From: an uncultured Gammaproteobacteria bacterium
GTDB lineage: Bacteria > Pseudomonadota > Gammaproteobacteria > Arenicellales > JAANXG01
Direction: 5' to 3'
Length of the DNA: 64,000 nucleotides
NCBI GenBank assembly: GCA_947259395.1
Contig: CAMYMN010000003.1
Span: 1-64,000, forward strand
In this document: positions 1 through 64,000 of the stretch, in pieces
Layout: each line of letters begins with the position of its first letter
Numbering within the stretch: the stretch's first letter is position 1
The notes under the pieces: model-generated
Databases searched by the model: none
Seen by the model: the letters and a program-made list of their open reading frames with translations, nothing else
What the model was told of the DNA's origin: nothing
Position numbers and translations under genes: made by a program

Positions 1-1
1 C

Positions 2-103
2 TACGAACCCCTCACCGAAGCCCCCGAGCGGGTTTACGGCCAAGAACTCAACTCCCATTACCAGCAACAGGGCCTGCAGTTGAGTAAGCACTTCAAGGAT
101 TGA
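2..103 (+). CDS. C-terminal end of an unidentified protein (cut by window edge)
   Basis: An open frame runs in from the left edge and stops at TGA 101-103, giving 33 residues that end in KHFKD. The fragment is hydrophilic and rich in Q, E and L. It is too short for me to recognise a family. It is followed by about 310 bp without a gene, so it is probably not in an operon with the next gene. That it is coding is an inference from position and frame only. Confidence 0.45.
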   Translation, partial: YEPLTEAPERVYGQELNSHYQQQGLQLSKHFKD

Positions 104-414
104 CGCAGCTCCGATTGTGAGCAACTCTTGAGATATTATTTGAACGGATAGTGAGGGCAGCGCACATCGTGCGGCCGATCCTTCCAACGCTTTCCAGCGA
201 TAGTATGACCGTTTCGCTCGAGAACACTATTCGTTCGTTTAGACGGTTTTTGAGCGCTATCCCGCTGATTATAATAGGTCAATTGAATCAAAATCGTACG
301 CTTGCAACGATCCAATGTTAGATTCGTTCAATTGAAATCGGGTCTGGCCCGTGTGCCGCCAAAATCTAGCGAATCGAGGGCCAGACCAACCGGTCGCATT
401 TGGGAGATTTAACG
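104..414. other. Intergenic leader of the MoaD-like gene
   Basis: No gene is visible here. The stretch holds two related motifs, TCAATTGAA (279-287) and TTCAATTGAA (327-336), the second a perfect palindrome, and a long inverted repeat at 341-387. It ends in a GGGAG ribosome binding site at 402-406 for the gene at 415. The motifs could be operator sites, but no regulator gene is adjacent. Confidence 0.4.
341..387 (+). promoter_or_regulatory. Inverted repeat in the leader of the MoaD-like gene
   Basis: GGTCTGGCCC (341-350) and GGGCCAGACC (378-387) are perfect 10-bp complements around a 27-nt loop. The stem would form in mRNA about 27 nt before the start codon at 415, or act as a spaced operator on DNA. 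There is no T-tract, so a simple terminator is unlikely. Function is not known. Confidence 0.4.
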
Positions 415-684
415 ATGACCACCCTATGCTTCACACCCAATCTACTCCGCCACGTAAAAACCCCGACCGCACACGTTGTAGGGAGCACGGTTCGACAGGC
501 GTTGGAGGGGTATTTTCGGGCCAATCCCCGGGTACGAGGCTATGTCCTCGATGACCAAGGCGCCCTGCGCCAGCATGTGGCAATCTTTTTGAATCAAGAA
601 CTGATCCACGACCGCATCAACCTGTCCGACTCGGTCCGAGAACACGACGATATTTTTGTAGTTCAAGCACTTTCCGGGGGCTGA
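415..684 (+). CDS. MoaD/ThiS-family sulfur-carrier-like protein
   Basis: The 89-residue product has the size of beta-grasp sulfur carriers and ends in Gly-Gly (QALSGG), the tail that MoaD and ThiS use to carry an adenylate or thiocarboxylate. The ending IFVVQALSGG and the internal motif DxxxLRxHVxIFLN are typical of this family. The ATG at 415 has a GGGAG ribosome site 8 bp upstream; a TTG at 400 is also in frame. The stop lies one base before the next gene, a beta-propeller protein, so the two are certainly co-transcribed. No moaE, thiG or thiF is nearby, so a role in molybdopterin or thiamine synthesis is not supported. Linkage to the propeller suggests a separate, unassigned sulfur-transfer or protein-modification role. 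Confidence 0.85.
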   Translation: MTTLCFTPNLLRHVKTPTAHVVGSTVRQALEGYFRANPRVRGYVLDDQGALRQHVAIFLNQELIHDRINLSDSVREHDDIFVVQALSGG

Positions 685-685
685 C

Positions 686-1792
686 ATGAGTAACCGATTG
701 ATAGTGGGCACCCGCAAAGGTCTGTTTCGTATCGAGCGCACCGGAACCGGAAACTGGGACGTCACTCAGACTTGGTTTCTGGGTGATCCGGTCTCCATGT
801 TGTTGCCCGAACCCGGTGGGCTGCGGCTCCATGCGGCTCTGGATCTGGGCCACTTCGGCGTCAAAATGCAACGTTCCGATGATGGGGGCGCGACCTGGTC
901 CGAGGCGCCGGTGCCGGCCTTCCCGCCCAAGCCCGAAGGAATCGAGGACAAGGACCCTATGCGCGGTCTCGATGTCCCTTGGAGCACCCAATTGATCTGG
1001 GCCCTAGAAGCAGGCGGTCCCGGCGAGATTTGGTGTGGCGTCGTTCCGGGCGGCCTATTTCAATCCATTGACGGTGGTGAGAGCTGGGCCTTGGTCCGCC
1101 CGTTGTGGGACGACCCTCGTCGAAAGAAATGGATGGGCGGTGGCTATGACTTCGCAGGCATTCACTCAATTCTTGTTGATCCTCGTGATCCCGCGCATGT
1201 GACTGTCGCTGTCTCCGTGGGCGGCGTTTGGACCACCCGGGACGGGGGTGCGCACTGGGAGTTGATTGGCTCCGGCTTGCGTAACGCCTATATGCCTCCG
1301 GAGATGGCGGGAGACCCACTAACCCAGGATTGCCACCGGGTGGTGTGCTGCGGCGCCAGCCCAGATCGCCTATGGATGCAGCACCACAATGGGATATTTC
1401 GCAGCGACGACGGCGGGGAGAATTGGCACGAATTGAGCGATGTCCCGCCTTCCAGCTTCGGCTTCGCCGTTACCGTTCACCCTAAGGACCCTGATACCGC
1501 TTGGTTCGTCCCAGCTGCCAAAGATGAGCAGCGCATTCCCGTGGACGCGCGTCTCGTGGTGACACGCACTCGCGATGGAGGTCAGCACTTTGAGGTATTG
1601 CACCGGGGTCTGCCCTCGGAGCCCGCGTATGACTTGGTCTATCGGCATGCCCTGGATGTTGCCAGCGATGGGGAGCGGCTGGCCTTTGGCAGCACCACCG
1701 GATCTTTTTGGGTAAGTGAAGACCAGGGAGAATCCTGGCAGACGGTCAGTAACCACTTACCTCCAGTTCTCTGTGTGCGATTCGAAGAGTGA
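686..1792 (+). CDS. BNR/sialidase-type beta-propeller protein
   Basis: The 368-residue protein has six Asp-box motifs of the form S-x-D-x-G-x-x-W at about residues 63, 126, 183, 239, 294 and 343, which mark a six-bladed beta-propeller of the BNR/Vps10/exo-sialidase fold. There is no signal peptide, so it should be cytoplasmic, unlike true secreted sialidases, and I see no sialidase catalytic set. It starts one base after the stop of the GG-tailed sulfur carrier. Annotation as exo-alpha-sialidase would be misleading; a scaffold or carrier-partner role is an inference from the gene pairing. Confidence 0.85.
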   Translation: MSNRLIVGTRKGLFRIERTGTGNWDVTQTWFLGDPVSMLLPEPGGLRLHAALDLGHFGVKMQRSDDGGATWSEAPVPAFPPKPEGIEDKDPMRGLDVPWSTQLIWALEAGGPGEIWCGVVPGGLFQSIDGGESWALVRPLWDDPRRKKWMGGGYDFAGIHSILVDPRDPAHVTVAVSVGGVWTTRDGGAHWELIGSGLRNAYMPPEMAGDPLTQDCHRVVCCGASPDRLWMQHHNGIFRSDDGGENWHELSDVPPSSFGFAVTVHPKDPDTAWFVPAAKDEQRIPVDARLVVTRTRDGGQHFEVLHRGLPSEPAYDLVYRHALDVASDGERLAFGSTTGSFWVSEDQGESWQTVSNHLPPVLCVRFEE

Positions 1793-2029
1793 GCCATGTA
1801 CTAGTTCAAGTGACAGATGCTACGGATAAAAAAATAAAAACGGCAATACGGGATCAGGCATTTATGTATTCTAAAGCTCGCATAAATATTGAGAAACAAA
1901 CAGGTAAGAACAAGAGAACATTCTACTTTTCGGTTGTTCGGGATGTTTGAAGATGCAAAATGATGCGTCTTATATGGCGGTGGCTTGAGACATCAGAGCG
2001 CCAGGTAGTTCGATCGAGGAGCAAACACT

Positions 2030-2848
2030 GTGCGGGATCAGACACAGGCCAAACAAGATAGCAGTAGAGGCTGGAATCCGAATCAGTATCTGAGGTTTTC
2101 TGACCATCGCTTGCGCCCGGCAATCGAACTTCTGGCACGCATTCCACTTGAATCGCCGAAGTTGATTTTTGATCTGGGTTGTGGCACCGGCAATGTAACC
2201 CGGATTATTGCTCAGCGCTGGCACTCGGCGCAGGTGTACGGGCTCGACAATTCCACGGAAATGTTGCAAAAGGCGCAACAACAAGCGGGAACAATCCACT
2301 GCATAGAGGCCGATATCGAAAACTGGACGCCCGACGAGGCGCCGGATCTTATTTTCTCGAACGCCGCATTACATTGGGTGGAAAGGCACCAAGACCTTTT
2401 TCCACGTCTGGCGAAATTCGTGAGTCCCGGTGGTTGCTTGGCCGTGCAGATGCCGCTCAGTTGGGATGCGACGTCGCACCTTCTGATGCGCGCAACACTG
2501 GCGGATGGTGGCGCGGGTGGACGCCCGCTCGGAACTGAAACACTGAGACAGTCGGTGGCTCGAAGGTGGGTGGGGGATGCGGATTTCTATTATGATCTTC
2601 TCGCCGATGACGCGCGTAGCGTTGATATCTGGGAAACGGAGTACCTTCATGAGCTTGAAGGCAAAGATCCGATCCTCGAATGGGTTAAAGGAACCGGCCT
2701 GCGTCCGATACTCAATGGACTAGCGGACGACGAGCGAGAAGTTTTCCTCGCCAAATACCGCTGTCGTTTGCGCGAGGCATACCCTGTCAGGGCCAATGGT
2801 TGTACGCTCTATCCCTTTCGCCGCCTTTTCATCGTCGCAATGCTGTAA
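2030..2848 (+). CDS. tam: Trans-aconitate 2-methyltransferase
   Basis: SAM-dependent class I methyltransferase of 272 residues, expected to monomethylate trans-aconitate, a by-product that inhibits aconitase. The N-terminus WNPNQYLRFSDHRLRPAIEL, the SAM loop DLGCGTGN, the motif FSNAALHWVERHQDLFPRL and the ending YPFRRLFIVA all follow the Tam family closely, and the length matches. The start is GTG at 2030, supported by GAGGAG at 2016-2021. The gene stands alone, with 237 bp upstream in which I see nothing but AT-rich sequence. Family assignment is firm; the substrate is inferred from the family. Confidence 0.9.
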   Translation: MRDQTQAKQDSSRGWNPNQYLRFSDHRLRPAIELLARIPLESPKLIFDLGCGTGNVTRIIAQRWHSAQVYGLDNSTEMLQKAQQQAGTIHCIEADIENWTPDEAPDLIFSNAALHWVERHQDLFPRLAKFVSPGGCLAVQMPLSWDATSHLLMRATLADGGAGGRPLGTETLRQSVARRWVGDADFYYDLLADDARSVDIWETEYLHELEGKDPILEWVKGTGLRPILNGLADDEREVFLAKYRCRLREAYPVRANGCTLYPFRRLFIVAML

Positions 2849-2934
2849 TTCGATATTCGAGAATTTTGGTCTAACCGCACCACAAAAAAGTAAAATGTGG
2901 TGCTGATTACATGATTCAACCGGAGGACAAGACA

Positions 2935-3246
2935 ATGATGGTAGCGCGCTGGCAGATCGAAGCCCGGTTCGGGCACAAGCAGACCGTGATCGATGCCCTG
3001 AAGACATGGCACGAAGAAATCGGGTCGCAGATCGGGTGGACTGCAGACAAAGTCCGCATCCTGTCTGGCTCGGTCGGCGCTCTTGAGTCATCGGTGGTTA
3101 CCGAGATTTTGATCGATGACCTTGCAGAGTTGAGCAAGTCCTGGCAACAGCTAGGGAGCATCGAAGCTCACCAGCGATGGAGTAAGGACCTGGAACCTTA
3201 CATCGTTTCCGGCACTCCCCACTGGCAGGTGTTCCACATCGTATGA
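2935..3246 (+). CDS. Small hypothetical protein, possibly dimeric alpha/beta barrel type
   Basis: A 103-residue soluble protein. The start at ATG 2935 is chosen because GGAGG at 2922-2926 sits 8 bp upstream; an earlier ATG at 2911 has no such site. The pattern of a strand (VARWQIEARFGHK), a helix (QTVIDALKTWHEEIG) and later strands around a WQQLGSIEAHQRWSKDLEP helix resembles small ferredoxin-like dimeric alpha/beta barrel proteins such as NIPSNAP-type domains. I do not recognise a specific family. It follows tam in the same direction after 86 bp. Confidence 0.6.
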   Translation: MMVARWQIEARFGHKQTVIDALKTWHEEIGSQIGWTADKVRILSGSVGALESSVVTEILIDDLAELSKSWQQLGSIEAHQRWSKDLEPYIVSGTPHWQVFHIV

Positions 3247-3582
3247 GCGCGGTTTGACATCACGCTGTGTAGCACTACCGCTCGGCAAAATTTGAGTGCG
3301 CGAACGAGTAGTAGGGAATACGGCACAGACGGTTTACGATTACCGATTCACGACGTAAACAAGATCCGGCCTTAATTTCCAGCGAAGGTGTGAACAAGCA
3401 GGACTGCACCTAGTTTAGAGACAAAGAATTCGGTTGATGCTCAGTGTGACACCTTGTGCCCGAACATGTGTGCATCCCGATCTGATCGAGTCTCCAACGC
3501 CTGGAATCGGGCTTCACTAAATAGAAAAATTAGGGATCTCAGTCGCAGATTCCGGCCCCTCGCTTCATCGCTCCGGCGCGGC
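3247..3582. other. Intergenic stretch before the 23-bp tandem repeat
   Basis: About 336 bp with no convincing gene on either strand and no clear terminator. It leads directly into the tandem repeat at 3583. Confidence 0.5.
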
Positions 3583-3682
3583 GCTTGTGCTGGTGTAGTG
3601 GCAGTGCTTATGCTGGTGTAGTGGCAGTGCTTGTGCTGGTGTAGTGGCAGTGCTTGTGCTGGTGTAGTGGCAGTGCTTGTGC
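3583..3682 (+). repeat. 23-bp tandem repeat, 4.3 copies
   Basis: The unit GCTTGTGCTGGTGTAGTGGCAGT occurs at 3583-3605, 3606-3628 (one change, G to A), 3629-3651 and 3652-3674, with the first 8 bases of a fifth unit at 3675-3682. The period is not a multiple of three and no gene spans it, so it is noncoding. Near-identity of the units points to recent slippage or expansion. It lies 83 bp before the start of the membrane-protein gene at 3765. Confidence 0.95.
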
Positions 3683-3764
3683 CCGCACAGCAGGGGATCC
3701 AGCAGCCCCATCCGTTCGCTATCACGCCGGACCGATGGTGAAATATACGGGCTAAGCTATTGGG

Positions 3765-4217
3765 ATGCGACGCGACCAAACGCCAACCCTGAATTATTGT
3801 TTAATGTTTTCCGTGTTGGGTGCACTCGGCGTGTTATACGCGTGGTGGTCTCAGCCGTATGTGGGTCCCGCCTCGGCGACCAGCGTTGTTGCCAGATCTT
3901 TGGTGATCATCGTGTGGCTGGCCCTGTTCATGACCACAAAGCGGTTCAAATACCCAGCATGGTCGTGGAAATATTTCTTAATTGGTGGTGTACTTGGCGG
4001 TGGTTGGTGGACATTGTCGTTTCCGTTGGGTGAAGCACAGGGCCTGGTCAATGTCGCCATGGGACTCGTCGTAGGATCCATATCCGGTTTGTTTGCCGGG
4101 TTCGCGCCGACCGGTGGCCGCGCTGCACTGATTGGAATCGGTGTTTTGGTCGCACAACTCGCCGTCAATATTTTGTTACATGCTGTCGGATGGACCAAAT
4201 ATAGCTACGGGATGTAA
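3765..4217 (+). CDS. Hypothetical four-helix membrane protein
   Basis: A 150-residue protein with four predicted membrane segments: about residues 10-27, 43-56, 71-90 plus 96-115, and 122-139, rich in G, V, L and W. A short TKRFKYPAWSWKYF loop separates the second and third. I do not recognise the family and see no catalytic motif. It is followed after 32 bp by the cysteine-rich protein gene in the same direction and may be co-transcribed with it. Confidence 0.6.
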   Translation: MRRDQTPTLNYCLMFSVLGALGVLYAWWSQPYVGPASATSVVARSLVIIVWLALFMTTKRFKYPAWSWKYFLIGGVLGGGWWTLSFPLGEAQGLVNVAMGLVVGSISGLFAGFAPTGGRAALIGIGVLVAQLAVNILLHAVGWTKYSYGM

Positions 4218-4249
4218 CGGGAAACACCCGAAAAGCCACCATTGTTGAG

Positions 4250-4672
4250 ATGAAAGCGCGCGCGAAAATCGTATGCTGGAAATGTGGCGAGCCTTTGAAG
4301 CGCTCTCGCTTACCGATCCGTCGCCTCGATGAATGCCAGATATGTCAAACGCCGCTGCACGTGTGCCGCATGTGCCGGCATTATGATACTCGACTGATCA
4401 ATGCCTGCCGTCACGACCATGCCGACAAGGTCGTGGAAAAGGAACACGCGAACTTTTGCCAGTTTTTCCGACCACGGTCAAATGCTAATCGGTCGACGGT
4501 AAATCTGACATCTAACGCCTCTCGAAGCGAGCTCAACGAGATATTTGGTGACGAAGACGCAGCGTGTGCAGAAAATCAAACCGTTGCTGATAGTAAACGC
4601 GCGCGCACCGACGCTTCGCGGGCCAAGCTAAATGAGCTGTTTGGAACAAGTGAAAGGAAACGTTCTCAATAA
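4250..4672 (+). CDS. Cysteine-rich (zinc-ribbon-like) protein with duplicated LNE-[IL]-FG motif
   Basis: The N-terminal half of this 140-residue protein carries CxxC pairs CWKC, CQIC and CRMC plus later single Cys and His residues (ACRHDH, NFCQFF), consistent with one or two structural zinc sites. The C-terminal half is low complexity and contains two copies of a short motif, ASRSELNEIFG and ASRAKLNELFG, about 40 residues apart, each followed by acidic or polar residues. The pattern looks like a metal-binding head with a disordered tail bearing two peptide docking motifs. No known function; the docking idea is inference. Confidence 0.65.
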   Translation: MKARAKIVCWKCGEPLKRSRLPIRRLDECQICQTPLHVCRMCRHYDTRLINACRHDHADKVVEKEHANFCQFFRPRSNANRSTVNLTSNASRSELNEIFGDEDAACAENQTVADSKRARTDASRAKLNELFGTSERKRSQ

Positions 4673-4766
4673 TGTTGAATCATGAAAGCCACCTCGATTT
4701 CGACAATCCGGCGGATGCCACGTTGCGAACACGACGGCATTAACGCTGAATGTATATTCAGCATCC

Positions 4767-4939
4767 ATTGAATCTCCCCGCGCTTGTGCGCGGGGAATCA
4801 TCCCGGCTACGCCGGGATACACTGGACTCGGCCGGTTGTCGGCAAAGCCGCACCCGGCCTCGTCCGTGGCCCGCATGATACCGTGCGGGAATCGCGTCCA
4901 TCCCCATGCTCACGCGCGGGATCTTGTTCCGCGATAAAG
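4767..4939 (+). repeat. 173-bp multi-hairpin repeat, copy A
   Basis: This element is repeated in reverse orientation at 47075-47247 with the same length and, by my count, 10 differences. It begins with a perfect hairpin CCCCGCGC-TTGT-GCGCGGGG (4776-4795), then TCCCGGC-TAC-GCCGGGA (4801-4817), a longer GGCCGG...CCGGCC stem around 4840-4860, and CCCGCA...TGCGGG near 4870-4889. It lies downstream of a cysteine-rich protein gene. No coding capacity is evident. It resembles a REP/BIME-type or nonautonomous mobile repeat. Confidence 0.9.
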
Positions 4940-5004
4940 CGCTGTACGGATAACTTCGGTTGGTTGTGTCGTCCAATCCACTTTCATACCAGAGGTTGTC
5001 AATC

Positions 5005-5409
5005 ATGACAGTTTCAAGAAGCGTGATTACTCAGACGGTAGTTTTGACAGCGGCAGCAAAAACATTGTTCGCAATGTATCTCGACCCAATCGCGCATGAA
5101 GCGATAAGCGGAGGACCCGTAGTTATTGCGCCGGAGCGAGGTGCCGAATTTCGAGCATTCGATGGAGTCATTACTGGAACCATATTGGCGGTTGTCACAC
5201 CGACGTTGATCGTGCAGTCGTGGCGTTCAGCGGAGTTCAAGCCCAGTGACAGGGACTCCACCCTCATCTTGAGCTTTACGCCGCAAGGAGAGCAAGGGCG
5301 GATTGATCTCGTGCACTTAGACGTTCCCGATCATGATTATGACGGCGTAACTGAGGGTTGGGAGAAATATTATTGGGTTCCGTGGCGGCGATTTCTGCAA
5401 AGTCGATGA
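5005..5409 (+). CDS. SRPBCC / AHSA1-like protein
   Basis: The 134-residue product shows the START-like hallmarks of the Hsp90-ATPase-activator homologue family: an N-terminal strand ITQTVVLTAAAKTLFAMYLDPIAHEAISGGP, a central FDGVITGTILAVVTPTLIVQSWR (the G.I....P.. I.Q.WR motif) and a final helix with GWEKYYWVPWRRFL. The start at ATG 5005 is preferred over an upstream ATG because it aligns with family N-termini. Such proteins bind hydrophobic ligands or assist chaperones; the ligand here is unknown. It begins 65 bp after the hairpin repeat. Confidence 0.8.
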   Translation: MTVSRSVITQTVVLTAAAKTLFAMYLDPIAHEAISGGPVVIAPERGAEFRAFDGVITGTILAVVTPTLIVQSWRSAEFKPSDRDSTLILSFTPQGEQGRIDLVHLDVPDHDYDGVTEGWEKYYWVPWRRFLQSR

Positions 5410-5472
5410 TGGTGTTGGCCGTTGCAAAGCGGAACCCTGATTCACACCGACATAAGACAAGGGGATGACCAA

Positions 5473-5868
5473 ATGATAAAGCGCGGGGTATTGGCGGTAA
5501 TTGCGGTATTCATCGTATGGTCGATATTAGATTTCATAATCCATGGCGTGCTTCTTCAATCGACATACGAAGCGACGGCTGATCTATGGCGCCCGATGGA
5601 GGAAATGAAGATGTCGATGATGTATCTCGTGACCCTGTTATTTATCGTTTGTTTCGTAGCAATTTATGGCTTCTTGATCGCAAATAAATCCGTCCTATCA
5701 GGCGTCATATTCGGTGTGCTATTCGGGCTGGCAACCGGTATTTCGATGGGATTCGGGTCGTACTCCTATATGCCGATACCACTGACCCTGGCATGGAGTT
5801 GGTTTTTCGGGACCGTGGTTCAGGCGACAATCGCAGGCGCCATTGTCGGCACTATACTCAAATCTTGA
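5473..5868 (+). CDS. Hypothetical membrane protein (DUF1761-like topology)
   Basis: About 131 residues starting at ATG 5473, with AAGGGG at 5459-5464 as ribosome site. Four hydrophobic segments are visible: residues 5-24, 47-66, 74-92 and 100-128. The motif VWSILDFIIHGVLLQSTYEATADLWRP followed by a methionine-rich MEEMKMSMMY resembles small DUF1761-type membrane proteins, but I am not certain of the family. It sits between the SRPBCC gene and the ArsM-like gene, 63 bp after the former and 38 bp before the latter, so a small operon is likely. Confidence 0.6.
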   Translation: MIKRGVLAVIAVFIVWSILDFIIHGVLLQSTYEATADLWRPMEEMKMSMMYLVTLLFIVCFVAIYGFLIANKSVLSGVIFGVLFGLATGISMGFGSYSYMPIPLTLAWSWFFGTVVQATIAGAIVGTILKS

Positions 5869-5906
5869 AACCGCCCGCTCAAGCGCAAGCTGAGCCCCAA
5901 CACGCC

Positions 5907-6761
5907 ATGACACGCATGAAAACTCAGGAAATAAAACAACTTCTTAAGACTCGCTATGGTAAATGCGCCGAAGCTGGCGAGGCGACCATGACATGTTGTA
6001 GCGCCAGCGAGACGGGCAGAAATTCGAGTGTCGCCGCGGAACATGGACTGTATTCAACAGCCGAGTTGTCGTCGCTACCGGAAATCTCCCGAGGTCTCTC
6101 TCGGGGATGTGGAAATCCGACCGGCTTTGCCGGACTCACGCCCGGAGAAGTGGTTGTAGACTTTGGCTGTGGCGCCGGAATCGACGTGATTCTCGCCGCC
6201 CGCAAGGTCATACCGGGTGGGCAGGTAATCGGCGTTGACTTCAGTCCACAAATGATTGAGCGTGCAAAACAAGCCATATCGGAAGCGGGGTTGCTGGACG
6301 CCGTTGAGTTTGTCGTTGCTGATCTGGAACAAGTAACCGCCCCCGATGGATGTGCCGACGTGGTGACATCCAATTGCGTAATCAATCTATGTCCCGATAA
6401 GGAGGCGGTGTACAGAGAGATCTTCCGCATTCTCAAACCTGGAGGCCGTGTTGCCATCTCAGACATCGTCTATAAAGAAAAGATTGATCCAACGGTGCGC
6501 GAGCATTTTGAAAAGACCTGGTCCGGGTGTGTAGGCGGATCGATTGACGAAGAGTCGTACTTTAAGGTTTTGGATGACGCGGGATTCGTTGATATCGAGG
6601 TTGTCGCCCGGCACCTGCTGCAACAGAGGGAACTGGAGGAGATGGCATGTTGCCCGGGACCGGAGTTCGCCCCGAAGCCGGATGAAGTTGATCTCCAAGA
6701 TGTGCGAGGCAAGGTTGCCAGCATCAAATTTACGGCCGCAAAACCGCCCATAAATGGCTAG
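5907..6761 (+). CDS. arsM: Arsenite methyltransferase (ArsM family)
   Basis: SAM-dependent methyltransferase of 284 residues expected to methylate As(III). The SAM motif VVDFGCGAGID is followed by cysteines in the three positions conserved in ArsM: Cys68 (GCGNPT), Cys157 (SNCVINLC) and Cys208 (SGCVGGS). Early cysteines (TCC, about residue 30) and a late MACCPGPEF pair are also typical. The start may be 5907 or the ATG at 5916; neither has a strong ribosome site. No arsR or ars efflux gene is adjacent, so this is a stand-alone detoxification gene if expressed with its two upstream neighbours. Confidence 0.88.
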   Translation: MTRMKTQEIKQLLKTRYGKCAEAGEATMTCCSASETGRNSSVAAEHGLYSTAELSSLPEISRGLSRGCGNPTGFAGLTPGEVVVDFGCGAGIDVILAARKVIPGGQVIGVDFSPQMIERAKQAISEAGLLDAVEFVVADLEQVTAPDGCADVVTSNCVINLCPDKEAVYREIFRILKPGGRVAISDIVYKEKIDPTVREHFEKTWSGCVGGSIDEESYFKVLDDAGFVDIEVVARHLLQQRELEEMACCPGPEFAPKPDEVDLQDVRGKVASIKFTAAKPPING

Positions 6762-6959
6762 CGCCGGCGCTCGGTATGGATCTCGATCTGTGTTCCGGTA
6801 CGATGATGAATAATGCTCACGAACGCTCAAGGTCCGAATTAACTGATCGCAATCCGTGGACATCTTTGTATTTAACCGCGCGCGGTTTTGCTTTAACGTC
6901 CTATGGTCTCGCGAAGGAAAACAATGGTAATTTACACGTTATTTACCACGGAGGTCGCT

Positions 6960-7514
6960 ATGTATGAGAAAGGCAGTGAAGCGGTAACCCTGATTCGTGA
7001 TTGCCTCGCGGTCGCCGTACCGCAGGGCGTGGAAATGAATCTTCCCAAGGGGACGGTCGGTTCACTGGTGCAAGCCCTGGGAGGGAGCTTTACCGTGTAC
7101 GTACGCGGCAAAATGTTCCGTATCGCCGGCGAAGATGCGGACGCACTGGGGAAAAAACCACCGCCTCCGATGCCGGAACTGGCTCCGGGCGCATCAGATG
7201 AGGACCTGAGGCAACTTGTGTGGGAGCAGATGAGGACGTGCTTTGATCCGGAAATTCCCGTCAATGTCGTCGACCTCGGGTTGATATACGACTGTCGCAT
7301 TGAGAAGCACGGGGGCGACTCACGCGAGGTGTTTATTAAAATGACGCTTACCGTGCCTAGCTGTGGTATGGGCGACGTACTCGCGCGGGACGTGAAACGG
7401 AGAGTAGAACTCATCCCTTCAGTAACTACGGCCCATGTGGAGCTTGTGTTCGACCCGCCCTGGACGCGTGAGCGGATGTCGGACTTGGCGAGGCTCGAGA
7501 CGGGGTTGTTTTAA
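6960..7514 (+). CDS. sufT: SufT, iron-sulfur cluster assembly factor (DUF59/MIP18)
   Basis: The 184-residue protein has the SufT N-terminal extension (RDCLAVAVPQGVEMNLPKGT) and a C-terminal DUF59 domain with CFDPEIPVNVVDLGLIYD and the Cys-containing TVPSCGMGD motif. It acts in maturation of Fe-S proteins as a partner of the Suf pathway. ATG 6960 is preceded by GGAGG at 6950-6954. No other suf gene is in the window, which is common for sufT. It ends four bases from the convergent DUF502 gene. Confidence 0.92.
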   Translation: MYEKGSEAVTLIRDCLAVAVPQGVEMNLPKGTVGSLVQALGGSFTVYVRGKMFRIAGEDADALGKKPPPPMPELAPGASDEDLRQLVWEQMRTCFDPEIPVNVVDLGLIYDCRIEKHGGDSREVFIKMTLTVPSCGMGDVLARDVKRRVELIPSVTTAHVELVFDPPWTRERMSDLARLETGLF

Positions 7515-7518
7515 ATCA

Positions 7519-8232
7519 CTACTTCAGAAGTTCCTGCTCTGATTCCAATGAATTCCACTGTTGGTGATATTCGATCTGATCCGGTCCGACGGCGCCGCCA
7601 GACATGATGAAGGTCATGGCCTCCTCCACGGTCCAGTCCGTGGGTGTGAGGTGGTCAATCGGCACGATCTCCATATAGCCGGAAGTGGGATTGGGGGTCG
7701 TGGGCACATAGACCGCCGCGATCTGCTGGCCATTTTCTTTGTCCGTCATGACCCGGGTGATGAAGCCCACGGTTTTCATGTCTCTATTCGGAAAACTGAT
7801 CAGCACCACGCGTTCAAGCTTTTGCGGTTTGTCACCAAGTGACGCAACCAATTTCTTAGTTGCGCCATAAATTTTTTGAACCATAGGTATCCGTACCATC
7901 AGGTTATCAAAGCTGTTTAACAACCGGCGGCCCACCACACGGGTAGTGATTAACCCGAGAAGGTACAGCGCTAGAAGCGTGACGATTACCGCCACTGCCG
8001 GTTGAAGCCAGGGGTGAAGTAGGAACTCGGATACACTGGGGGCGGTTTTATGAAATCCAGATGCCAAGGCCCGTACCCACGGCGTTCCGATATTGGAAAG
8101 TTGGGTTAACACAAACTTGAAAACGATCCATGTGATCCATACCGGAACCACCGTTAATACGCCGGCTAGTAGGTAACGCTGAATATGGGGGGTGCGTGAG
8201 GCGCGTTTTCTCATGGCATCCAGTTTGGGCAC
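7519..8232 (-). CDS. DUF502 membrane protein
   Basis: A 237-residue inner-membrane protein with the DUF502 signature: an N-terminal segment LAGVLTVVPVWITWIVFKFVL, a second hydrophobic segment AVAVIVTLLALYLLGLITTRVVGRRLL, then IPMVQKIYGATKKLV and the cytoplasmic domain VVLISFPNRDMKTVGFITR and VYVPTTPNPTSGYMEIVP. Function in bacteria is unassigned; plant homologues are linked to trafficking. It is convergent with sufT, with 4 bp between stops, so no room for a separate terminator is visible. A perfect hairpin GAATCTG-TAC-CAGATTC at 8262-8278 lies 30 bp upstream of its start. Confidence 0.88.
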   Translation of the reverse strand: MPKLDAMRKRASRTPHIQRYLLAGVLTVVPVWITWIVFKFVLTQLSNIGTPWVRALASGFHKTAPSVSEFLLHPWLQPAVAVIVTLLALYLLGLITTRVVGRRLLNSFDNLMVRIPMVQKIYGATKKLVASLGDKPQKLERVVLISFPNRDMKTVGFITRVMTDKENGQQIAAVYVPTTPNPTSGYMEIVPIDHLTPTDWTVEEAMTFIMSGGAVGPDQIEYHQQWNSLESEQELLK

Positions 8233-8477
8233 GACAGGGAATTTGCAGGCCAGGTTGTTTTGAATCTGTACCAGATTCCCACAAAAGATTTAGTATAACC
8301 CGTAAGACTGGGTCATTATCAAACAATCCTCATGTGAGTCGCATATGATCGTCCTACACATCAAGCCCGAACACAGGTGGATAGAGCAACGGGTGCTACT
8401 GATAGTCCCATGGCTGGATAGCGTCCGTCGAAGTAAATGTTCCGCTTCTCTCCGCGGCCGGTACCATCATCAAGATC

Positions 8478-9086
8478 ATGAGTCGGGATTCCGCAACAGC
8501 GCGTTGGCGGCTAACGCAGCATGCCGTTGGCGCGGGACCGGGAAGCAAAGAACGAAATGGTATTACCATCGTGACGATCGAAATTCGCTCTGAGCGGCCG
8601 CAAGATATCGCCGCAATCCGTCACGTCAATGATCGGGCCTTTGGACAGCCGCAGGAGGGACGAATCGTAGATCGACTGCGCCGTGCATGCGATGGGCTAC
8701 TGTCGCTAGTCGCCCTTGCAGACAACCGGGTTGTGGGACATATCTTATTTACTCCAGTGACCGTAGAGGGACCAATGGTTGTTCACGGGCTGGGGCTTGC
8801 GCCAATGGCCGTGTTACCGGAATTCCAACATCGAGGGATTGGGACCAAGCTGGTTACAGAAGCGTTCAACATCATTACGCGATCATCGTGTCCGTTTGTC
8901 ATTGTTCTTGGCTATGCCGACTATTATTCCCGTTTCGGGTTTCAGCGGGCATCTGAACGTCGGCTCGAGTGCCCATGGGAGGATGTTCCAGGAGACGCCT
9001 TTATGGTGCGTGTATTGGATGAATCATTGATGGCTGGTGTGTTTGGCGTGGTGCGTTACCGGGACGAATTCGATGAGGCAATGTAA
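8478..9086 (+). CDS. GNAT-family N-acetyltransferase (YhbS-like)
   Basis: The core begins IEIRSERPQDIAAIRHVNDRAF, typical of YhbS-like acetyltransferases, and includes the acetyl-CoA loop VLPEFQHRGIGTKLV and the family motif VLGYADYYSRFGF. An in-frame GTG at 8571 fits family N-termini better than ATG 8478, so the true product may be 171 rather than 202 residues; neither start has a strong ribosome site. Substrate unknown. It stands alone between the DUF502 gene and the VOC protein gene. Confidence 0.85.
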   Translation: MSRDSATARWRLTQHAVGAGPGSKERNGITIVTIEIRSERPQDIAAIRHVNDRAFGQPQEGRIVDRLRRACDGLLSLVALADNRVVGHILFTPVTVEGPMVVHGLGLAPMAVLPEFQHRGIGTKLVTEAFNIITRSSCPFVIVLGYADYYSRFGFQRASERRLECPWEDVPGDAFMVRVLDESLMAGVFGVVRYRDEFDEAM

Positions 9087-9183
9087 TATCCGATGACAAC
9101 ATCACGTGTCACTACTAGTGTTCTGATCGGATAACTGAAGACCACTTTGCCCGGAATATTACCCTGGAAATTAGGAGTTGACG

Positions 9184-9594
9184 ATGACCAATCCAATTTT
9201 AGTGGATCGACTGGACCATATAGTGCTAACGGTCAACGATATTGAGCGAACAATGCATTTTTACGAACAAACACTAGGCATGAAACGCGAATCATTCGTC
9301 GGTTCTGAAGGACAGCCGCGTCACGCCCTTCGCTTCGGTGATCAAAAGATAAACCTGCACGATAGCACAACGGAGACTCCAACGAAGGCTCACGAGCCAA
9401 CCTCCGGTTTCGCTGATTTTTGCTTGATTGCAGCCGTGTCGCTAAAGCAGGTGATCGCAAATCTCAAGGCAACACAGGTCCCGATCGAAGCGGGGCCGGT
9501 ATCACGGCAAGGCGCGATGGGTGCGCTACGTTCGGTGTATTTTCGTGATCCCGACCGCAACTTGATTGAGGTTGCGGAGTATGTCGATGGCTGA
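9184..9594 (+). CDS. VOC-family (glyoxalase/bleomycin-resistance fold) protein
   Basis: A single VOC domain of 136 residues with the diagnostic start RLDHIVLTVNDIERTMHFYEQ and the end YFRDPDRNLIEVAEY, containing metal-site candidates His (LDHIVL), His (PRHALRF) and Glu (LIEVAEY). The ATG at 9184 has AGGAG at 9173-9177. Members include glyoxalases and ring-cleaving dioxygenases; the substrate cannot be told from sequence. Monocistronic. Confidence 0.88.
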   Translation: MTNPILVDRLDHIVLTVNDIERTMHFYEQTLGMKRESFVGSEGQPRHALRFGDQKINLHDSTTETPTKAHEPTSGFADFCLIAAVSLKQVIANLKATQVPIEAGPVSRQGAMGALRSVYFRDPDRNLIEVAEYVDG

Positions 9595-9693
9595 TCCTGG
9601 GTTGACGGCAATCGAGCCGGGCCGCTTTGGTGCAAGATAGAAGCTGAAGATGTAGTCTAGAAAAACAGCGGCAGCAATGGGCATACTCACTTA

Positions 9694-10566
9694 CTACACG
9701 ATCTTCCGCAACTCGTACTCGAGAATTCCCTCGGCACCCGCGGCTCTTAGTTGTGGTATGAGATCCCGCACGCCGTTACTGTCGACCACCGTCTCGATGG
9801 CCAACCAATCCTTGTCGTAGAGATGATTTACCGTAGGGGCGTGCAAGCTGGGAAGCAGGGCGACGATCGCATCGAGCTTATCTGCCGGCACGTTCATGCT
9901 CAGGGCAACCTTTTGATGCGCATGCAAAGACGCTTGCAATAGCAGGGCAATCTGATCGACCTTGTTTTTCTTCCACGGGTCGCTCAATGTATCCCTATTG
10001 GCGATCAGCCGCGTGTGGGTCTGGAGCAACTCGCACACGATGCGAAGTCCATGGGCCTTGATCGTGCTTCCGGTCTCGGTGATCTCGACAACGGCATCCA
10101 CAAGTCCCTCAACCGCCTTGGCCTCAGTGGCGCCCCAAGAGAACTCGACCTCGGCGTCGACGCCTTGCTCTTCGAGATAGCGTCGAGTGAAATTCACCAG
10201 TTCCGTGGCGACCTTCCGACCGTTAAGGTCCTGTAGAGACTGAATTGGCGAGTCCTGGGGTACCACCAACACCCAGCGGCACGGTTGATCGGAACTCTTG
10301 GAGTAGACGAGGTCGCAGACCTCCACAACATCGGCGCCGCTCTCCAAGATCCAATCCAGGCCGGTGAGACCAAGATCGAGTGTACCGTTAGCGACGTAGG
10401 ACGCCATTTCCTGGGAACGGACCAAGACGCATGAAATCTCAGCATCATTGATGTACGGAAAATAGTTGCGCGAGCGCGAGTGGATCTCCCACCCGGCACG
10501 CGCAAATAGGTTGATGGTCGCCGTCTCCAGACTGCCTTTGGGGATGCCGAGTTTGAGGTTTTTCAT
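9694..10566 (-). CDS. hisG: ATP phosphoribosyltransferase, long form
   Basis: First enzyme of histidine synthesis, condensing ATP and PRPP. The 290-residue length with a C-terminal regulatory domain marks the long HisG form that is feedback inhibited by histidine and needs no HisZ. Visible motifs are LGIPKGSLE at the N-terminus, TLDLGLTGLDWI, and VVEITETGSTIKAHGLRI, the PRPP loop. The last 80 residues (VALSMNVPADKLDAIVALLPSLHAPTVNHL) are the HisG_C domain. No other his genes are near, so it is not part of a histidine operon in this genome. Confidence 0.93.
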   Translation of the reverse strand: MKNLKLGIPKGSLETATINLFARAGWEIHSRSRNYFPYINDAEISCVLVRSQEMASYVANGTLDLGLTGLDWILESGADVVEVCDLVYSKSSDQPCRWVLVVPQDSPIQSLQDLNGRKVATELVNFTRRYLEEQGVDAEVEFSWGATEAKAVEGLVDAVVEITETGSTIKAHGLRIVCELLQTHTRLIANRDTLSDPWKKNKVDQIALLLQASLHAHQKVALSMNVPADKLDAIVALLPSLHAPTVNHLYDKDWLAIETVVDSNGVRDLIPQLRAAGAEGILEYELRKIV

Positions 10567-10859
10567 GTCGTCCCTTTAGTAATTCCACTGCTGGGTGCCG
10601 AGGGAGCGGTATTGTGACAAAGGTCGGCAGTTTCAGGAAGGGATTTTCCGCCAAATTGACCTATGCTTATATGATACGCCGGAATCATCGGGGGTAGGCC
10701 GAATGATGTGGATTGTGTTTTCCTCGTCAGCGTCCAATTTATACAGATTTCGGACACACCGCCGATGCTCTGTTCCATACGGCAACCGCCTGAGTGGCGG
10801 TATGGAACTCGACCGATAATACTATTGTTAGTATTAGTACAGTTCCTGGCCAGCGACTA
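10567..10859. other. Divergent intergenic region hisG / HD-GYP
   Basis: About 290 bp between two divergent genes, presumably holding both promoters. I see no clear sigma-70 pair, operator or RNA structure. Confidence 0.4.
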
Positions 10860-12110
10860 ATGATACGTAAGATTTCTACAAACGACTTGATGCGCGGCAT
10901 GTATGTGGCTGAACTCGATCGGCCTTGGGAAGAAGCGCCGTTTGAACCTCCGTTTGATCTTCAGGGATTTGTCATAGGTAACATAGAGGAAATAGAAAAG
11001 GTTCAGACTTTGTGCCGTTATGTTTACATCGATCCTAGTCTCGGGCTTGGATCCACTAAATACCTATCGGAAGGGTACACGGATGAAGACATGGCACACA
11101 TGGTTGAGCAAATCACTCAGCACGTGTCCCTCAATGAGCTTTATCCGGAATTGATTCCGGTAGAGGAGGAGTACGAGCGCGCCCAAGAAATACTGAACGA
11201 TACCCACGACGTGTATCATCGGGTAGTAAAGGATCTTGATGCCGGCAGAACTGTCAGCGGTAAATCCGTAGAAGAGGTAGTTGGCGCCTTAGTTGAAAGC
11301 GTGGTGAGGAATCCAGCAGCGGCTGCTTGGCTAGTACAGCTGAAACATCGCGATGAATCATCCTATGCGCAGGCAATATCGGTTTGCGTTCTGGCATTGT
11401 CTTTGGGGCGGTTCTTGGGATTACCGATAAAGGACATGCATTACTTAGGGATAGCTGCATTGCTGCAGGATATCGGTAAGATCAAGGTTCCGATCGAAAT
11501 ACTGGAGAAGAAGGAACTCTTGACTGAAGAAGAGCTGGAGCGAGTACGACAACACGTTGACTACTCGGTGTTCATGCTCAGGTCCATAGAGGACATCAAC
11601 AATGAGATATTGGAAATCGTATGGAGCCACCATGAACGCTTCGATGGGACCGGCTATCCCCGTCGATTATCGAAATCACAGATAAACACTTTGGCCTTTA
11701 TCACTGGTCTGGCGGACAGTTACGAGGCGATGATGTCGCAGCGGCCTTACCGTGAGACGAAAACATCTTTTGAAGCTCTAATGGACCTCTACGGGAGACG
11801 GGATCAAATCTTTCCCAGTGGTTTGGTTGAGCAGTTCATTCAGTGCGTTGGTATTTTCCCCGTTGGTAGCTTCGTGAAGCTGAATACGAACGAGGTTGGC
11901 ATTGTCGTCCACCGTAACCGGGTGCAACAGCTCAAACCACGGGTGATGGTATTAATTGATAGAAACGGTAATAAAATGTCGCAGCCGCAGACCATTGATC
12001 TGGCGGCCCAGTATTTACTTCCGTCCAAAACTCCACGGGCAATCACAAACATTGCCGATCCACAAGAGTACGATCTCAATCCCACCGAGTTCTTTGATTT
12101 AGCCAGCTAG
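10860..12110 (+). CDS. DUF3391 / HD-GYP-type protein with degenerate metal site
   Basis: The 416-residue protein starts with a DUF3391 domain (MIRKISTNDLMRGMYVAELD) and has a C-terminal HD-GYP region with HHERFDGTGYP at residues 257-267. HD-GYP enzymes hydrolyse cyclic di-GMP. Here the HD dyad is Gln203-Asp204 (LLQDIGK instead of LLHDIGK) and the upstream His-Ser of the family is also replaced (SYAQAISVCVLAL). Two metal ligands are thus missing, so loss of phosphodiesterase activity and a c-di-GMP binding or interaction role is plausible. GYP itself is intact. The ATG at 10860 gives the usual family N-terminus; an upstream in-frame start at 10794 has no support. Confidence 0.85.
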   Translation: MIRKISTNDLMRGMYVAELDRPWEEAPFEPPFDLQGFVIGNIEEIEKVQTLCRYVYIDPSLGLGSTKYLSEGYTDEDMAHMVEQITQHVSLNELYPELIPVEEEYERAQEILNDTHDVYHRVVKDLDAGRTVSGKSVEEVVGALVESVVRNPAAAAWLVQLKHRDESSYAQAISVCVLALSLGRFLGLPIKDMHYLGIAALLQDIGKIKVPIEILEKKELLTEEELERVRQHVDYSVFMLRSIEDINNEILEIVWSHHERFDGTGYPRRLSKSQINTLAFITGLADSYEAMMSQRPYRETKTSFEALMDLYGRRDQIFPSGLVEQFIQCVGIFPVGSFVKLNTNEVGIVVHRNRVQQLKPRVMVLIDRNGNKMSQPQTIDLAAQYLLPSKTPRAITNIADPQEYDLNPTEFFDLAS

Positions 12111-12615
12111 GGCGTACGTTTTTAATGGCGCTTGATCGCTGACAGTGCCCCCCAGATGTGACAGACCGTCTGTCAGAGCAGACCCGCGCCCAACGCAGTG
12201 ATACAAACGGCGTTGAGATTAGCGGATGCAGTTAAACATTCATTTTGTGCCGTTGTTGAACAGCTGCGCATCGTTATGCTCCGGTCTATGCCGTGATTGA
12301 TCTTCATTGACGATCGTTGCCTATTTGCACGGACCGGCTATCGATGTCGTCCCGCCATGTATCGCATAAAGCATCAGCACAATTGTGCAAAACTATCGTG
12401 AATTTCCTGTGACATAGTCACCAACGAGACGGTTACCAGGGTCAGTTTTCATCCAACAGGAATTGCATTCCATGCAAAACTTCAACTCAAAAACAATGAC
12501 TTGACAGTAAATTGGCCTGCGGTCTCGGCGCCCCCTCAACGTGCAACTGTCGGCGGTATCAGTTTGATTTGTGAGTGGCCGGGACTAAACTTAATAGTAG
12601 ATTTGGGGGTGTATT
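12111..12615. other. 505-bp gene-poor stretch with a 17-bp palindrome
   Basis: No supported gene. It carries a perfect palindrome at 12159-12175 and becomes AT-richer toward the next gene, which has a GGGGGTG ribosome site at 12606-12612. Confidence 0.5.
12159..12175. promoter_or_regulatory. 17-bp perfect palindrome, TetR-operator-like
   Basis: TGACAGAC-C-GTCTGTCA is two perfect 8-bp arms about a single central base. This form is common for TetR-family operators. It lies 49 bp after the HD-GYP gene stop and 440 bp before the next gene, with no TetR gene adjacent. As RNA it would be a loopless stem, so a DNA-binding site is the better reading. Confidence 0.45.
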
Positions 12616-13011
12616 ATGGTGTCTATGCAACAGACCCACTGCTGTGGTTGGCTGAGACCGTGGCTGATGGGCGTGACCTTAGTTGTATGCTTCAGCGCTT
12701 CAGGGATGCCTATTGTCGCCGCCGCCGGCGGTTCCAATGTCTCAATTTGCCACAAGCCACCGGGCGATCCCGACAACCAGTTCACCATTGAAGTTTCGCC
12801 GTCTGCGCTCGGGGCACATCTCGGCCACGGTGACACCGAGGGGTCCTGTAACGGGGGGGGCGGTGGGCTCGGTGGTGGCGTCACCGGCGGACCCACGTCG
12901 ACCACTAATTTCGCGTTCATCCTTTGCGATCGGCGCGACGAGGAAACCGGCCGTCGCCTGCATGTTAACGTCGCGGGACGCGGCGCTGTGGATGAATATG
13001 CGTGCGACTAG
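12616..13011 (+). CDS. Secreted CHxPPG-motif protein with a GspH-like C-terminal tail
   Basis: The 131-residue protein has an N-terminal signal peptide (hydrophobic GVTLVVCFSASGMPIVAAAGG), then the extracellular motif ICHKPPGDPDNQFTIEVS through AHLGHGDTEGSC, seen in many secreted bacterial proteins. A Gly-rich linker (about residues 79-94) joins it to FILCDRRDEETGRRLHVNVAGR...C. That last stretch closely resembles the C-terminal tail of GspH/FimT minor pilins (CD-R...R-x-VVN-x-x-GR...C). The next gene is a GspH lacking exactly this tail. I read the gene as chimeric. The next gene starts 20 bp downstream, in the same direction. Confidence 0.65.
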   Translation: MVSMQQTHCCGWLRPWLMGVTLVVCFSASGMPIVAAAGGSNVSICHKPPGDPDNQFTIEVSPSALGAHLGHGDTEGSCNGGGGGLGGGVTGGPTSTTNFAFILCDRRDEETGRRLHVNVAGRGAVDEYACD

Positions 13012-13031
13012 AACCTGAGCAGGTGACGCTA

Positions 13032-13463
13032 ATGACCGCACATAACATGAATTCAAGCAGGCGTGGCAGCCGTGGGTTCACCCTTATTGAGTTGATGATT
13101 ACCGTGGCCGTTGCGTTGGTTTTGCTGGTTATCGGGGTACCGAACTTCACGGAATTCGTGGCCAGGAATCGGATCGTCTCGACGACCAACGAACTTGCCG
13201 CGCATTTGCACATCGCCCGGGCACACGCCATAAGCCGAAATATGCCGGTGTCAATCTGCGCCAGCGCGGATGGCGCGAGTTGCGGTGTCAGCACTCGCTG
13301 GGATACGGGTTGGATCGTGTTTACCGATAACGCTGGTGTGGTCGGAGAAGTGGACGGCAGTGACGAATTGCTGCGCGTCTATACCGATGCCAACTCGAAG
13401 GTGAATATCCTGGGCGACGGAACATATTTGCGTTTCGGTCCGACCGGGTCGGTGATCAACTGA
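13032..13463 (+). CDS. GspH/FimT-type minor pseudopilin, C-terminally short
   Basis: The prepilin signature RGSRG-FTLIELMITVAVALVLLVIGVP is present, with cleavage by prepilin peptidase expected after Gly. The body NRIVSTTNELAAHLHIARAHAISRNMPVSIC and GWIVFTD is classic GspH/FimT. The 143-residue length is some 25-35 residues short: it stops after LRFGPTGSV, where the family continues with a CD-R...GR tail. No such tail is found in any frame just downstream. The ATG at 13032 is preceded by AGGTGA at 13021. No other pilus genes are near, so assembly would depend on a remote locus. Confidence 0.85.
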   Translation: MTAHNMNSSRRGSRGFTLIELMITVAVALVLLVIGVPNFTEFVARNRIVSTTNELAAHLHIARAHAISRNMPVSICASADGASCGVSTRWDTGWIVFTDNAGVVGEVDGSDELLRVYTDANSKVNILGDGTYLRFGPTGSVIN

Positions 13464-14178
13464 GCAGACAATATCGCCGTCCCGAGATGCGCCGTTGACT
13501 GCCGCGGGGATGTGTCGCTTGTGTTCTTGCTGATCGATGATGCGTCGCGTATTGACCGAACAATCGCTGTTGTACCATATGCGACTCCAATGCCGCACCC
13601 GTTGCTCAGCGCCTTTTCCCTCGCGAAGGTGTACGCGGCACACTCAAGTGGTTACATAGACTCCTCATACCGAGCGCGTGGCGAGCATAGGGTGAAATAT
13701 ATGTGGATCTGGATGTTTTGCACGCTCGTCGGTGGTTCACAAAGACACCGCCACTGATGCCACCCAGGATGTTGGTTCTCGCAGGTGTCGACGGTGCATT
13801 CATGTGGCCTAAAAAGAGAGGGTCTTTGCTGGTATATCAGCGTTACGCGGCAAGGAAGACTGGGTGAAAACTTGAATAGTTGCTAATATAGTTATGTTGC
13901 AAGATCGAGGCGTCGATGTAGTCGAATGTGTGCTAGAGCGGACTATCGGGAAGGTTTTCGTGTATTGGTCGCAGAATTCCGGCGGCTGACCAACACGGCG
14001 GCGGCGCGCCGACGGCGTTGGCATGCCGCGAATCGCCAGCCCTGTCTCGCCGAGAAGATCCGTCCGAAAACACAACAGACTTGAGCGGCGCGGCGTACAT
14101 ATTGCGCAGAATCCCGATCCAAAACCTTTCGAAATTCCTCACCGTTGGTCCCTTGTTGACCGGATGCAAGGTGATTGC
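13464..14178. other. 715-bp gene-poor stretch
   Basis: No convincing gene on either strand. An imperfect inverted repeat (CGTGTATTGGTC near 13959 against GACCAACACG near 13988) is the only structure I noticed. The stretch may hold decayed sequence following the pilin locus. Confidence 0.45.
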
Positions 14179-14703
14179 ATGACCGGTTCGATGCGCTCGG
14201 TATCATCAGTTGTGTCGCTGGTGTCGGTATTGATGCTGTGCACGGGCGCCTCATTTGGCGAAACGGGTCCATTGGAGTTAGAGGCGTCTTCTGGTGAAAT
14301 ATCGATGCTCGACCTGTCGCCGCTAGCGTCTTCAGGGATGATCACCGGAGCATTGCGATTCACCAAGTTGCACAGTAATGGCCGTTGGGCACCATCGGCA
14401 TTTTTGGGATTTCGGGATCAACAGCGAAATGGTAAGTTCCGAATATTCTTGTATCAAAAGACGATCCAAGGGTTGCTCGTCGCTGGATACGACTATGCTC
14501 TCCATGATCAACTCGTTATTCGGAAAATCATTGTCGAGGATATCCCACATCAAGCCGCGCTTCGAGTCAAACTGAATTGGAATTCATCTGGAACATTCCG
14601 GGTGATGTTTAATCATGGGGCCAGCCATAATATTGAGACTGAGCTTCGTTCGTTGGTTCCGTTTGTTGCCGTGAGTGCGGGAAATGCCAAATTTTCCCTA
14701 TAA
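14179..14703 (+). CDS. Hypothetical secreted protein
   Basis: A 174-residue protein with a signal peptide (SVVSLVSVLMLCTGASFG, cleavage near residue 25). The rest is a beta-rich soluble domain with alternating hydrophobic strands (GALRFTKL, FRIFLYQ, LLVAGYDYALHDQLVIRKIIV, FRVMFNHG), suggestive of a jelly-roll or concanavalin-like sandwich, but I do not recognise a family. The start at ATG 14179 is chosen for the AAGGTGAT site upstream and the signal peptide; the frame is open further upstream. No operon partners. Confidence 0.6.
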   Translation: MTGSMRSVSSVVSLVSVLMLCTGASFGETGPLELEASSGEISMLDLSPLASSGMITGALRFTKLHSNGRWAPSAFLGFRDQQRNGKFRIFLYQKTIQGLLVAGYDYALHDQLVIRKIIVEDIPHQAALRVKLNWNSSGTFRVMFNHGASHNIETELRSLVPFVAVSAGNAKFSL

Positions 14704-14916
14704 CCTGCATTTTGCTCCACGGCATCCCGCCTGTATTGCTTGCCAGGCAACGTGGATAATCCAATATGCCATTGCAAAGACTCATAGGATCACAACGAAG
14801 CCTAAAAGGCCGCGCGGGTTATAATTCCGGTATTGATTGCATAATAATGTCGCGGTTGGAGTAGAACAGCGATTTGGAAGGTGCCGCGAAGATGAAAAAA
14901 TAACGGACACGAAAGC

Positions 14917-16599
14917 ATGTCATTACAAGCTACCAGAGCATTACGCGAACTCACGCGCTGCGTGAGTGAATTTGGCAACGGCTGCGGACAGCGAAAGTAC
15001 GATCTATTATCCACACTGGAAGACCGCACACTTTCGCGGGCAACTGATGTCTTACGATTGCACGAATCTCTCTGTTTCTTGAGAGCATTTCCTGATGACG
15101 CACAGTTGCTCACGCAGGTTGAGGGTATGCTGTCAGTGTTCGCTGAACGTGTCGACGTTCGTAGACATCGGGATGAACTCGCTGATACCGGTATTGCCGG
15201 AACGCCGATCTACTTTCGTTTTTTCGCGGCCAGTGCACATTGGCTGGCGCAGCGCTGGGGGGCGTATCTCACGATTGACTGGGACGAATTCGAACGTCGT
15301 GATCAACTGGAATTGTGGTTGGCTTCAATGACGCTCTATTGCGAAACTCAAGGTTTGGATGCGTATGCATTTGACGTACGTGAGTGGATCGATCGGCTGA
15401 AAGGACCCGATGAGACCGATGCGCAGTTTCTGCTCCATCGTTTCGCGCGGTTGCCGATGAGTCGTCGCGTGGAGGAGGTGGTACTGGAAGACCTTGACGT
15501 TCCGCTGGCTTTGCAACCCGGACCTGACACGCCAGCGCGCACGCGAGAAAAGCACGCCAGCGCGGCGATCGTTTACCAAGCGCTGCCCTTGAGCCGACAG
15601 CGGCCGACTATCAAAGAAATTACTAAATGGCGGATAAAGACGCGCAAGGTCTCGCCGCGGGAAGGACGGAAGGTAGTGGAACTCGCGCGGGCGGCGATGG
15701 CGACACGCAGCCGGGATTTAGACGCGTTCGCGTACGGATCTCACCATGACGTGCTAATGACCGACTGCGGGAGTGGACTGCAGATTGCGTGTATTGGCGT
15801 TGTGCCGGAGCGCCGTTTGCTGCTCGAGACACTCTATGGTTACATGGTATTGAGAAATGGTGTGCCGGTTGGTTATGGAGCCATTACCGGTCTGTTCAAT
15901 TCGGCCGAGATTGCTTTCACGATCTTCGAAACGTTTCGATCCGCCGAAGCGGCGATGATGCTCGGTTGGGTGCTGACAGTCGCGCAGAGATTGTTTAGCG
16001 CCGACACGATTCTTATCGATTCCTATCAGATCGGCAAGGACAACGAAGATGCCCTGCGCTCGGGCGCATGGTGGTTCTATCAAAAATTAGGATTTCGCCC
16101 ACGCGATCGACAGGCGCTTCGCGTCATGCGCGGTGAACAAAAACGCATGAAGATCGATCCAACGCATCGTTCTAGTTTCAAAACGCTGGCACAGTTGGCT
16201 GAACATGAGTTGTTTTTGGATTTTGGTGGCGCACGTAAGGACGTACTCGGCTTATTGCCTCTGGCAGATGTTGGTTTGCAGCTGTCAAATTTTCTCGCAC
16301 AGCGATTTGGCGCAGATCGGGAGAACGCAATACGCGTATGCCGCCGCGACGCACAGAAATTGTTGGCTGTGCGCAACTTCAACCGGTTTGCGGCCGGCGA
16401 GCGGTTAGCGTGGAACTGGTGGGCGCCGTTGGTTGTCATCCTGCCAAATATCAACCGCTGGCCGCCGGCGGACAAGCGGGCGCTGGTTAGCTTGATTCGT
16501 GCCAAAGGCGGACGGCATGAACTAAACTATCTGCAACAATTCAATGACCATCGCCGGCTTCGGAGCAGCCTGCGACGGCTCGCAGAACGTGGACGTTAG
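14917..16599 (+). CDS. Large unknown protein with a GNAT-like central domain
   Basis: A 560-residue soluble protein. The N-terminal 200 residues are helical. The segment at about residues 306-390 reads like an acetyltransferase fold: YGYMVLRNGVPVGYGAITG (two strands with a turn), a middle SAEAAMMLGWVLTVAQRLF helix and a final WWFYQKLGFRPRD, which matches the C-terminal GNAT motif (A-x-x-x-Y-x-K-LGFR). The C-terminal part is basic with helical segments. I know no function. The gene stands alone and its length with flanking domains is unusual for a simple GNAT enzyme. Confidence 0.65.
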   Translation: MSLQATRALRELTRCVSEFGNGCGQRKYDLLSTLEDRTLSRATDVLRLHESLCFLRAFPDDAQLLTQVEGMLSVFAERVDVRRHRDELADTGIAGTPIYFRFFAASAHWLAQRWGAYLTIDWDEFERRDQLELWLASMTLYCETQGLDAYAFDVREWIDRLKGPDETDAQFLLHRFARLPMSRRVEEVVLEDLDVPLALQPGPDTPARTREKHASAAIVYQALPLSRQRPTIKEITKWRIKTRKVSPREGRKVVELARAAMATRSRDLDAFAYGSHHDVLMTDCGSGLQIACIGVVPERRLLLETLYGYMVLRNGVPVGYGAITGLFNSAEIAFTIFETFRSAEAAMMLGWVLTVAQRLFSADTILIDSYQIGKDNEDALRSGAWWFYQKLGFRPRDRQALRVMRGEQKRMKIDPTHRSSFKTLAQLAEHELFLDFGGARKDVLGLLPLADVGLQLSNFLAQRFGADRENAIRVCRRDAQKLLAVRNFNRFAAGERLAWNWWAPLVVILPNINRWPPADKRALVSLIRAKGGRHELNYLQQFNDHRRLRSSLRRLAERGR

Positions 16600-16917
16600 C
16601 TCCATTGTGGACGCGATGGCTAAAGATTCACCACTTGATGAATCATGTGGGTGTGACGACGAGAGCTGGCGCGGTAAGGCAAATGCAACGACACACAACG
16701 AAAGCCACGCTAACTAACCGTCCGGAGCGAAAAATGTGCGCGTGTCGCTTGGCTCAAAGGCATGAAGTCTCGTGTGACAACTGCGCAAGTAATGCTGCAA
16801 AGTACGACATTTGAAGATGACTTTTACGTGTCAAAGCGAGGAACAGGTGTGTGGTAACGCGTACGATTTAAAGCTCCAGTCCAAGCGCCCATCCTATGGG
16901 GCTGTTGGAGATTGACC
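16600..16917. other. Intergenic stretch before the serine hydrolase fusion gene
   Basis: 318 bp with no supported gene. It ends with TTGGAG (16905-16910), the ribosome site of the GTG start at 16918. Confidence 0.45.
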
Positions 16918-19900
16918 GTGGCCCGCACGACCCAAGGTTCCGTAGCACTGCTGTTGGCTGCAACGCTAACCGCGGGCGTAGGTTGGGGTGATACGGTATC
17001 CGCGGCGGTTGCGCGCGGCGAGGGGGTTAGCCGCTGGCAGGGACGTTGGTACGTTGCGTCTCCGACTGTACTGGGTTTTGATTCGACACGGCTCACCGCG
17101 GCGATCTCCAACATCGGCCGCATGCGAGGGGTGCAAGGATTTCTACTGGCGCGCAGTGGCTACCTGGTGGAAGAGCACTATTGGCGCGGCGGCGCCCGGG
17201 ACAAACCGCACAATCTCAAGTCGGCATCCAAGAGCATTATTTCTGCCTTGGTGGGTATCGCAATCGCGAAAGGCTACTTCCGACTTGACCAACCGATTGC
17301 TGATCTCTTGCCACAAGCGAGTCTCCTGAAGGATCCCGCCAAGCGAGGGATCACGGTGCGTCAATTGCTAACTATGACCTCGGGGCTCCAGTCCACAAGC
17401 TATGAGGCGTACGATGATTGGGTGCGCAACCGCGATTGGGTAACGGCAGCCCTGCGCCAGCCGCTCGCGACGCCTCCTGGTACCGAGTACCGCTACAGCA
17501 CCGGTAACACCCATATGCTTTCGGCGATTCTCGCTGCCTCCACAGGCAAACCCACACGCGAATTTGCCGAACAACAATTATTCCGGCCCATGGAGGTCGA
17601 GGTTGCCGGTTGGCAAAAAGATCCCAACGGGATTCATCTTGGCGGTAACAACTTCTCCCTCCAGCCACGTGATGCGGCGAAGTTCGGGCAGCTGTATCTG
17701 GATAACGGACGCTGGCGTAATCGTCAGCTCGTTCCAAAATCTTGGATCGCGGCGTCCACTCGTCCCACCGATAACGGGCCGCATGAGACTTACGGCAACT
17801 ACGGATTCTTGTGGTGGACGCAGCCACCCGCGGATGGCAGCTTTGCAGCCGTCGGTTACGGTGGACAATATATCCTTGTATCGCCGCGCCACGATAGTGT
17901 TGTTGTCGTTCTGTCCAACGTCGTATCCAAGGGTGACCGTTGGGAAGCCAGGTTGTTCGAGCTAATCAAGCGTGGTGTTTTAGATAGCTTGATGGACCCG
18001 CAACAACCACCGTCAATACTCTTGGGCGCGGCACATCCGAGCGACGGCGGCCGGACCCGTGAACCGGTGACGGCAATCGCGGCTGCCAATGTCAACCTGC
18101 GCGCTGAACCGAATCTAAACGCACGGCGGCTGGCGCTGATTCCCGAGGGCAGTCAACTGGAGCTGCTTGAGCGTAATGATGCGTGGGTACGCGGGCGCAT
18201 CAATGGTCAGGCAGGGTGGTTACACTGGGACTATATTGATTGGTTTTCACTACGTTCCGAGGACTTCGAGTTTTCACCGGTGGCGATTGCAGAACGTGAC
18301 GCTGACGCTGACGGTGTATCCCGCGCGCAAACACATATTACCGGCACAAACAATTGGAAAATCATTGGTGGGACCACGCACGAACAGGCGGACCGGGCCA
18401 TCAATTCTTTGCAGACAAACGACTCGCTGGTTGGCGACGATAAAATCCAGGTAACACTTAGATCTCGGATCGGTCGCGTGCGCGCCCAGTTGCAGGACCT
18501 GCAGACGCTGCTGAATACCACTTCTTCGGCCTCCCGTTACCGTACTACCGCACGCATCAACTTGCGCCACAACCCGAGCCTGAACGGAACCTCGCTGCGG
18601 CTCATCGAGCCGGAGACGGAATTCCAGGTACTCGGGCACCACGGACCCTGGCTCAAGGCAAACATCGACGGTGCTGAAGGCTGGCTCCATTCCGAGTTTG
18701 TGCAAGTGGTCGAATCCACCCCGGCGGTTGCCGACCAAGACGATTTGGCCACAGAATTGGCGGCGGTCGGCGAGTCCGTACGGCAACTATTGGCAACACA
18801 GCGAGTGAACGAGTCACAGGTCGCCGCTGCGAAACGTTCCATGGAGGATATGGAGCGCGAACTGGAGCGCACCTTGGGGCGGCTACAGAACGTCGAGTTG
18901 GAACGGGTGCGTTTAGATAAAGAACGCAAAGCGAAGACCGAGGAGCTTGTAGTTCTCGGCATCACCCACAGGCAACGTGCCCAAGAACTCGATACCGCGC
19001 GCAAAAAAATCGCTACGTTGGAGGACACACTGCAAAAAGAACAGACTGTCAAAAAGGCCTTGGCCACTGATCTAGCGAGCGTGCGCGAAGAGTTTCAAGC
19101 CAGCAGCGATCAACTGGCGCGATATACCGCCACCCAGACGCGACGTGGGCGTGAACTCGAGACGGCACTAGCTCGCATCACCAAGCTTGAGGGTGTGTTG
19201 CAACAAGAACAGGCTTCCAAGCATAGCCTGGCCGAGGAATTGGGCAGCATACGCGATCAGAGCGACACCCAACGCCGGCAACTCGAGCAGCTGGGGGCGG
19301 ACCAAGAGCAGCGAACACTAGAGATCGATGCCGCACGAGAACAAATCGCCAAGCTCGAGGGCGCGTTGCAACAAGAACAGGCTTCCAAGCATAGCCTGGC
19401 CGAGGAATTGGGCAGCCTACGCGATCAGAGCGACACCCAACGCCAGCAACTCGAGCAGCTGGGGGCGGACCAGGAGCGGCGAACACAGGAGCTCGATGCC
19501 GCGCGAGATCAAATCGCCAAACTCGAGGGCGCGTTGCAACAAGAGCAGGTATCCAAGCATAGCCTCGCCGAGGTACTGGGGCGCATACGCGATCAGAGCG
19601 ACACCCAACGCCAGCAACTCGAGCAGCTGGGGGCGGACCAGGAGCGGCGAACGCTAGAGATCGATGCCGCGCGAGATCAAATCGCCAAGCTCGAGGGCGC
19701 GTTGCAACGAGAGCAGGCTTCCAAGCGTAGCCTGGCCGAGGAACTGGGCAGCATACGCGATCAGAGTGAGACGCAACGTCAGCAGTTTGAGCGAGTGTCG
19801 CGCGAGGAGCAGGCATCGAAACATACCTTAGCTGCAAAAATGATGCAGTTAATCGAGGAGCGGCGGCGTGAAAGTCAGCGGCTCGAACTGCTTGATGCCA

Positions 19901-20850
19901 GGCACAAGAAAGACGCCAAGCAATTCGACGCCCTGCGAATACAGTTCGCCCAATTGGAGCGCGCGTACAGAAGTGAGCAGGCGTCGAAGGGTGCGTTAGC
20001 CGATGAGCTGGCGCGTCTGGAGGTCGAGCGTGAGGCTCTACGCCGGAAAGTCGATGAGTTAGCCGCTGCCGAACGGCAGCGCGCCGAAGAACTAACAACC
20101 GCCCGCATCCCGGTCATTGACATTGAACGCACCTTGCAGCAACAACAGGGCGAGAAGCGGACCTTCCGTGCTCAGATTTCCGAGCTTGAACAGGCGTTGC
20201 AGCAGGAACAGACCGCAAAGCAGAAGTTGACTGCCGACCTGACACGCTTGAGAGAAGAAAACGAGACGCAAAACCAGCGGCTTGAGCACCTTGATGCCGC
20301 ACACAAACAAAGCATCAAAGAACTGGATGCCGTTCGAACTGAGCTGGCCGAAATCGAGGGTCAGCAAATTAGCGCCGTAACTGAAGACATCGCGATGAGC
20401 GAGCGGCTCGAGTACCAAAGTGCGGGTCGGTCAACAACCGCAGAGCCCCGGCCCGATGAGTCACTCGCGACAACCGCGTCCTCACAGAGAGCGGATGTTG
20501 TCTCATTAGACGTCACTGCGGATGTCAATGCCGTTGTAAACGCCTGGGCCACCGCATGGTCAGAACAGGACGTCGGTGCCTACCTAGCGTTCTACTCTCA
20601 GGAATTTCGACCTGCGGGCGGCGCAACCCGTACGGCGTGGGAAACGCTACGCCGCCGCCGATTAATGCGGCCTGCTTTCATTGAGGTGAGCGTCGCCGAC
20701 GTCGAAATCACGCTCTTAGGCCTGGGTCGCGCGCAAGCGACTTTTCGCCAAGCCTATCGTGCCGATCGCTATCAGGATAAAGTGTTGAAGACGCTCGAGT
20801 TGGCACGCGAAAGCGATCAATGGCGTATCGTGCGTGAGACGAGCCGCTAG
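16918..20850 (+). CDS. Exported serine hydrolase (class C beta-lactamase fold) fused to SH3 domains, long coiled coil and NTF2-like domain
   Basis: A 1310-residue protein beginning at GTG 16918 with a signal peptide (SVALLLAATLTAGVGWG). Residues about 40-350 are a beta-lactamase/PBP4-type serine hydrolase: Ser102-x-x-Lys105 nucleophile motif, Tyr193 in YSTGN, and VGYGGQ as third motif. Two bacterial SH3 domains follow (about 383-440 and 541-597, NVNLRAEPNLNAR and RINLRHNPSLNGT). Residues about 610-1160 are a continuous coiled coil with a 56-residue tandem repeat. The last 110 residues are a SnoaL/NTF2-like domain (VNAVVNAWATAWSEQDVGAYLAFYS), as found at the end of some L,D-transpeptidase-related proteins. 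The layout suggests a periplasmic peptidoglycan-acting or wall-anchored enzyme on a long stalk. It is monocistronic; aceK follows after 60 bp. Confidence 0.85.
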   Translation: MARTTQGSVALLLAATLTAGVGWGDTVSAAVARGEGVSRWQGRWYVASPTVLGFDSTRLTAAISNIGRMRGVQGFLLARSGYLVEEHYWRGGARDKPHNLKSASKSIISALVGIAIAKGYFRLDQPIADLLPQASLLKDPAKRGITVRQLLTMTSGLQSTSYEAYDDWVRNRDWVTAALRQPLATPPGTEYRYSTGNTHMLSAILAASTGKPTREFAEQQLFRPMEVEVAGWQKDPNGIHLGGNNFSLQPRDAAKFGQLYLDNGRWRNRQLVPKSWIAASTRPTDNGPHETYGNYGFLWWTQPPADGSFAAVGYGGQYILVSPRHDSVVVVLSNVVSKGDRWEARLFELIKRGVLDSLMDPQQPPSILLGAAHPSDGGRTREPVTAIAAANVNLRAEPNLNARRLALIPEGSQLELLERNDAWVRGRINGQAGWLHWDYIDWFSLRSEDFEFSPVAIAERDADADGVSRAQTHITGTNNWKIIGGTTHEQADRAINSLQTNDSLVGDDKIQVTLRSRIGRVRAQLQDLQTLLNTTSSASRYRTTARINLRHNPSLNGTSLRLIEPETEFQVLGHHGPWLKANIDGAEGWLHSEFVQVVESTPAVADQDDLATELAAVGESVRQLLATQRVNESQVAAAKRSMEDMERELERTLGRLQNVELERVRLDKERKAKTEELVVLGITHRQRAQELDTARKKIATLEDTLQKEQTVKKALATDLASVREEFQASSDQLARYTATQTRRGRELETALARITKLEGVLQQEQASKHSLAEELGSIRDQSDTQRRQLEQLGADQEQRTLEIDAAREQIAKLEGALQQEQASKHSLAEELGSLRDQSDTQRQQLEQLGADQERRTQELDAARDQIAKLEGALQQEQVSKHSLAEVLGRIRDQSDTQRQQLEQLGADQERRTLEIDAARDQIAKLEGALQREQASKRSLAEELGSIRDQSETQRQQFERVSREEQASKHTLAAKMMQLIEERRRESQRLELLDARHKKDAKQFDALRIQFAQLERAYRSEQASKGALADELARLEVEREALRRKVDELAAAERQRAEELTTARIPVIDIERTLQQQQGEKRTFRAQISELEQALQQEQTAKQKLTADLTRLREENETQNQRLEHLDAAHKQSIKELDAVRTELAEIEGQQISAVTEDIAMSERLEYQSAGRSTTAEPRPDESLATTASSQRADVVSLDVTADVNAVVNAWATAWSEQDVGAYLAFYSQEFRPAGGATRTAWETLRRRRLMRPAFIEVSVADVEITLLGLGRAQATFRQAYRADRYQDKVLKTLELARESDQWRIVRETSR
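19171..19795 (+). repeat. 168-bp in-frame tandem repeat (four units)
   Basis: Within the coiled-coil part of the serine hydrolase gene, near-identical 168-bp units recur with the same phase: the GTGTTG/GCGTTG start of the unit falls at 19195, 19363, 19531 and 19699, exactly 168 bp apart. Each encodes 56 residues (eight heptads) around LEGALQQEQASKHSLAEELG and ending ARDQIAK. High DNA identity implies recent duplication and likely length variation between strains. Confidence 0.93.
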
Positions 20851-20910
20851 TCTTATGCGTTGGATGTTATTCAAAGTGCTGATCGTGCATGAACGGATGA
20901 ACAGCAACCG

Positions 20911-22734
20911 ATGATTGAATCTCCATTGCCTGCAACAAGCCCTTGTTCCCAGAAGGTCGACTATAGGTCGCGGATTATGCAAACCGCGTCTGAACATGAA
21001 TTGATCAAGTTGACGGCGATGTGGATTTTGAAGGAATTCGACTTCCTTTATTCCGAACTCAGGCGCATCCCGCGTCTGGCCAAACAGGCATTTGAGAATC
21101 GTGATCCAACGACATCCCTTGCGTTGAGTAAGAGCAGGCTGTCCATGTACAGCGAGAGTATTAATGAACTTGGTCCGAAGCTGAAAGAGGCCTTTCCGCA
21201 CTTGGCTGAAAATGAACAACTTTGGGATATGGTAGAACAATGTTATTTGCCTGTTATCAAAGGAAGATACGAAGCCGATTTTGCATTTGCTTATTTACAT
21301 TCAGTAAGACGAAAGATCTATCAAGGTGAATGGAAGCCCGTGGAGTACGCGTTTGTCGAGTCAATTGAAAAAAAGGGAGTCACTGGTTCCGAGGTGTGCC
21401 GCACCTTCACCGGGGGGCCTCGAGTATCTGTCAGGACAATCGTTGATATTCTTGGAGTCCCCGGCTTTTCGATGCCCTACGCAAGTCTTGATGAGGATGC
21501 TGCTTTGGTTGCTGAACGGTCCAATCAAGTATTGGGTTTGAACGGTGAAGAAGCGGATTATGTGCGAACCATCGTGATGGTTGACGCCGGTTTTTATCGC
21601 AATCGGGGAGCGTATCTAGTGGGGAGGTTTGTCCTGGAGCGTGGCGGTATCGTACCCTTGATTATCGCGCTCCTAAATGGGGAGGGAGGCATTTATGTGG
21701 ATGCGGTGCTGATCTCTGAGGCGGATACGCATAATATTTTCAGCTCAACCTTGGCTAATTTTCACGTCACCACTGAGTACTATCACGAGTTATCGGCGTT
21801 TCTGCATAGCATCATGCCGCGAAGACCGATAGGTCTCCACTATTCGACGGTTGGTTTTAATCACGTCGGTAAAGTTGCGGTAATGAACGAATTGAAAGAT
21901 GGGTTGAATATTTCAAAACAGGTATTTGGCACAGCGGTCGGTTTTAGGGGCACCGTCACCATTGGTTTTTCAGCACCTTCCTCCGCTTACAATCTGAAAG
22001 TGATCCGCGACAAACCCACAGCGCAATATAAATGGGGAAAATATGAAGGTTTTGACGCGGTCTTGAGAAAGTACAAACGAGTACATGAAATTAACCGCAC
22101 CGGAAGCATGTTGGATAATATTATTTACTTTAATCTGCGATTGGAGAAAGAATTTTTCGAGGCATGTTTGCTCGATGAGTTGCTACAAGAGGCCGGTCAA
22201 AGTGTTTCCGTGGAGGGAAATAACGTCATTTTCAAAACCCTCATTGTTCAACGCAAAGTCATACCATTGCCGGTGTTTTTCGAGACCGCATCCGATGACG
22301 ATGCCAAGAAGGTGATCATTAATCTGGGATACTCCATCAAAAATAATATGGCGGCAAATATTTTTAACAAAGATCTTGATGCAAGAAACTATGGCGTCAC
22401 CAGATTCTTGAAAGTGTATCTTTTCGACTACGACGCCCTAGAACCATTGACGGAAGTTAAAATACGTACCAATCAAGACAGAGTGGACGGTGAGGAAGAC
22501 ATCCCTGATTGGTATTTTGAAGATGGCGTCGTCTTTCTACCGGAGGAAATCGAATCAGGATTAAGAATCCCGAACCGGATGTTGGGCCGTTTGTTTCGTG
22601 AAGTTCATGGAGATTTGCTCACCAAGGAGTACTGGGAACGTATCCAGAGTGATCTCAAAGCAGGCAAAGTACCGCGCTTACATATCTATCCGGAAGATCG
22701 CGAACTCGATAGGACCAAGGTCGTCTCTAGTTAA
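20911..22734 (+). CDS. aceK: Isocitrate dehydrogenase kinase/phosphatase
   Basis: The 607-residue length and the full-length match to AceK features are clear: ERGGIVPLIIALLNGEGGIYVDAVL, the NHVGKVAVMNEL segment and the kinase region with LKVIRDKPTAQYKWGKY, followed by ARNYGVTRFLKVYLFDYDALEPL and DWYFEDGVVFLPEE. AceK phosphorylates and inactivates isocitrate dehydrogenase to direct carbon into the glyoxylate bypass. aceA and aceB are not adjacent, unlike in enterics. The usual GxFxxVFK context of the ATP lysine reads SSAYNLKVIRD here, a mild variation. Start at ATG 20911; internal ATG at 20977 is possible. Confidence 0.93.
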   Translation: MIESPLPATSPCSQKVDYRSRIMQTASEHELIKLTAMWILKEFDFLYSELRRIPRLAKQAFENRDPTTSLALSKSRLSMYSESINELGPKLKEAFPHLAENEQLWDMVEQCYLPVIKGRYEADFAFAYLHSVRRKIYQGEWKPVEYAFVESIEKKGVTGSEVCRTFTGGPRVSVRTIVDILGVPGFSMPYASLDEDAALVAERSNQVLGLNGEEADYVRTIVMVDAGFYRNRGAYLVGRFVLERGGIVPLIIALLNGEGGIYVDAVLISEADTHNIFSSTLANFHVTTEYYHELSAFLHSIMPRRPIGLHYSTVGFNHVGKVAVMNELKDGLNISKQVFGTAVGFRGTVTIGFSAPSSAYNLKVIRDKPTAQYKWGKYEGFDAVLRKYKRVHEINRTGSMLDNIIYFNLRLEKEFFEACLLDELLQEAGQSVSVEGNNVIFKTLIVQRKVIPLPVFFETASDDDAKKVIINLGYSIKNNMAANIFNKDLDARNYGVTRFLKVYLFDYDALEPLTEVKIRTNQDRVDGEEDIPDWYFEDGVVFLPEEIESGLRIPNRMLGRLFREVHGDLLTKEYWERIQSDLKAGKVPRLHIYPEDRELDRTKVVSS

Positions 22735-23051
22735 CTAGAGAAGTTCGATTGAACGCGGTTTTCCTGGCGAACCCGGGCGATCGGCCGCAGCCGCCGCTGG
22801 TACCACAACCGCGGGCATTCGATTCGTAATTCGTGGTTGAGTAACAGCACCAAATTTTGTACACAATACGCTTCCACGACCTGGTACATCAATTATTTTG
22901 ATAGAGAACATTGAAAAACTAATTATTTTAAAAAAATTGACATAACTAGAATGATGCTGTGTCCAATCACGGCAACGCCTTGGTTGGGAAACCAGGCAAT
23001 CCCCTGGGTATGCTTGTTCGAAAACAATCTTTATAACATCGAGGAACAGCC
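22735..23051. other. Intergenic stretch aceK / panE-like gene
   Basis: 317 bp with no gene. The second half is AT-rich and includes TTGACATAACTAG around 22937, a possible -35 element, but I cannot pair it with a good -10. GAGGAA just before 23052 is the ribosome site of the next gene. Confidence 0.4.
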
Positions 23052-24113
23052 ATGAGAGTATGCATTGTCGGTGCGGGTGCGATTGGCGGAATGCTGGGTG
23101 TCAAATTGGCGTTGACGGGGCAGGATGTCACCCTGATTGCCCGTGGCGCGCACCTCGAGGCCATCAATGCGCGTGGGCTAGCGCTGGTAATGAATGATGG
23201 TGTGAAGCATGTCGCGACAAACGTGAAAGCGACGGACGACATCGAACAGGCCGGGCCGCAAGATGTCGTCATCTTGGCGGTAAAAGCGCATCAGATCGCA
23301 CCCATCGCTCACCAGTTACCGGCTCTGTTTGCGCCTGATACTGTTGTTGTGACCACTCAGAATGGGATTCCGTGGTGGTATTTTCAGCGACACGGTGGTG
23401 AGCACGAAGGCAAGCGCATTGCGGCGGTGGATCCGGATGGTGCGATTGCCGGCCACATCGAGCCCGAACGGATTATCGGATGCATCGCCTACCCGGCGGC
23501 GGAGATCGCGGAACCGGGGGTGATTCGCCATATTGAGGGTATACGATACCCCATCGGTGAACTCGACGGTGCGGAAACCGACCGCGCAAAGATGATATCC
23601 GAGATGTTCATCGACGCCGGGTTCAAGTCGCCGATACTGCCCGATATACGGTCGGAGATATGGCTCAAGGCTTGGGGAAATCTCTCCTTTAATCCGATCA
23701 GCGCATTGACCCACTCGACCCTGGTTGATATATGCCAGTATCCATTGACCCGCCATTTGGCCGAGATGATGATGACAGAGGCGCAGACCATCGCCAATAA
23801 ACTTGGCGTGACCTTTCGCGTGTCCTTGGAAAAGCGCATCGCAGGTGCGGAAAAAGTTGGAAAACACAAGACCTCCATGTTGCAGGATGTGGAGGTCGGT
23901 AAGGCGATTGAGACCGACGCATTGATCGGCGCAGTGGTCGAGTTGGGTGAGGTAACCGCTACACCGGTGCCCTATATGACTGCGATATATGCATGTGTCA
24001 AGCTACTAGCCAAGACCATGCAAGAGGAGGGCATCTACATCAAAGGGCAGCCGTTGCAACCGAAAGCGCAGTCGGTGAAAACGGATCGAACCACAGGAAG
24101 TAGTCCAGCTTGA
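23052..24113 (+). CDS. 2-dehydropantoate 2-reductase family protein
   Basis: The 353-residue protein begins MRVCIVGAGAIGGMLG, the NAD(P)-binding motif of the PanE/ApbA family, followed by VILAVKAHQ and TTQNGIPWWY, and has the C-terminal helical domain with IRSEIWLKAWGNLSFNPISALT, which holds the family catalytic Lys. These enzymes reduce ketopantoate to pantoate, but many paralogues act on other 2-oxo acids. The extended length (typical PanE about 300) and lack of pan neighbours mean the true substrate is uncertain. GAGGAA lies before the ATG. Confidence 0.85.
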   Translation: MRVCIVGAGAIGGMLGVKLALTGQDVTLIARGAHLEAINARGLALVMNDGVKHVATNVKATDDIEQAGPQDVVILAVKAHQIAPIAHQLPALFAPDTVVVTTQNGIPWWYFQRHGGEHEGKRIAAVDPDGAIAGHIEPERIIGCIAYPAAEIAEPGVIRHIEGIRYPIGELDGAETDRAKMISEMFIDAGFKSPILPDIRSEIWLKAWGNLSFNPISALTHSTLVDICQYPLTRHLAEMMMTEAQTIANKLGVTFRVSLEKRIAGAEKVGKHKTSMLQDVEVGKAIETDALIGAVVELGEVTATPVPYMTAIYACVKLLAKTMQEEGIYIKGQPLQPKAQSVKTDRTTGSSPA

Positions 24114-24456
24114 GTACCATCCTACACCTAAAGACTTGTGCGCTCAAAAATTCGATCGGATGAATTGTTCGGCATTTCATCTAGACTGCTAGCTCGCATT
24201 TCTCACCAGGCGCCCCGCCTCTATTCATGGTCTGAACCGTAGACACCCGTAGTGTCTATTCCATGAAATGGCGACATTCGATTCTCCAAATTGCTTGACG
24301 AGAATAGAAGCAGGGCTATCCCGGCCCTGGCTGGTCCACGAACGCCCGAACGGCAGCGAACGACCACACAACGGGCATACCACCGGTCTCGTTTGCAGGC
24401 CTTAGCGTCTCATCGCTATTAAACCGGTGATTCGTTAGCTGATACGGATCGAGAAC
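24114..24456. other. Intergenic stretch between convergent genes
   Basis: 343 bp between the stops of the reductase and the TetR gene. I see no gene and no clear terminator hairpin with T-tract. Confidence 0.45.
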
Positions 24457-25050
24457 CTAACCTGGTTCTTCTACAAACGCTCGCTTCGCCAGGATTTTCA
24501 TCCCGTTGACGTATTGTCGAGTTGACCAACCGCATTCACTGGTCAGGTTTTCCCAGTTCTGTATGGAGAGCATTGTCCACAATGCATCCGTTGCGTTTTG
24601 AGGTGTCCATTCAGGCGCAAGGGTTCCGTCGGAATGCAGCGCGTCTATAGCTGCGCGGCAACCGTGTCGCATGGCCAACATACGGTCTTTCCAGGCCGCT
24701 GCGGCCGCATCATCAGTGTCCTGGGCCAGCAGCAGCGCCTTGGCGACGCCGTAAATGTCAGGGATGTAATGACCCCAACACTCGATATATAAGGCCAGGC
24801 GCTCGACACCAGTGTTCGCTGCGCGCGATGGCGCGAGCCGGCGATCCACGTCTAAAACCTCGTCGAGATACCTCGTCGCCGCCACCAGCAGCTCCGCGCG
24901 CGTCGCGAAGTGCAGGTAGACCGCCTGGCGGGAAACCCCAGCCGCCGTGGCAATATCCCCCATGCGGACGCCACGGCCCGCGCGCTCTTCGAGCACGCGG
25001 ACAGCCGCATCCAGGACTCGTGTGCGGGTTTCGATATTATCACTTGACAC
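24457..25050 (-). CDS. TetR/AcrR-family transcriptional regulator
   Basis: A 197-residue regulator with an N-terminal TetR helix-turn-helix (TRVLDAAVRVLEERAGRGVRMGDIATAAGVSRQAVYLHFATRAELLVAA). The C-terminal ligand domain is helical. The start is GTG 25050, which lies inside operator O1. It is divergent from an NmrA-like reductase and a DUF1772 protein across a compact 71-bp control region with three matching palindromes, so it almost certainly represses itself and that pair. The ligand is unknown. Confidence 0.92.
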   Translation of the reverse strand: MSSDNIETRTRVLDAAVRVLEERAGRGVRMGDIATAAGVSRQAVYLHFATRAELLVAATRYLDEVLDVDRRLAPSRAANTGVERLALYIECWGHYIPDIYGVAKALLLAQDTDDAAAAAWKDRMLAMRHGCRAAIDALHSDGTLAPEWTPQNATDALWTMLSIQNWENLTSECGWSTRQYVNGMKILAKRAFVEEPG

Positions 25051-25072
25051 AGTGTAAAGTATGCCTTATGGT
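25044..25072 (+). promoter_or_regulatory. Predicted sigma-70 promoter for the NmrA-like/DUF1772 operon
   Basis: TTGACA (25044-25049, perfect -35, inside O1), a 17-bp spacer and TATGGT (25067-25072) as -10. Transcription would begin near 25079 and read into the gene at 25122. Repressor on O1-O3 would cover it fully. Confidence 0.55.
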
Positions 25073-25086
25073 TGACACAGTGTCAA
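25058..25086 (-). promoter_or_regulatory. Predicted sigma-70 promoter for the TetR gene
   Basis: Read on the minus strand: TTGACA (25086-25081, inside O2), a 17-bp spacer and CATACT (25063-25058) as -10. The start point would fall at about 25051, next to the GTG start codon at 25050, so the regulator mRNA is predicted to be leaderless. Confidence 0.5.
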
Positions 25087-25121
25087 TTGACACCGTGTCA
25101 AGTCAACCACTGTAGAACAGC

Positions 25122-25823
25122 ATGAAACACGAGATCAACAGCACCACGGGAACTGTAGGACTCACTCTAGTTCTCGGCGGGACCGGAACAACTGGCCGCC
25201 GCGTCGTGGAACCGCTCGCGGTTGAGAAAGGTGTCCAGCGCCTGGTTCTGTTGTCCGGTCGCGGAGAAATGGAGGCTCAGCGGTGCGACAGCATCGTCCA
25301 GGACGCGGGGATCGAATGGACCGTCGTTCGCACCAGCTGGTTCAACCAGAATTTCTCCGAAGGGGAGTTTCTCGACATGGTATTAGCCGGCGCGATCACA
25401 CTCCCGGCCGGGGATGTCCCTGAGCCGTTCGTCGACGCCAATGACATCGCCGATTTTGCGGTCGCCGCGCTAAACGAAGACGGCCACGACGGTCAGCTCT
25501 ACGAGCTTACCGGGCCGCGTTGCCTGACTTTTACCGAAGCGGTGGGGGAGATCGCCAGCGCCACGTGTCGCGAGATCCAAATTATCCAGATACCGCACGA
25601 GGCTTTTGCCGCTGGTATCGCCGAGTCAGGCGCGTCGGATGACATCGCATGGTTGTTGGACTACTTGTTTACCACTGTACTCGACGGTCGAAACGCGCAC
25701 CTGTGCGACGGCGTCCAGCAGGCGCTGGGCCGAGAGCCGACCGACTTCGCCAAGTATGCGCGCCGGACCGCCGCCACGGGCGTCTGGGACGTACCGTCTT
25801 CGCATCAAACGGCGGAGGCATAA
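25122..25823 (+). CDS. NmrA-like NAD(P)-binding protein with internal deletion
   Basis: The 233-residue product has the dinucleotide motif VLGGTGTTGRRV and, after it, the NmrA-type segments RLVLLSGRGEMEAQR, WTVVRTSWFNQNFSEGEFLD, LPAGDVPEPFVDANDIADFAVAAL and ALGREPTDFAKYARRTAATGVW. Relatives are about 285-290 residues long. The missing part is the stretch between RVVEPLAVE and KGVQRLVLLSG, some 55 residues covering the second and third Rossmann strands and the NADPH-phosphate contacts. The frame is intact, so this is an in-frame deletion and the enzyme may be impaired. It is the first gene of the TetR-controlled operon. Confidence 0.8.
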   Translation: MKHEINSTTGTVGLTLVLGGTGTTGRRVVEPLAVEKGVQRLVLLSGRGEMEAQRCDSIVQDAGIEWTVVRTSWFNQNFSEGEFLDMVLAGAITLPAGDVPEPFVDANDIADFAVAALNEDGHDGQLYELTGPRCLTFTEAVGEIASATCREIQIIQIPHEAFAAGIAESGASDDIAWLLDYLFTTVLDGRNAHLCDGVQQALGREPTDFAKYARRTAATGVWDVPSSHQTAEA

Positions 25824-26315
25824 ATGAACCAGTTCCTACCGATCATCGCGACGACAGCGCTGCTTGGGTCCGCACTGGTAGGGGGGGTCTTCTTCGCGTT
25901 CTCCAGCTTCGTGATGAAGGCCCTCGCGAGAGCGCCCTCCGCGCAGGGTATCGCTGCGATGCAGTCGATCAACATCGCGGTAATAAACCCCTCGTTCCTC
26001 GGCGCGTTCATGGGAACGGCTGTGTTGTCGCTCGGCGTGGGTGGACTGGCACTGACGGGCTGGAATCACCCCTCGGTGTTGTTGTTCCTGGGCGGCGTGA
26101 TCTCATACTTGGTGGGCACGTTTCTGGTCACAATGCTTGGCAACGTCCCGTTGAACGATCAGCTTGCCGCCGTGCCCGCTACAGACCCCGCGGCCCTTAA
26201 GGTATGGGAGCATTACCTGAACCGATGGACGATGTGGAACCACGTTCGGACGGCCAGCGCCGTGGTTGCTGCACTGCTGTTCAGCCTGGGTTTGATGCAG
26301 AACACGGGCGCGTAA
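25824..26315 (+). CDS. DUF1772 (anthrone-oxygenase-like) membrane protein
   Basis: The ATG follows the upstream stop TAA directly, so translation is coupled. The 163-residue protein has the four-helix DUF1772 pattern: ALLGSALVGGVFFAFSSFVMKAL at the N-terminus, INIAVINPSFLGAFMG, a third helix VLLFLGGVISYLVGTFLVTMLGNVPLND, and a conserved WxHYLNRWTMWNHVRTASAVVAALLFSLGL end. Pairing with an NmrA-like reductase under a TetR repressor is a common arrangement in actinobacteria and proteobacteria and suggests a small-molecule stress response. Confidence 0.9.
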   Translation: MNQFLPIIATTALLGSALVGGVFFAFSSFVMKALARAPSAQGIAAMQSINIAVINPSFLGAFMGTAVLSLGVGGLALTGWNHPSVLLFLGGVISYLVGTFLVTMLGNVPLNDQLAAVPATDPAALKVWEHYLNRWTMWNHVRTASAVVAALLFSLGLMQNTGA

Positions 26316-26321
26316 TTCCGC

Positions 26322-26336
26322 GGAACTCCGGGGACA
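26322..26336 (+). repeat. Left stub of repeat copy 1, split by the IS element
   Basis: GGAACTCCGGGGACA matches the left end of the ~127-bp repeat (GGAATTCCGGGGAC in copy 3) with one or two changes, and the rest of that copy resumes at 27811 beyond the insertion. The stub lies 7 bp after the DUF1772 stop. Confidence 0.7.
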
Positions 26337-26729
26337 CCCATTAGCCGGCCTGTGTCAAGAGCGCGATGAGACGTCTGCCGAGTCTCCAGCATAGCCTGTT
26401 AACGTTAGCCATCGTTGTTACGCTCATCGCACCCGTTATGTCTTTGTCTCTGGCATCGGATCGTAGCGATCCGCACCAGTCACCCATCTGGATCAAGGCA
26501 GGCCCCATCCTTTAGGTGGCCGCCCCTAGTGTGTGCACACGCCACACAATCTTCGGTACCAAACCGTGGCTACTACGCTAATCACAGAAGCCGTGGTTCA
26601 GCGGTCGCTGTCCAGCCCCAGAATCGCTCACGATTTGGGCGAAACGCCACAACGATGGTCGAGCGGGCGGTCCAATCAGTTTACGTGGTTACGCCACTCC
26701 CCAGCCTGGCTCCTCCTGCTCGCCCACAT
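26337..26729 (-). ncRNA. Candidate bridge-RNA region of the IS110-type element
   Basis: IS110-family recombinases use a structured noncoding RNA from one element end to pair with donor and target DNA. This 393-bp noncoding stretch at the transposase 3' side is the only room for it. It contains ATCAGTTTAC (26675-26684), identical over 10 nt to the right junction at 27809-27818, and on the minus strand next to it a GTGG-CGTAA-CCAC hairpin. RNA limits and folding were not computed. Confidence 0.4.
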
Positions 26730-27740
26730 CTAGCTGCCAAACATCAACTTCGCCTCATACGGAGTTTGATGCTTAAGCATCATATAGGTGGCCCTGGCCA
26801 GCTTCCTCGCCACCGCCCGAATCGCAATCGTGCCGTTGTTCTTCACCTTCTTGCGCTCATAAAAGCGTTGTGCCAAAGGCTCATAGCGCACCGCAAAATG
26901 CGCCGCCTCAGAAAATGCCCAGGACAGATACTTATTGCCTGCCTTGGCATTACCCGCCCCCTTCTTTTTGCCATTGCTCAGCCGTTGACTGGCCACACAG
27001 CGACTATACGAAGCAAATTGCCCAGCGCTCGCGAAACGACCAATCTCACCCACCTCCAACACGATCGTCAAACCCAGCACCGGACCAACACCGGTGATGG
27101 TTCGCAAGATGCGAAATGCCTGTGACAACTTCACCGCCTCAAGCGCCGCTCGTTCCAGCTTCCTAACCTCGTCTTGCACCGCCCGCAACACCACCAGCCC
27201 CGCCTGGACCGCTTGCCGGGTATATCCGTCCACTCCACAGGGCTCAAAATCACGCCGGCGTATCGTATTGCCACTGACCCGGACCCCGGTCGAACGCCAA
27301 ATCTGATTTTGGATGCTGATCAGTTGACTGCTGGCCGTGCGCACCAAAAACCCCCGGTGCCGCAACAGATCGCGTACCGCACGCTGCGCCTTCGGGTAGA
27401 TATAACCCTCAGGCAAAATACCCAGCCGCAGTAAATGCGCCAACCAAAACGTATCATGCACGTCATCGCTGTGCTTCAAACCCTCGTATTGCTTCACCGC
27501 TAAGGTGTTGACCAGCTTCGCATGAAAGCCCGCCTCCTGCAGTCCACCCACCAACCAGTACCAGTTAAACGTCGATTCCACCGCAATCCCCACTAGCGTG
27601 TCTTTGAACGGCAACAACGCGCGAAGCGTCAACGACAGATCATTCGCCATACGTCTCTCGTACCTACGCTTATCCTCATCGTCAATCACCACCACAACGT
27701 GGTTATTTGAATGCAAGTCAATTCCGCAGTAATGTGACAT
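26730..27740 (-). CDS. IS110-family transposase (DEDD recombinase)
   Basis: A full-length 336-residue protein. The N-terminal RuvC-like domain starts MSHYCGIDLHSNNHVVVVID (first Asp), has IAVESTFNWYWLV (Glu) and KHSDDVHDTFWLAHLLR (Asp pair). The C-terminal domain has the helix-hairpin-helix segment ITGVGPVLGLTIVLEVG, the FASAGQFASYSRCVASQRLSNGKKKGAGNAKAGNKYLSWAF region that carries the catalytic Ser, and AIRAVARKLARATYMML at the end. No frameshift or missing acidic residue was seen, so the element may be active. Translation starts at ATG 27740 after a GAGGAG site that is buried in a hairpin. Confidence 0.93.
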   Translation of the reverse strand: MSHYCGIDLHSNNHVVVVIDDEDKRRYERRMANDLSLTLRALLPFKDTLVGIAVESTFNWYWLVGGLQEAGFHAKLVNTLAVKQYEGLKHSDDVHDTFWLAHLLRLGILPEGYIYPKAQRAVRDLLRHRGFLVRTASSQLISIQNQIWRSTGVRVSGNTIRRRDFEPCGVDGYTRQAVQAGLVVLRAVQDEVRKLERAALEAVKLSQAFRILRTITGVGPVLGLTIVLEVGEIGRFASAGQFASYSRCVASQRLSNGKKKGAGNAKAGNKYLSWAFSEAAHFAVRYEPLAQRFYERKKVKNNGTIAIRAVARKLARATYMMLKHQTPYEAKLMFGS

Positions 27741-27742
27741 GT

Positions 27743-27797
27743 CAGTCTCCTCATCATTGTTGAGCAGCCAGTTTAACCGCTGGCTGCGAGGAGGCTG
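27743..27797 (-). promoter_or_regulatory. Stem-loop enclosing the transposase ribosome binding site
   Basis: An inner perfect 8-bp stem GCAGCCAG/CTGGCTGC (27764-27771 with 27780-27787, 8-nt loop) is embraced by an outer 10-bp stem (27743-27752 with 27788-27797, one mismatch or wobble). On the minus strand the GAGGAG ribosome site of the transposase is fully inside the outer stem, 6 nt before the ATG. This would damp translation of transcripts reading in from outside. Confidence 0.6.
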
Positions 27798-27812
27798 GCT
27801 AGAGGATTATCA

Positions 27813-27927
27813 GTTTACTTATCTGTGCATAACCTCGGCGCCGGCTTACTCGCCTATCACTGACGCAGATCGATTTAAGGAAAATACGCCCAACATATCC
27901 ACAGATAAGTATACCGTCCCTGGAACT
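27813..27927 (+). repeat. ~127-bp repeat, copy 1 (right portion)
   Basis: Shares GTTTACTTAT, the consensus DnaA-box-like TGTGCATAA (27824-27832), ACCTCGGCG, CTATCACTGACGCAGATCGA and ATCCACAGATAAGTATAC...GTCCCTGGAA with copies 2 and 3. Its left end is separated from it by the IS110-type element and survives at 26322-26336. Confidence 0.9.
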
Positions 27928-28003
27928 GACACACACAGTCAAACAATTGTTTCCATTTCCAGTGATTGCCCGGAGGTGACCGGGGTCCTTCAACGGATTA
28001 ATT

Positions 28004-28909
28004 TCAACCCATGCGGGAAAGCGTATCTTCTATGGTCCGTGGATTTATGTCCAGCTCACGAAATGTTCCATGACCGGGGCCCACAACATTATCGTCGCTC
28101 ATTAAAATAATCTGATCGCGTGTTAGGGGTGGATTCGGAAGCAGTGCGCTTCCCACAGCCAGCACTTTCCAAATTAGGAACGGTACTGGAAGGAACAAAC
28201 GACGTTGTTTCAGATGAGTGACAATGGTTTTGAGTAACTCACGGTAGGTGTATATTCGAGGACCGCCCAGTTCGTAGGTCCTCCCTTGCAGACGTGCATT
28301 CCCAAGTACGCGCACAACGGCTTCAGCCACATCCGCAACATAGACGGGTTGCAATCGCGTGGTACCGTTCCCAAAAAGTGGTACAACTGGCATAAAACGG
28401 GCAAGCTTTAGCAGAGTACTAAGAAAAGCGTCGTTGGGTCCGAACAGTACGCTTGGCCGCAAGATTACGGCATTTGGTGCCGCATCCCGGACCGCCTGTT
28501 CTCCCGCCGCACGGGCCGCAACGTAGCGAGATTCTGAGCCGAGATCGGCTCCAATGCCAGAAATATGTACCAAACATGCGCCTATTTCTGCTGACTGCAC
28601 AGCTACTTCTCGTGCGCCTATAACGTGGACCGCAGGAAAACTGGTCGTACTTGTTTCTACGTATAAACCCACGGTATTTACGACCCTGTCCGCCCCCTGC
28701 AAGGCGCGGTTTATAGACTTAACGTCGGTTACATCGGCTTGTATTTGCTGGATCGTGTCGTCCATGTCCTGAAACAAATTCGTTTTAGGGTGACGCACCG
28801 CCACTCGCACGCGGCAACCTTTTTGCACCAAGTGGTGGACGACACATCGCCCTAGATAACCTGTCCCACCAAAAACCGTTACTCTGTTGCCTGATGGATT
28901 ACCTGACAC
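28004..28909 (-). CDS. NAD(P)-binding atypical SDR, complex I NDUFA9-like
   Basis: The 301-residue protein starts VTVFGGTGYLGRCVVHHLVQKG with the GGxGxxG motif, then RVRVAVRHP, ADVTDVKSINRALQGADRVVNTVGLY, SRYVAARAAGEQAVRDAAPNAVILRPSVLFGPNDAFL and the hallmark PVYVADVAEAVVRVL. This is the layout of the NDUFA9-like family of atypical short-chain reductases, thought to bind NADPH and stabilise quinone-linked complexes. Start is GTG 28909. It lies between copies 1 and 2 of the repeat and is monocistronic. Confidence 0.88.
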   Translation of the reverse strand: MSGNPSGNRVTVFGGTGYLGRCVVHHLVQKGCRVRVAVRHPKTNLFQDMDDTIQQIQADVTDVKSINRALQGADRVVNTVGLYVETSTTSFPAVHVIGAREVAVQSAEIGACLVHISGIGADLGSESRYVAARAAGEQAVRDAAPNAVILRPSVLFGPNDAFLSTLLKLARFMPVVPLFGNGTTRLQPVYVADVAEAVVRVLGNARLQGRTYELGGPRIYTYRELLKTIVTHLKQRRLFLPVPFLIWKVLAVGSALLPNPPLTRDQIILMSDDNVVGPGHGTFRELDINPRTIEDTLSRMG

Positions 28910-29088
28910 GGGAACTCAAAGAAACCGATATTGTTTTAGGAGCGTGGTTGTCATCCTGACAATTAGTGATCAGATATTAATACAACATTTACCCGATATA
29001 GAATAACCGAAATGGATCGGTAAGCGTCGATTGGGCCTGATACATAGTTGAGGTTCTTTACGGAAAAATGGAGGAACCCACGTACCCA

Positions 29089-29215
29089 AATTCCGGGGAC
29101 TTTACTTATATTTGTGCATAACCTCGGCGACAGTTTACTCACCTATCACTGACGCAAGTCGATCTAGGAAAATACTCCCAACATATCAACAGATAGGTAT
29201 ACTGTCCCTGGAATT
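29089..29215 (+). repeat. ~127-bp repeat, copy 2
   Basis: Runs from AATTCCGGGGAC (29089) to GTCCCTGGAATT (ends 29215). The two ends are imperfect inverted repeats: the right end read backwards is AATTCCAGGGACAGTATACT. It contains TGTGCATAA at 29113-29121. A second partial right end (AGATAAGTATTCTGTCCCTAGAATT) follows at 29227-29251, so the right terminus is duplicated here. Confidence 0.92.
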
Positions 29216-29322
29216 GACTGTCCCAGAGATAAGTATTCTGTCCCTAGAATTGACTGGAATTGAGCGATCTTGTTTCGCAAACGATCTCTCCAAGGCGAGA
29301 CCGAATGCCAAGATCGCCGCTA

Positions 29323-29583
29323 CTATGCGGGCATCTCCGGGGCTTCCGGTACCGGTGCGAAACTGGTGGCCTCGAATCGATAAAAACCTTGGTGCTCAAT
29401 TGAGTTCTTGGCCAGTGTCTCATCAAATGCCGCCCGAGACGCTCCCATTTCGGCGTATTCACCGACCTTTTCGACCTCACCACCACTGGGGCACATCGCG
29501 CCCTCTATATCTTCCGTGTGTTGTGGATCGGTGACTATGAAGTAATCGGGATCTTTGGTGCAGCGGTAGACGATGAACTTCAT
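29323..29583 (-). CDS. Small conserved-looking hypothetical protein
   Basis: An 86-residue soluble protein, MKFIVYRCTKDPDYFIVTD at the start, with a single Cys near each of residues 8 and 31 and a C-terminal Pro/Glu-rich end (APVPEAPEMPA). ATG 29583 is the natural start. Predicted as a small alpha/beta protein. I have seen similar short proteins annotated only as hypothetical; no function is known. It lies between repeat copies 2 and 3. Confidence 0.65.
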   Translation of the reverse strand: MKFIVYRCTKDPDYFIVTDPQHTEDIEGAMCPSGGEVEKVGEYAEMGASRAAFDETLAKNSIEHQGFYRFEATSFAPVPEAPEMPA

Positions 29584-29725
29584 GACGTGTCCTCATAATA
29601 TAGACGAGTTTGCACGCACAGCTTGACCGGTAGAACGCGAGACGTCCATGACACGGATCAAGCACAAGCGTCATCGTCCTCGAAATACCGGTACAACCAG
29701 GCAACACAGGTTGCCCGATTTCCGG

Positions 29726-29851
29726 AATTCCGGGGACTTTACTTATTTGTGCATAACCTCGGCGACGGTTTACTCACTTATCACGGACGCGGATCGATTT
29801 AATGAAAAAACTCCCAACATATCCACAGATAAGTATACTGTCCCTGGAATT
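29726..29851 (+). repeat. ~127-bp repeat, copy 3
   Basis: Runs from AATTCCGGGGAC to GTCCCTGGAATT with the same internal blocks as copy 2, including TGTGCATAA at 29748-29756 and ATATCCACAGATAAG on the right. It is the best uninterrupted reference for the target of the IS110-type insertion. Confidence 0.92.
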
Positions 29852-30021
29852 GACCGACTTGGAATTGACGGGGCATAGAAGACGTAAACGAAATCACTTA
29901 TGTTACCGAGGTAAAACCAATGGGTCGGACGCGGTCGTCTGTGTTCTGACGCTCTCTGGCAGATTAAGTGGTTCCGATTCAGACTCAGGTCTGCTTGTCA
30001 CTGCCGTTGCGGTTGATTCTG

Positions 30022-31521
30022 TTACCGGCGTTTCGTCTTCGAAGCCGGTGTGGCCCGGTTATAGGACCAATCACGCAGCTGCTTGATCTGTTCGTGCATG
30101 GTTTCAGAAAGCGGTACCATCTGGCTGCTGTTGCGGGAGATGTCGCGCTGCGTAAACGTTCTTTTTGCCGAGAATGCATCGACACGCGCCGCCTTGACCG
30201 CCTGCTCGATTTCGGCGCCCGATCGACCCTGGGTGAGCGTTGCTAGGACACCCATATCGAAATCTTCTAATCTCCCCCCGTTCCGTTCGATGTGGATGCG
30301 AAAGATTTGTTCCCGCTCCTGTTCTGTCGGCAGGTCCAAAAAAAACAGTTGATCAAAACGGCCTTTCCTTATCATTTCAGCCGGTAGTCTACGAATCCTA
30401 TTAGCAGTTGCGGCAACGAAAACCGAGGCCGGCTTTTCCTGCATCCACGTTAGGAAACTCGAGAAGATATTGATATTGCCTCGGGTCGTAGACTCGTCAT
30501 CATAACCAAACGCGTTTTCGATTTCATCGATCCACAACACCACCGGTGAGACGCTTTCTGCAACGCGGATGGCGCGATCAAAGGCGAACTCCGCTGGCCC
30601 ATAGACGCCCGAAAGGATCAAGTTCATATCGAGCCGGACGAGTTGTACGTCCCATGCCGCCGCGATGGTTTTTGCGGCAAGACTCTTTCCACAACCGCTT
30701 ACTCCCATGAACAGAACACCGGACGGCAACGGTATTCCTGCATCATGAGCTTCTCTCGTAAACAGATGACTGCGTGCCAGCACCCATTCCTTGAGATTCT
30801 CGAGTCCACCTATCTGGTCCATATCAAATCTATGTGGTACGACTCTGAGGCAGCTTTCCTTGAGCAACAGCTGAGCTTTTTCCTCGTAGATCTCTTCGAG
30901 TGCCTCTTCCAAGCCAAGCTTTTTTTCATTGATCAAACGCAGAACCAGATGTCTCACTTCATTTAACGCCATGCCCCGCATCGCTGATGCACACTTGAAG
31001 ATCCAGTCATCTGGAATCGTCTCCGCGAGTTTTGTTTCCTTCGTTACTCGCGTGAAGTATTCAAAGATTTCTTGGTCGGTGGGTAAACCAACCTCGATCA
31101 AAAACACCTCCTTTTTGAGTTCGTCGGGAATGTGCGTTATCGGGTGGGAAAATACAATATATGTATCGTGATGTTTCAATTGGTGGTATAGGTCTCGGAG
31201 TGTGCGCACCAACGATTTATCATCTTCTAAATAGGCGGGCAGATCCTTCATGTAGTACACCGCATCATTGTTTGCGGACGCGATGTGCTGCAGTGCCGCC
31301 TGAGGATCTCTTAAATCGTCTAGGTTCTTATCTTTGGTATGAAATCCGCGTGCAGCAGTCCAAAGTACGACTTGCCGCTTGTCTTGATAGTGGGACTCCG
31401 AGACTGATTGCAACATCTGCTCAAGACGTTCCTCCTCCCAACTGACTAGGTAGATCAAAGAGTACCGGGACGAGACCGCCCTCGCAATTTCCTTCGTAGC
31501 TGATTTAACGGGTTCCCACAT
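30022..31521 (-). CDS. AAA-family ATPase, Ycf46-type
   Basis: A 499-residue protein. Residues 1-210 are the Ycf46-type N-terminal part that resembles an inactive ATPase domain (SRYSLIYLVSWEEERLEQML, VVLWTAARGF, YIVFSHPITHIPDEL). The AAA domain follows with DQIGGLENLKEWV, Walker A GVSGCGKS at 273-280, Walker B VVLWIDEIENAF at 327-338, the sensor ATANRIRRLPAEMIRKGRFDQLFFLDLPT and the C-terminal alpha domain. Ycf46 proteins are linked to photosynthesis or CO2-uptake control in cyanobacteria; their role in proteobacteria is unknown. Start ATG 31521. It has no obvious operon partner and lies after a palindrome at 31673. Confidence 0.9.
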   Translation of the reverse strand: MWEPVKSATKEIARAVSSRYSLIYLVSWEEERLEQMLQSVSESHYQDKRQVVLWTAARGFHTKDKNLDDLRDPQAALQHIASANNDAVYYMKDLPAYLEDDKSLVRTLRDLYHQLKHHDTYIVFSHPITHIPDELKKEVFLIEVGLPTDQEIFEYFTRVTKETKLAETIPDDWIFKCASAMRGMALNEVRHLVLRLINEKKLGLEEALEEIYEEKAQLLLKESCLRVVPHRFDMDQIGGLENLKEWVLARSHLFTREAHDAGIPLPSGVLFMGVSGCGKSLAAKTIAAAWDVQLVRLDMNLILSGVYGPAEFAFDRAIRVAESVSPVVLWIDEIENAFGYDDESTTRGNINIFSSFLTWMQEKPASVFVAATANRIRRLPAEMIRKGRFDQLFFLDLPTEQEREQIFRIHIERNGGRLEDFDMGVLATLTQGRSGAEIEQAVKAARVDAFSAKRTFTQRDISRNSSQMVPLSETMHEQIKQLRDWSYNRATPASKTKRR

Positions 31522-31672
31522 AAGTCAATAACGGTCCTCCCAAAGCCAGGATGGTTCGGTAAAGGCAATAAAACCTTGATTCTAAAACGTCGTGTGCAGG
31601 ATCTTTGTTCGTTAGCTAACGAGTATAGCCCAGATCGAAACGCATAATATTTCAATCCACGGCAACATCGAT

Positions 31673-31694
31673 CATTACTTTTACAAAAGTAATG
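31673..31694. promoter_or_regulatory. 22-bp palindrome upstream of the AAA ATPase gene
   Basis: CATTACTTTT - AC - AAAAGTAATG are perfect 10-bp arms around two bases. It lies 152 bp before the ATPase start and 126 bp past the end of the broken sulfotransferase gene. An AT-rich symmetric site like this could be an operator or a bidirectional terminator stem; the run of Ts inside the arms allows either. Confidence 0.45.
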
Positions 31695-31819
31695 TCACGG
31701 TTTTCTGAATTATGTGACAAACGCGGCATTGATAACAGGTGACGGCTCAGATAGTTTCAGATGCGGTCGCGGTGTTGCTGCCAGTCACGGCCACTTGCTT
31801 GTGCATGAATGCTTGACGC

Positions 31820-32518
31820 TCAGGCGTTTTCCGCATGCCAAAGTTCAGGCTCGATGAACCTTTGTACCTGTTTCATTCTAAACTCAAGGCCGCAAAATTC
31901 AATCAGTGAGCAAAATTCATCAAGACCATCGTCCATGGCTCTGTCTGGCCAGAATTCGAACACATTTTTTACGGATGACTGAATCTCCGCTAGTTTTTGC
32001 AGGTGAATGTCCAACCACATCTTCTAGCCATTCCTATCTTTGAATCTGGTCATAAATGGGGCACACGCACAGGAATCGCAGATTTTTTCTGAATCGCGCC
32101 GCACCAGCACCCATCTCGCAGTAGGGAACAATGCAGCAAACACTGGCCAAATCAATAACAGCTTTGGTTGTTTCAACATCCAGGGTCTGGTTGGGGTATA
32201 ACCTTGATCGAGGAGTATGGTTCGGATACGGGTGCGCATTCGCGTCAACGCTGACCCCGCACTGATCTCATCTACGATAGGCTGTGTGCGTGGCAACGGC
32301 CATTGTCCCAAAGGATCAAGTGCGCGCTGTCGCAAAAACGACCTGATCAACTCACTCATCTCCAGGTTTTCATAATATCCTTTGGGGTTGAATTTATTGG
32401 GGCCCGCCATCAGGCCACCCCATGCGCCACAAATGTGCACCACGCCCGCCGTTACGCTGGTGCCAGACCTTGGCGCTCCGGTGATCAGGAAGGGGCTATT
32501 GAGAAAGTTTACCGTCAT
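31820..32518 (-). pseudogene. Sulfotransferase-family gene interrupted by an amber codon
   Basis: The first 164 codons encode a sulfotransferase N-terminus with the PAPS loop FLITGAPRSGTSVTAG, a CYYENLEM-like segment (GYYENLEMSELIRSF) and WVLVRRDSEKICDSCACAPFMTRF. TAG at 32026-32024 then interrupts the frame; the same frame continues with KMWLDIHLQKLAEIQSSVKNVFEFWPDRAMDD...FIEPELWH, which is the expected rest of the domain. One base change (TGG to TAG, a Trp fits the position) would explain it. It is either a recent pseudogene or an amber read-through. It is divergent from the unknown gene at 32641. Confidence 0.8.
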
Positions 32519-32640
32519 ATTAGGTATTACTGGCTGACTACTTGCTTATCACCGTGATGAAACGTGGATGAATTTTGCCTGTCTTTCCGTCACATCTCTA
32601 TATTGCATGACCTACGACAATCAGTACATTGAGGTCGTGT

Positions 32641-33399
32641 ATGTATAGTCCAATTCAAGTCAGGTCACTGTTACGTCACGCGACTTTAATTGTGTATTAC
32701 TGGGTCCGTGGCGATATACCGCGAACCGCGAAAACGCTGCTGCCGTTGTTTACCGGAATAAGAATCACCGGGGATGGACTCATCATTTGTGAGTATGCAC
32801 ATGCGCACCTTCGACGAGTTCTCGATGTGTTGTATGTCAGAGAGCAAGGAGAGACAACATGGGCACCACGTTACGGGCGCAGTATCGCTCTGGACCGACT
32901 CAAATTAAGCGGGGCAGTCGCTATCATAGGCAAGGGTCCGGATTTGGACAAGCTGACCCGAGATACTCTCGACCAATTCGATGCAGTGATCTGTATCAAT
33001 CAGTCAATCCACAAGGTAGAGCGATTGAAAACGCGAACTTCCGTGTATTCGATCCAGTCCGACATGAGACTAAAAGATATGTGTAAGCCGAGCCAGGGGA
33101 AACTGATTGTTAGCTTGTTCGCTGCTCATTTTTATAAAAAATTCGATGACAAGTATGTATTTCGATTGAATGAATTGGATATCGATAGGATTTGCACGGC
33201 CGCCTTTGCGGTGGAATTGGCTAGAAAAGCCGGGGCTGAAAGGTTTAAGATGTTCGCATTCAATGCGGTAACTCAGAACAACTTTGAATATGCGAGATGC
33301 ATCGGAGAGCAGCCGGCCGATACCCGACACTGGCATCGTCATAAAGCGATGATAGAAAAAGCCGCTCATGACGTAACAATAGATTGGGTCCTATTATGA
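32641..33399 (+). CDS. Unknown protein with a GT42/DUF115-like nucleotide-sugar fold signature
   Basis: A 252-residue protein. The centre reads AVAIIGKGPDLDKLTRDTLDQFDAVICINQSIHKVERLKT, resembling the start of bacterial sialyltransferase-like and DUF115 domains (G-x-GPSL...N), and later CTAAFAVELARKAGAERFKMFAFNAV and a DTRHWHRHKAMIEKA end where such proteins hold catalytic His. No signal peptide. Start ATG 32641 has GAGG 7 bp upstream. Its divergent partner is a sulfotransferase, so both may belong to surface-glycan decoration. The family call is tentative. Confidence 0.55.
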   Translation: MYSPIQVRSLLRHATLIVYYWVRGDIPRTAKTLLPLFTGIRITGDGLIICEYAHAHLRRVLDVLYVREQGETTWAPRYGRSIALDRLKLSGAVAIIGKGPDLDKLTRDTLDQFDAVICINQSIHKVERLKTRTSVYSIQSDMRLKDMCKPSQGKLIVSLFAAHFYKKFDDKYVFRLNELDIDRICTAAFAVELARKAGAERFKMFAFNAVTQNNFEYARCIGEQPADTRHWHRHKAMIEKAAHDVTIDWVLL

Positions 33400-33497
33400 T
33401 GGCCCATTGCGATATGCGAATCGAGCGGCATGTTAAGTGGACCACTAGTCGATGGTGTCGTAGAGGGCGGATAAAGCGGATAAACGGGATGTAGCTA

Positions 33498-34484
33498 ATG
33501 CAAGCAGCATGGTTCGAAAAGCCCGGTCCAGCTCACGACGTTTTACAGGTTGGAGAATGGGATACGCCAACGCCTAAGGCGAACGAGGTACGGGTTCGCT
33601 TGCACGCGTCGGCTGTAAATCCGTCGGATGTGAAAAAACGCGCTGGAGTGCAGCCTGCTGGTCTAGAGAGTGGGGCAGTCATTCCTCACAGTGACGGTGC
33701 CGGAGTCATTGATGCAGTGGGTCACGGGACCTCGAAGGCACGCATTGGAGAACGTGTTTGGGTGTATCAAGCGCAGTATCAACGACGCTTTGGCACCGCG
33801 GCGCAATTCGTAACGCTGCCGGCGCAGTGCGTGGTGACGTTGCCGAAGACAATCAGTTTTGAGATTGGCGCTTGCTTAGGGATACCGGCGATGACGGCTC
33901 ATCGAGCGGTGTTTGCCAATGGAGCGGTTGAGGGGAAGACATTCCTGATCACCGGCGCGTCCGGACGCGTGGGCTATTACGCCTTGCAATGGGCGAAATG
34001 GGAGGGGGCAAAGGTCATCGCCACCGTAGGAAGGGGCGAGTGTGCGAAAGAGGTATCGGATGCAGGCGCCGATCATGTCATCGATTTTCGCAAACAAGAT
34101 GTTGCGAGCCGTGTAATGGACTTGACCGATGGTGCAGGAGTCGACCAGATTGTCGATGTTGAATTCGGCGTGAATCTTGAAACCAGTGTAAAGGTTCTAA
34201 AGACGGGAGGTGCGATCACTAGTTATTCGTCAACACAATCTCCAGAGCCAAAGCTACCATTTTATCCAATGATGTTTCGGAATATCACTGTGCGGCTGGT
34301 TCTCGTCTATAACATGCCCGAATCAGCGAAACGGCAAGCTACAACGCATATTACTGAATACCTGGAACACGACCGCTTTATTCATCGTGTTGCGGCAATA
34401 CATCCGCTCGAAGACATTGCCAAAGCTCATGAAACCATTGAGCGTGGCGGATCATCCGGCGCGGTGATTGTTAGAATCAGTTGA
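33498..34484 (+). CDS. Zinc-independent MDR quinone reductase / zeta-crystallin-like
   Basis: The 328-residue protein has MQAAWFEKPGPAHDVLQVGEWDTPTPKANEVRVRLHASAVNPSDVKKRAG, the GroES-like start of the medium-chain reductases, and the NADPH motif FLITGASGRVGYYALQWAKWEGAKVIATV. The Cys and His ligands of zinc alcohol dehydrogenases are absent, which places it with NADPH:quinone oxidoreductases. PHSDGAGVIDAVG is the conserved substrate-side loop. Likely cytoplasmic detoxification of quinones or enals. Monocistronic. Confidence 0.9.
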   Translation: MQAAWFEKPGPAHDVLQVGEWDTPTPKANEVRVRLHASAVNPSDVKKRAGVQPAGLESGAVIPHSDGAGVIDAVGHGTSKARIGERVWVYQAQYQRRFGTAAQFVTLPAQCVVTLPKTISFEIGACLGIPAMTAHRAVFANGAVEGKTFLITGASGRVGYYALQWAKWEGAKVIATVGRGECAKEVSDAGADHVIDFRKQDVASRVMDLTDGAGVDQIVDVEFGVNLETSVKVLKTGGAITSYSSTQSPEPKLPFYPMMFRNITVRLVLVYNMPESAKRQATTHITEYLEHDRFIHRVAAIHPLEDIAKAHETIERGGSSGAVIVRIS

Positions 34485-34733
34485 GCCCTGGAGGCCACGC
34501 CTACTTACTCCACTGTGAGCGTCCACGTGAGGATCGACGAAGAACTGGAGATTGTAGTGAAAATTCCGTCGCCATTATCGAGCGTCCTCGTTAGCCCCAT
34601 ATACAGCGCTTAAGAATTTGCGTAATCTTGTCTTATCGCAGACGTGGGCAGATTTACCTATTACAACGCCCCCTGCATGGAGCGACTAAGTAAAATGAAC
34701 CGTCTATTCATTCCTTGATCTCGAAATTAGAAT

Positions 34734-35246
34734 ATGAAAGCCGAAAAGAAAGCGATGGAAATTAGTTTGTATTGGGATCGTGAGGAATTGGCAAAGGTCA
34801 TTTCAAATTTATCGACGATCGTGTCTTTCCATATTTCATTTAAACATAAACCGGAGATACTGAAGCCGGAAGAGATTTATCCAGATTTTCATCGATATAT
34901 TCAACATGAAAAAGTCGCCATTCTGTCTCATTACGGAAGCGAAAAAGCAATAGACTATGCAAATGAACACTTCAGGAAAAAGGATGGCACATACAAATGC
35001 GTATCATTGCGCGAATGCATTTCACAACTGATTCGTTTGTCAGAACCAAACAACTACAGTGAAATAGAGTGCTATCCGGCCACGCTGGAACTCAAGCGAG
35101 GAAAAAAATATTTAAGTTCAGAGTTTTATGAACTACGGGCCGCCGATATCGGGTTTGAATATAAGGTAATCATTGACGTGATGCCTTGGAAGGATTATCA
35201 AAACGCATTAGATTTGATTCGACAAGCTAAAGGACATGTTCAATAA
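34734..35246 (+). CDS. Hypothetical protein, AT-rich gene
   Basis: A 170-residue soluble protein with no recognised family; Lys- and Tyr-rich. Its codons are noticeably AT-richer than neighbours (runs such as AAAAAATATTTAAG), a sign of possible horizontal origin. The region YPATLELKRGKKYLSSEFYELRAADIGFEYKVIIDVMPWKDYQNAL suggests a small alpha/beta fold. No signal peptide. The start is ATG 34734; an ATG at 34755 is also possible. Confidence 0.6.
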   Translation: MKAEKKAMEISLYWDREELAKVISNLSTIVSFHISFKHKPEILKPEEIYPDFHRYIQHEKVAILSHYGSEKAIDYANEHFRKKDGTYKCVSLRECISQLIRLSEPNNYSEIECYPATLELKRGKKYLSSEFYELRAADIGFEYKVIIDVMPWKDYQNALDLIRQAKGHVQ

Positions 35247-35318
35247 AGAAATGCATGGTGACTAGTGGTCTGTCGTTGCTCGCTCTACCGTGGTTACAAT
35301 TTTATTGTTGGCAAATCT

Positions 35319-35810
35319 ATGGTTAGCGCAACAACCAATCTCAGAGGGATAGAATTAAGCGTATTATCGGTTGGCGCTGTTGTTGTATTAATTAAGTTAT
35401 CTCAGTGGGCCACCGACGTCTTGGTAATTGGATCCGGGGCCGATCTCGTAATATCCATTACTTGGCTACTGCTCGAATTAGTCACCTTGGCGATTGGTAT
35501 CGGGCTTACCATCTCGCCATACATACTGCTGGCGCGATTGAGTGCTTTGGTTCCGCGTGGTGAGGGTTCGCTATCGCTGCAGATAGCGGCATTAACGATT
35601 TCATGTGTCACGGTGATCATCGCGGTATGGCTTTACGGCTACTACAGCGACGCTATGAATCAACATCCAACGCCGATATCTTCACTAATTTTTGCGGTGT
35701 TGCCGGGATATTTGATCGTTGTTGCCGGCGCGATTTACGGCGTGATCGTGTTGATTGGACAGAGATGGGAAAAGAGTCATCAAACCCGTGGCCAAACGTT
35801 AGACGGCTAG
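35319..35810 (+). CDS. Hypothetical four-helix membrane protein
   Basis: About 163 residues with four membrane segments: ELSVLSVGAVVVLIKL, ISITWLLLELVTLAIGIGLTISPYIL, LQIAALTISCVTVIIAVWLYGYY and SLIFAVLPGYLIVVAGAIYGVIVLI. A GTG at 35265 could extend it by 18 residues; neither start has a strong ribosome site. Family unknown. It follows the AT-rich gene in the same direction. Confidence 0.55.
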   Translation: MVSATTNLRGIELSVLSVGAVVVLIKLSQWATDVLVIGSGADLVISITWLLLELVTLAIGIGLTISPYILLARLSALVPRGEGSLSLQIAALTISCVTVIIAVWLYGYYSDAMNQHPTPISSLIFAVLPGYLIVVAGAIYGVIVLIGQRWEKSHQTRGQTLDG

Positions 35811-35902
35811 GCTGGTGGTCGAAGATAACGGCGCGTCGCCGTTTAAGGTGGGCACGTCACGATCAAGTTATTCATTAGCCGCGGATTTCGCGCAATTAAG
35901 TG

Positions 35903-36325
35903 ATGCTGGATAAATTGAACAAGCCGGCTATAAAAAGCTTTGTCAAGGGAACATTAGGTTGCTCTTGTCCTGACAGGGTGTTCAACGAGATCAAATACGA
36001 AGTGAGCGCAATTCTACCGCACTGTCAAAACCCTATATTGCGAATCGAGTTAGGCGATAGATTGCTAATATACCTGCTGGTTACCGATAGCCCAGATGTA
36101 GTTGAATGCGATCTACCGGTCATTATTGGTAGCGGAAAAGAAGAACGTGATAGGCGTGGTTTCAATCGCTTTCGAGCAGTTGTGTGCACCAGCAATGTCG
36201 GCGCTGTTGTTCATTTAGCCGGCGACGTGTTTGCCAGGCATGCACAACAGGATGACATGGTTCATTTACATGTGGTAACCCGGGAAGATGCCCAGGCTAT
36301 GCTTGAACCGACGTTCAGAGATTGA
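35903..36325 (+). CDS. Small hypothetical protein with GCSCPD motif
   Basis: The 140-residue protein has a single N-terminal cysteine motif GTLGCSCPDRVFNEI, then strands RIELGDRLLIYLLV and DLPVIIGSGKEERDRRGFNRFRAVVCTS and ends HLHVVTREDAQAMLEPTF. CSC near the N-terminus could bind a metal or Fe-S centre, as in thioredoxin-like ferredoxins, but there are not enough cysteines for a 2Fe-2S site on one chain. Function unknown. The ATG at 35903 follows an in-frame GTG at 35900. Confidence 0.6.
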   Translation: MLDKLNKPAIKSFVKGTLGCSCPDRVFNEIKYEVSAILPHCQNPILRIELGDRLLIYLLVTDSPDVVECDLPVIIGSGKEERDRRGFNRFRAVVCTSNVGAVVHLAGDVFARHAQQDDMVHLHVVTREDAQAMLEPTFRD

Positions 36326-36380
36326 ATTGTGGTCGTTCATATTCTTTATTACAAAATAGTGTACACGGATTTACAGTAGA

Positions 36381-37214
36381 ATGATGCGAGCTGAGGAGGC
36401 AACGAGCCGAGCGACGCCGGAGGTGCGTCGGAAAAAGTTTAAACTCATCCTCACGCTGGGTGTCATCTTGGCGGGTACGATTGTAGCGTTTTTCATCCCC
36501 CGAATTCCCCAAGACCCGAGTTACCACGACTTTATAGACCAGCGTATGGTGTTCGGTATACCCAATTTCTGGAATATCGTAACCAACGTACCGTTTGTAA
36601 TTGCGGGCGCGCTTGGTTTGTATGTTTGTAATCCAAATATACCGCAAGGCGGTCTACCGGAACTTCAATTAGGCTATCGCGTGTTTTTTCTCGGTATACT
36701 GCTTGTCGGATTCGGGTCAGCCTATTATCACTATAACCCATCCACGCAGACGCTGTTGTGGGACAGGCTACCGATGACCATCGCGTTTATGGCCTTTTTG
36801 TGCATCATTATTGGTGAGCATATATCTGTTCGTAGCGCAAACAGACTATTGGCGCCAGCCTTGGTGGTAGGACTCGGTGCTGTGACTTATTGGTATGTGA
36901 CCGAAACCATGGGAGTAGGGGATCTAAGGCCGTACGGTCTCGTGCAATTTCTACCTATGGTGCTGATCCCGCTTATCCTGGTTCTTTTCCCGTCCCGACT
37001 TTCGAATAGTGGATACATCTGGGCGGTCTTGGGCGCTTATGCAGCTTCAAAAATCGCCGAACATCAAGACGCGGCCATCTACCATATGTCAGGAATTATC
37101 AGTGGGCATTCAGTCAAGCACTTGTTGGCATCCTTCGGCGCGTTGTTAATGGCGTTGGCGTTGACCAGGCGTCGCGAACATGCCCCGATGTATAATGGGC
37201 ACATGAATTTATAA
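36381..37214 (+). CDS. CREST-superfamily membrane hydrolase (alkaline ceramidase-like)
   Basis: The 277-residue multi-pass protein has the CREST signature: SYHDFIDQRMVFGIPNFWNIVTNVPFVIAG, then GFGSAYYHYNPSTQTLLWDRLPMTIAFMAF with the conserved Ser, His and Asp, and ISGHSVKHLLASFGA with the paired His. Eukaryotic members are alkaline ceramidases and GPI-processing enzymes that use a Zn site of three His, Asp and Ser. In bacteria the substrate is unknown, presumably a membrane lipid amide. Seven or eight hydrophobic segments are visible. The ATG at 36381 may be one codon upstream of the next ATG at 36384. Confidence 0.82.
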   Translation: MMRAEEATSRATPEVRRKKFKLILTLGVILAGTIVAFFIPRIPQDPSYHDFIDQRMVFGIPNFWNIVTNVPFVIAGALGLYVCNPNIPQGGLPELQLGYRVFFLGILLVGFGSAYYHYNPSTQTLLWDRLPMTIAFMAFLCIIIGEHISVRSANRLLAPALVVGLGAVTYWYVTETMGVGDLRPYGLVQFLPMVLIPLILVLFPSRLSNSGYIWAVLGAYAASKIAEHQDAAIYHMSGIISGHSVKHLLASFGALLMALALTRRREHAPMYNGHMNL

Positions 37215-37267
37215 TGAATGTTGTCGATAAACAGTTTGTTAAATGCGCGCAGTGTTTTGTAGATATT

Positions 37268-37963
37268 TTAGGGTAGGTCGAATAATAGGGCCTCCGTACC
37301 CGAATCGGTTTGGAGCCTTAATAGGCCCACATGCTGAATTACCGCACCGTCACCTTGCTTCAAGATTTTTCCTTCGACATCAAGGACACCGCTGAGAACA
37401 TGAACATAAACGGTGCGTCCATCGATCAACTCCTGGAACGCCCTTCCGCTTCGGTCGAGGAGAACCCGGTAGAGGTAGGCATTTTGGTGGATACTCAGTG
37501 TTCCGTCGCGGCCGTCGGGGGACACAACAAGCTGTACACCACGTTCGCGATCGAACTGTTTTTGCTGGTAGCTGGGTGTAACTCCCATCTCATGAGGAAT
37601 AATCCATATTTGCAGGAATCTCAGAGGATCAGTTTGCGATGCATTGTATTCGCTGTGCGTTATTCCAGTGCCGGCACTCATGAGTTGAAATTCGCCGGCT
37701 GTGATCTTCTCTACATTACCCAGGTTATCTTTGTGCTCAATGGCGCCTTCCGTGACGTAACTGAGTATCTCAATGTCTTGATGAGAATGCATCGGGAATC
37801 CTTTACCGGGTTCGACATGATCGTCATTGATAACCCGCAACGTAGACACTCCCACGTAACAGGGGTCATAATAATCAGCGAAAGAAAATGTGTGTTTACT
37901 GTGTAACCAGCCAAGCTCAGTGGTACCCCGCTCGTAATTTTTACGAACAGTAATCATTGCCAT
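37268..37963 (-). CDS. yhhW: Pirin-family cupin protein (YhhW-like)
   Basis: The 231-residue bicupin has the pirin hallmarks: TVRKNYERGTTELGWLHSKHTFSFADYYDP, the metal motif GFPMHSHQDIEILSYVTEGAIEHKDN (His-His-Glu... His) and the GTGITHSEYN loop holding the last His. In E. coli YhhW acts as a quercetin 2,3-dioxygenase in vitro; the in vivo role is unclear. Start ATG 37963. Divergent from ppdK. Confidence 0.92.
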   Translation of the reverse strand: MAMITVRKNYERGTTELGWLHSKHTFSFADYYDPCYVGVSTLRVINDDHVEPGKGFPMHSHQDIEILSYVTEGAIEHKDNLGNVEKITAGEFQLMSAGTGITHSEYNASQTDPLRFLQIWIIPHEMGVTPSYQQKQFDRERGVQLVVSPDGRDGTLSIHQNAYLYRVLLDRSGRAFQELIDGRTVYVHVLSGVLDVEGKILKQGDGAVIQHVGLLRLQTDSGTEALLFDLP

Positions 37964-38292
37964 TTTTCCTTTGTGAATCTATTTTTGTCTAATTTTAAAA
38001 AAAGGAAATATGTAACAAATCGGCGACACATCATTGGATCATACACGAAAGGTGGATTGACGGTGACTAGCATCGTTGCCTCGGATGTAAGGCTGGCGTT
38101 TATGGGCTTTCTGCCATCAAGTTAGCTTGCTATTTTGGCGGCAGTTCTTTTTACTAGTGAGCACTGTAGCGCAATCTCTAGGACACTTTTTTGGCGTTGA
38201 TTTCTTACAATTATTCATTAGGTTTGATGTGATCTGATCCGCAAACCCTAAATCCATGAGAAAAATCCGTTCTTGTAGGAGGATTCGCGAGC
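37964..38292. other. Divergent intergenic region pirin / ppdK
   Basis: 329 bp with no gene. It is AT-rich near the pirin start (poly-A/T runs around 37978-38012) and ends with the strong ribosome site AGGAGG (38277-38282) of ppdK. Promoters for both genes must lie here but I cannot name them. Confidence 0.45.
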
Positions 38293-41076
38293 ATGTCTAA
38301 GTCCCATAAGTGGGTATATTCCTTTAGTGAAGGTGATGGAAGCAACAAGAAATTACTCGGCGGGAAAGGGGCAAATCTGTGTGAGATGACCCAGATGGGC
38401 CTGCGGGTTCCACCGGGCTTTGTCGTTACGACCGAGGCGTGTTTACACACCCTGGAGCATCCGCAACAGGAATTTCCCGACGGTATGCAGGATCAGGTTC
38501 GGGAGCACATCACTCGCTTGGAGCAGAACACCAATCGACGTTTTGGGAGTCCGGACAATCCACTTTTGGTTTCAGTGCGCTCAGGTTCGGCGCTCTCCAT
38601 GCCGGGCATGATGGATACCATACTCAATCTTGGCCTCAACACCGACACAGTCAGGGGCCTTATCGATCAGACCAAGGACGAACGATTCGTTTACGACGCA
38701 TACCGCCGTTTAATTCAACTGTTTGGCAAGGTGGCGATGGGAATTGCCGATGAACATTTTGACGATCCTTTCGGCGCCATTAAGCGTAGAGTGGGCGCGA
38801 CGTCGGATGTGGAATTGCGTGCCGAACACCTGCGGGAAATCGCCGACACCTTCCTGAATGTGGTGATCAAACAGACCGGGAAGCCGTTCCCGGAAGATGT
38901 GTATGAACAGCTTGAATTGGCCACGCGAGCTGTTTTCAAATCGTGGATGGGAAAACGCGCCGTGGATTATCGTCAACAGTTCAACATTACACCCGACATG
39001 GCCAATGGCACAGCGGTCAATGTCTGCACCATGGTGTTTGGGAACATGGGAGACGACTGCGCAACCGGGGTCGGCTTCACGCGTAATCCGGCAACGGGCG
39101 AGAATATCATGTATGGAGAATACCTGACGAACGCCCAGGGGGAGGATGTGGTGGCCGGGATTCGCACGCCCAAGGCGGTCGTGCAAATGAAAGAGGAAAT
39201 GCCGAAGATCTACGGACAACTAGAAGAACTGCGGAACAAACTTGAATCCCATTATCGGGAAGTACAAGACTTCGAATATACGGTTGAAAACGGGACGCTC
39301 TACTGCCTGCAAACACGAAACGGAAAGATGAACGCCACGGCGCGAGTGCGCACATCGGTGGAAATGGCGGAACAAGGGCTAATAACCAAACACGAGGCCT
39401 TGCTCCGAGTCGACCCGGAACAGCTCGATCAGCTACTGCATCCTCGGCTCGATCCCACGCACAAAATGACGCCCCTCGCCAGTGGTCTGCCGGCGTCGCC
39501 GGGTGCCGCTACAGGTCAAGTCGTATTTGACGCTGACCGCGCCGAAATACTGGCGAAGGATGGGCACAAACTCATCCTGGTACGTGAGGAAACCAAACCA
39601 GAGGACATTCATGGATTCTTCGCCGCCGAAGGTGTGTTGACCAGCCGCGGGGGCAAGACCTCCCACGCGGCGGTGGTGGCGCGCGGCATGGGCAAACCGT
39701 GTGTGGCGGGCGCGGGGGACATCATGGTCGACGTCCGCGCGCAGGAGGCACGCATCGGTGATCACATGCTTCATGAAGGTGATGTGATTACTATCGACGG
39801 AGGGACAGGTGAGGTGTTTGACGAGGCGATACCCACTGTTCCGGCAGATTTTACGGAGGAGCTTCAAAGGTTACTGGATTGGGCGGACGGGATTGCGCGG
39901 TTACAAGTACTGGCTAATGCCGACACCCCGGAGGCAGCGCAACGTGCCAAAGAGCTTGGTGCTAAGGGCATCGGCCTGTGCCGCACTGAGCGCATGTTCA
40001 ACGCCCAGGAGCGTTTACCACTGGTGTTGGACATGATCCTTGCAGAAGGTCCGGACAAGCGCAATCAGGCATTGGAGGAACTGCTTCCGATTCAACGTGA
40101 CGACTTCATATCGATGTTGAAGATCATGTCTCCGTATCCGGTTACGGTTCGCCTTTTGGATCCCCCGATCCATGAATTTTTACCTACCGAGCGTGAACTT
40201 GAAGAAGAACTGGATAGTCTTAGGCAGCTACGTGCGAACTTACAAGGCATGAGTACCTTGATGCAATCCCTACGCACGATGAGTTCGGAAACAGTGAGCG
40301 AAGAGGTGTTACCGGACTTTCTCCGCGAGGGCGGACCGCAATACGTTGATCGAGTGATCGCACGCAAGCAAATGATGTTGCAAAAGGTCCGGGAATTGTC
40401 GGAGATTAATCCGATGCTTGGACATCGCGGTGTGCGACTGGGGATCACCTTTCCTGAGATCTATCAGATGCAGATACGGGCGATACTCGAGGCGGCTGCG
40501 GAGTGCATCAAGGATGGCATCGATATTCATCCGGAGATCATGGTACCGCAGGTGTGTACGGCTCAGGAGTTGCTGCGGGTAAAAGTCTACGTCGATGAAA
40601 TCTCGCCGGCGGTAGAAGAACAATATGGAGTCAAACTCAATTGCAAATTTGGCACAATGATAGAAGTCGTACGCGCGTGTATGCGCGCGCGTGACCTGGC
40701 GGAGGTGGCCGAGTTTTTTTCCTTTGGAACCAACGATCTTACTCAGGCAACGTTTTCATTCTCTCGCGAAGATGCGGAGAACAAGTTCCTACCTTTCTAC
40801 AACGAAACTCTCATACTGCAAGATAATCCATTTGAGGTGTTGGACGTGAAAGGGCTTGGCCAACTCATTCGTACCACGGTGACGTGGGGCCGCGAGAGCC
40901 GCCCGGATTTGATCGTCGGAATTTGTGGCGAGCAGGGTGGGCATCCTGATTCCATACGGTTCTTGCACCATGCGGGTCTCGATTATGTCTCTTGTTCACC
41001 ATTACGAGTTCCGATCGCGCGATTGGCGGCGGCGCAATCCAAGCTGAGTGAGAACGAATACGATCCTGTTATGTGA
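38293..41076 (+). CDS. ppdK: Pyruvate, phosphate dikinase
   Basis: A 927-residue enzyme that interconverts pyruvate and phosphoenolpyruvate. The N-terminal ATP-grasp begins GGKGANLCEMTQMGLRVPPGF. The swivelling phosphohistidine domain holds GGKTSHAAVVARGMGKPCVAG with His458 as phosphoacceptor. The C-terminal TIM barrel has LCRTERMF, FGTNDLTQATFSFSREDAENKF and the active Cys in VGICGEQGGHPDS. Length fits the ~900-residue family. In a bacterium with AceK it can support gluconeogenesis from C2/C3 acids or reversible glycolysis. No regulatory partner protein (DUF299) is adjacent. Confidence 0.95.
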   Translation: MSKSHKWVYSFSEGDGSNKKLLGGKGANLCEMTQMGLRVPPGFVVTTEACLHTLEHPQQEFPDGMQDQVREHITRLEQNTNRRFGSPDNPLLVSVRSGSALSMPGMMDTILNLGLNTDTVRGLIDQTKDERFVYDAYRRLIQLFGKVAMGIADEHFDDPFGAIKRRVGATSDVELRAEHLREIADTFLNVVIKQTGKPFPEDVYEQLELATRAVFKSWMGKRAVDYRQQFNITPDMANGTAVNVCTMVFGNMGDDCATGVGFTRNPATGENIMYGEYLTNAQGEDVVAGIRTPKAVVQMKEEMPKIYGQLEELRNKLESHYREVQDFEYTVENGTLYCLQTRNGKMNATARVRTSVEMAEQGLITKHEALLRVDPEQLDQLLHPRLDPTHKMTPLASGLPASPGAATGQVVFDADRAEILAKDGHKLILVREETKPEDIHGFFAAEGVLTSRGGKTSHAAVVARGMGKPCVAGAGDIMVDVRAQEARIGDHMLHEGDVITIDGGTGEVFDEAIPTVPADFTEELQRLLDWADGIARLQVLANADTPEAAQRAKELGAKGIGLCRTERMFNAQERLPLVLDMILAEGPDKRNQALEELLPIQRDDFISMLKIMSPYPVTVRLLDPPIHEFLPTERELEEELDSLRQLRANLQGMSTLMQSLRTMSSETVSEEVLPDFLREGGPQYVDRVIARKQMMLQKVRELSEINPMLGHRGVRLGITFPEIYQMQIRAILEAAAECIKDGIDIHPEIMVPQVCTAQELLRVKVYVDEISPAVEEQYGVKLNCKFGTMIEVVRACMRARDLAEVAEFFSFGTNDLTQATFSFSREDAENKFLPFYNETLILQDNPFEVLDVKGLGQLIRTTVTWGRESRPDLIVGICGEQGGHPDSIRFLHHAGLDYVSCSPLRVPIARLAAAQSKLSENEYDPVM

Positions 41077-41117
41077 GAGCTGATATCTGGACGCTACACA
41101 AACTAGTTGTGGGTGCT

Positions 41118-41145
41118 GGCGCCGGTAGCCGGCGGCACCGGCGCC
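41118..41145 (+). terminator. Strong GC hairpin after ppdK
   Basis: GGCGCCGGT (41118-41126) and ACCGGCGCC (41137-41145) form a perfect 9-bp stem with a 10-nt loop, 42 bp past the ppdK stop and 89 bp before the stop of the convergent usp gene. It lacks a T-tract, so it may slow decay of the mRNA or be a bidirectional stem rather than a strict intrinsic terminator. Confidence 0.5.
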
Positions 41146-41233
41146 TGTCGCGCCCGCCCGGCGATACCGCGTAGCGAGTCTTACGGACGATATATTGCGG
41201 GCGAGTGCTGTTCGTTTTTACTAAACAATCAGA

Positions 41234-41683
41234 TTAGGATTTCGCCCGCACCGCGAGCACGTCACACTCGGCATCGTGCATCACGGCCTGGGTCGTCGAT
41301 CCGAGTAACCTTGCCAAGCCCTTTTCGCCGTGAGTGCCCATCACGATGAGATCAACTGCAGTGTCATGAGCAACGGACACGATCTCGCTTTTTGGTGAAC
41401 CGGCTTTTACCACCTGTTGACAATCGCCCAGGCCATTGTCCTCAATCCATTTATTGAGGTGGTCACGCGCCCGATCGACCAGTGCGCCCTCCGAAGCGAG
41501 AGATCGCGGCAAACACGCAGCGGCGTAGCCTGGGGGCACGTAATCGACAACATGTATTACGATTAACTGAGAATCGTAGCAATTTGCCAGGTTCACGGCT
41601 CGCTGTGCCGCATATTCACTAGGTTTTGAGAAATCGGTGGGTAAAAGAATCTGTTTATACGAATTCACGGTTTTAGGCCTCAA
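41234..41683 (-). CDS. Universal stress protein A family
   Basis: A single UspA domain of 149 residues: YKQILLPTDFSKPSEYAAQRAVNLANCYDSQLIVIHVVDY at the start and the ATP-binding motif VMGTHGEKGLARLLGSTTQAVMHDAECDVLAVR at the end. Probably an ATP-binding stress-response protein. Convergent with ppdK; start ATG 41683. Confidence 0.93.
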   Translation of the reverse strand: MRPKTVNSYKQILLPTDFSKPSEYAAQRAVNLANCYDSQLIVIHVVDYVPPGYAAACLPRSLASEGALVDRARDHLNKWIEDNGLGDCQQVVKAGSPKSEIVSVAHDTAVDLIVMGTHGEKGLARLLGSTTQAVMHDAECDVLAVRAKS

Positions 41684-43210
41684 TTAACGTAACTTTGTTG
41701 TGTTGACATTACGATTCACTAATATTTGTTTGGCATCGATGTAACCAATGATTGGATGTCTTTCTTGTTTGTAGTTTGGCGTAAACCCGGTCTGGGTAGA
41801 CACCATAGACGATAATGATTTCGTTTAAAACAAACAGTATCAGCCGTCTGAGAACCAACAAAATCGGTACGTCTTTGGACGGCGATACTTATGCCGATAC
41901 GTTTTTTCAATATCGCATCGTTGGTATAAGTGGCGTCATTGAAGGTGGCAGAATGATCGGTAAGAATGACAGCACGGTGCCGACACCGGCGTAAATGCTG
42001 TCGAGCAGAAAGCTGCGCAAAACGTTATGCATTCATATTAGAAACCGCTCAATCCAATGGACTTTCGTTTATTGTAACAGACACGCCATCGCTTCCTGCA
42101 GCGGTGTCCCCAATGTATACACGGCTTCGAACAGTGGAGCAGCACATGGTCAAAGCATTGCGTTAGCGCATCGGTCACTGTAAGCGGCATACGCACTGCA
42201 TCGCGAACCAGATTCTCGAGCCTGAGCTCAAGGTCGTCATCATGGCCAAATGTGGAGGTCGGTGCGGTGGTTTGTTCACTGTTTTCTAATTGCTGGTTCG
42301 TCATCCACAATAAACGAATGATAATGGTTCGTATTTACAATAACGTCACGCGCCATGTGCGCAAACCATGATGTCGGGCAAATAGAACCGCGTTACATGG
42401 AACATCAAGACGCTGCGATGAAATATTTGTATATATAATTATATTCTTACTTACTATTTCACCTGCCGACATCGATATACCAGGCCGGATTTTCACGCCT
42501 GCACGCTCACAATCTACGGTGTAACCCGCATCTCACATCCCGCACTCTGCCGCTGTACACGTGTGTGCCGTATTAAAGACCCGGAGCGCCTCGTAGAGAC
42601 AACAGCGAAATACAACTGTCCGCGTAGCGGCGCAACAATAGGGTCGGGACTATCCGGGTGCGGACTGGTCTAAGCCCATCTGCGCTCAGCCTTGAGTCGA
42701 TCCGTCGTTCGCTATCGATGTTATCCCACGCGCGGCGCCGGCGTGCACGGGTCCTGCTTCAGTATCGAGGAACCTGTTGACAGGTGCGGCCTAGCTCACC
42801 GCGGCGAGTGAGGGATATCAGCCAATGACTAAGCCATTATCTGCCAATATCAGCCCTTGAATGGGTGCCGTCTCTTAGTTCGTGGTTGGCGATGCTGGGA
42901 GTCGCGGTTGCGCGGAGGGGAGTTGGACGTGTTGGTACAAGCGTGACATGGCTTCGCGTCGTATTTCTTTGGAGCGTGCGTAGTTAACTACAGTAAAGGC
43001 TTGTCTCGACGTAACCTGGGTGATCGCCGCACGGTCGCTTGGGGCAGATCGAACAACATTTGACTCGGTTGTAGAGCCTTAATTGATTTACTGCTAAGGA
43101 TTCGATTGTCGATAAATTCGGTATTTGGTTAAATACCGTGTGGCAACTCCTTACATCCTGGCGGCGAGGGCATCTTTCTCCATTTATTTCTCAACGAAAA
43201 TTGACGGACG
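41684..43210. other. 1.5-kb stretch without a convincing gene
   Basis: No open frame on either strand looks like a real protein. A 90-codon minus-strand frame at 42038-42310 has a plausible N-terminus but ends in basic low-quality sequence and I could not align it to anything with confidence. TCGTTTATTGT (42065-42075) and ACAATAAACGA (about 42305-42315) form an 11-bp inverted repeat at its two ends. The centre (42421-42460) is very AT-rich. I saw no tRNA. The stretch may be decayed sequence or hold an unrecognised RNA. Confidence 0.4.
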
Positions 43211-44332
43211 GTGGTGCCTGAAGCCGTTATCGCACCGACAATTAGATACCCGAGCATGGTAAAGCAAACCGAGAATAACGCTAAGCAGGATGTTTCACCG
43301 TTGATCCGCGATATCATGACGCACGGGGTCGTGACTGCCTCGGAGGAGTTGTCTGTTGCCGAGGTAGTCACGATCATGAATCAATCACAGGTCGGTGCGA
43401 CAGTAGTCGTCAAGGCCGACGGCTCAGTGTCGGGAATATTTACTGAACGCGATCTACTGAGGAAAGTGAACGATACGGGATTTGACGCCAAGCGGACCAA
43501 GGTAAGCGCCGTTATGACATCCGCACCACAGACGATCGATGCTGATGCACGCTTGTCCGCACTATGGTCGCAGATCAACGAGTGGGGATTTAGGCATATT
43601 CCGGTTGTAGCCAACGGGGAACTCGTGGGCATGTTGTCCCTGCGCGATGTGTTTCGCCTGCGTATTTGGAATATGGAAACCCAGCTCGATCAAGAGATAC
43701 GCTCGCTGCAGCAATTGCGCGCATTCCTTCATTTGGACACGGATGAACGTGCGAAAGAGTTAATGCGCATCAATGAACGGCTGTCTCAACTTGCGCTGAC
43801 TGATGATCTCACAGGACTTTACAACCACCGTTATTTGGTGCGACGTCTGCAAGAGGAAGTCAGTCGTTCGCAACGATCCAAAACGACTTTGTCTCTGCTC
43901 TTTGTAGACATTGACAGGTTCAAACGGGTGAATGATGCACATGGACATGCTGCAGGCGATCAAGTACTGCGTGGGTTTGCGAATATTTTGCGTAATACCG
44001 TGGAGGGTGGCAGCGTACTTGCCCGCATTCGACGACATGATGTTGTCGCGCGATATGGTGGTGAGGAATTTGCCTTGCTGCTTCCGATGACTGACACCGA
44101 TGCGGCGATGGTGGTTGCCGAGCGTGTGCGCGCCGCTGTAGAGTCTACTCCTATCTCGTTCGACAAAGGGCATCAGGTAACGGTAACTGTTAGTATTGGT
44201 GTAGCCACGTTACCAATTCATGGGAGTAATGAAGAAGGACTCCTGGCAGCGGCAGATGAAGCGCTCTACCGCGCGAAAAGTGCTGGCCGTAATCAGATTA
44301 CTCATGCCTGGAAACATGGTGGCAAACGTTGA
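43211..44332 (+). CDS. Diguanylate cyclase with paired CBS domains
   Basis: The 373-residue protein has two CBS motifs (PLIRDIMTHGVVTASEELSVAEVVTIMNQ and VSAVMTSAPQTIDADARLSALWSQINE), a helical linker, and a C-terminal GGDEF domain with LTGLYNHRYLVRRL, VDIDRFKRVNDAHGHAAGDQVL and the active motif YGGEEF. An I-site RRHD stands five residues before GGEEF, so product inhibition by c-di-GMP is expected. CBS pairs bind adenine nucleotides, so cyclase activity may follow energy state. It may pair functionally with the degenerate HD-GYP in this window, though they are far apart. Start GTG 43211; ATG 43256 is an alternative. Confidence 0.9.
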   Translation: MVPEAVIAPTIRYPSMVKQTENNAKQDVSPLIRDIMTHGVVTASEELSVAEVVTIMNQSQVGATVVVKADGSVSGIFTERDLLRKVNDTGFDAKRTKVSAVMTSAPQTIDADARLSALWSQINEWGFRHIPVVANGELVGMLSLRDVFRLRIWNMETQLDQEIRSLQQLRAFLHLDTDERAKELMRINERLSQLALTDDLTGLYNHRYLVRRLQEEVSRSQRSKTTLSLLFVDIDRFKRVNDAHGHAAGDQVLRGFANILRNTVEGGSVLARIRRHDVVARYGGEEFALLLPMTDTDAAMVVAERVRAAVESTPISFDKGHQVTVTVSIGVATLPIHGSNEEGLLAAADEALYRAKSAGRNQITHAWKHGGKR

Positions 44333-44394
44333 CAAGCGGCCCCGGATGAACAATCGTATGATTGGGCGTCTTATTGATTAATGACTCGAGGTAA

Positions 44395-45468
44395 TTGTTG
44401 GTTACAAATTCGGAAGTTGTCCGCTTACGTAGCTATATGTCCGGTCTTTTGAGCGTGAGCATGTACCGACATTTTATGTTTATATTGGGCGTGATCTTTA
44501 GCGTCTCATGGGGATGGTTTTATCCGGATATTGCAGTGGCCGAGCGGGAGTCTACGGACACGCAAAGCCGGCAACGTGAGCCATTTCTCTACGATCCCGA
44601 AACTTGGGAACGGCTTGCCCGTAACGGGGATACGGAAGCTCAGTTTGTGTTAGGGCTGTTACACAACGACGGAGTGGGGGTACCGCTGGATTATGAAAAG
44701 GCGTTCTTTTGGTATCAAAAAGCGGCACAACAGAATCACATTGATGCGCAATACAATCTCGCGCACTTGTACCTGAGTGGTAACGGTGTCGAAAAAGACC
44801 TTACGCAGGCCATCCACTGGTGGCAAAAAGCAGCTCAGAATGGTCATGTACGAGCACAATATAATCTTGGATTCGCCTATTTTCAGGGAATTGGTATTCA
44901 ACAGGATTCTCAACGGGCGTTGATATGGATGCGTAAGGCTGCGAGTAAGAACGATGCGCGTGCGTTGAAATTGTTGAAGCTGCTCGAATCAGAGGCGACG
45001 TCTTCACACAATGAACCCGAACGGATGACTGACACCGTGCCCCCAAGCGTCGAAGAGAAGGTCGCGATCGAAGCCAAACGAATGCTACCGGCACCCATAT
45101 CCAACTCTCGCGAAACTCAACAAGGATCTGAGTCACTAGACAATGATTCTTGGTTATTTAGCCAACCGGCAGATTTTTTTACCGCGCAATTAATCAGTAG
45201 CACGGAAAGATCGGGTGTGGCGAGTTACATAGATAAACAAGCGCTACAGGACAAGGTGAAGGTGTTCAAAACGACACGAAATGGCAAAGATTGGTGGTAT
45301 CTATTAGCGGGCAGCTATCCAACGCGTGAAGCGGCAACGACGGCAGTGGAGGCTATGAATATAAACGCAAAATCTGTTTGGATCCGGCGTTTTGGTAATT
45401 TACACAAAAATCGTTGCCAGATACTCGCATCGATCAAGCCGGTTCTGGTTGGGGAGTTCTGTCCCTAG
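44395..45468 (+). CDS. Sel1-repeat and SPOR-domain envelope protein
   Basis: A signal or anchor segment (MYRHFMFILGVIFSVSWGWFYPDIAVA) is followed by three Sel1 repeats (EAQFVLGLLHNDGVGVPLDYEKAFFWYQKAAQ; DAQYNLAHLYLSGNGVEKDLTQAIHWWQKAAQ; RAQYNLGFAYFQGIGIQQDSQRALIWMRKAA) and a C-terminal SPOR domain (DFFTAQLISSTERSGVASYI... DWWYLLAGSYPTREAATTAV). SPOR domains bind denuded septal peptidoglycan, so division-site localisation is expected. The start is uncertain: TTG 44395 has GAGG upstream, ATG 44437 or 44461 would place the signal closer to the N-terminus. Confidence 0.87.
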   Translation: MLVTNSEVVRLRSYMSGLLSVSMYRHFMFILGVIFSVSWGWFYPDIAVAERESTDTQSRQREPFLYDPETWERLARNGDTEAQFVLGLLHNDGVGVPLDYEKAFFWYQKAAQQNHIDAQYNLAHLYLSGNGVEKDLTQAIHWWQKAAQNGHVRAQYNLGFAYFQGIGIQQDSQRALIWMRKAASKNDARALKLLKLLESEATSSHNEPERMTDTVPPSVEEKVAIEAKRMLPAPISNSRETQQGSESLDNDSWLFSQPADFFTAQLISSTERSGVASYIDKQALQDKVKVFKTTRNGKDWWYLLAGSYPTREAATTAVEAMNINAKSVWIRRFGNLHKNRCQILASIKPVLVGEFCP

Positions 45469-45708
45469 TCCGTATTTCGCAACCGGATCGCGGATGTAGG
45501 TGAGGATTGCTGACCAGCGTCATACAGTCCATAACTAACTGATTTATAAACATTAGTTACGCTCGGTGGGGGATTATCGCGAGCGAATTTTGTTGCACTG
45601 CACAAAAAAATCGTATATCATTTCTACAAGTGAGGGTATGTGAGCGCGACGCTTAGTTATCGTATGCGGCGAAAACAGAAACTGGGGACCTGATCTGAGG
45701 CGGAAGAC

Positions 45709-46527
45709 ATGTTTATCAACAACAAAGTAGCGATGATAACCGGCGCTGCCAGCGGCATTGGGCGCGCACTGGCGTTCGAACTCGCGCAACGGGGTGCTAA
45801 GGCCCTAGGCCTGGTGGACATGAACGAGGAAGTGGTTGAGATTGCCGAACAGATTAATAAGGACGTCGGCGATAAGGTAGGGATGCCGTTTCATGGGGAC
45901 GTGACCGATCGCGATTTCCGCGCGCATGTCTTTGATCAGGTATGCGAACAACATGGTGTGGTGGGCATTTGTGTACCCGCAGCGGGGCTCACACGTGATG
46001 CCTTGGCGGTGAAAATCAACAAACAAACGGATACCGTCGAAATTTATCCCGAAGAGACATTTCGTCTCGTCACCGAGGTGGACCTGATTGCTCCCATATA
46101 TTGGGCGCTCGAAACGGTTGCACGCATCGCCGACTACCGCTATCGCCGGCATCTGAGACGCTGGAATCCAGCCGAAGGCGTGCAAGGAACGGTGATATTT
46201 ATTGGTTCTGTCTCATCCCAGGGGAACAGGGGACAGATCGCCTATGCGTCTTCGAAGGCAGGCTTGGAAGGTGCGGCGGCCACCATGATGAAGGAATCAA
46301 TTTACTACGGCGTCCGGTGTGGCGTGATCCATCCGGGATTTACAGATACGCCGATGGTGCGGGCCCTCGGCGAGGAATACATCAATAAATATGTGCTTCC
46401 GGATACCCAGCTCGGCCGTCTGATTCGGCCCGAAGAAATCGCCGATGCTATATGCTTCATGATCACTAATTCTGCGGTAAGTGGCGAGCTATGGGCCGAC
46501 GCCGGATGGCATCCGTCCGCAGCTTGA
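45709..46527 (+). CDS. Short-chain dehydrogenase/reductase
   Basis: Classical SDR of 272 residues: NAD(P) loop MITGAASGIGRALA, IFIGSVSSQGNRGQIAYASSKAGLEGAAATMMKE with catalytic Ser, Tyr and Lys (YASSK), and HPGFTDTPMV. The insert around residues 110-160 (KINKQTDTVEIYPEETFRLV and YRYRRHLRRWNPAEG) is longer than in most SDRs and may shape the substrate site. Substrate unknown. Start ATG 45709; monocistronic. Confidence 0.9.
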   Translation: MFINNKVAMITGAASGIGRALAFELAQRGAKALGLVDMNEEVVEIAEQINKDVGDKVGMPFHGDVTDRDFRAHVFDQVCEQHGVVGICVPAAGLTRDALAVKINKQTDTVEIYPEETFRLVTEVDLIAPIYWALETVARIADYRYRRHLRRWNPAEGVQGTVIFIGSVSSQGNRGQIAYASSKAGLEGAAATMMKESIYYGVRCGVIHPGFTDTPMVRALGEEYINKYVLPDTQLGRLIRPEEIADAICFMITNSAVSGELWADAGWHPSAA

Positions 46528-46605
46528 TAGTTCGACCCTGACAGCCCGATCCACGACCTACCGGCATGCCCTTGTAATATTACCGCCGCACGGCATCACG
46601 CGTTC

Positions 46606-47016
46606 ATGCCTGGGAAGATGAAAGATTGTTCTCGTCCTGTAATTCAACTCCTATCAATCATATTTAGTATTACCGCACTGTTACGCGTGAGTTACGTGTC
46701 CGCGGATGATCCCACGGAAAAGGTGCAGATCGTGACTTATTCACAGGATGTACGCCCGTTGATGGAAAAGCATTGTGTAGAATGTCATAGCGGTTGGTTT
46801 CCGGATGGCGGTCTTCGATTGGACACTATCGATGCGATTCTTAGAGGTGGCAACTCGGGCCCGGCGATTGTGCCGGGCGCGCCGGATAAGGGATGGTTGA
46901 TATATTCGCTCACTACGGCAGGTCAACGACGTATGCAAATGCCTCCGAACGGTGAACGGTTATCGCAACGACAAGTCAATTTGATTGAACAATGGATACA
47001 ACACGGCGCCAAGTGA
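46606..47016 (+). CDS. Small periplasmic c-type cytochrome
   Basis: A 136-residue protein with a signal peptide (PVIQLLSIIFSITALLRVSYVSA) and one haem c motif CVECH, followed by a conserved GGLRLDTIDAILRGGNSGPAIVPG segment and a Met ligand candidate in RMQMPPNGERLS. This is the planctomycete-type/PSCyt-like cytochrome c domain (Q-V-RP-LM-KHC-ECH). Electron partner not known. Start ATG 46606; ATG 46618 is possible. A multi-hairpin repeat follows downstream. Confidence 0.88.
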   Translation: MPGKMKDCSRPVIQLLSIIFSITALLRVSYVSADDPTEKVQIVTYSQDVRPLMEKHCVECHSGWFPDGGLRLDTIDAILRGGNSGPAIVPGAPDKGWLIYSLTTAGQRRMQMPPNGERLSQRQVNLIEQWIQHGAK

Positions 47017-47074
47017 TGTATGAATGGAACGTTTATCACTAACTTAGTGGTCCCCCGGGTATTTTCCTGACAAC

Positions 47075-47247
47075 CTTTATCGCGGCACAAAACCCGGCGC
47101 GTAAGCACGGGGATGGACGCGATGCCCGCACGGTATCGTGCGGGCCACGGACGAGGCCGGGTGCGGCTTTGCCGACAACCGGCCGAGTCCAGTTTATCCC
47201 GGCGTAGCCGGGATGATTCCCCGCGCATAAGCGCGGGGAGATTCAAT
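47075..47247 (-). repeat. 173-bp multi-hairpin repeat, copy B (inverted relative to copy A)
   Basis: Reverse complement of 4767-4939 over its full length with about 10 differences in 173 (roughly 94% identity). The same stems are kept: CCCCGCGC-TTAT-GCGCGGGG, TCCCGGC-TAC-GCCGGGA and CCCGCA...TGCGGG, with most changes falling in loops or outside stems. It lies 59 bp after the cytochrome stop. Confidence 0.92.
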
Positions 47248-47497
47248 ACAGCGGTGCTGCGTGTGCCATGTAACCCGCACAATATTCTTCATGCGGGCCA
47301 CGACGGTTCGGTAGTGCAATATGCGGGCATGGGCGGGACAAGTAGTTTAATCAAAAGCGCCGACATTGAAAGTAAGTCGGCGCTATCGGTGCTCGGTAAT
47401 TCTCTGCCCAGGGTTTTCAGTGACCCTAATTTGTGTTACTCGGCCTCATACACCCAAGACCACTGACGACCGTATCGTACTCTTGATTGGGAATCTG

Positions 47498-48286
47498 ATG
47501 TTGTTGGTATACGTACTTGCCGCCGTGGTTGGCGGTTTGTTGGTCGGTATCCTTGGTACCGGGAACGCGCTAGTGATCATGCCGACGTTGGCGGTTACGT
47601 TTCCAAAGGTGCTCGCCGGTGAACATGCGTTACGTCTCGCCACCGGCACGACAATGGCGACGATGGCGGTGGGTGCATTCTTTGCCGCTGCCGCGCAGCA
47701 CCGGTTTGGCCGAGTCAATAAATCGTTGCTCGGACTATCCATCTTCCCTTACCTTTGCGGTGCGCTCGCCGGTCCTTGGATCAGTCTGTGGTTACCCGCC
47801 CATGTGCTCAGGGCTTATTTAGCCCTAGTAATCTCCATCGTCGCAATATTTTTGATCGTGTCCGAGCGAAACAAAGTAGATTCTAATCGCAACATTTCTA
47901 CCCATCGAGTCGAAATTCTAGCGGTACTCTTTGTTATCGGTGTTTGCAGCAGTGTGGCCGGTATAGCATCCGGTATTTTTGCGATACCTTATTTATTGCG
48001 CTTTGAGCTCACGACGAAGACTGTAGTGGGAACCTCCACCGCGGCTGCGGGATTTTACTCGTTGTTCGGTACCGTAGGATACGTCAGCGCCGGGTGGCTG
48101 GAAGCCGGGTTGCCGCCGTATTCTCTTGGGTTTGTCTATCTCCCGGTATTTGCGGTGATGGCGATTGTTGTAGCCATCGTGGGGCCGCTGGGGGTGCGTC
48201 TTGCCCACCACGTTGACGATGTTTTGATACGGCGCATATTTGCGGTATTTTTATTTTTTGCCGCCGCTGCGATTATGCTGCTTTAG
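47498..48286 (+). CDS. TSUP-family (TauE/SafE) membrane transporter
   Basis: About 262 residues with roughly eight membrane segments. The family motifs are LLVGILGTGNALVIMPTLAV (first repeat) and AGIASGIFAIPYLL (second repeat), and RLATGTTMATMAVG and VVGTSTAAAGFYSLFG. TSUP proteins export sulfite, taurine-derived sulfoacetate or other organosulfur anions; the substrate here is unknown. The start at ATG 47498 is preferred to the much longer upstream frame, which has no membrane-like sequence. Confidence 0.85.
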   Translation: MLLVYVLAAVVGGLLVGILGTGNALVIMPTLAVTFPKVLAGEHALRLATGTTMATMAVGAFFAAAAQHRFGRVNKSLLGLSIFPYLCGALAGPWISLWLPAHVLRAYLALVISIVAIFLIVSERNKVDSNRNISTHRVEILAVLFVIGVCSSVAGIASGIFAIPYLLRFELTTKTVVGTSTAAAGFYSLFGTVGYVSAGWLEAGLPPYSLGFVYLPVFAVMAIVVAIVGPLGVRLAHHVDDVLIRRIFAVFLFFAAAAIMLL

Positions 48287-48353
48287 TATGGTGTTCTAGA
48301 CACAACATCAACGAGGTAACTTTCAAAAATTGTTGAGAAATTCAAGCACTAGT

Positions 48354-48908
48354 ATGAGTTTTTGTCAGGTTATGGGTGATTCAAATATTACGAGAACGGA
48401 GGCGGGTGTACTCATCCCGGTGTATCGTGATGATGGCGGTGACCTGCGGCTGATTTTGATTCGACGTTCGCAGCGTGGCATTCACGGTGGGCAGCTCGCT
48501 TTTCCCGGTGGCAAGCACGATAGTGGAGATATCACGATGCTCGCTACCGCATTGCGGGAGGCCCACGAGGAAATCGGGCTGTCACCACAGGGCGTGACGG
48601 TATTGGAATCGTTGCCCTGTGTTGACACCATGACTTCAAATTTCCGGCTGCATCCATTCTTGGCGTGTATCGTGCCTCCTGTTGCGTGGTTGCCGGAGGT
48701 GGAAGAAGTCTCGGAGGTCATTGACACGCGTCTCGCCGACTTGGCGCTTGCCGACAGGCATGGGGAAGAGATGATGACGTTTCCACACTGGCCAAATCCG
48801 TACCGAGTTCCGTTTTATATGGTTGGCGAATACCAGTTGTGGGGGGCGACCTACAGGATTTTGAGACCGCTGATTCCGCGAATACTAGCGGGCGAATGGA
48901 ACATATGA
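48354..48908 (+). CDS. Nudix hydrolase, CoA-pyrophosphatase type
   Basis: The Nudix box reads GGKHDSGDITMLATALREAHEEIGLSP (G-x5-E-x7-REUxEExGU with a D-for-E at one non-catalytic position). Upstream LILIRRSQRGIHGGQLAFPGG matches the CoA diphosphatase signature (LxxRSxxLxxHxGQxxFPGG). Such enzymes split CoA or acyl-CoA into phosphopantetheine and 3',5'-ADP. The start is uncertain among TTG 48330, ATG 48354 and ATG 48372. Not in an operon. Confidence 0.88.
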   Translation: MSFCQVMGDSNITRTEAGVLIPVYRDDGGDLRLILIRRSQRGIHGGQLAFPGGKHDSGDITMLATALREAHEEIGLSPQGVTVLESLPCVDTMTSNFRLHPFLACIVPPVAWLPEVEEVSEVIDTRLADLALADRHGEEMMTFPHWPNPYRVPFYMVGEYQLWGATYRILRPLIPRILAGEWNI

Positions 48909-48936
48909 GTACAAAAACTAACCCTCGGCGTAACAG

Positions 48937-49578
48937 ATGCTGATGATTGAAACCATAATTTTCGATTATGGTGGCGTCATCACCGAAACCAAGAGATCGC
49001 ACTGTTTTAGTACTTGGGCGAGCACCCGTTATGGATTGGAGGTCAAACTAGTGCGGCGGTTGTTTCAGGGGGAGCCTTTTAACCAGTATTTACGAGGCAA
49101 AATCAGCAAACAGCAGTTCTTCACTAAGTTCCAAGAAATTGGGGTTGATGCGGATATAGCCTTCATGTCCCGGCAATTCGTCTCGTGCAACGTGCCGGTG
49201 ATAAAGATGAAAATTCTATTGGAGCAGTTGTCGCTGGCGTATGACTTGTGTCTAATCTCAGACAGCACTCGAGAACTTACCCGAGATGTTCGCCGCAGGT
49301 TTAAGCATATTTTTCGAGAATGTATCTTCTCTGACGAGTATGGTTACGTCAAAGATGATGGAATTCTATATGACATCGCGTTGTCAGCAATCGGCACCGA
49401 TCCAACCAAGTGCCTTTATATCGATGACCGAAAAGAAAAACTGGAATATCCACGCTCTAAAGGTGTGCACAGTATTCATTTCGAGAATGTAGAACTTCTG
49501 AGAGCAGAGCTCATGTCACGCTACGGGATAGATGAGAATTTGTTAGTTGATGATGTAGACAACAAGTCGACTGATTAA
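48937..49578 (+). CDS. HAD-superfamily hydrolase (subfamily IA-like)
   Basis: The 213-residue protein has HAD motif I IIFDYGGVITE (nucleophile Asp), motif II LISDSTRELTRDVRRRF, motif III Lys region (SDEYGYVKDDGILYDIALSAIG) and motif IV CLYIDDRKEKLE. Likely a small phosphatase acting on a phosphorylated metabolite or phospholipid head group; substrate unknown. ATG 48937 or 48943. It starts 28 bp after the Nudix gene and may be co-transcribed. Confidence 0.85.
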   Translation: MLMIETIIFDYGGVITETKRSHCFSTWASTRYGLEVKLVRRLFQGEPFNQYLRGKISKQQFFTKFQEIGVDADIAFMSRQFVSCNVPVIKMKILLEQLSLAYDLCLISDSTRELTRDVRRRFKHIFRECIFSDEYGYVKDDGILYDIALSAIGTDPTKCLYIDDRKEKLEYPRSKGVHSIHFENVELLRAELMSRYGIDENLLVDDVDNKSTD

Positions 49579-49605
49579 TGCAGCCGAGTTACAAGGCCCA
49601 CCGCT

Positions 49606-50808
49606 TCACTTATTCAATACCAATGTATTGAGTTCACGGTCTATCGTAAAACGGTAGCGGCCGAGAAAATCCATACCGAGCAGACCGTCCACACCAGTGA
49701 GCTCCTCCAGATCGAGAACAACCACTTTGAAACTAAGAACAATCTGATCGCCCAATTGTATCTGATTGAGGTGAGCTATTGGCGCTTGTGCCCGACCGTT
49801 CGCGGTTGTCAAGCTGACCAGTTGTGAGTGATCAACAGGGATGCCGGCGGTACGTATCAACTCAGACTTTACGACTGTGATCGATGCGCCAGTGTCGAGC
49901 ATGAGATTCACAGGGATTCCATTGATCTGCGCGTTTACTACGAAGTGGTTACCAGTAGGGATCAACGGAACGGTGGATAATCTTTGGTCGGATATGGAAT
50001 CCCCGACAACGTCATCGAGATTTGTGATCATCTCTCGCGCTTGCGTTCCAACTTGACTGTCGTACTCAATATAGCGAAGCGCGGTCAACGCCGCCCGCGG
50101 GCTGTCAGCCGCTATATGCGCTTGGGCCAGTGCTAGGTAATAGGGGGCGTGATTAGGTTGCCGTTCAATCATTGCGCGATACAGTGATACCAGTCCGTTA
50201 TGATCCTCGTTTCTCGCCAGCTTCTGTGTGGCATCACTAGTTACACGGTCAATACGCGACTGAATATGTTCCAGGTCCGCTTGGCTGTGGGCTGCTGCGT
50301 GAGCCTCCTGTAACCGCAACACCGATTGTTGGTAGTCTTGCTGGTGTTCATGGATTTTCGCCAATCTCAGTAAGGCATCAACGTCACGATAAAACACCTG
50401 AACGTAGCTCGACAGCGCTTGGGCAGCGAGTTCCGGATCAAGTTTAGCCAGTTCAGCGGACTTTTCGAAAAGCACATTACGTAAATGGCTACTGGCCGAT
50501 TCGTCGTAACGCGTATACACGTCTTGATAAAGCTCGATGGCTTTCGAGAACTGCCGGTTGACAAGAAGCCGCTCGAACACATCTTGAGCCCTCTCGTAAT
50601 TGGAGGCATTCACAGCATCCGGGGTTGGCAACGAATGTGTTTCATCGACGGAGAGTGTGCCTGCGGCGTCTTGATTAAATTTCCGATCATGCTTGGGACT
50701 CTCAACCAAAGGATCCGGTGCGAGAGATCTATGGGTACTCCAGTACCAATCGATGGCGAATACCGCGATGCCAATAACGCCAACCAATAGAATTACGTTT
50801 CTTCGCAT
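49606..50808 (-). CDS. Membrane-anchored TPR and retropepsin-like aspartic protease
   Basis: The 400-residue protein has an N-terminal membrane anchor (NVILLVGVIGIAVFAIDWYW), a helical TPR-like middle (about residues 70-270, with LRLAKIHEHQQDYQQSVLRLQEAH) and a C-terminal clan AA protease domain with the catalytic motif VNLMLDTGASITVVK and GVDGLLGMDFLG as the second half. The single DTG means it must dimerise. Bacterial members are poorly understood. Start ATG 50808. Confidence 0.88.
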   Translation of the reverse strand: MRRNVILLVGVIGIAVFAIDWYWSTHRSLAPDPLVESPKHDRKFNQDAAGTLSVDETHSLPTPDAVNASNYERAQDVFERLLVNRQFSKAIELYQDVYTRYDESASSHLRNVLFEKSAELAKLDPELAAQALSSYVQVFYRDVDALLRLAKIHEHQQDYQQSVLRLQEAHAAAHSQADLEHIQSRIDRVTSDATQKLARNEDHNGLVSLYRAMIERQPNHAPYYLALAQAHIAADSPRAALTALRYIEYDSQVGTQAREMITNLDDVVGDSISDQRLSTVPLIPTGNHFVVNAQINGIPVNLMLDTGASITVVKSELIRTAGIPVDHSQLVSLTTANGRAQAPIAHLNQIQLGDQIVLSFKVVVLDLEELTGVDGLLGMDFLGRYRFTIDRELNTLVLNK

Positions 50809-51125
50809 GGAACTAAGTCTAGGACCGAATCATCAAACTGGGAAGTCCCCTAACATATGCCAAGGCGGCCAATTACGCTAGTTTCGATCATCAAACAGCG
50901 AGCCAAAAGTCAGCCACACTTGACCTTGTTGTCGCATTTGGTGTGTGATTGGGCAACTGGGAATGCGTCAAACTGCCTGCTTCAGACAGCAACCGTGAGA
51001 ACATGGGTAGTTGGCGCGCGCAAATGCCGAGGTAGCTCACCCCATCTCGGTTGATGCTGCAATTCGTGAATAGTCTCACTTGAATGCAAACCGTTCTTTA
51101 ACTACGCGTTTACAGGCAATACGAA
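50809..51125. other. Divergent intergenic region
   Basis: 317 bp between the protease gene and the GNAT gene. A short direct repeat, ATCATCAAAC at about 50828 and 50888, is the only feature I see. No gene. Confidence 0.4.
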
Positions 51126-51593
51126 TTGAAAAATCTTACGATAATAAATTTCAAGTTGGCAAAGATCGCCGACGCATCCACGGTCTCTACCATGTCACGT
51201 GATCTCGTCGAACGCGGATTGGGGTGGTCGTGGACGCGTTCACATATTTCCAGGCACATCCAAGACCGAAATACCGTAGTGTTGTTGGCAACGGCTGCAG
51301 GACGGCCCATGGGTTTCGCGGTAATGTCGTACGCGGACGCGGAGGCGCATCTGAAGCTGCTAGCCGTAAAACCGGACTATCAACGCCAAGGTGTGGGGCG
51401 GCGATTGATTGGATGGTTAGAGGATTCTGCCCTTGTTGCGGGGACGCCGATGATCTATTTGGAATTGCGCGCCAACAACAAGCGCGCGCTGGCATTCTAT
51501 GAAAAATTGGGATACCGGATAATCGGAGTTGTTACCGGTTATTATTGCGGACATGAATCGGCTATTCGTATGGGGCGAGATCTTTGGAGTTGA
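51126..51593 (+). CDS. GNAT-family acetyltransferase, RimI-like
   Basis: The 155-residue protein has the full GNAT core: FKLAKIADASTVSTMSRDLVERGLGWSWT, MGFAVMSYADAEAHLKLLAVKPDYQRQGVGRRLIGWLEDSAL (acetyl-CoA loop QRQGVG) and IYLELRANNKRALAFYEKLGYRIIGVVTGYY. RimI-type enzymes acetylate the N-terminus of ribosomal proteins. The start TTG 51126 is unusual but no ATG lies near. No rim operon neighbours. Confidence 0.85.
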   Translation: MKNLTIINFKLAKIADASTVSTMSRDLVERGLGWSWTRSHISRHIQDRNTVVLLATAAGRPMGFAVMSYADAEAHLKLLAVKPDYQRQGVGRRLIGWLEDSALVAGTPMIYLELRANNKRALAFYEKLGYRIIGVVTGYYCGHESAIRMGRDLWS

Positions 51594-51717
51594 TGGCCCC
51601 GCCCATATTTATGGTATGCACCGGAGAAACCCGCAACGTGACTTCTATGAGATGACGACATTCGTACTCGATATTGCTGGGCAATAATAGGAGCGGGATC
51701 CTTGGTGCAATATGCGG

Positions 51718-52248
51718 CTAAGGACAGTTGGCGACGTCACTGGGGACTTTCCCAATAAGCAGAAGAAACTTGCGAAACGGGCCCATATTTTTCATCGCTT
51801 CCCATTTTGGCCCCTCGAATTTTAGGCGTCCAAACAACATTCCGCGCATCGGACCATACTCGCCGCGGCCCATTTCCACCCAGCGACTGGTTTTCGCGTA
51901 CATGATGTAGTCCACATTGAGATCCAACTCCTGATCAACACCGCCCCCATATACGCATTTAGCCTTGTGATTTAAAACGCTGATACGTATTTGTACGCGG
52001 GGGCTTTCACTGCAATCCGAACGATACAGCTGAATGACTTTATATCCGCGGCCAGCATTATTTTTTATCCACCCTGAGTCGATCAAGCCATCGGTCAAAA
52101 TCGATTCGGCGTTCCAGGCCTCACAAGCCTGCGCTGCCCAATCTTGGGACATCAAGGGCATTGCGGCTCGCGCGGCATGACTACTTGCGGCAGATAGCAT
52201 AAAGGAGATGAGCACACAGGCGCCGGTTACGCGGCGATCACGTTTCAC
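51718..52248 (-). CDS. Exported SCP2-type sterol-binding-domain protein
   Basis: A signal peptide (VTGACVLISFMLSAASSHAARA) precedes a small domain. The C-terminal MLFGRLKFEGPKWEAMKNMGPFRKFLLLIGKVPSDVANCP matches the SCP2 (sterol carrier protein 2) end: GRLKFEGPKWEAM-x-NM-x-PF. Cysteines at CEAW and in SDCSES/KCVYGG could form disulfides. Expected to bind a lipid in the periplasm. Start ATG 52248. It follows the next gene on the minus strand, 36 bp upstream. Confidence 0.75.
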   Translation of the reverse strand: MKRDRRVTGACVLISFMLSAASSHAARAAMPLMSQDWAAQACEAWNAESILTDGLIDSGWIKNNAGRGYKVIQLYRSDCSESPRVQIRISVLNHKAKCVYGGGVDQELDLNVDYIMYAKTSRWVEMGRGEYGPMRGMLFGRLKFEGPKWEAMKNMGPFRKFLLLIGKVPSDVANCP

Positions 52249-52284
52249 AAAACTCTCCCATAACGACGACTTTAAATGAGATAG

Positions 52285-53325
52285 TCATTTGCTTTTCAAC
52301 CAATTGGGATGCTTAGCGGCGAGAATTTTCAATTGCGCCAATTGAGCTGTGAGTACGCCGACCTGCTGGTATACGTGGGACGATAGTACCCGATCGCGAG
52401 GATATTTGGGTTCACTCACGGGTTCGGGATCCTTCAACAGACTGTAAAAGTAGGCCAATTCTGCAAGCACCATTTTTGCAATATCGTAGACATCGCTCGG
52501 TGTAATGGAATTCGGGGCCGCGGACCGGACCTTGAGGTCCAGCGTGGATTCCCCGGATGCAACTGCGATATCGTGAATATCATCGAAAAGCTGCACGAGT
52601 TGATGAAATACATCCGCGGGTCTTTTACGGCGTTGGAACCCGGGGGCCGCAGGGACAGGTGTGCTGCCGGCGAATTGCTCGAGAAGCCGGGTCGCAAAAT
52701 TGATCGATAGGGAAATCTGCTCATACACATCCAACGGCGAGTATTGTTGATACAGGACATTGTTCAACTCACGATTCGCTTGAATGATGGCGCCCAACAC
52801 CTGGCTGGAACTTGTGCTGGAGTCGTAGCGGTTTTCTCTCGCGGTCTCTTCAATAGCCAAGGCGTGCTTTGCATCGTAGATGCTTTCCAATGCTTCACTG
52901 ACCACCGCGTAGACATTCACCGGCGTCGTCTCTGCGCTGAGCAAAATCCCCAGTGGTCGTTCGGGACGGCCGGTAAATTCAAACGCCAACCTATGGGCCT
53001 TATCCGACAGGGTATAGGCATGAAAATACGTTTCCCGTGGCGCGGCACCACGGACACTGATTTCCAGCCGCACCGGCGGTGGATTACCCATTTCCCGGCG
53101 AATGAGATCCAGTTCGTCTCTGAGTAGCTCGACTCGCGCGAGAACGTCAGCAGAACTGATGAATTCCTCTTGCGAAGACGGGAAATCTGGATTGATGGTG
53201 ACGTGTCCTTTCGGTTGTCCGTAACTTTGAGACACCCAAAACCCGATCAAAAGGCCACTCAATACGGTAATGAAACGGCTAGATGAGTATGGCTTGTGCT
53301 GGTTCATCAATGCCTCAAACGGCAA
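52285..53325 (-). CDS. Hypothetical exported helical protein
   Basis: A 346-residue protein with an N-terminal signal (RFITVLSGLLIGFWVSQSYG). The rest is mostly alpha-helical with evenly spaced leucines and the segments PPVRLEISVRGAAPRETYFHAYTLSDKAHRLAFEF and GRPERPLGILLSAETTPVNVYAVVSEALE. I do not recognise the family. It starts at ATG 53325 or 53307. It lies directly downstream of the secreted lipoprotein-like gene 53352-54002 (26 bp) and upstream of the SCP2 gene, so the three minus-strand genes may form an operon for an envelope function. Confidence 0.6.
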   Translation of the reverse strand: MPFEALMNQHKPYSSSRFITVLSGLLIGFWVSQSYGQPKGHVTINPDFPSSQEEFISSADVLARVELLRDELDLIRREMGNPPPVRLEISVRGAAPRETYFHAYTLSDKAHRLAFEFTGRPERPLGILLSAETTPVNVYAVVSEALESIYDAKHALAIEETARENRYDSSTSSSQVLGAIIQANRELNNVLYQQYSPLDVYEQISLSINFATRLLEQFAGSTPVPAAPGFQRRKRPADVFHQLVQLFDDIHDIAVASGESTLDLKVRSAAPNSITPSDVYDIAKMVLAELAYFYSLLKDPEPVSEPKYPRDRVLSSHVYQQVGVLTAQLAQLKILAAKHPNWLKSK

Positions 53326-53351
53326 ACACGTAGAGCAATTGGTGTTCGAGC

Positions 53352-54002
53352 TTATTTGTTAGGGACCTGGCGAGAAATTGGTTGATATTGGGCTTGGTAC
53401 CTATCGGCGGCAGACGCGAGGCGATAGAAATGTTCCCGGAGATCGATACTTCTCGCGAGCTGTACGAGTGCATTAACGTCGCCTCCGGATTGCTCATAAA
53501 ACTCTACGAATATACCCCGGGTCTGGCAAAAAAATTCATATCCTTCGGGACAGGATTTCATCGTCACTCCATCGATAAAAGCATTCCAGCCCGCGGCCTC
53601 AAAAAGCTGATATAGAGCAACTACATTTTTCGTGTGCGGCCCGATGACCTTGAATGCCGAGTATGTTCGGTCCGCGTCATGCAATAAATTGCTCGTTCTC
53701 AATTGTTCGGCTTCAGCGGCCAATTTCATGGTAGTCGTTGTTTCGCTTGTAGTCGCGCTCTGTGTATTGTTAGCGCCGCTGGTAACGGCTATGACCTTGG
53801 GGGGGCTAGCGATTTGTGTCGTCACGGCGGCCGATGATGCGGGTGCCGTCGATACCGGGGCGGCACTTTGTTGGGTGTCGGTTGAATTTTCGCAGCTCGA
53901 CAGCAATGCGGTAACGGTGAGTGACACGATCGCAATCCACCGGTCTCGCGGCGATCGGCGGCGTGCAGACTGATAGTAATCGCGTTCTATTTTTGTTTCC
54001 AA
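53352..54002 (-). CDS. Hypothetical lipoprotein
   Basis: A 216-residue protein with an N-terminal hydrophobic stretch and a lipobox-like LTALLSSC at about residues 30-37, then a Ser/Thr/Ala-rich linker (SAAPVSTAPASSAAVTT) and a C-terminal domain containing GPHTKNVVALYQLFEAAGWNAFIDGVTMKSCPEGYEFFCQTRGIFVEFYEQSGG with two cysteines. The long charged N-terminus before the signal (METKIERDYYQSARRRSPRDR) is unusual and may mean a later start. Family unknown. First of three minus-strand genes. Confidence 0.6.
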   Translation of the reverse strand: METKIERDYYQSARRRSPRDRWIAIVSLTVTALLSSCENSTDTQQSAAPVSTAPASSAAVTTQIASPPKVIAVTSGANNTQSATTSETTTTMKLAAEAEQLRTSNLLHDADRTYSAFKVIGPHTKNVVALYQLFEAAGWNAFIDGVTMKSCPEGYEFFCQTRGIFVEFYEQSGGDVNALVQLARSIDLREHFYRLASAADRYQAQYQPISRQVPNK

Positions 54003-54178
54003 ACGATCGTCCTCCTGGTGCGGTTATCGACAAACATCCAAAATTTTACTGCATTGACGGCGTAGCGATCGATGACCCACAATCGAATGAGACGCGGGTC
54101 AAACGGCACTACCACATGCATGAGGTTAACCGATTCAGCAACACTGACCTGACGGCTTATCTTGTCTTGCAGTGATCC

Positions 54179-54583
54179 TCAGCTGTTGCTCTGATTTGAC
54201 AATTCGTGCAGGCGGACGTCCTGGGTCTTAAAATGAATACAGAACCAGTCGTTGAGTCGGTCAGCCATCTGTTGGTCATCGTTGAGCACACCATCCTGAT
54301 AGTCATCTATCATGTTGCAGATGTCGTCGAGTAATTGCTTGTGTTCGGCTGCGTGCTCCGCGTAGTAGGCATGCTCATGAGCTTCCATGATCTCCTCTTC
54401 GTTGGCGAAGTGTCGTGCCACACTCGCATAGAGTTCACCAAGAAAATCCACAATCGTGGCTCCGGACTGACCGGCCTTGAGTTGACCATAGAGATGGTTA
54501 ATCAGATCAACCAGCGCGTGGTGATCGTCATCAACCTCGGGAATCCCAACCTGGAGTTCGTCGCGCCATTCGATTAGCGTCAT
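54179..54583 (-). CDS. Bacteriohemerythrin
   Basis: Single-domain hemerythrin of 134 residues. The diiron ligands are seen in order: VGIPEVDDDHHALVDLIN (His), ASVARHFANEEEIMEAHEH (His and Glu), AEHAAEHKQLLDDICNM (His) and FCIHFKTQDVRL (His and Asp). It binds oxygen at a diiron site and is thought to buffer or deliver oxygen in microaerobic cells. Monocistronic. Start ATG 54583. Confidence 0.94.
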   Translation of the reverse strand: MTLIEWRDELQVGIPEVDDDHHALVDLINHLYGQLKAGQSGATIVDFLGELYASVARHFANEEEIMEAHEHAYYAEHAAEHKQLLDDICNMIDDYQDGVLNDDQQMADRLNDWFCIHFKTQDVRLHELSNQSNS

Positions 54584-54782
54584 AACCTCAACCCATAGGT
54601 ATTTCAGAATATTCTAATATGTAGGAGTTTCCATTTGCAAGCGCTATTTTTACACCGTGTGTCCGGGGACACCGTGGCACTGGGCCCATGCGCTTGGGGG
54701 CGCGGCGTTGGTGGGGTCGGATCGCGCCGCACATCGAGTGTAGCGGGTTATCGGCAGTGGCGACGGCGGGGTCCGCCGAGAT

Positions 54783-54992
54783 TCAGTCGTCGAGGGTGAA
54801 CCCGACCTTCAGCGACACCTGCCAATGGGCGATGGCACCGTCATCGATTCCGCCCCGGATCTCGCTCACCTCGAACCACCGCAGGTTGTGGATGGTCTTG
54901 GCGGCCTTCGCGATGGCATTGCTGACAGCATCTTCGACCCCTGTTGTGGATGACCCGGTGAGCTCTAGTTTCTTGTACACATGATCTGCCAT
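54783..54992 (-). CDS. Dodecin, flavin-binding protein
   Basis: A 69-residue protein with [67 protein letters not shown], the complete dodecin fold, including WFEV at the flavin site. Dodecins form dodecamers that store flavin or CoA-type ligands. Start ATG 54992. Monocistronic, with no obvious ribosome-site oddity. Confidence 0.95.
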
Positions 54993-55457
54993 GAGTAGGT
55001 CCTCTGGTTAGGGGATATTCGCCGCGACCCGTAATCGTGGGGCATTGACCTGGCGAAAGCAAGGTGCGATTAATTGGCGACACACGCCACGAGCACCGCG
55101 GCTATGTCAGACTTACACAACCAGTTTGCGAATCAACCATCGACGAGACGGTCCTACATGCAAGGGTCACACGTGGATCGCGATACATTGCTACGAAGAC
55201 GCGATGTTGCGGTTTTTCCACTACACCGGATCATGCCCAATCGTGCTGCATACAAAACCCAGAATCGTCGTCGCGGATGTAAAATTTTGTCATTTTTAGA
55301 ACGTTTATAAAGCGTCACGCTGTATTTATTGCTCGGGTGCGCTTGTTAACTGGAGGTATGTATTCGAAGAATTAGCTAAAATCGGTTGAAATAAGCATAA
55401 CATGTGTTTTAAACAACGTTGCGGTTTCGACTAATGTTACCGGCAGGAGAACGATTC
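54993..55457. other. Gap before the FecR-LysM gene
   Basis: 465 bp without a believable gene, although several frames are open by chance around 55045-55310. It turns AT-rich near 55290-55400, where a promoter for the next gene is expected, and ends in AGGAG (55445-55449). Confidence 0.45.
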
Positions 55458-57110
55458 ATGAGGGGCGTGTCAAATAGAATCAGCGCTGTCATCGTATTGG
55501 TGATAACGGTCTTTGTTAGCTTACCGGTGTGGGCCGAGAACTACGTATATACAGTTCGGCCCGGCGACAACTTGTGGAATCTGAGCGACAAATATCTCAC
55601 GCGCGGCGTGGCATACACTACTCGATTACAAGAATTGAATCAGGTCACCGATCCGGAACACCTGCAGCCTGGATCCAAACTCCGTTTTCCTGTGCGGTGG
55701 TTGAAGGTGCAACCGGTGCCGGCCAAGGTCACCGGTGTTTCGGGCAGCGCCAAGGCGTTTGTTGGCGAGGCCAAGAAAGAGCAATCTGTAACAGCAGGAC
55801 AACAACTCACGGTGGGAGATAGAGTAGTGACGGGCCAGGACGGTAACGTGGTGTTGGAATTTGCCGACGGATCCCGCCTGATTATCCGCAGTGACAGCGA
55901 AGTTGTTTTGGATACTTTGTCGGCTTGGGGTGATACCGGGATGGCGGATACACGGATACGACTCCAGCGCGGTCGAGTCAACGCAGAAGTGACGCCGGCA
56001 ACCGGTCCCGCTAGCCGTTACGAAATCCATACGCCGGCCGCGGTGTCCGCGGTCCGCGGAACGGTCTACCGTATGCGGGCGGAGGACGACCGGCCGGAGG
56101 CACGAACCGAGGTGTTGTCTGGTAGTGTCGCGGTGTCGGGGGAAGGGCGTTCCCGCCGTGTGCCGGAGTCATTCGGGGTTGTGGCAGAAAAAGGGAAACC
56201 ACCCGACCCGCCCCGCAAGTTACTGTCAAAACCAGATATCTCAGCACTGGCGGACCAGCTCGAACGGCTGTCGATCCAGTTCAGCTGGCCGGACTTGAAG
56301 GGCGCGCGCGCCTACCGGGTACAGATTGCCGACACCACAAAATTCGAAAAACTGCACGTTGATCGCACCGTGCCGGGTCCCGCCATAGACCGCATCAATC
56401 TTGATAAAGACGGTGATTACTATTTGAAAGTGCGCGGTATTGACGAAGTCGGGCTGGAAGGTCTGGATGCGGTACGCAAGTTTGCACTCAATGCCCGCCC
56501 CGAGCCACCAATGTCGATGCAGCCAATCGGTGAGACAGTCATCCGCGAATCGCAGCCCGAATTCCGTTGGACCATTTCTGACAACGCAACGGGTTATCGG
56601 TTTCAGTTGGCAGTCAGCGAAGACTTCGGTGCGCCGCTGATAAACTTGGAACTGAAAGATCAAGCGAGTTTTTCTCCAGCGGAGCCGCTGGATCCGGGCA
56701 CATACTTTTGGCGACTCGCAACGCACGACGACGCAGGTGAACTTGGACCGTATGGCGATATTCAGGCGTTTACATACCGACCGCCGCCGCCGGGGCCGGC
56801 CACTTCGCCGCCGAGTGTGACCGACGATGCCCTGAATGTTCGCTGGACGAGGGTCGACAATGCGCAAAGCTATCATCTTCAGATTGCGGCTGACTCGGAT
56901 TTCAAAGAGCTTATCGTCGATGAAAAAGTCGGCGAACCATCATTCGCACTTCCCAAGCCGAGACCAGGCCGTTATTACATGCGTGTTGCCACCGTAGAGT
57001 CAGACGGCTATCAAGGACCCTATGGCGCGGTGCAAGCCGCGGAGGTGCCGTCGACCGGATGGTGGAAGCCGTTACTGATTTGGCTTACGTTCGTCGCCAT
57101 CGCTTTGTGA
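55458..57110 (+). CDS. Exported LysM and FecR-domain protein
   Basis: The 550-residue protein starts at ATG 55458 (AGGAG 8 bp upstream) with a signal peptide (AVIVLVITVFVSLPVWA). A LysM domain follows (YVYTVRPGDNLWNLSDKYL...LQPGSKLRFP), then a FecR-type domain (GVSGSAKAFVGEAKKEQSVTAGQQLTVGDRVVTGQDGNVVLEFADGSRL and VRGTVYRMRAED) and three Ig-like/fibronectin-type repeats (RLSIQFSWPDLKGARAYRVQIADTTKFEKL; PEFRWTISDNATGYRFQLAVSEDF; LNVRWTRVDNAQSYHLQIAADSDF). A C-terminal hydrophobic helix (LLIWLTFVAIAL) may anchor it. Its stop overlaps the kinase gene by 4 bp (GTGA) or 52 bp, so the two are coupled and it may feed envelope signals to the kinase. Confidence 0.88.
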   Translation: MRGVSNRISAVIVLVITVFVSLPVWAENYVYTVRPGDNLWNLSDKYLTRGVAYTTRLQELNQVTDPEHLQPGSKLRFPVRWLKVQPVPAKVTGVSGSAKAFVGEAKKEQSVTAGQQLTVGDRVVTGQDGNVVLEFADGSRLIIRSDSEVVLDTLSAWGDTGMADTRIRLQRGRVNAEVTPATGPASRYEIHTPAAVSAVRGTVYRMRAEDDRPEARTEVLSGSVAVSGEGRSRRVPESFGVVAEKGKPPDPPRKLLSKPDISALADQLERLSIQFSWPDLKGARAYRVQIADTTKFEKLHVDRTVPGPAIDRINLDKDGDYYLKVRGIDEVGLEGLDAVRKFALNARPEPPMSMQPIGETVIRESQPEFRWTISDNATGYRFQLAVSEDFGAPLINLELKDQASFSPAEPLDPGTYFWRLATHDDAGELGPYGDIQAFTYRPPPPGPATSPPSVTDDALNVRWTRVDNAQSYHLQIAADSDFKELIVDEKVGEPSFALPKPRPGRYYMRVATVESDGYQGPYGAVQAAEVPSTGWWKPLLIWLTFVAIAL

Positions 57111-59731
57111 TTCCCAAATTCTTACAAGGCTGGCGACTGAACGAACAACTCGTCCTGTCGCTGGCGCTCGTTGCATTAGCCTTAGTCCTGGACACCTCAG
57201 AATATCTCTGGGAGTGGGATCAGGTCGTATACGACCTGCAGATCCAATACTGGACGCGAGCGCCCGCCGACGATGTCGTCATCATTGCCATCGATGAGCA
57301 AAGTCTCGATGAGTTGGGCCGCTGGCCTTGGGCCCGGTCCAACCATGTGGAGCTATTGGAGAGGCTGACCCGGGCGTCGGCGCGGGTGATCGGGTTGGAT
57401 GTCATGTTTGCGGAGCCGGATACCAACGCCGCCGAGTATGATCAACGACTGGCCAACGCAGTAAGGGATAGTGGCCGTGTCGTTCTCCCGGTTGTGAATG
57501 GTCAAACCCGCTTGGGAGGGCAGCTGATTGAAATTCTCCCCATCCCTGAACTGTCGTCCGCCGCGGCAAAGCTCGGACATGTAGACCGACAACTGGACCT
57601 CGATGCGATCGCGCGCAGCGCTTACCTGCGAGCGGGGCTGGGAGATCCCCACTGGCCAAGCTTCGCCCTGGCGATGTTGGAGTTGGCGGGCTCCGATAGC
57701 TGGAACGAACTGCCTGGATTGAGAAACCCGGCTTCAACGAACGCCTCACCCTATAGCTGGACGAGGGATTACCAGATTTGGGTTGCCTACGCAGGTCCAC
57801 CCGGACATTTCCCCCGCGTGTCCTATGTGGATGTATTGCGCGACCGCGTTTCTGCCGATCTGTTCACCGATAAATTCGTGTTTGTTGGTGCCACAGCTGC
57901 GGGTCTTGGCGACCTATTGCCAACGCCGGTCTCTGGCGATCGCCAGCCGATGCCGGGGGTAGAGATAGTCGCCAATGAGTTCGATACGTTACGCTGGGGA
58001 CTGGCGATTCTCCCGTTGGCGACGCCTTGGCGCATGGTGCTTACCGTGTTACTGGTGTTGGCACCGATGCTGCTGTATCCGCGTGTGCCCAGGTGGTCAC
58101 TGGCGGTATGGATAGGGATCGTGTTGGCGACTCTGGTAGTTAGTGTGGGTTTGCTGCGTGGGTTTCGGTTTTGGTATCCGCCGGTAGAGGCCATGCTCGT
58201 GGTGACCATCGGTTATGTCCTATGGAGTTGGCGACGGCTGGTGCAGACGGTGCGGTATTTGAATCAGGAACTGCTTCGGCTGCACGAGGAACGCACGATC
58301 ACGCGGCGACATGAACAACCCGATGTTACGCGGATGGTGGAATTTCTCAGCCAGATCATGCCCATAGGCGGTTGTGTTTTGATGGATGACGCCGATCGAG
58401 TAAACGCAAGTTGGGGTGAACCGCCGCGGGTGTTCGTAGAGCCGCCGCAAATCGGGCAATGGAGCGTCCAGCTTCCGGCTATCTGGACCGCGTTGCGACG
58501 AAGAGGGGAGGTGTGGAGATTGGGCATACACTGGAATGGCGAATCGCGGCCTGCGGCTGGCGAACAGCGCTTATTGGTGTCGCTGGCAGTGAATTGTGAG
58601 TTCCCCGACGCCAAGACACCACGCAGCCCGGTTGAATTCGTACAGTCTCGGATCCAGCAAGTCCAGGCGGCAACCGAGCGACTCCAGTCGTTGCGTCAGT
58701 TCATTACCGATACATTGGCGCAATTGGCGCATGGTGTTGTGGTTTCTGACGCGGTGGGACGCGTTCTGATGGGTAATTCACGCGCCAAAGATTACATGGC
58801 CATGGCCCAGGAAGAAGAATTTGAACATTCGCTGACGGAGTTGCTCGCTAGACTGGAAGTCACCTCGGAGGACACGATGTCGCAGGTATTACAACGTGTT
58901 CTCTTGGACGGCGAGACAGTACAAGTTGCGGCGCGGGCGCCAGGAGGGCAGGACCTGTTGGTGCAGGTATCGCCGTTCGATTACGAACAAGATGATCTTA
59001 GCGGTGTACTGGTAAACCTGGCTGATGTTAGCGATTTGCGAGAGAGCGAGCGCCGCCGCCGGGCGCTGATGGCGTTCTTATCTCACGATTTGCGTACCCC
59101 GTTGGCCTCAATCCTGGCGGTGATCGATATAGCCAAACTCAAGCCCGAAAAACTGGAAGATCCAAAATATATTGAGAACATAGAGCATAACGCCCGACGT
59201 ACACTAAAACTCGCGGACGATTTTTTGTATCTGACTCGCGCAGAAAGCGCCGAATCCACGGCGTTCAGCGACATGGATCTCGTTAAGGTGGCATTAAACG
59301 CATGCGATGCCGTCGAGGCGCAGGCCACGGCTAAACAAATTCGTCTCACCAAGGAGCTACCGCCGGCGGCGACATTGGTTGGTGATGCGGCGCTGCTGGA
59401 AAGAGCACTAACGAATCTGCTCAGTAACGCGGTGAAATACAGCCCCAAGCGGGCCCAGGTTACGTTGGGAATCGAACTTGTTGACGGACAGCTACACTGC
59501 TGGGTGAAAGATACGGGGTACGGTATTGCGGAACAAGACCGTCCGAACTTGTTTGCGCGGTTTAAACGTATCGAACGACAAGAACATCAGCATGAATATG
59601 GAAGTGGTCTGGGACTCGCGTTCGTAAAAACTGTGATTGAGAGGCATCACGGAACCATAGAACTGGAAAGCCATGTCGGCGAGGGCAGCTGCTTTCACAT
59701 CTACTTGCCGCATACGCAACTATTTCACTAG
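57107..59731 (+). CDS. CHASE2-domain sensor histidine kinase
   Basis: An N-terminal membrane helix, a periplasmic CHASE2 domain (VVYDLQIQYWTRAPADDVVIIAIDEQSLDELGRWPWARSNHVELLERL), three membrane helices near residues 300-390 and cytoplasmic modules with a PAS-like region, then the kinase core. The H-box FLSHDLRTPLASI holds the phosphoacceptor His, followed by NLLSNAVKYSP, DTGYGI and GSGLGLAFVKTVIERHHG (N, G1 and G2 boxes). The GTG at 57107 overlaps the preceding stop as GTGA; an ATG at 57059 is the alternative. Its likely receiver partner is the convergent gene at 59738. Confidence 0.92.
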   Translation: MIPKFLQGWRLNEQLVLSLALVALALVLDTSEYLWEWDQVVYDLQIQYWTRAPADDVVIIAIDEQSLDELGRWPWARSNHVELLERLTRASARVIGLDVMFAEPDTNAAEYDQRLANAVRDSGRVVLPVVNGQTRLGGQLIEILPIPELSSAAAKLGHVDRQLDLDAIARSAYLRAGLGDPHWPSFALAMLELAGSDSWNELPGLRNPASTNASPYSWTRDYQIWVAYAGPPGHFPRVSYVDVLRDRVSADLFTDKFVFVGATAAGLGDLLPTPVSGDRQPMPGVEIVANEFDTLRWGLAILPLATPWRMVLTVLLVLAPMLLYPRVPRWSLAVWIGIVLATLVVSVGLLRGFRFWYPPVEAMLVVTIGYVLWSWRRLVQTVRYLNQELLRLHEERTITRRHEQPDVTRMVEFLSQIMPIGGCVLMDDADRVNASWGEPPRVFVEPPQIGQWSVQLPAIWTALRRRGEVWRLGIHWNGESRPAAGEQRLLVSLAVNCEFPDAKTPRSPVEFVQSRIQQVQAATERLQSLRQFITDTLAQLAHGVVVSDAVGRVLMGNSRAKDYMAMAQEEEFEHSLTELLARLEVTSEDTMSQVLQRVLLDGETVQVAARAPGGQDLLVQVSPFDYEQDDLSGVLVNLADVSDLRESERRRRALMAFLSHDLRTPLASILAVIDIAKLKPEKLEDPKYIENIEHNARRTLKLADDFLYLTRAESAESTAFSDMDLVKVALNACDAVEAQATAKQIRLTKELPPAATLVGDAALLERALTNLLSNAVKYSPKRAQVTLGIELVDGQLHCWVKDTGYGIAEQDRPNLFARFKRIERQEHQHEYGSGLGLAFVKTVIERHHGTIELESHVGEGSCFHIYLPHTQLFH

Positions 59732-59737
59732 AGCGCA

Positions 59738-60124
59738 TTAATCTGTGCCAGTGGATGAATTCCAGATGTCACTCAGCCGTTGCCGCAAGGTGAGCGGATC
59801 GAACGGTTTAACCAGAATATCCAGTGAACCCAGACTTCGCAATTGGCGATGAATTTCGGGGCTGGTTTCGGCAGTGGCGAAAACCACAGGGATCTGGAAT
59901 CCTTTGTGCCCCATTGAGGTAACCGTTTCCGGGCCATCCATATTCGGCATGTTGACGTCGATGACCACTAACTGTGCGTCGAATTTCTCAACCTGCCCCA
60001 AAGCTTCCTTACCGGAATGACAAACGCGCAGCTCTACATCACCCGATATTTCGAACGCGATTTCTACCAGTTCACAAATGCTTGGGTCATCGTCCACATA
60101 AAGTATGCGTTTGAGTTGTGCCAT
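59738..60124 (-). CDS. Single-domain response regulator (CheY-like)
   Basis: A receiver domain of 128 residues without an output domain: ILYVDDDPSICELVEIAFE (acidic pair), QLVVIDVNMPNMDGPETV with the phosphoacceptor Asp, VVFATAETS (Thr/Ser switch) and ILVKPFDPLTLRQRL (Lys). Being convergent, 7 bp from the kinase stop, it is likely phosphorylated by that kinase and acts by protein contact. Start ATG 60124. Confidence 0.93.
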   Translation of the reverse strand: MAQLKRILYVDDDPSICELVEIAFEISGDVELRVCHSGKEALGQVEKFDAQLVVIDVNMPNMDGPETVTSMGHKGFQIPVVFATAETSPEIHRQLRSLGSLDILVKPFDPLTLRQRLSDIWNSSTGTD

Positions 60125-60331
60125 GGAAATCAGTGTAAAGTAGGGTTCATGATTAGCAGATGAATTCGATTGTTGTTTACAGAGTATAACGGCCGGCGTA
60201 TGGAAATTTGATGCCGAGACAAAATTTTAAATCAATTTAACTATTTAACGATTTCCCGTTGTTACCTGTGTAGTTAATGTACACGTGTTACGCACCGTCC
60301 CGGCCACGAGATCCCGTCGTCGAGCACGCGG

Positions 60332-60931
60332 CTATGCCTCAAGTTTACGCGTAGTTTGGAACACTTCATCGACATCACGGTAATCCACATCCATGAGTAC
60401 GCCGCGATCGTCAACCGTTACGAGATCCAGGATATCGGCGTGCTGTTCCAGTAGATGGCGAGCGCCACGATCAGTTTGCAGATGGGTGAGTTCGTTAAAA
60501 AACCGCGTGCTGAATCCGACCGGATGACCGCGCTGGCCGTGATAGACAGGCGCGACTATCGCTGCGCCATTACGCAGCCGGTTTGAGACAAGTTCAATCG
60601 TCGCCGATTGAATCAGGGGCATATCGGCTAATCCAACGACCCAGCCGTTGGCCTGGGGCGCCGCCGCGACGCCGCAAGCAATACTGGTGCCCAGGCCCTC
60701 GCCGGCACGATCATTGACCACGATGGTCAGGCCTTGCGCGGCGAGCAACGGGGGCAGCGCGTCGTCGTCAGGCTTGACGACGGCCAGGGATTCCGGAATT
60801 ACCGCGATCAAGCGCTGCGCAGCCGCGACCCCAACCTCTAGGCCGGTGTGCAGTGGGTGCAGTAGTTTATTGCCGCCGAACCGGGAGCTGGCGCCCGCGG
60901 CCAACAGTACACCAACGATATCGCTGGTCAT
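60332..60931 (-). CDS. mocA: Molybdenum cofactor cytidylyltransferase (MocA-like)
   Basis: A NTP-transferase of 199 residues: GVLLAAGASSRFGGNKLL (nucleotide motif), GWVVGLADMPLIQSATI (metal-binding Asp), and the GQRGHPVGFSTRFFNELTHLQTDRGARHLL end of MobA/MocA proteins. Expected to make molybdopterin cytosine dinucleotide for the molybdenum hydroxylase next door. It overlaps the XdhC gene by 4 bp (ATGA), so translation is coupled. Start ATG 60931. Confidence 0.92.
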   Translation of the reverse strand: MTSDIVGVLLAAGASSRFGGNKLLHPLHTGLEVGVAAAQRLIAVIPESLAVVKPDDDALPPLLAAQGLTIVVNDRAGEGLGTSIACGVAAAPQANGWVVGLADMPLIQSATIELVSNRLRNGAAIVAPVYHGQRGHPVGFSTRFFNELTHLQTDRGARHLLEQHADILDLVTVDDRGVLMDVDYRDVDEVFQTTRKLEA

Positions 60932-61905
60932 GCAGCGTCTGCGGGGCGCGCGCGGCGAACATTCATGCCATTGCGGATCGCGGTGACCTCGGCCATGATG
61001 GCGACCGCAATCTCAGCAGGTGTTCGGCTGCCAATGGCAAGCCCTATGGGGCCATGCAGCCGGTGCAGTTGTTGCTCAGTGACGCCCATATCACGCAGCC
61101 GGCGGCGGCGTTCTTCATTGGAACGGGCAGAGCCCAAAGCACCCACGTAGTATGCTGGAGAATCCAACGCTGCCATCAACGCCATGTCGTCCAGCTTGGG
61201 ATCGTGGGTCAAGGTCATGACGACGCTGCGCTCATGGGTGACATGCTCTCGCACCGCGTCGTCGGGCATCGTTGTGGTGAGTTGCACACCTTCGACCCGC
61301 CAGGAATTTGCATACTCATTTCGTGGATCACATACCGTCACACGATAATCAAGGGTGAGTGAAATTTGCGCGACGAAACTGGACAGATGTCCGGCACCGA
61401 TTACGAGCAACTGCCAGGCGGGGCCAAAGACTTTTTGCACATATTCTTGTTCATAAACGAAATCGTCGTGAGCGGTGGACGGAAACAGGTCCACCTTGCC
61501 GGTGTGTATACAAACGCGCCGCGCCTGCAACTCACCGCGAGTGGAGGACGCGAGTAACGGCTCGAGGGCCTGTGGTGTTTCGATACGCTCTACCAGAAGT
61601 TCCAGGCGCCCCCCGCAGGGCAGGCCCAGGCGGCCTGCTTGATCCCCGCTGACACCATAATCGACAATGGCTACGGGCTCGGCGATTTGTTGATCGCGGA
61701 ATCGCGTGATGAGATCCTGTTCCACGCATCCGCCCGATACCGAGCCCATGTGCAGGCCATCGCCGCGTATCACCATGAGCGAACCGACCGGCCGCGGGGA
61801 TGATCCCCACGTCTTGGCGACCGTGACCAGGGCGATGCGACGGCCTTCCCTCAACCAGTCGCAAGCGGTTTGCAGCACATCACGGTCGGGACTGAACAAG
61901 CTCAT
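60928..61905 (-). CDS. XdhC/CoxI-family cofactor-insertion factor
   Basis: The 325-residue protein has the XdhC N-terminal domain (ALVTVAKTWGSSPRPVGSLMVIRGDG, SGGCVEQDL with the conserved Cys, YGVSGDQAGRLGLPCGGRLELLVE) and the C-terminal Rossmann domain (LLVIGAGHLSSFVAQISLTLDYRVTVCDPR and SRTPAEIAVAIMAEVTAIRNG). It binds and protects the sulfurated Mo cofactor and hands it to the hydroxylase. ATGA overlaps link it to both neighbours, in the order hydroxylase, XdhC, MocA. Confidence 0.93.
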   Translation of the reverse strand: MSLFSPDRDVLQTACDWLREGRRIALVTVAKTWGSSPRPVGSLMVIRGDGLHMGSVSGGCVEQDLITRFRDQQIAEPVAIVDYGVSGDQAGRLGLPCGGRLELLVERIETPQALEPLLASSTRGELQARRVCIHTGKVDLFPSTAHDDFVYEQEYVQKVFGPAWQLLVIGAGHLSSFVAQISLTLDYRVTVCDPRNEYANSWRVEGVQLTTTMPDDAVREHVTHERSVVMTLTHDPKLDDMALMAALDSPAYYVGALGSARSNEERRRRLRDMGVTEQQLHRLHGPIGLAIGSRTPAEIAVAIMAEVTAIRNGMNVRRARPADAA

Positions 61906-64000
61906 GACGTAACACGCAGCGGCAGCTCGTAGAAGCGCTGACCCGTTGCGGCATGCAGCGCATTGGCCAACGCCGGCGCGATAACCGGTGTCGCAGGCTC
62001 TCCAACCCCGGTGGGTGCAGCGGTTGATTTAACGATGTGAACCTCCACCTCCGGCATCTGATCCAGACGTAACACCGTGTAATCGTGGAAATTGGACTGT
62101 TCGACGCGGCCTTGGTTGAGTGTGATCTTGCTCGACAGGGCTGCCGACAGGCCGAAACCCATGCCCCCCTCCATCTGCGCGCGGATGACGTTCGGATTCA
62201 CCGCGATGCCGCAGTCGACCGCGATCACCACGCGGTCCACGGAATACGAGCCATCGCCGGCGACGGTGACCTCCGCTACCTGGGCGACATAGGAGTTGAA
62301 CGATTCATGGACGGCAATGCCGCGTCCGCGGTTGTTTGGCAGCGACTGACCCCACCCCGCCTTGCGTGCCACCAGCTCCAACACCCCGCGATGCCGCGGA
62401 TGCTCTCTCAACAAATCCCGGCGAAACTCGAACGGGTCTTTGCCACCCGTGGTCGCCAACTCGTCGATGAAGGTTTCCACTGCGAACGCGGTGTGCGTGG
62501 ATCCCACCGAACGCCACCACTGCACCGGTACGCCGATGTCCGGCGAGTGTAGATCAACGGTGATGTTGGGGACCACGTATGGCAGATTGGCAGCGCCCTC
62601 GACCGAAGTCTGATCGATGCCATCCTTCGCCAGCGCCTGTTCAAAACTGGTGCCTTTCAGGATCGACTGTCCGACGATGCGATGTTGCCATGTGGTCGGG
62701 TTGCCGCCGGCGTCCACGCCCGCTTTCAATTGATGAAAATACATGGGCCGGTAGTACCCGGCGCGCATATCGTCCTCCCGGGTCCACACCAACTTGACCG
62801 GCGCTTGACCGCCAATGGCTTTGACAATATGCGCCGCCTCCACCACATAGTCCGACTGCGGGTTGGCCCGCCGGCCGAAAGAACCACCGGCATAGAGCAT
62901 ATTGATCTTGACCTGTTCAGGCTGTAGCCCCAACACCGACGCCACCGCCAGCTGATCCGGCGTCTGGAATTGCTCGCCGTTCCAGATCTCACACCCCTGC
63001 TGGTTGAGCTCAATCACACAGTTCATGGGTTCCATTGCCGCGTGAGCAAGATAAGGAAACTCAAAGGTGGCCGCGACCACGCGCCCCGCTTCGTTCAGCG
63101 CCGCCTCCGAGTCGCCGACGTTACGCGCCACACGTCCGGGCTGCTGGGCCAGGGTTTTATAGCGCGCCATGATGTCATCGGATCCGAGCTTGAATGCGTT
63201 GGACTCATCCCAGTCGACCTGCAGTCGATCGCGGCCCTGTTTGGCGCTCCAGAAATCCTCTGCCAGCACCGCGACGCCGTTGGGAATGGCGACGGCGTCG
63301 ACCACCCCGTTGACCTTTTTGGTCTCGCCGGCGTCGAACTGCTTTAGCTTGGCGCCGAACCGCGGCGGGTGCGCCACCAAGGCAGTGAGCATGCCGCGAC
63401 GCCTGATGTCCTGGGTGTAGATGGCGCTGCCGTTCACCTTGTCAACGTTGTCTTTGCGTGGCAGAACCGTGCCGATGAGCCGGAATTCATGGGGGTCCTT
63501 CATGAACACCTCGGCGGGCACCGGCTGTTGCGCGGCAAGCTCGACCAGTTCCCCGAAACTCGCCATTCGGTTCGACTGTCGGTGAGAGACGATACCCTGT
63601 TGCACGCTGACGTCTTCGGCCGGCGTGCCCCATTTCGTCGCTGCCGCCTGTACTAGCATCTCCCGGGCCACGGCACCGGCCTTGCGCATTTGTTCGTAGG
63701 AGTTCGCTATTGCGGTGCTGCCCCCGGTCCCCTGGGTCGGTCCCCAGAACAGGTTGTTGTATCGTGTCGCATCGGCGGGCGCGGCTTCAACGCGTATCTG
63801 TGACCACGCGGCATCCAACTCCTCGGCCAGCAGGGTCGGCAACCCGGTGTAGGTTCCTTGCCCCATTTCCAAGTGTTTCACGATGACAGTTACCGAGTCG
63901 TCGGTGCCGATGTGCACGAAGGCGTTCGGTTGGAACGTGGCTTGAGTGACCGCTTCACTACCGGCGTTGCCTGGACCGGCCTGCGCTTGGCGTGCCACAA
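61902..64000 (-). CDS. Molybdenum hydroxylase large subunit, IorB type (5' end outside window)
   Basis: Xanthine-oxidase-family molybdopterin-binding subunit of the isoquinoline 1-oxidoreductase beta type. Some 698 residues are visible. Early motifs are VTVIVKHLEMGQGTYTGLPTLLAEELD and GPTQGTGGSTAIANSYEQMRKAGAVAREML; the middle has AAHAAMEPMNC-like YLAHAAMEPMNC; the end holds PTGVGEPATPVIAPALANALHAATG with the catalytic Glu. The usual twin-arginine signal would lie upstream of the right edge. Its 3' end overlaps XdhC by 4 bp. The 2Fe-2S small subunit is presumably beyond the edge. Confidence 0.92.
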   Translation of the reverse strand, partial: VARQAQAGPGNAGSEAVTQATFQPNAFVHIGTDDSVTVIVKHLEMGQGTYTGLPTLLAEELDAAWSQIRVEAAPADATRYNNLFWGPTQGTGGSTAIANSYEQMRKAGAVAREMLVQAAATKWGTPAEDVSVQQGIVSHRQSNRMASFGELVELAAQQPVPAEVFMKDPHEFRLIGTVLPRKDNVDKVNGSAIYTQDIRRRGMLTALVAHPPRFGAKLKQFDAGETKKVNGVVDAVAIPNGVAVLAEDFWSAKQGRDRLQVDWDESNAFKLGSDDIMARYKTLAQQPGRVARNVGDSEAALNEAGRVVAATFEFPYLAHAAMEPMNCVIELNQQGCEIWNGEQFQTPDQLAVASVLGLQPEQVKINMLYAGGSFGRRANPQSDYVVEAAHIVKAIGGQAPVKLVWTREDDMRAGYYRPMYFHQLKAGVDAGGNPTTWQHRIVGQSILKGTSFEQALAKDGIDQTSVEGAANLPYVVPNITVDLHSPDIGVPVQWWRSVGSTHTAFAVETFIDELATTGGKDPFEFRRDLLREHPRHRGVLELVARKAGWGQSLPNNRGRGIAVHESFNSYVAQVAEVTVAGDGSYSVDRVVIAVDCGIAVNPNVIRAQMEGGMGFGLSAALSSKITLNQGRVEQSNFHDYTVLRLDQMPEVEVHIVKSTAAPTGVGEPATPVIAPALANALHAATGQRFYELPLRVTS

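Follow-up and report, generated by a model that had tools for sequence, protein, structure and literature searches.

RNA-guided elements of the IS110/IS1111 type, the order of the guides in their RNAs and their use of REP repeats as targets are already known. The seekRNAs of the IS1111 elements ISEc11, ISPa11 and ISKpn4 (Siddiquee et al. 2024, PMC11187229) resemble the system described here in several respects. They lie in a noncoding region downstream of the transposase gene, a top-strand guide is located 5' of a bottom-strand guide, the elements have subterminal inverted repeats and a promoter at the circle junction, and their targets include REP repeats and attC. The short form of the seekRNA differs in having one pair of target guides, and the Results text of that paper describes neither a second target loop nor a handshake. 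In addition, the conserved RNA region of our element is about 320 nt, compared to 82 and 154 nt for ISEc11 (PMC11187229).

The bridge RNA of IS621 (PMC11208160; PMC11208158) is also similar, with a target loop and a donor loop, in each of which the left and right guides overlap at a 2-nt core, further handshake guides matching partner DNA, and a transposase with DEDD/RuvC and serine parts. Once the strands have been exchanged, the short handshake guides of IS621 pair with the partner DNA (PMC11208158). Unlike the element examined here, members of the IS110 group carry the RNA upstream of the gene with the guides in the opposite order, the donor loop of IS621 is one internal loop, and the text of these papers describes two loops rather than three (PMC11208160; PMC11208158). 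Bridge RNAs of the IS1111 group are reported to lie in the right end, where they may hold donor nucleotides in a multi-loop (Durrant et al., PMC11208160). Insertion into palindromic repeats, which we also observe, is described for ISPa11, ISPpu9, ISPpu10 and ISPsy8 (Tobes and Pareja 2006, PMC1525189). These elements use other repeat families, and ISPpu9 further differs by having two small RNAs of its own in another arrangement.

We analysed a 64,000-nucleotide stretch of DNA from an uncultured gammaproteobacterium, hereafter called the window. It is very probable that the minus strand of positions 26727-26409 encodes an IS110/IS1111-type bridge RNA with guides that match a repeat, a donor hairpin, and a further loop (TBL2) that follows the flanks at the family level and would be a second target reader, all employed along a transposition route that we infer from published systems. 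The assignment of bases to the DNA that they would read comes from comparison among related sequences.

The transposase gene (26730-27740, minus strand, with its stop codon at 26732-26730) is intact and codes for 336 amino acids, which is within the range of 330-350 for the IS1111 group. Both DEDD_Tnp_IS110 and Transposase_20 (Pfam PF01548 and PF02371) were found in the protein, and its score of 183.7 bits with NCBIfam model NF033542 (IS110 family RNA-guided transposase, cut-off 140) places it in the IS110 family. The closest solved relatives by sequence in the PDB are IS621 and ISCro4. A Foldseek search with an AlphaFold model returned the same two proteins (TM 0.31-0.35), a match that is only supportive because the model is weak (pLDDT 66, pTM 0.48). 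The C-terminal motif GL-P----S(t)G that is given for IS1111 is absent. In the aligned stretch, SRCVASQRLSNG, the serine S255 is kept in 6/6, but the G, the P and the G right after the S of the motif are not. Therefore, we state that the element works like an IS1111 element and do not claim formal membership in that group.

The whole element, of IS110/IS1111 type, spans 26337-27810 (minus strand) without the core CA (TG on the transposase strand), which can be read from the sequence at 26335-26336 beside the element's right end and at 27811-27812 beside its left end. A relative with 89% identity aligns over this entire span. When the flanks are rejoined with one CA they read CCGGGGACA followed directly by GTTTACTTATCTGTG, and there is no target duplication beyond the shared core. 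These boundaries, with a core CA on both sides, were chosen because the rejoined site matches 41 genomic places. Specifically, CCGGGGACAGTNTACTTA occurs with at most one mismatch at 41 places in the 4.1-Mb host assembly, whereas a reversed control pattern occurs at 0. Some of the 41 sites are the two ends of one repeat, since the repeat is palindromic.

Inward of the termini, the right subterminal inverted repeat ATTAGCCGGCCT (26340-26351) follows a 3-bp extension, CCC (26337-26339), and matches its left counterpart at 9/12 positions. The left repeat TCTAGCCAGCCT (27792-27803, minus strand) follows the 7-bp extension ATAATCC (27810-27804). Thus the inverted repeats are set in from the ends by 7 bp on the left and 3 bp on the right, as in the IS1111 group, and a 3-bp extension on the side opposite the 7-bp one is itself a feature of that group. 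The 7-bp extension of the group is named in PMC11187229. The noncoding DNA amounts to 393 bp downstream of the transposase gene and 70 bp upstream, and this long downstream region is again as in the IS1111 group.

The two ends also carry the halves of a predicted promoter. An outward-facing TTGACA is present at the right end (26353-26358, minus strand) and GATAAT at the left end (27806-27811, minus strand), such that joining the ends around TG creates TTGACA-17-GATAAT, which agrees with 11/12 promoter positions. Junction promoters with at least 9/12 positions were found in 24/28 elements, compared to 23/560 shuffles. A promoter was also sought in the inserted form of the element, and none was found there. 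This distribution suggests that expression should switch on in the circle, by analogy with what has been published for ISEc11 (PMC11187229).

The occupied target repeat extends over 27811-27930 to the right of the element, and its other part is at 26321-26336. Two diverged copies without an insertion are located 1.3-2 kb from the occupied copy, at 29101-29213 and 29738-29849, and both are without the AG of GGGGACAGT at one end. The neighbouring genes at 25122-26315 and 28004-28909 resemble NmrA and anthrone oxygenase on one side and an NAD-dependent epimerase on the other, and none of them is interrupted by the element. Elsewhere in the host genome, the repeat surrounds a Y1-type transposase gene (L141, host contig C13, 27.1-31.1 kb), with 5/41 sites lying within about 2 kb of it. 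We presume that this gene codes for a REP-associated transposase, and the target accordingly resembles a REP-type repeat. The Y1-type gene is the likely source of the repeat family used by the element.

Relatives were drawn from genome collections and plasmids. A readable RNA region is present in 40 elements, including that of the window, and clustering at 70% transposase identity sorts them into 20 groups, hereafter clusters. A usable left flank was available for 32 of the 40 elements and a usable right flank for 35, and the tests compared the fit to an element's own flanks with the fit to permuted flanks, with a permutation floor of p = 1e-4 and with elements at different loci taken as independent. 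The right flanks of L071 and L053 were entered by hand. The left flank of L119 was dropped since no recognisable left end adjoins it, as was that of L074, whose element is 5' truncated. L053 is without TBL2 owing to a gap in its record, and L084, L085 and L073 were left out of the RTG2 test described below because the hairpin arm was not recognisable. Loci with no usable noncoding region or flank were left uncounted (L042-L045, L057-L060, L062-L068, L076, L080, L087, L088, L096, L102-L105, L107-L113, L127, L133 and L139), and the other uncounted loci are repeats of elements already counted. Several of these loci (L062, L063, L066-L068, L102, L107 and L109-L113) come from one genome and are copies of a close relative whose inner part is unseen there because the contigs stop inside the element.

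A scan of viral contigs returned no relative, and none was found in E. coli genomes when the gene of one relative served as the query in distant mode. Searches of phage records yielded 2 and 6 matches, led by a 1.8-kb record at about 50%, and these were not used. A distant group of five elements (L090, L091 and L142-L144), with transposases about 31-33% identical, was tested apart, and none of the guide tests on this group was significant. Judged by eye, the two target guides of its members are separated by a much longer insert, and there is a second module composed of similar words (TAACTGG ... TTGAATAG).

The putative bridge RNA region (26409-26727, minus strand) is bounded by helices conserved in a consensus of 10 relatives. 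For 51 base pairs in 7 helices among the 10 close relatives, 97.2% of the cells are paired, compared to 90.0% when partners are shuffled and 25-40% when they are slid, the latter difference being inflated since the consensus structure was drawn on the window's sequence. Changes on both sides affect 17 pairs, compared to 7.8 in shuffles (0/500 reach the observed value), while further pair types do not beat shuffles among the 10 relatives (30 vs 27.7, 96/500). RNAalifold closes TBL2 and the donor part into one domain by a long helix. The single-sequence energy of the donor part is unusual (z -3.69), and the minimum-energy scores of the first target loop, TBL1 (z -0.03), and of TBL2 (z -0.80) are not below those of shuffles. 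TBL2 alone folds otherwise in the window's sequence, and the TBL1 stem of the window has A-C and A-G mismatches. A search of 25000-30500 against Rfam with E up to 1 gave 0 matches. Opposite the transposase strand, an open frame of 236 codons (26415-27125, plus strand) overlaps a large part of the RNA region and is probably not a gene.

The 393-bp region (26337-26729) that directly follows the transposase stop codon had been proposed in the initial annotation as a bridge-RNA locus, on the basis of a 10-nt match to the element's own junction. The 10-mer, ATCAGTTTAC, indeed occurs only at 26675-26684 and 27809-27818 when both strands of the 64 kb are scanned. The second occurrence consists of the element's last 2 bases (27809-27810), the core CA (27811-27812) and 6 target bases (27813-27818). 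The annotation's view that such a match is unlikely by chance holds, in that 0/5000 order-1 Markov samples of the 393-bp region contain the 10-mer on either strand. Any 10-mer of either 20-bp junction appears in 33/5000 such samples of the region minus its first 20 bases. The location of the locus and the guide within it is borne out by relatives, whose guides fit their own flanks.

The first target-binding loop, TBL1 (26656-26727, minus strand), is present in the minimum-energy fold, and 9/17 pairs of its stem are changed on both sides. In relatives, the same layout is found directly 3' of the transposase gene: a hairpin with an internal loop that presents a guide, a small hairpin (mostly TGG...CCA), a second guide, and a dinucleotide. 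In the window, where the target reads GTAAACTG followed by TCCCC, the right target guide RTG1 (GGGGA, 26698-26702, minus strand) is complementary to the TCCCC of the right flank and fits at 5/6 positions. The left target guide LTG1 (GTAAACTG, 26677-26684, minus strand) equals the left flank, core included, over a run of 8 nt. RTG1 is 5' of LTG1 on the transcript (26702-26698, then 26684-26677), as in the guide order of the IS1111 group. The initial annotation had also noted a small hairpin, GTGG-CGTAA-CCAC. This hairpin (26697-26685, minus strand) is part of both the minimum-energy fold and the consensus structure, and it does adjoin the 10-mer. However, it is not simply beside a guide, but separates two target guides, with GGGGA on its other side. 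The sequence GGACAG (minus strand, 26616-26611) was considered as the second guide and dropped, since relatives show the right guide GGGGA before the hairpin.

Both target guides track the DNA next to each element, and together they match both strands around the core, as expected for bridge RNAs and seekRNAs. LTG1 agrees with the element's own left flank at a mean of 4.09 of the 6 positions before the core, compared to 2.16 with permuted flanks (n = 32, p = 1e-4, the floor), and the values are 3.70 and 2.11 with one element per cluster (n = 20). The complementarity of RTG1 to the right flank of its element is seen at a single register (z 9.6, n = 35, at the permutation floor). The fit is not uniform, as the run shared by left guide and left flank is at most 3 nt, core included, in 9/32 elements (L050, L054, L056, L073, L075, L085, L086, L115 and L117). 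Second copies at other sites were kept out of the tests and viewed later. L128, a second copy of L122 at another site of the same genome, has matches of 7 nt with the left flank and 9 nt with the right, and L081 has a left run of 5 nt and a right guide that fits partly. L126 and L130, from the same genome, are closely alike and have identical sequences for the left guide of TBL2 and the right-guide region of TBL1. Their left guides in TBL1 differ (GAAGTCTG vs GAGATCTG), with that of L130 agreeing with its flank over 7 nt and that of L126 over 4.

The last two bases of the 10-mer require a different assignment. As a guide, its first 8 nt correspond to LTG1, but the terminal AT (26675-26676, minus strand) equals the start of the element's left end and behaves as a handshake guide. 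Across relatives, this dinucleotide (AT, AA or AG) agrees with the two outermost bases of the left end in 17/20 clusters (p = 2e-4; L054, L084 and L073 do not agree) and in 29/33 elements (L134 does not agree either). A handshake role thus provides a natural meaning for the 2-nt extension of the 10-mer.

The loop facing the donor, which the initial annotation had suggested looking for, lies further 3' at 26551-26476. Its hairpin, CCAG-ATGGGTGA-CTGG (26476-26491, minus strand), was found in 36/40 elements and contains a left donor guide, ATGGG plus TG (26487-26481), that equals the right end AATGGG plus the core. A single covarying case is provided by L073, in which the right end is ATAAG and the hairpin also reads ATAAG. 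The adjoining AC (26480-26479) is the donor handshake. This dinucleotide equals the element's own right flank after the core in 28/33 elements (AC, TC, and TG in L134; p = 1e-4) and in 17/19 clusters (p = 0.004). The window's own copy is among the misses, since AC does not match its right flank TC; the others are L049, L074, L055 and L120. Thus handshake guides to partner DNA are observed in the target and donor loops across the family. A probable right donor guide, RDG (GATTGT, 26546-26551, minus strand), is partly complementary to the left end ATAATC, a weak match judged by eye in 36 rows.

A second target-like loop, TBL2 (26559-26638, minus strand), is located between TBL1 and the donor part, and this structure goes beyond what the initial annotation foresaw. 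It is built like TBL1, with an outer stem, a guide, a longer TGG...CCA hairpin, and another guide, and its outer helix is 100% paired in the 10 relatives. When most of the RNA is scanned by offset for identity to the left flank, LTG1 gives the highest peak (z 9.3) and LTG2, at the corresponding place of the second loop, the next highest (z 6.7, n = 32). The peak after these is 3.3, and control strands reach at most 3.0. LTG2 corresponds to GGCTTCTG in the window (26585-26592, minus strand). The right guide RTG2 (GGGGC, 26615-26619, minus strand) matches the own right flank at the register of RTG1 when anchored on its hairpin (z 6.3, n = 32), and also with one element per cluster (z 4.7, p = 4e-4, n = 17). 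A scan for RTG2 from the left-guide anchor gave nothing, and the signal is significant only with the hairpin anchor.

TBL2 fits weakly in the window's own copy, where RTG2 agrees at 4/6 positions and LTG2 at only 2/6 plus the core; the signal is at the family level. In some elements the left guides of the two loops are the same, as in L082 (GGAGTTG/GGAGTTG), L135 (GGCTTTG/GGCTTTG, left flank GGGCTTTG) and L134 (AAAGTTG/AAAGTTG, flank AAAGTTG). TBL2 carries no handshake, in that its dinucleotide equals the left end in 0/20 clusters and the right flank in 1/19.

Several other explanations for these matches were considered. The 10-mer might be a fragment picked up from the flanking repeat, or match by chance, and not act as a guide. 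The region does contain a piece identical to the junction, but that piece lies unpaired within the loop of a hairpin that is conserved, and in each relative the bases at this position agree with the flank of that relative, which makes this explanation hardly credible. The initial annotation had staked its proposal on structure shared by homologous elements and on loops that do not pair with unrelated sequence. The structure is kept, with compensatory changes, and the loops fit the flanks of their own element better than those of other elements. For TBL2, it is improbable that the loop is a mere structural arm of the donor-binding multiloop of IS1111 RNAs, matching the target through shared composition such as GGG and CTG motifs. 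Such a role would suit the consensus fold, in which TBL2 lies inside a domain whose closing helix is common to it and the donor part, and a multi-loop with donor nucleotides has been noted for IS1111 RNAs (Durrant et al., PMC11208160). Nevertheless, permuted flanks of equal composition match less, the signal occurs at a single register on each side, and elements whose guides differ considerably (L117/L135, L134, L121 and L082) contribute to it.

We also judge it rather unlikely that TBL2 is a duplicate of TBL1 that is kept alike by gene conversion, reads nothing, and fits the target as a by-product. The likeness of LTG1 and LTG2 within an element (3.55/6 vs 2.05 permuted, n = 20 clusters) is what conversion would produce; in the near family alone it is not significant (2.91 vs 2.83, p = 0.37, 11 elements). 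However, TBL2 matches the flank at positions where TBL1 fails more often than permuted flanks do, in 18/61 mismatch cells on the left (15.6% permuted, p = 2e-4) and 10/22 on the right (24% permuted, p = 2e-4). With one element per cluster, the counts are 11/46 (p = 0.009) and 7/16 (p = 0.0014). Also against conversion, RTG2 in the ten close relatives tracks the target base, using bases that were not copied from RTG1, with T opposite target A in 6/6 cases and A or G opposite target T in 4/4, a pattern that may reflect few events because the relatives share ancestry. In L124, moreover, the right guide of TBL2 matches the right flank over 9 nt and that of TBL1 over 5, whereas the left guide of TBL1 matches over 9 nt, and perhaps the two loops divide the labour in this element.

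On balance, we lean towards an RNA with three reading loops in this branch of IS110/IS1111 elements: a target loop with a handshake, a target loop without one, and a donor loop. TBL2 would then be selected in its own right to match the target and could hold a half-target at the second junction during excision, such that one RNA either reads three half-sites or switches between excision and insertion. Based on the work on IS621 and seekRNAs, the element might leave in circular form, with a promoter created where its ends join, from which the RNA would be transcribed. The transposase would bind this RNA, the target and donor loops would hold the two DNAs by pairing, strand exchange would take place at the core TG with the aid of the handshake bases, and the element would re-insert into another copy of the repeat. 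Along this route, TBL2 is favoured as a second target-reading loop that would not itself be a site of strand exchange, and while the element is being excised it may dock the half of the target that lies at the other junction. Excision of ISEc11 needs target sequence on both sides (PMC11187229). An 82-nt RNA with target guides only was sufficient for ISEc11 (PMC11187229), and therefore TBL2 and the donor loop may be dispensable.

Among the relatives, the nearest named element is ISGsu4, a name taken from the annotation of L136, and likeness to it was judged via L136 alone. L136 carries TBL1, TBL2 and the donor hairpin, and differs in that its transposase is about 48% identical to that of the window. 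The extra loop, which would also read the target, seems to be new with respect to the papers searched. The terms 'third loop' and 'second target' are absent from the main text of Durrant et al. (PMC11208160), as are 'second copy' and 'handshake' from PMC11187229. The titles and abstracts searched make no mention of a second target loop, although figures, supplements, subscription journals and preprints, which were outside the search, may hold one.

Bridge RNAs are under development as tools for DNA insertion at chosen sites. The relatives examined here, in most of which the guides track the element's own target, constitute a ready set for testing the rules of guide-target pairing outside IS621. 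A natural family that combines a second target-reading loop and a handshake with the IS1111 guide order could reveal what distinguishes excision from insertion, and would offer a new handle on specificity.
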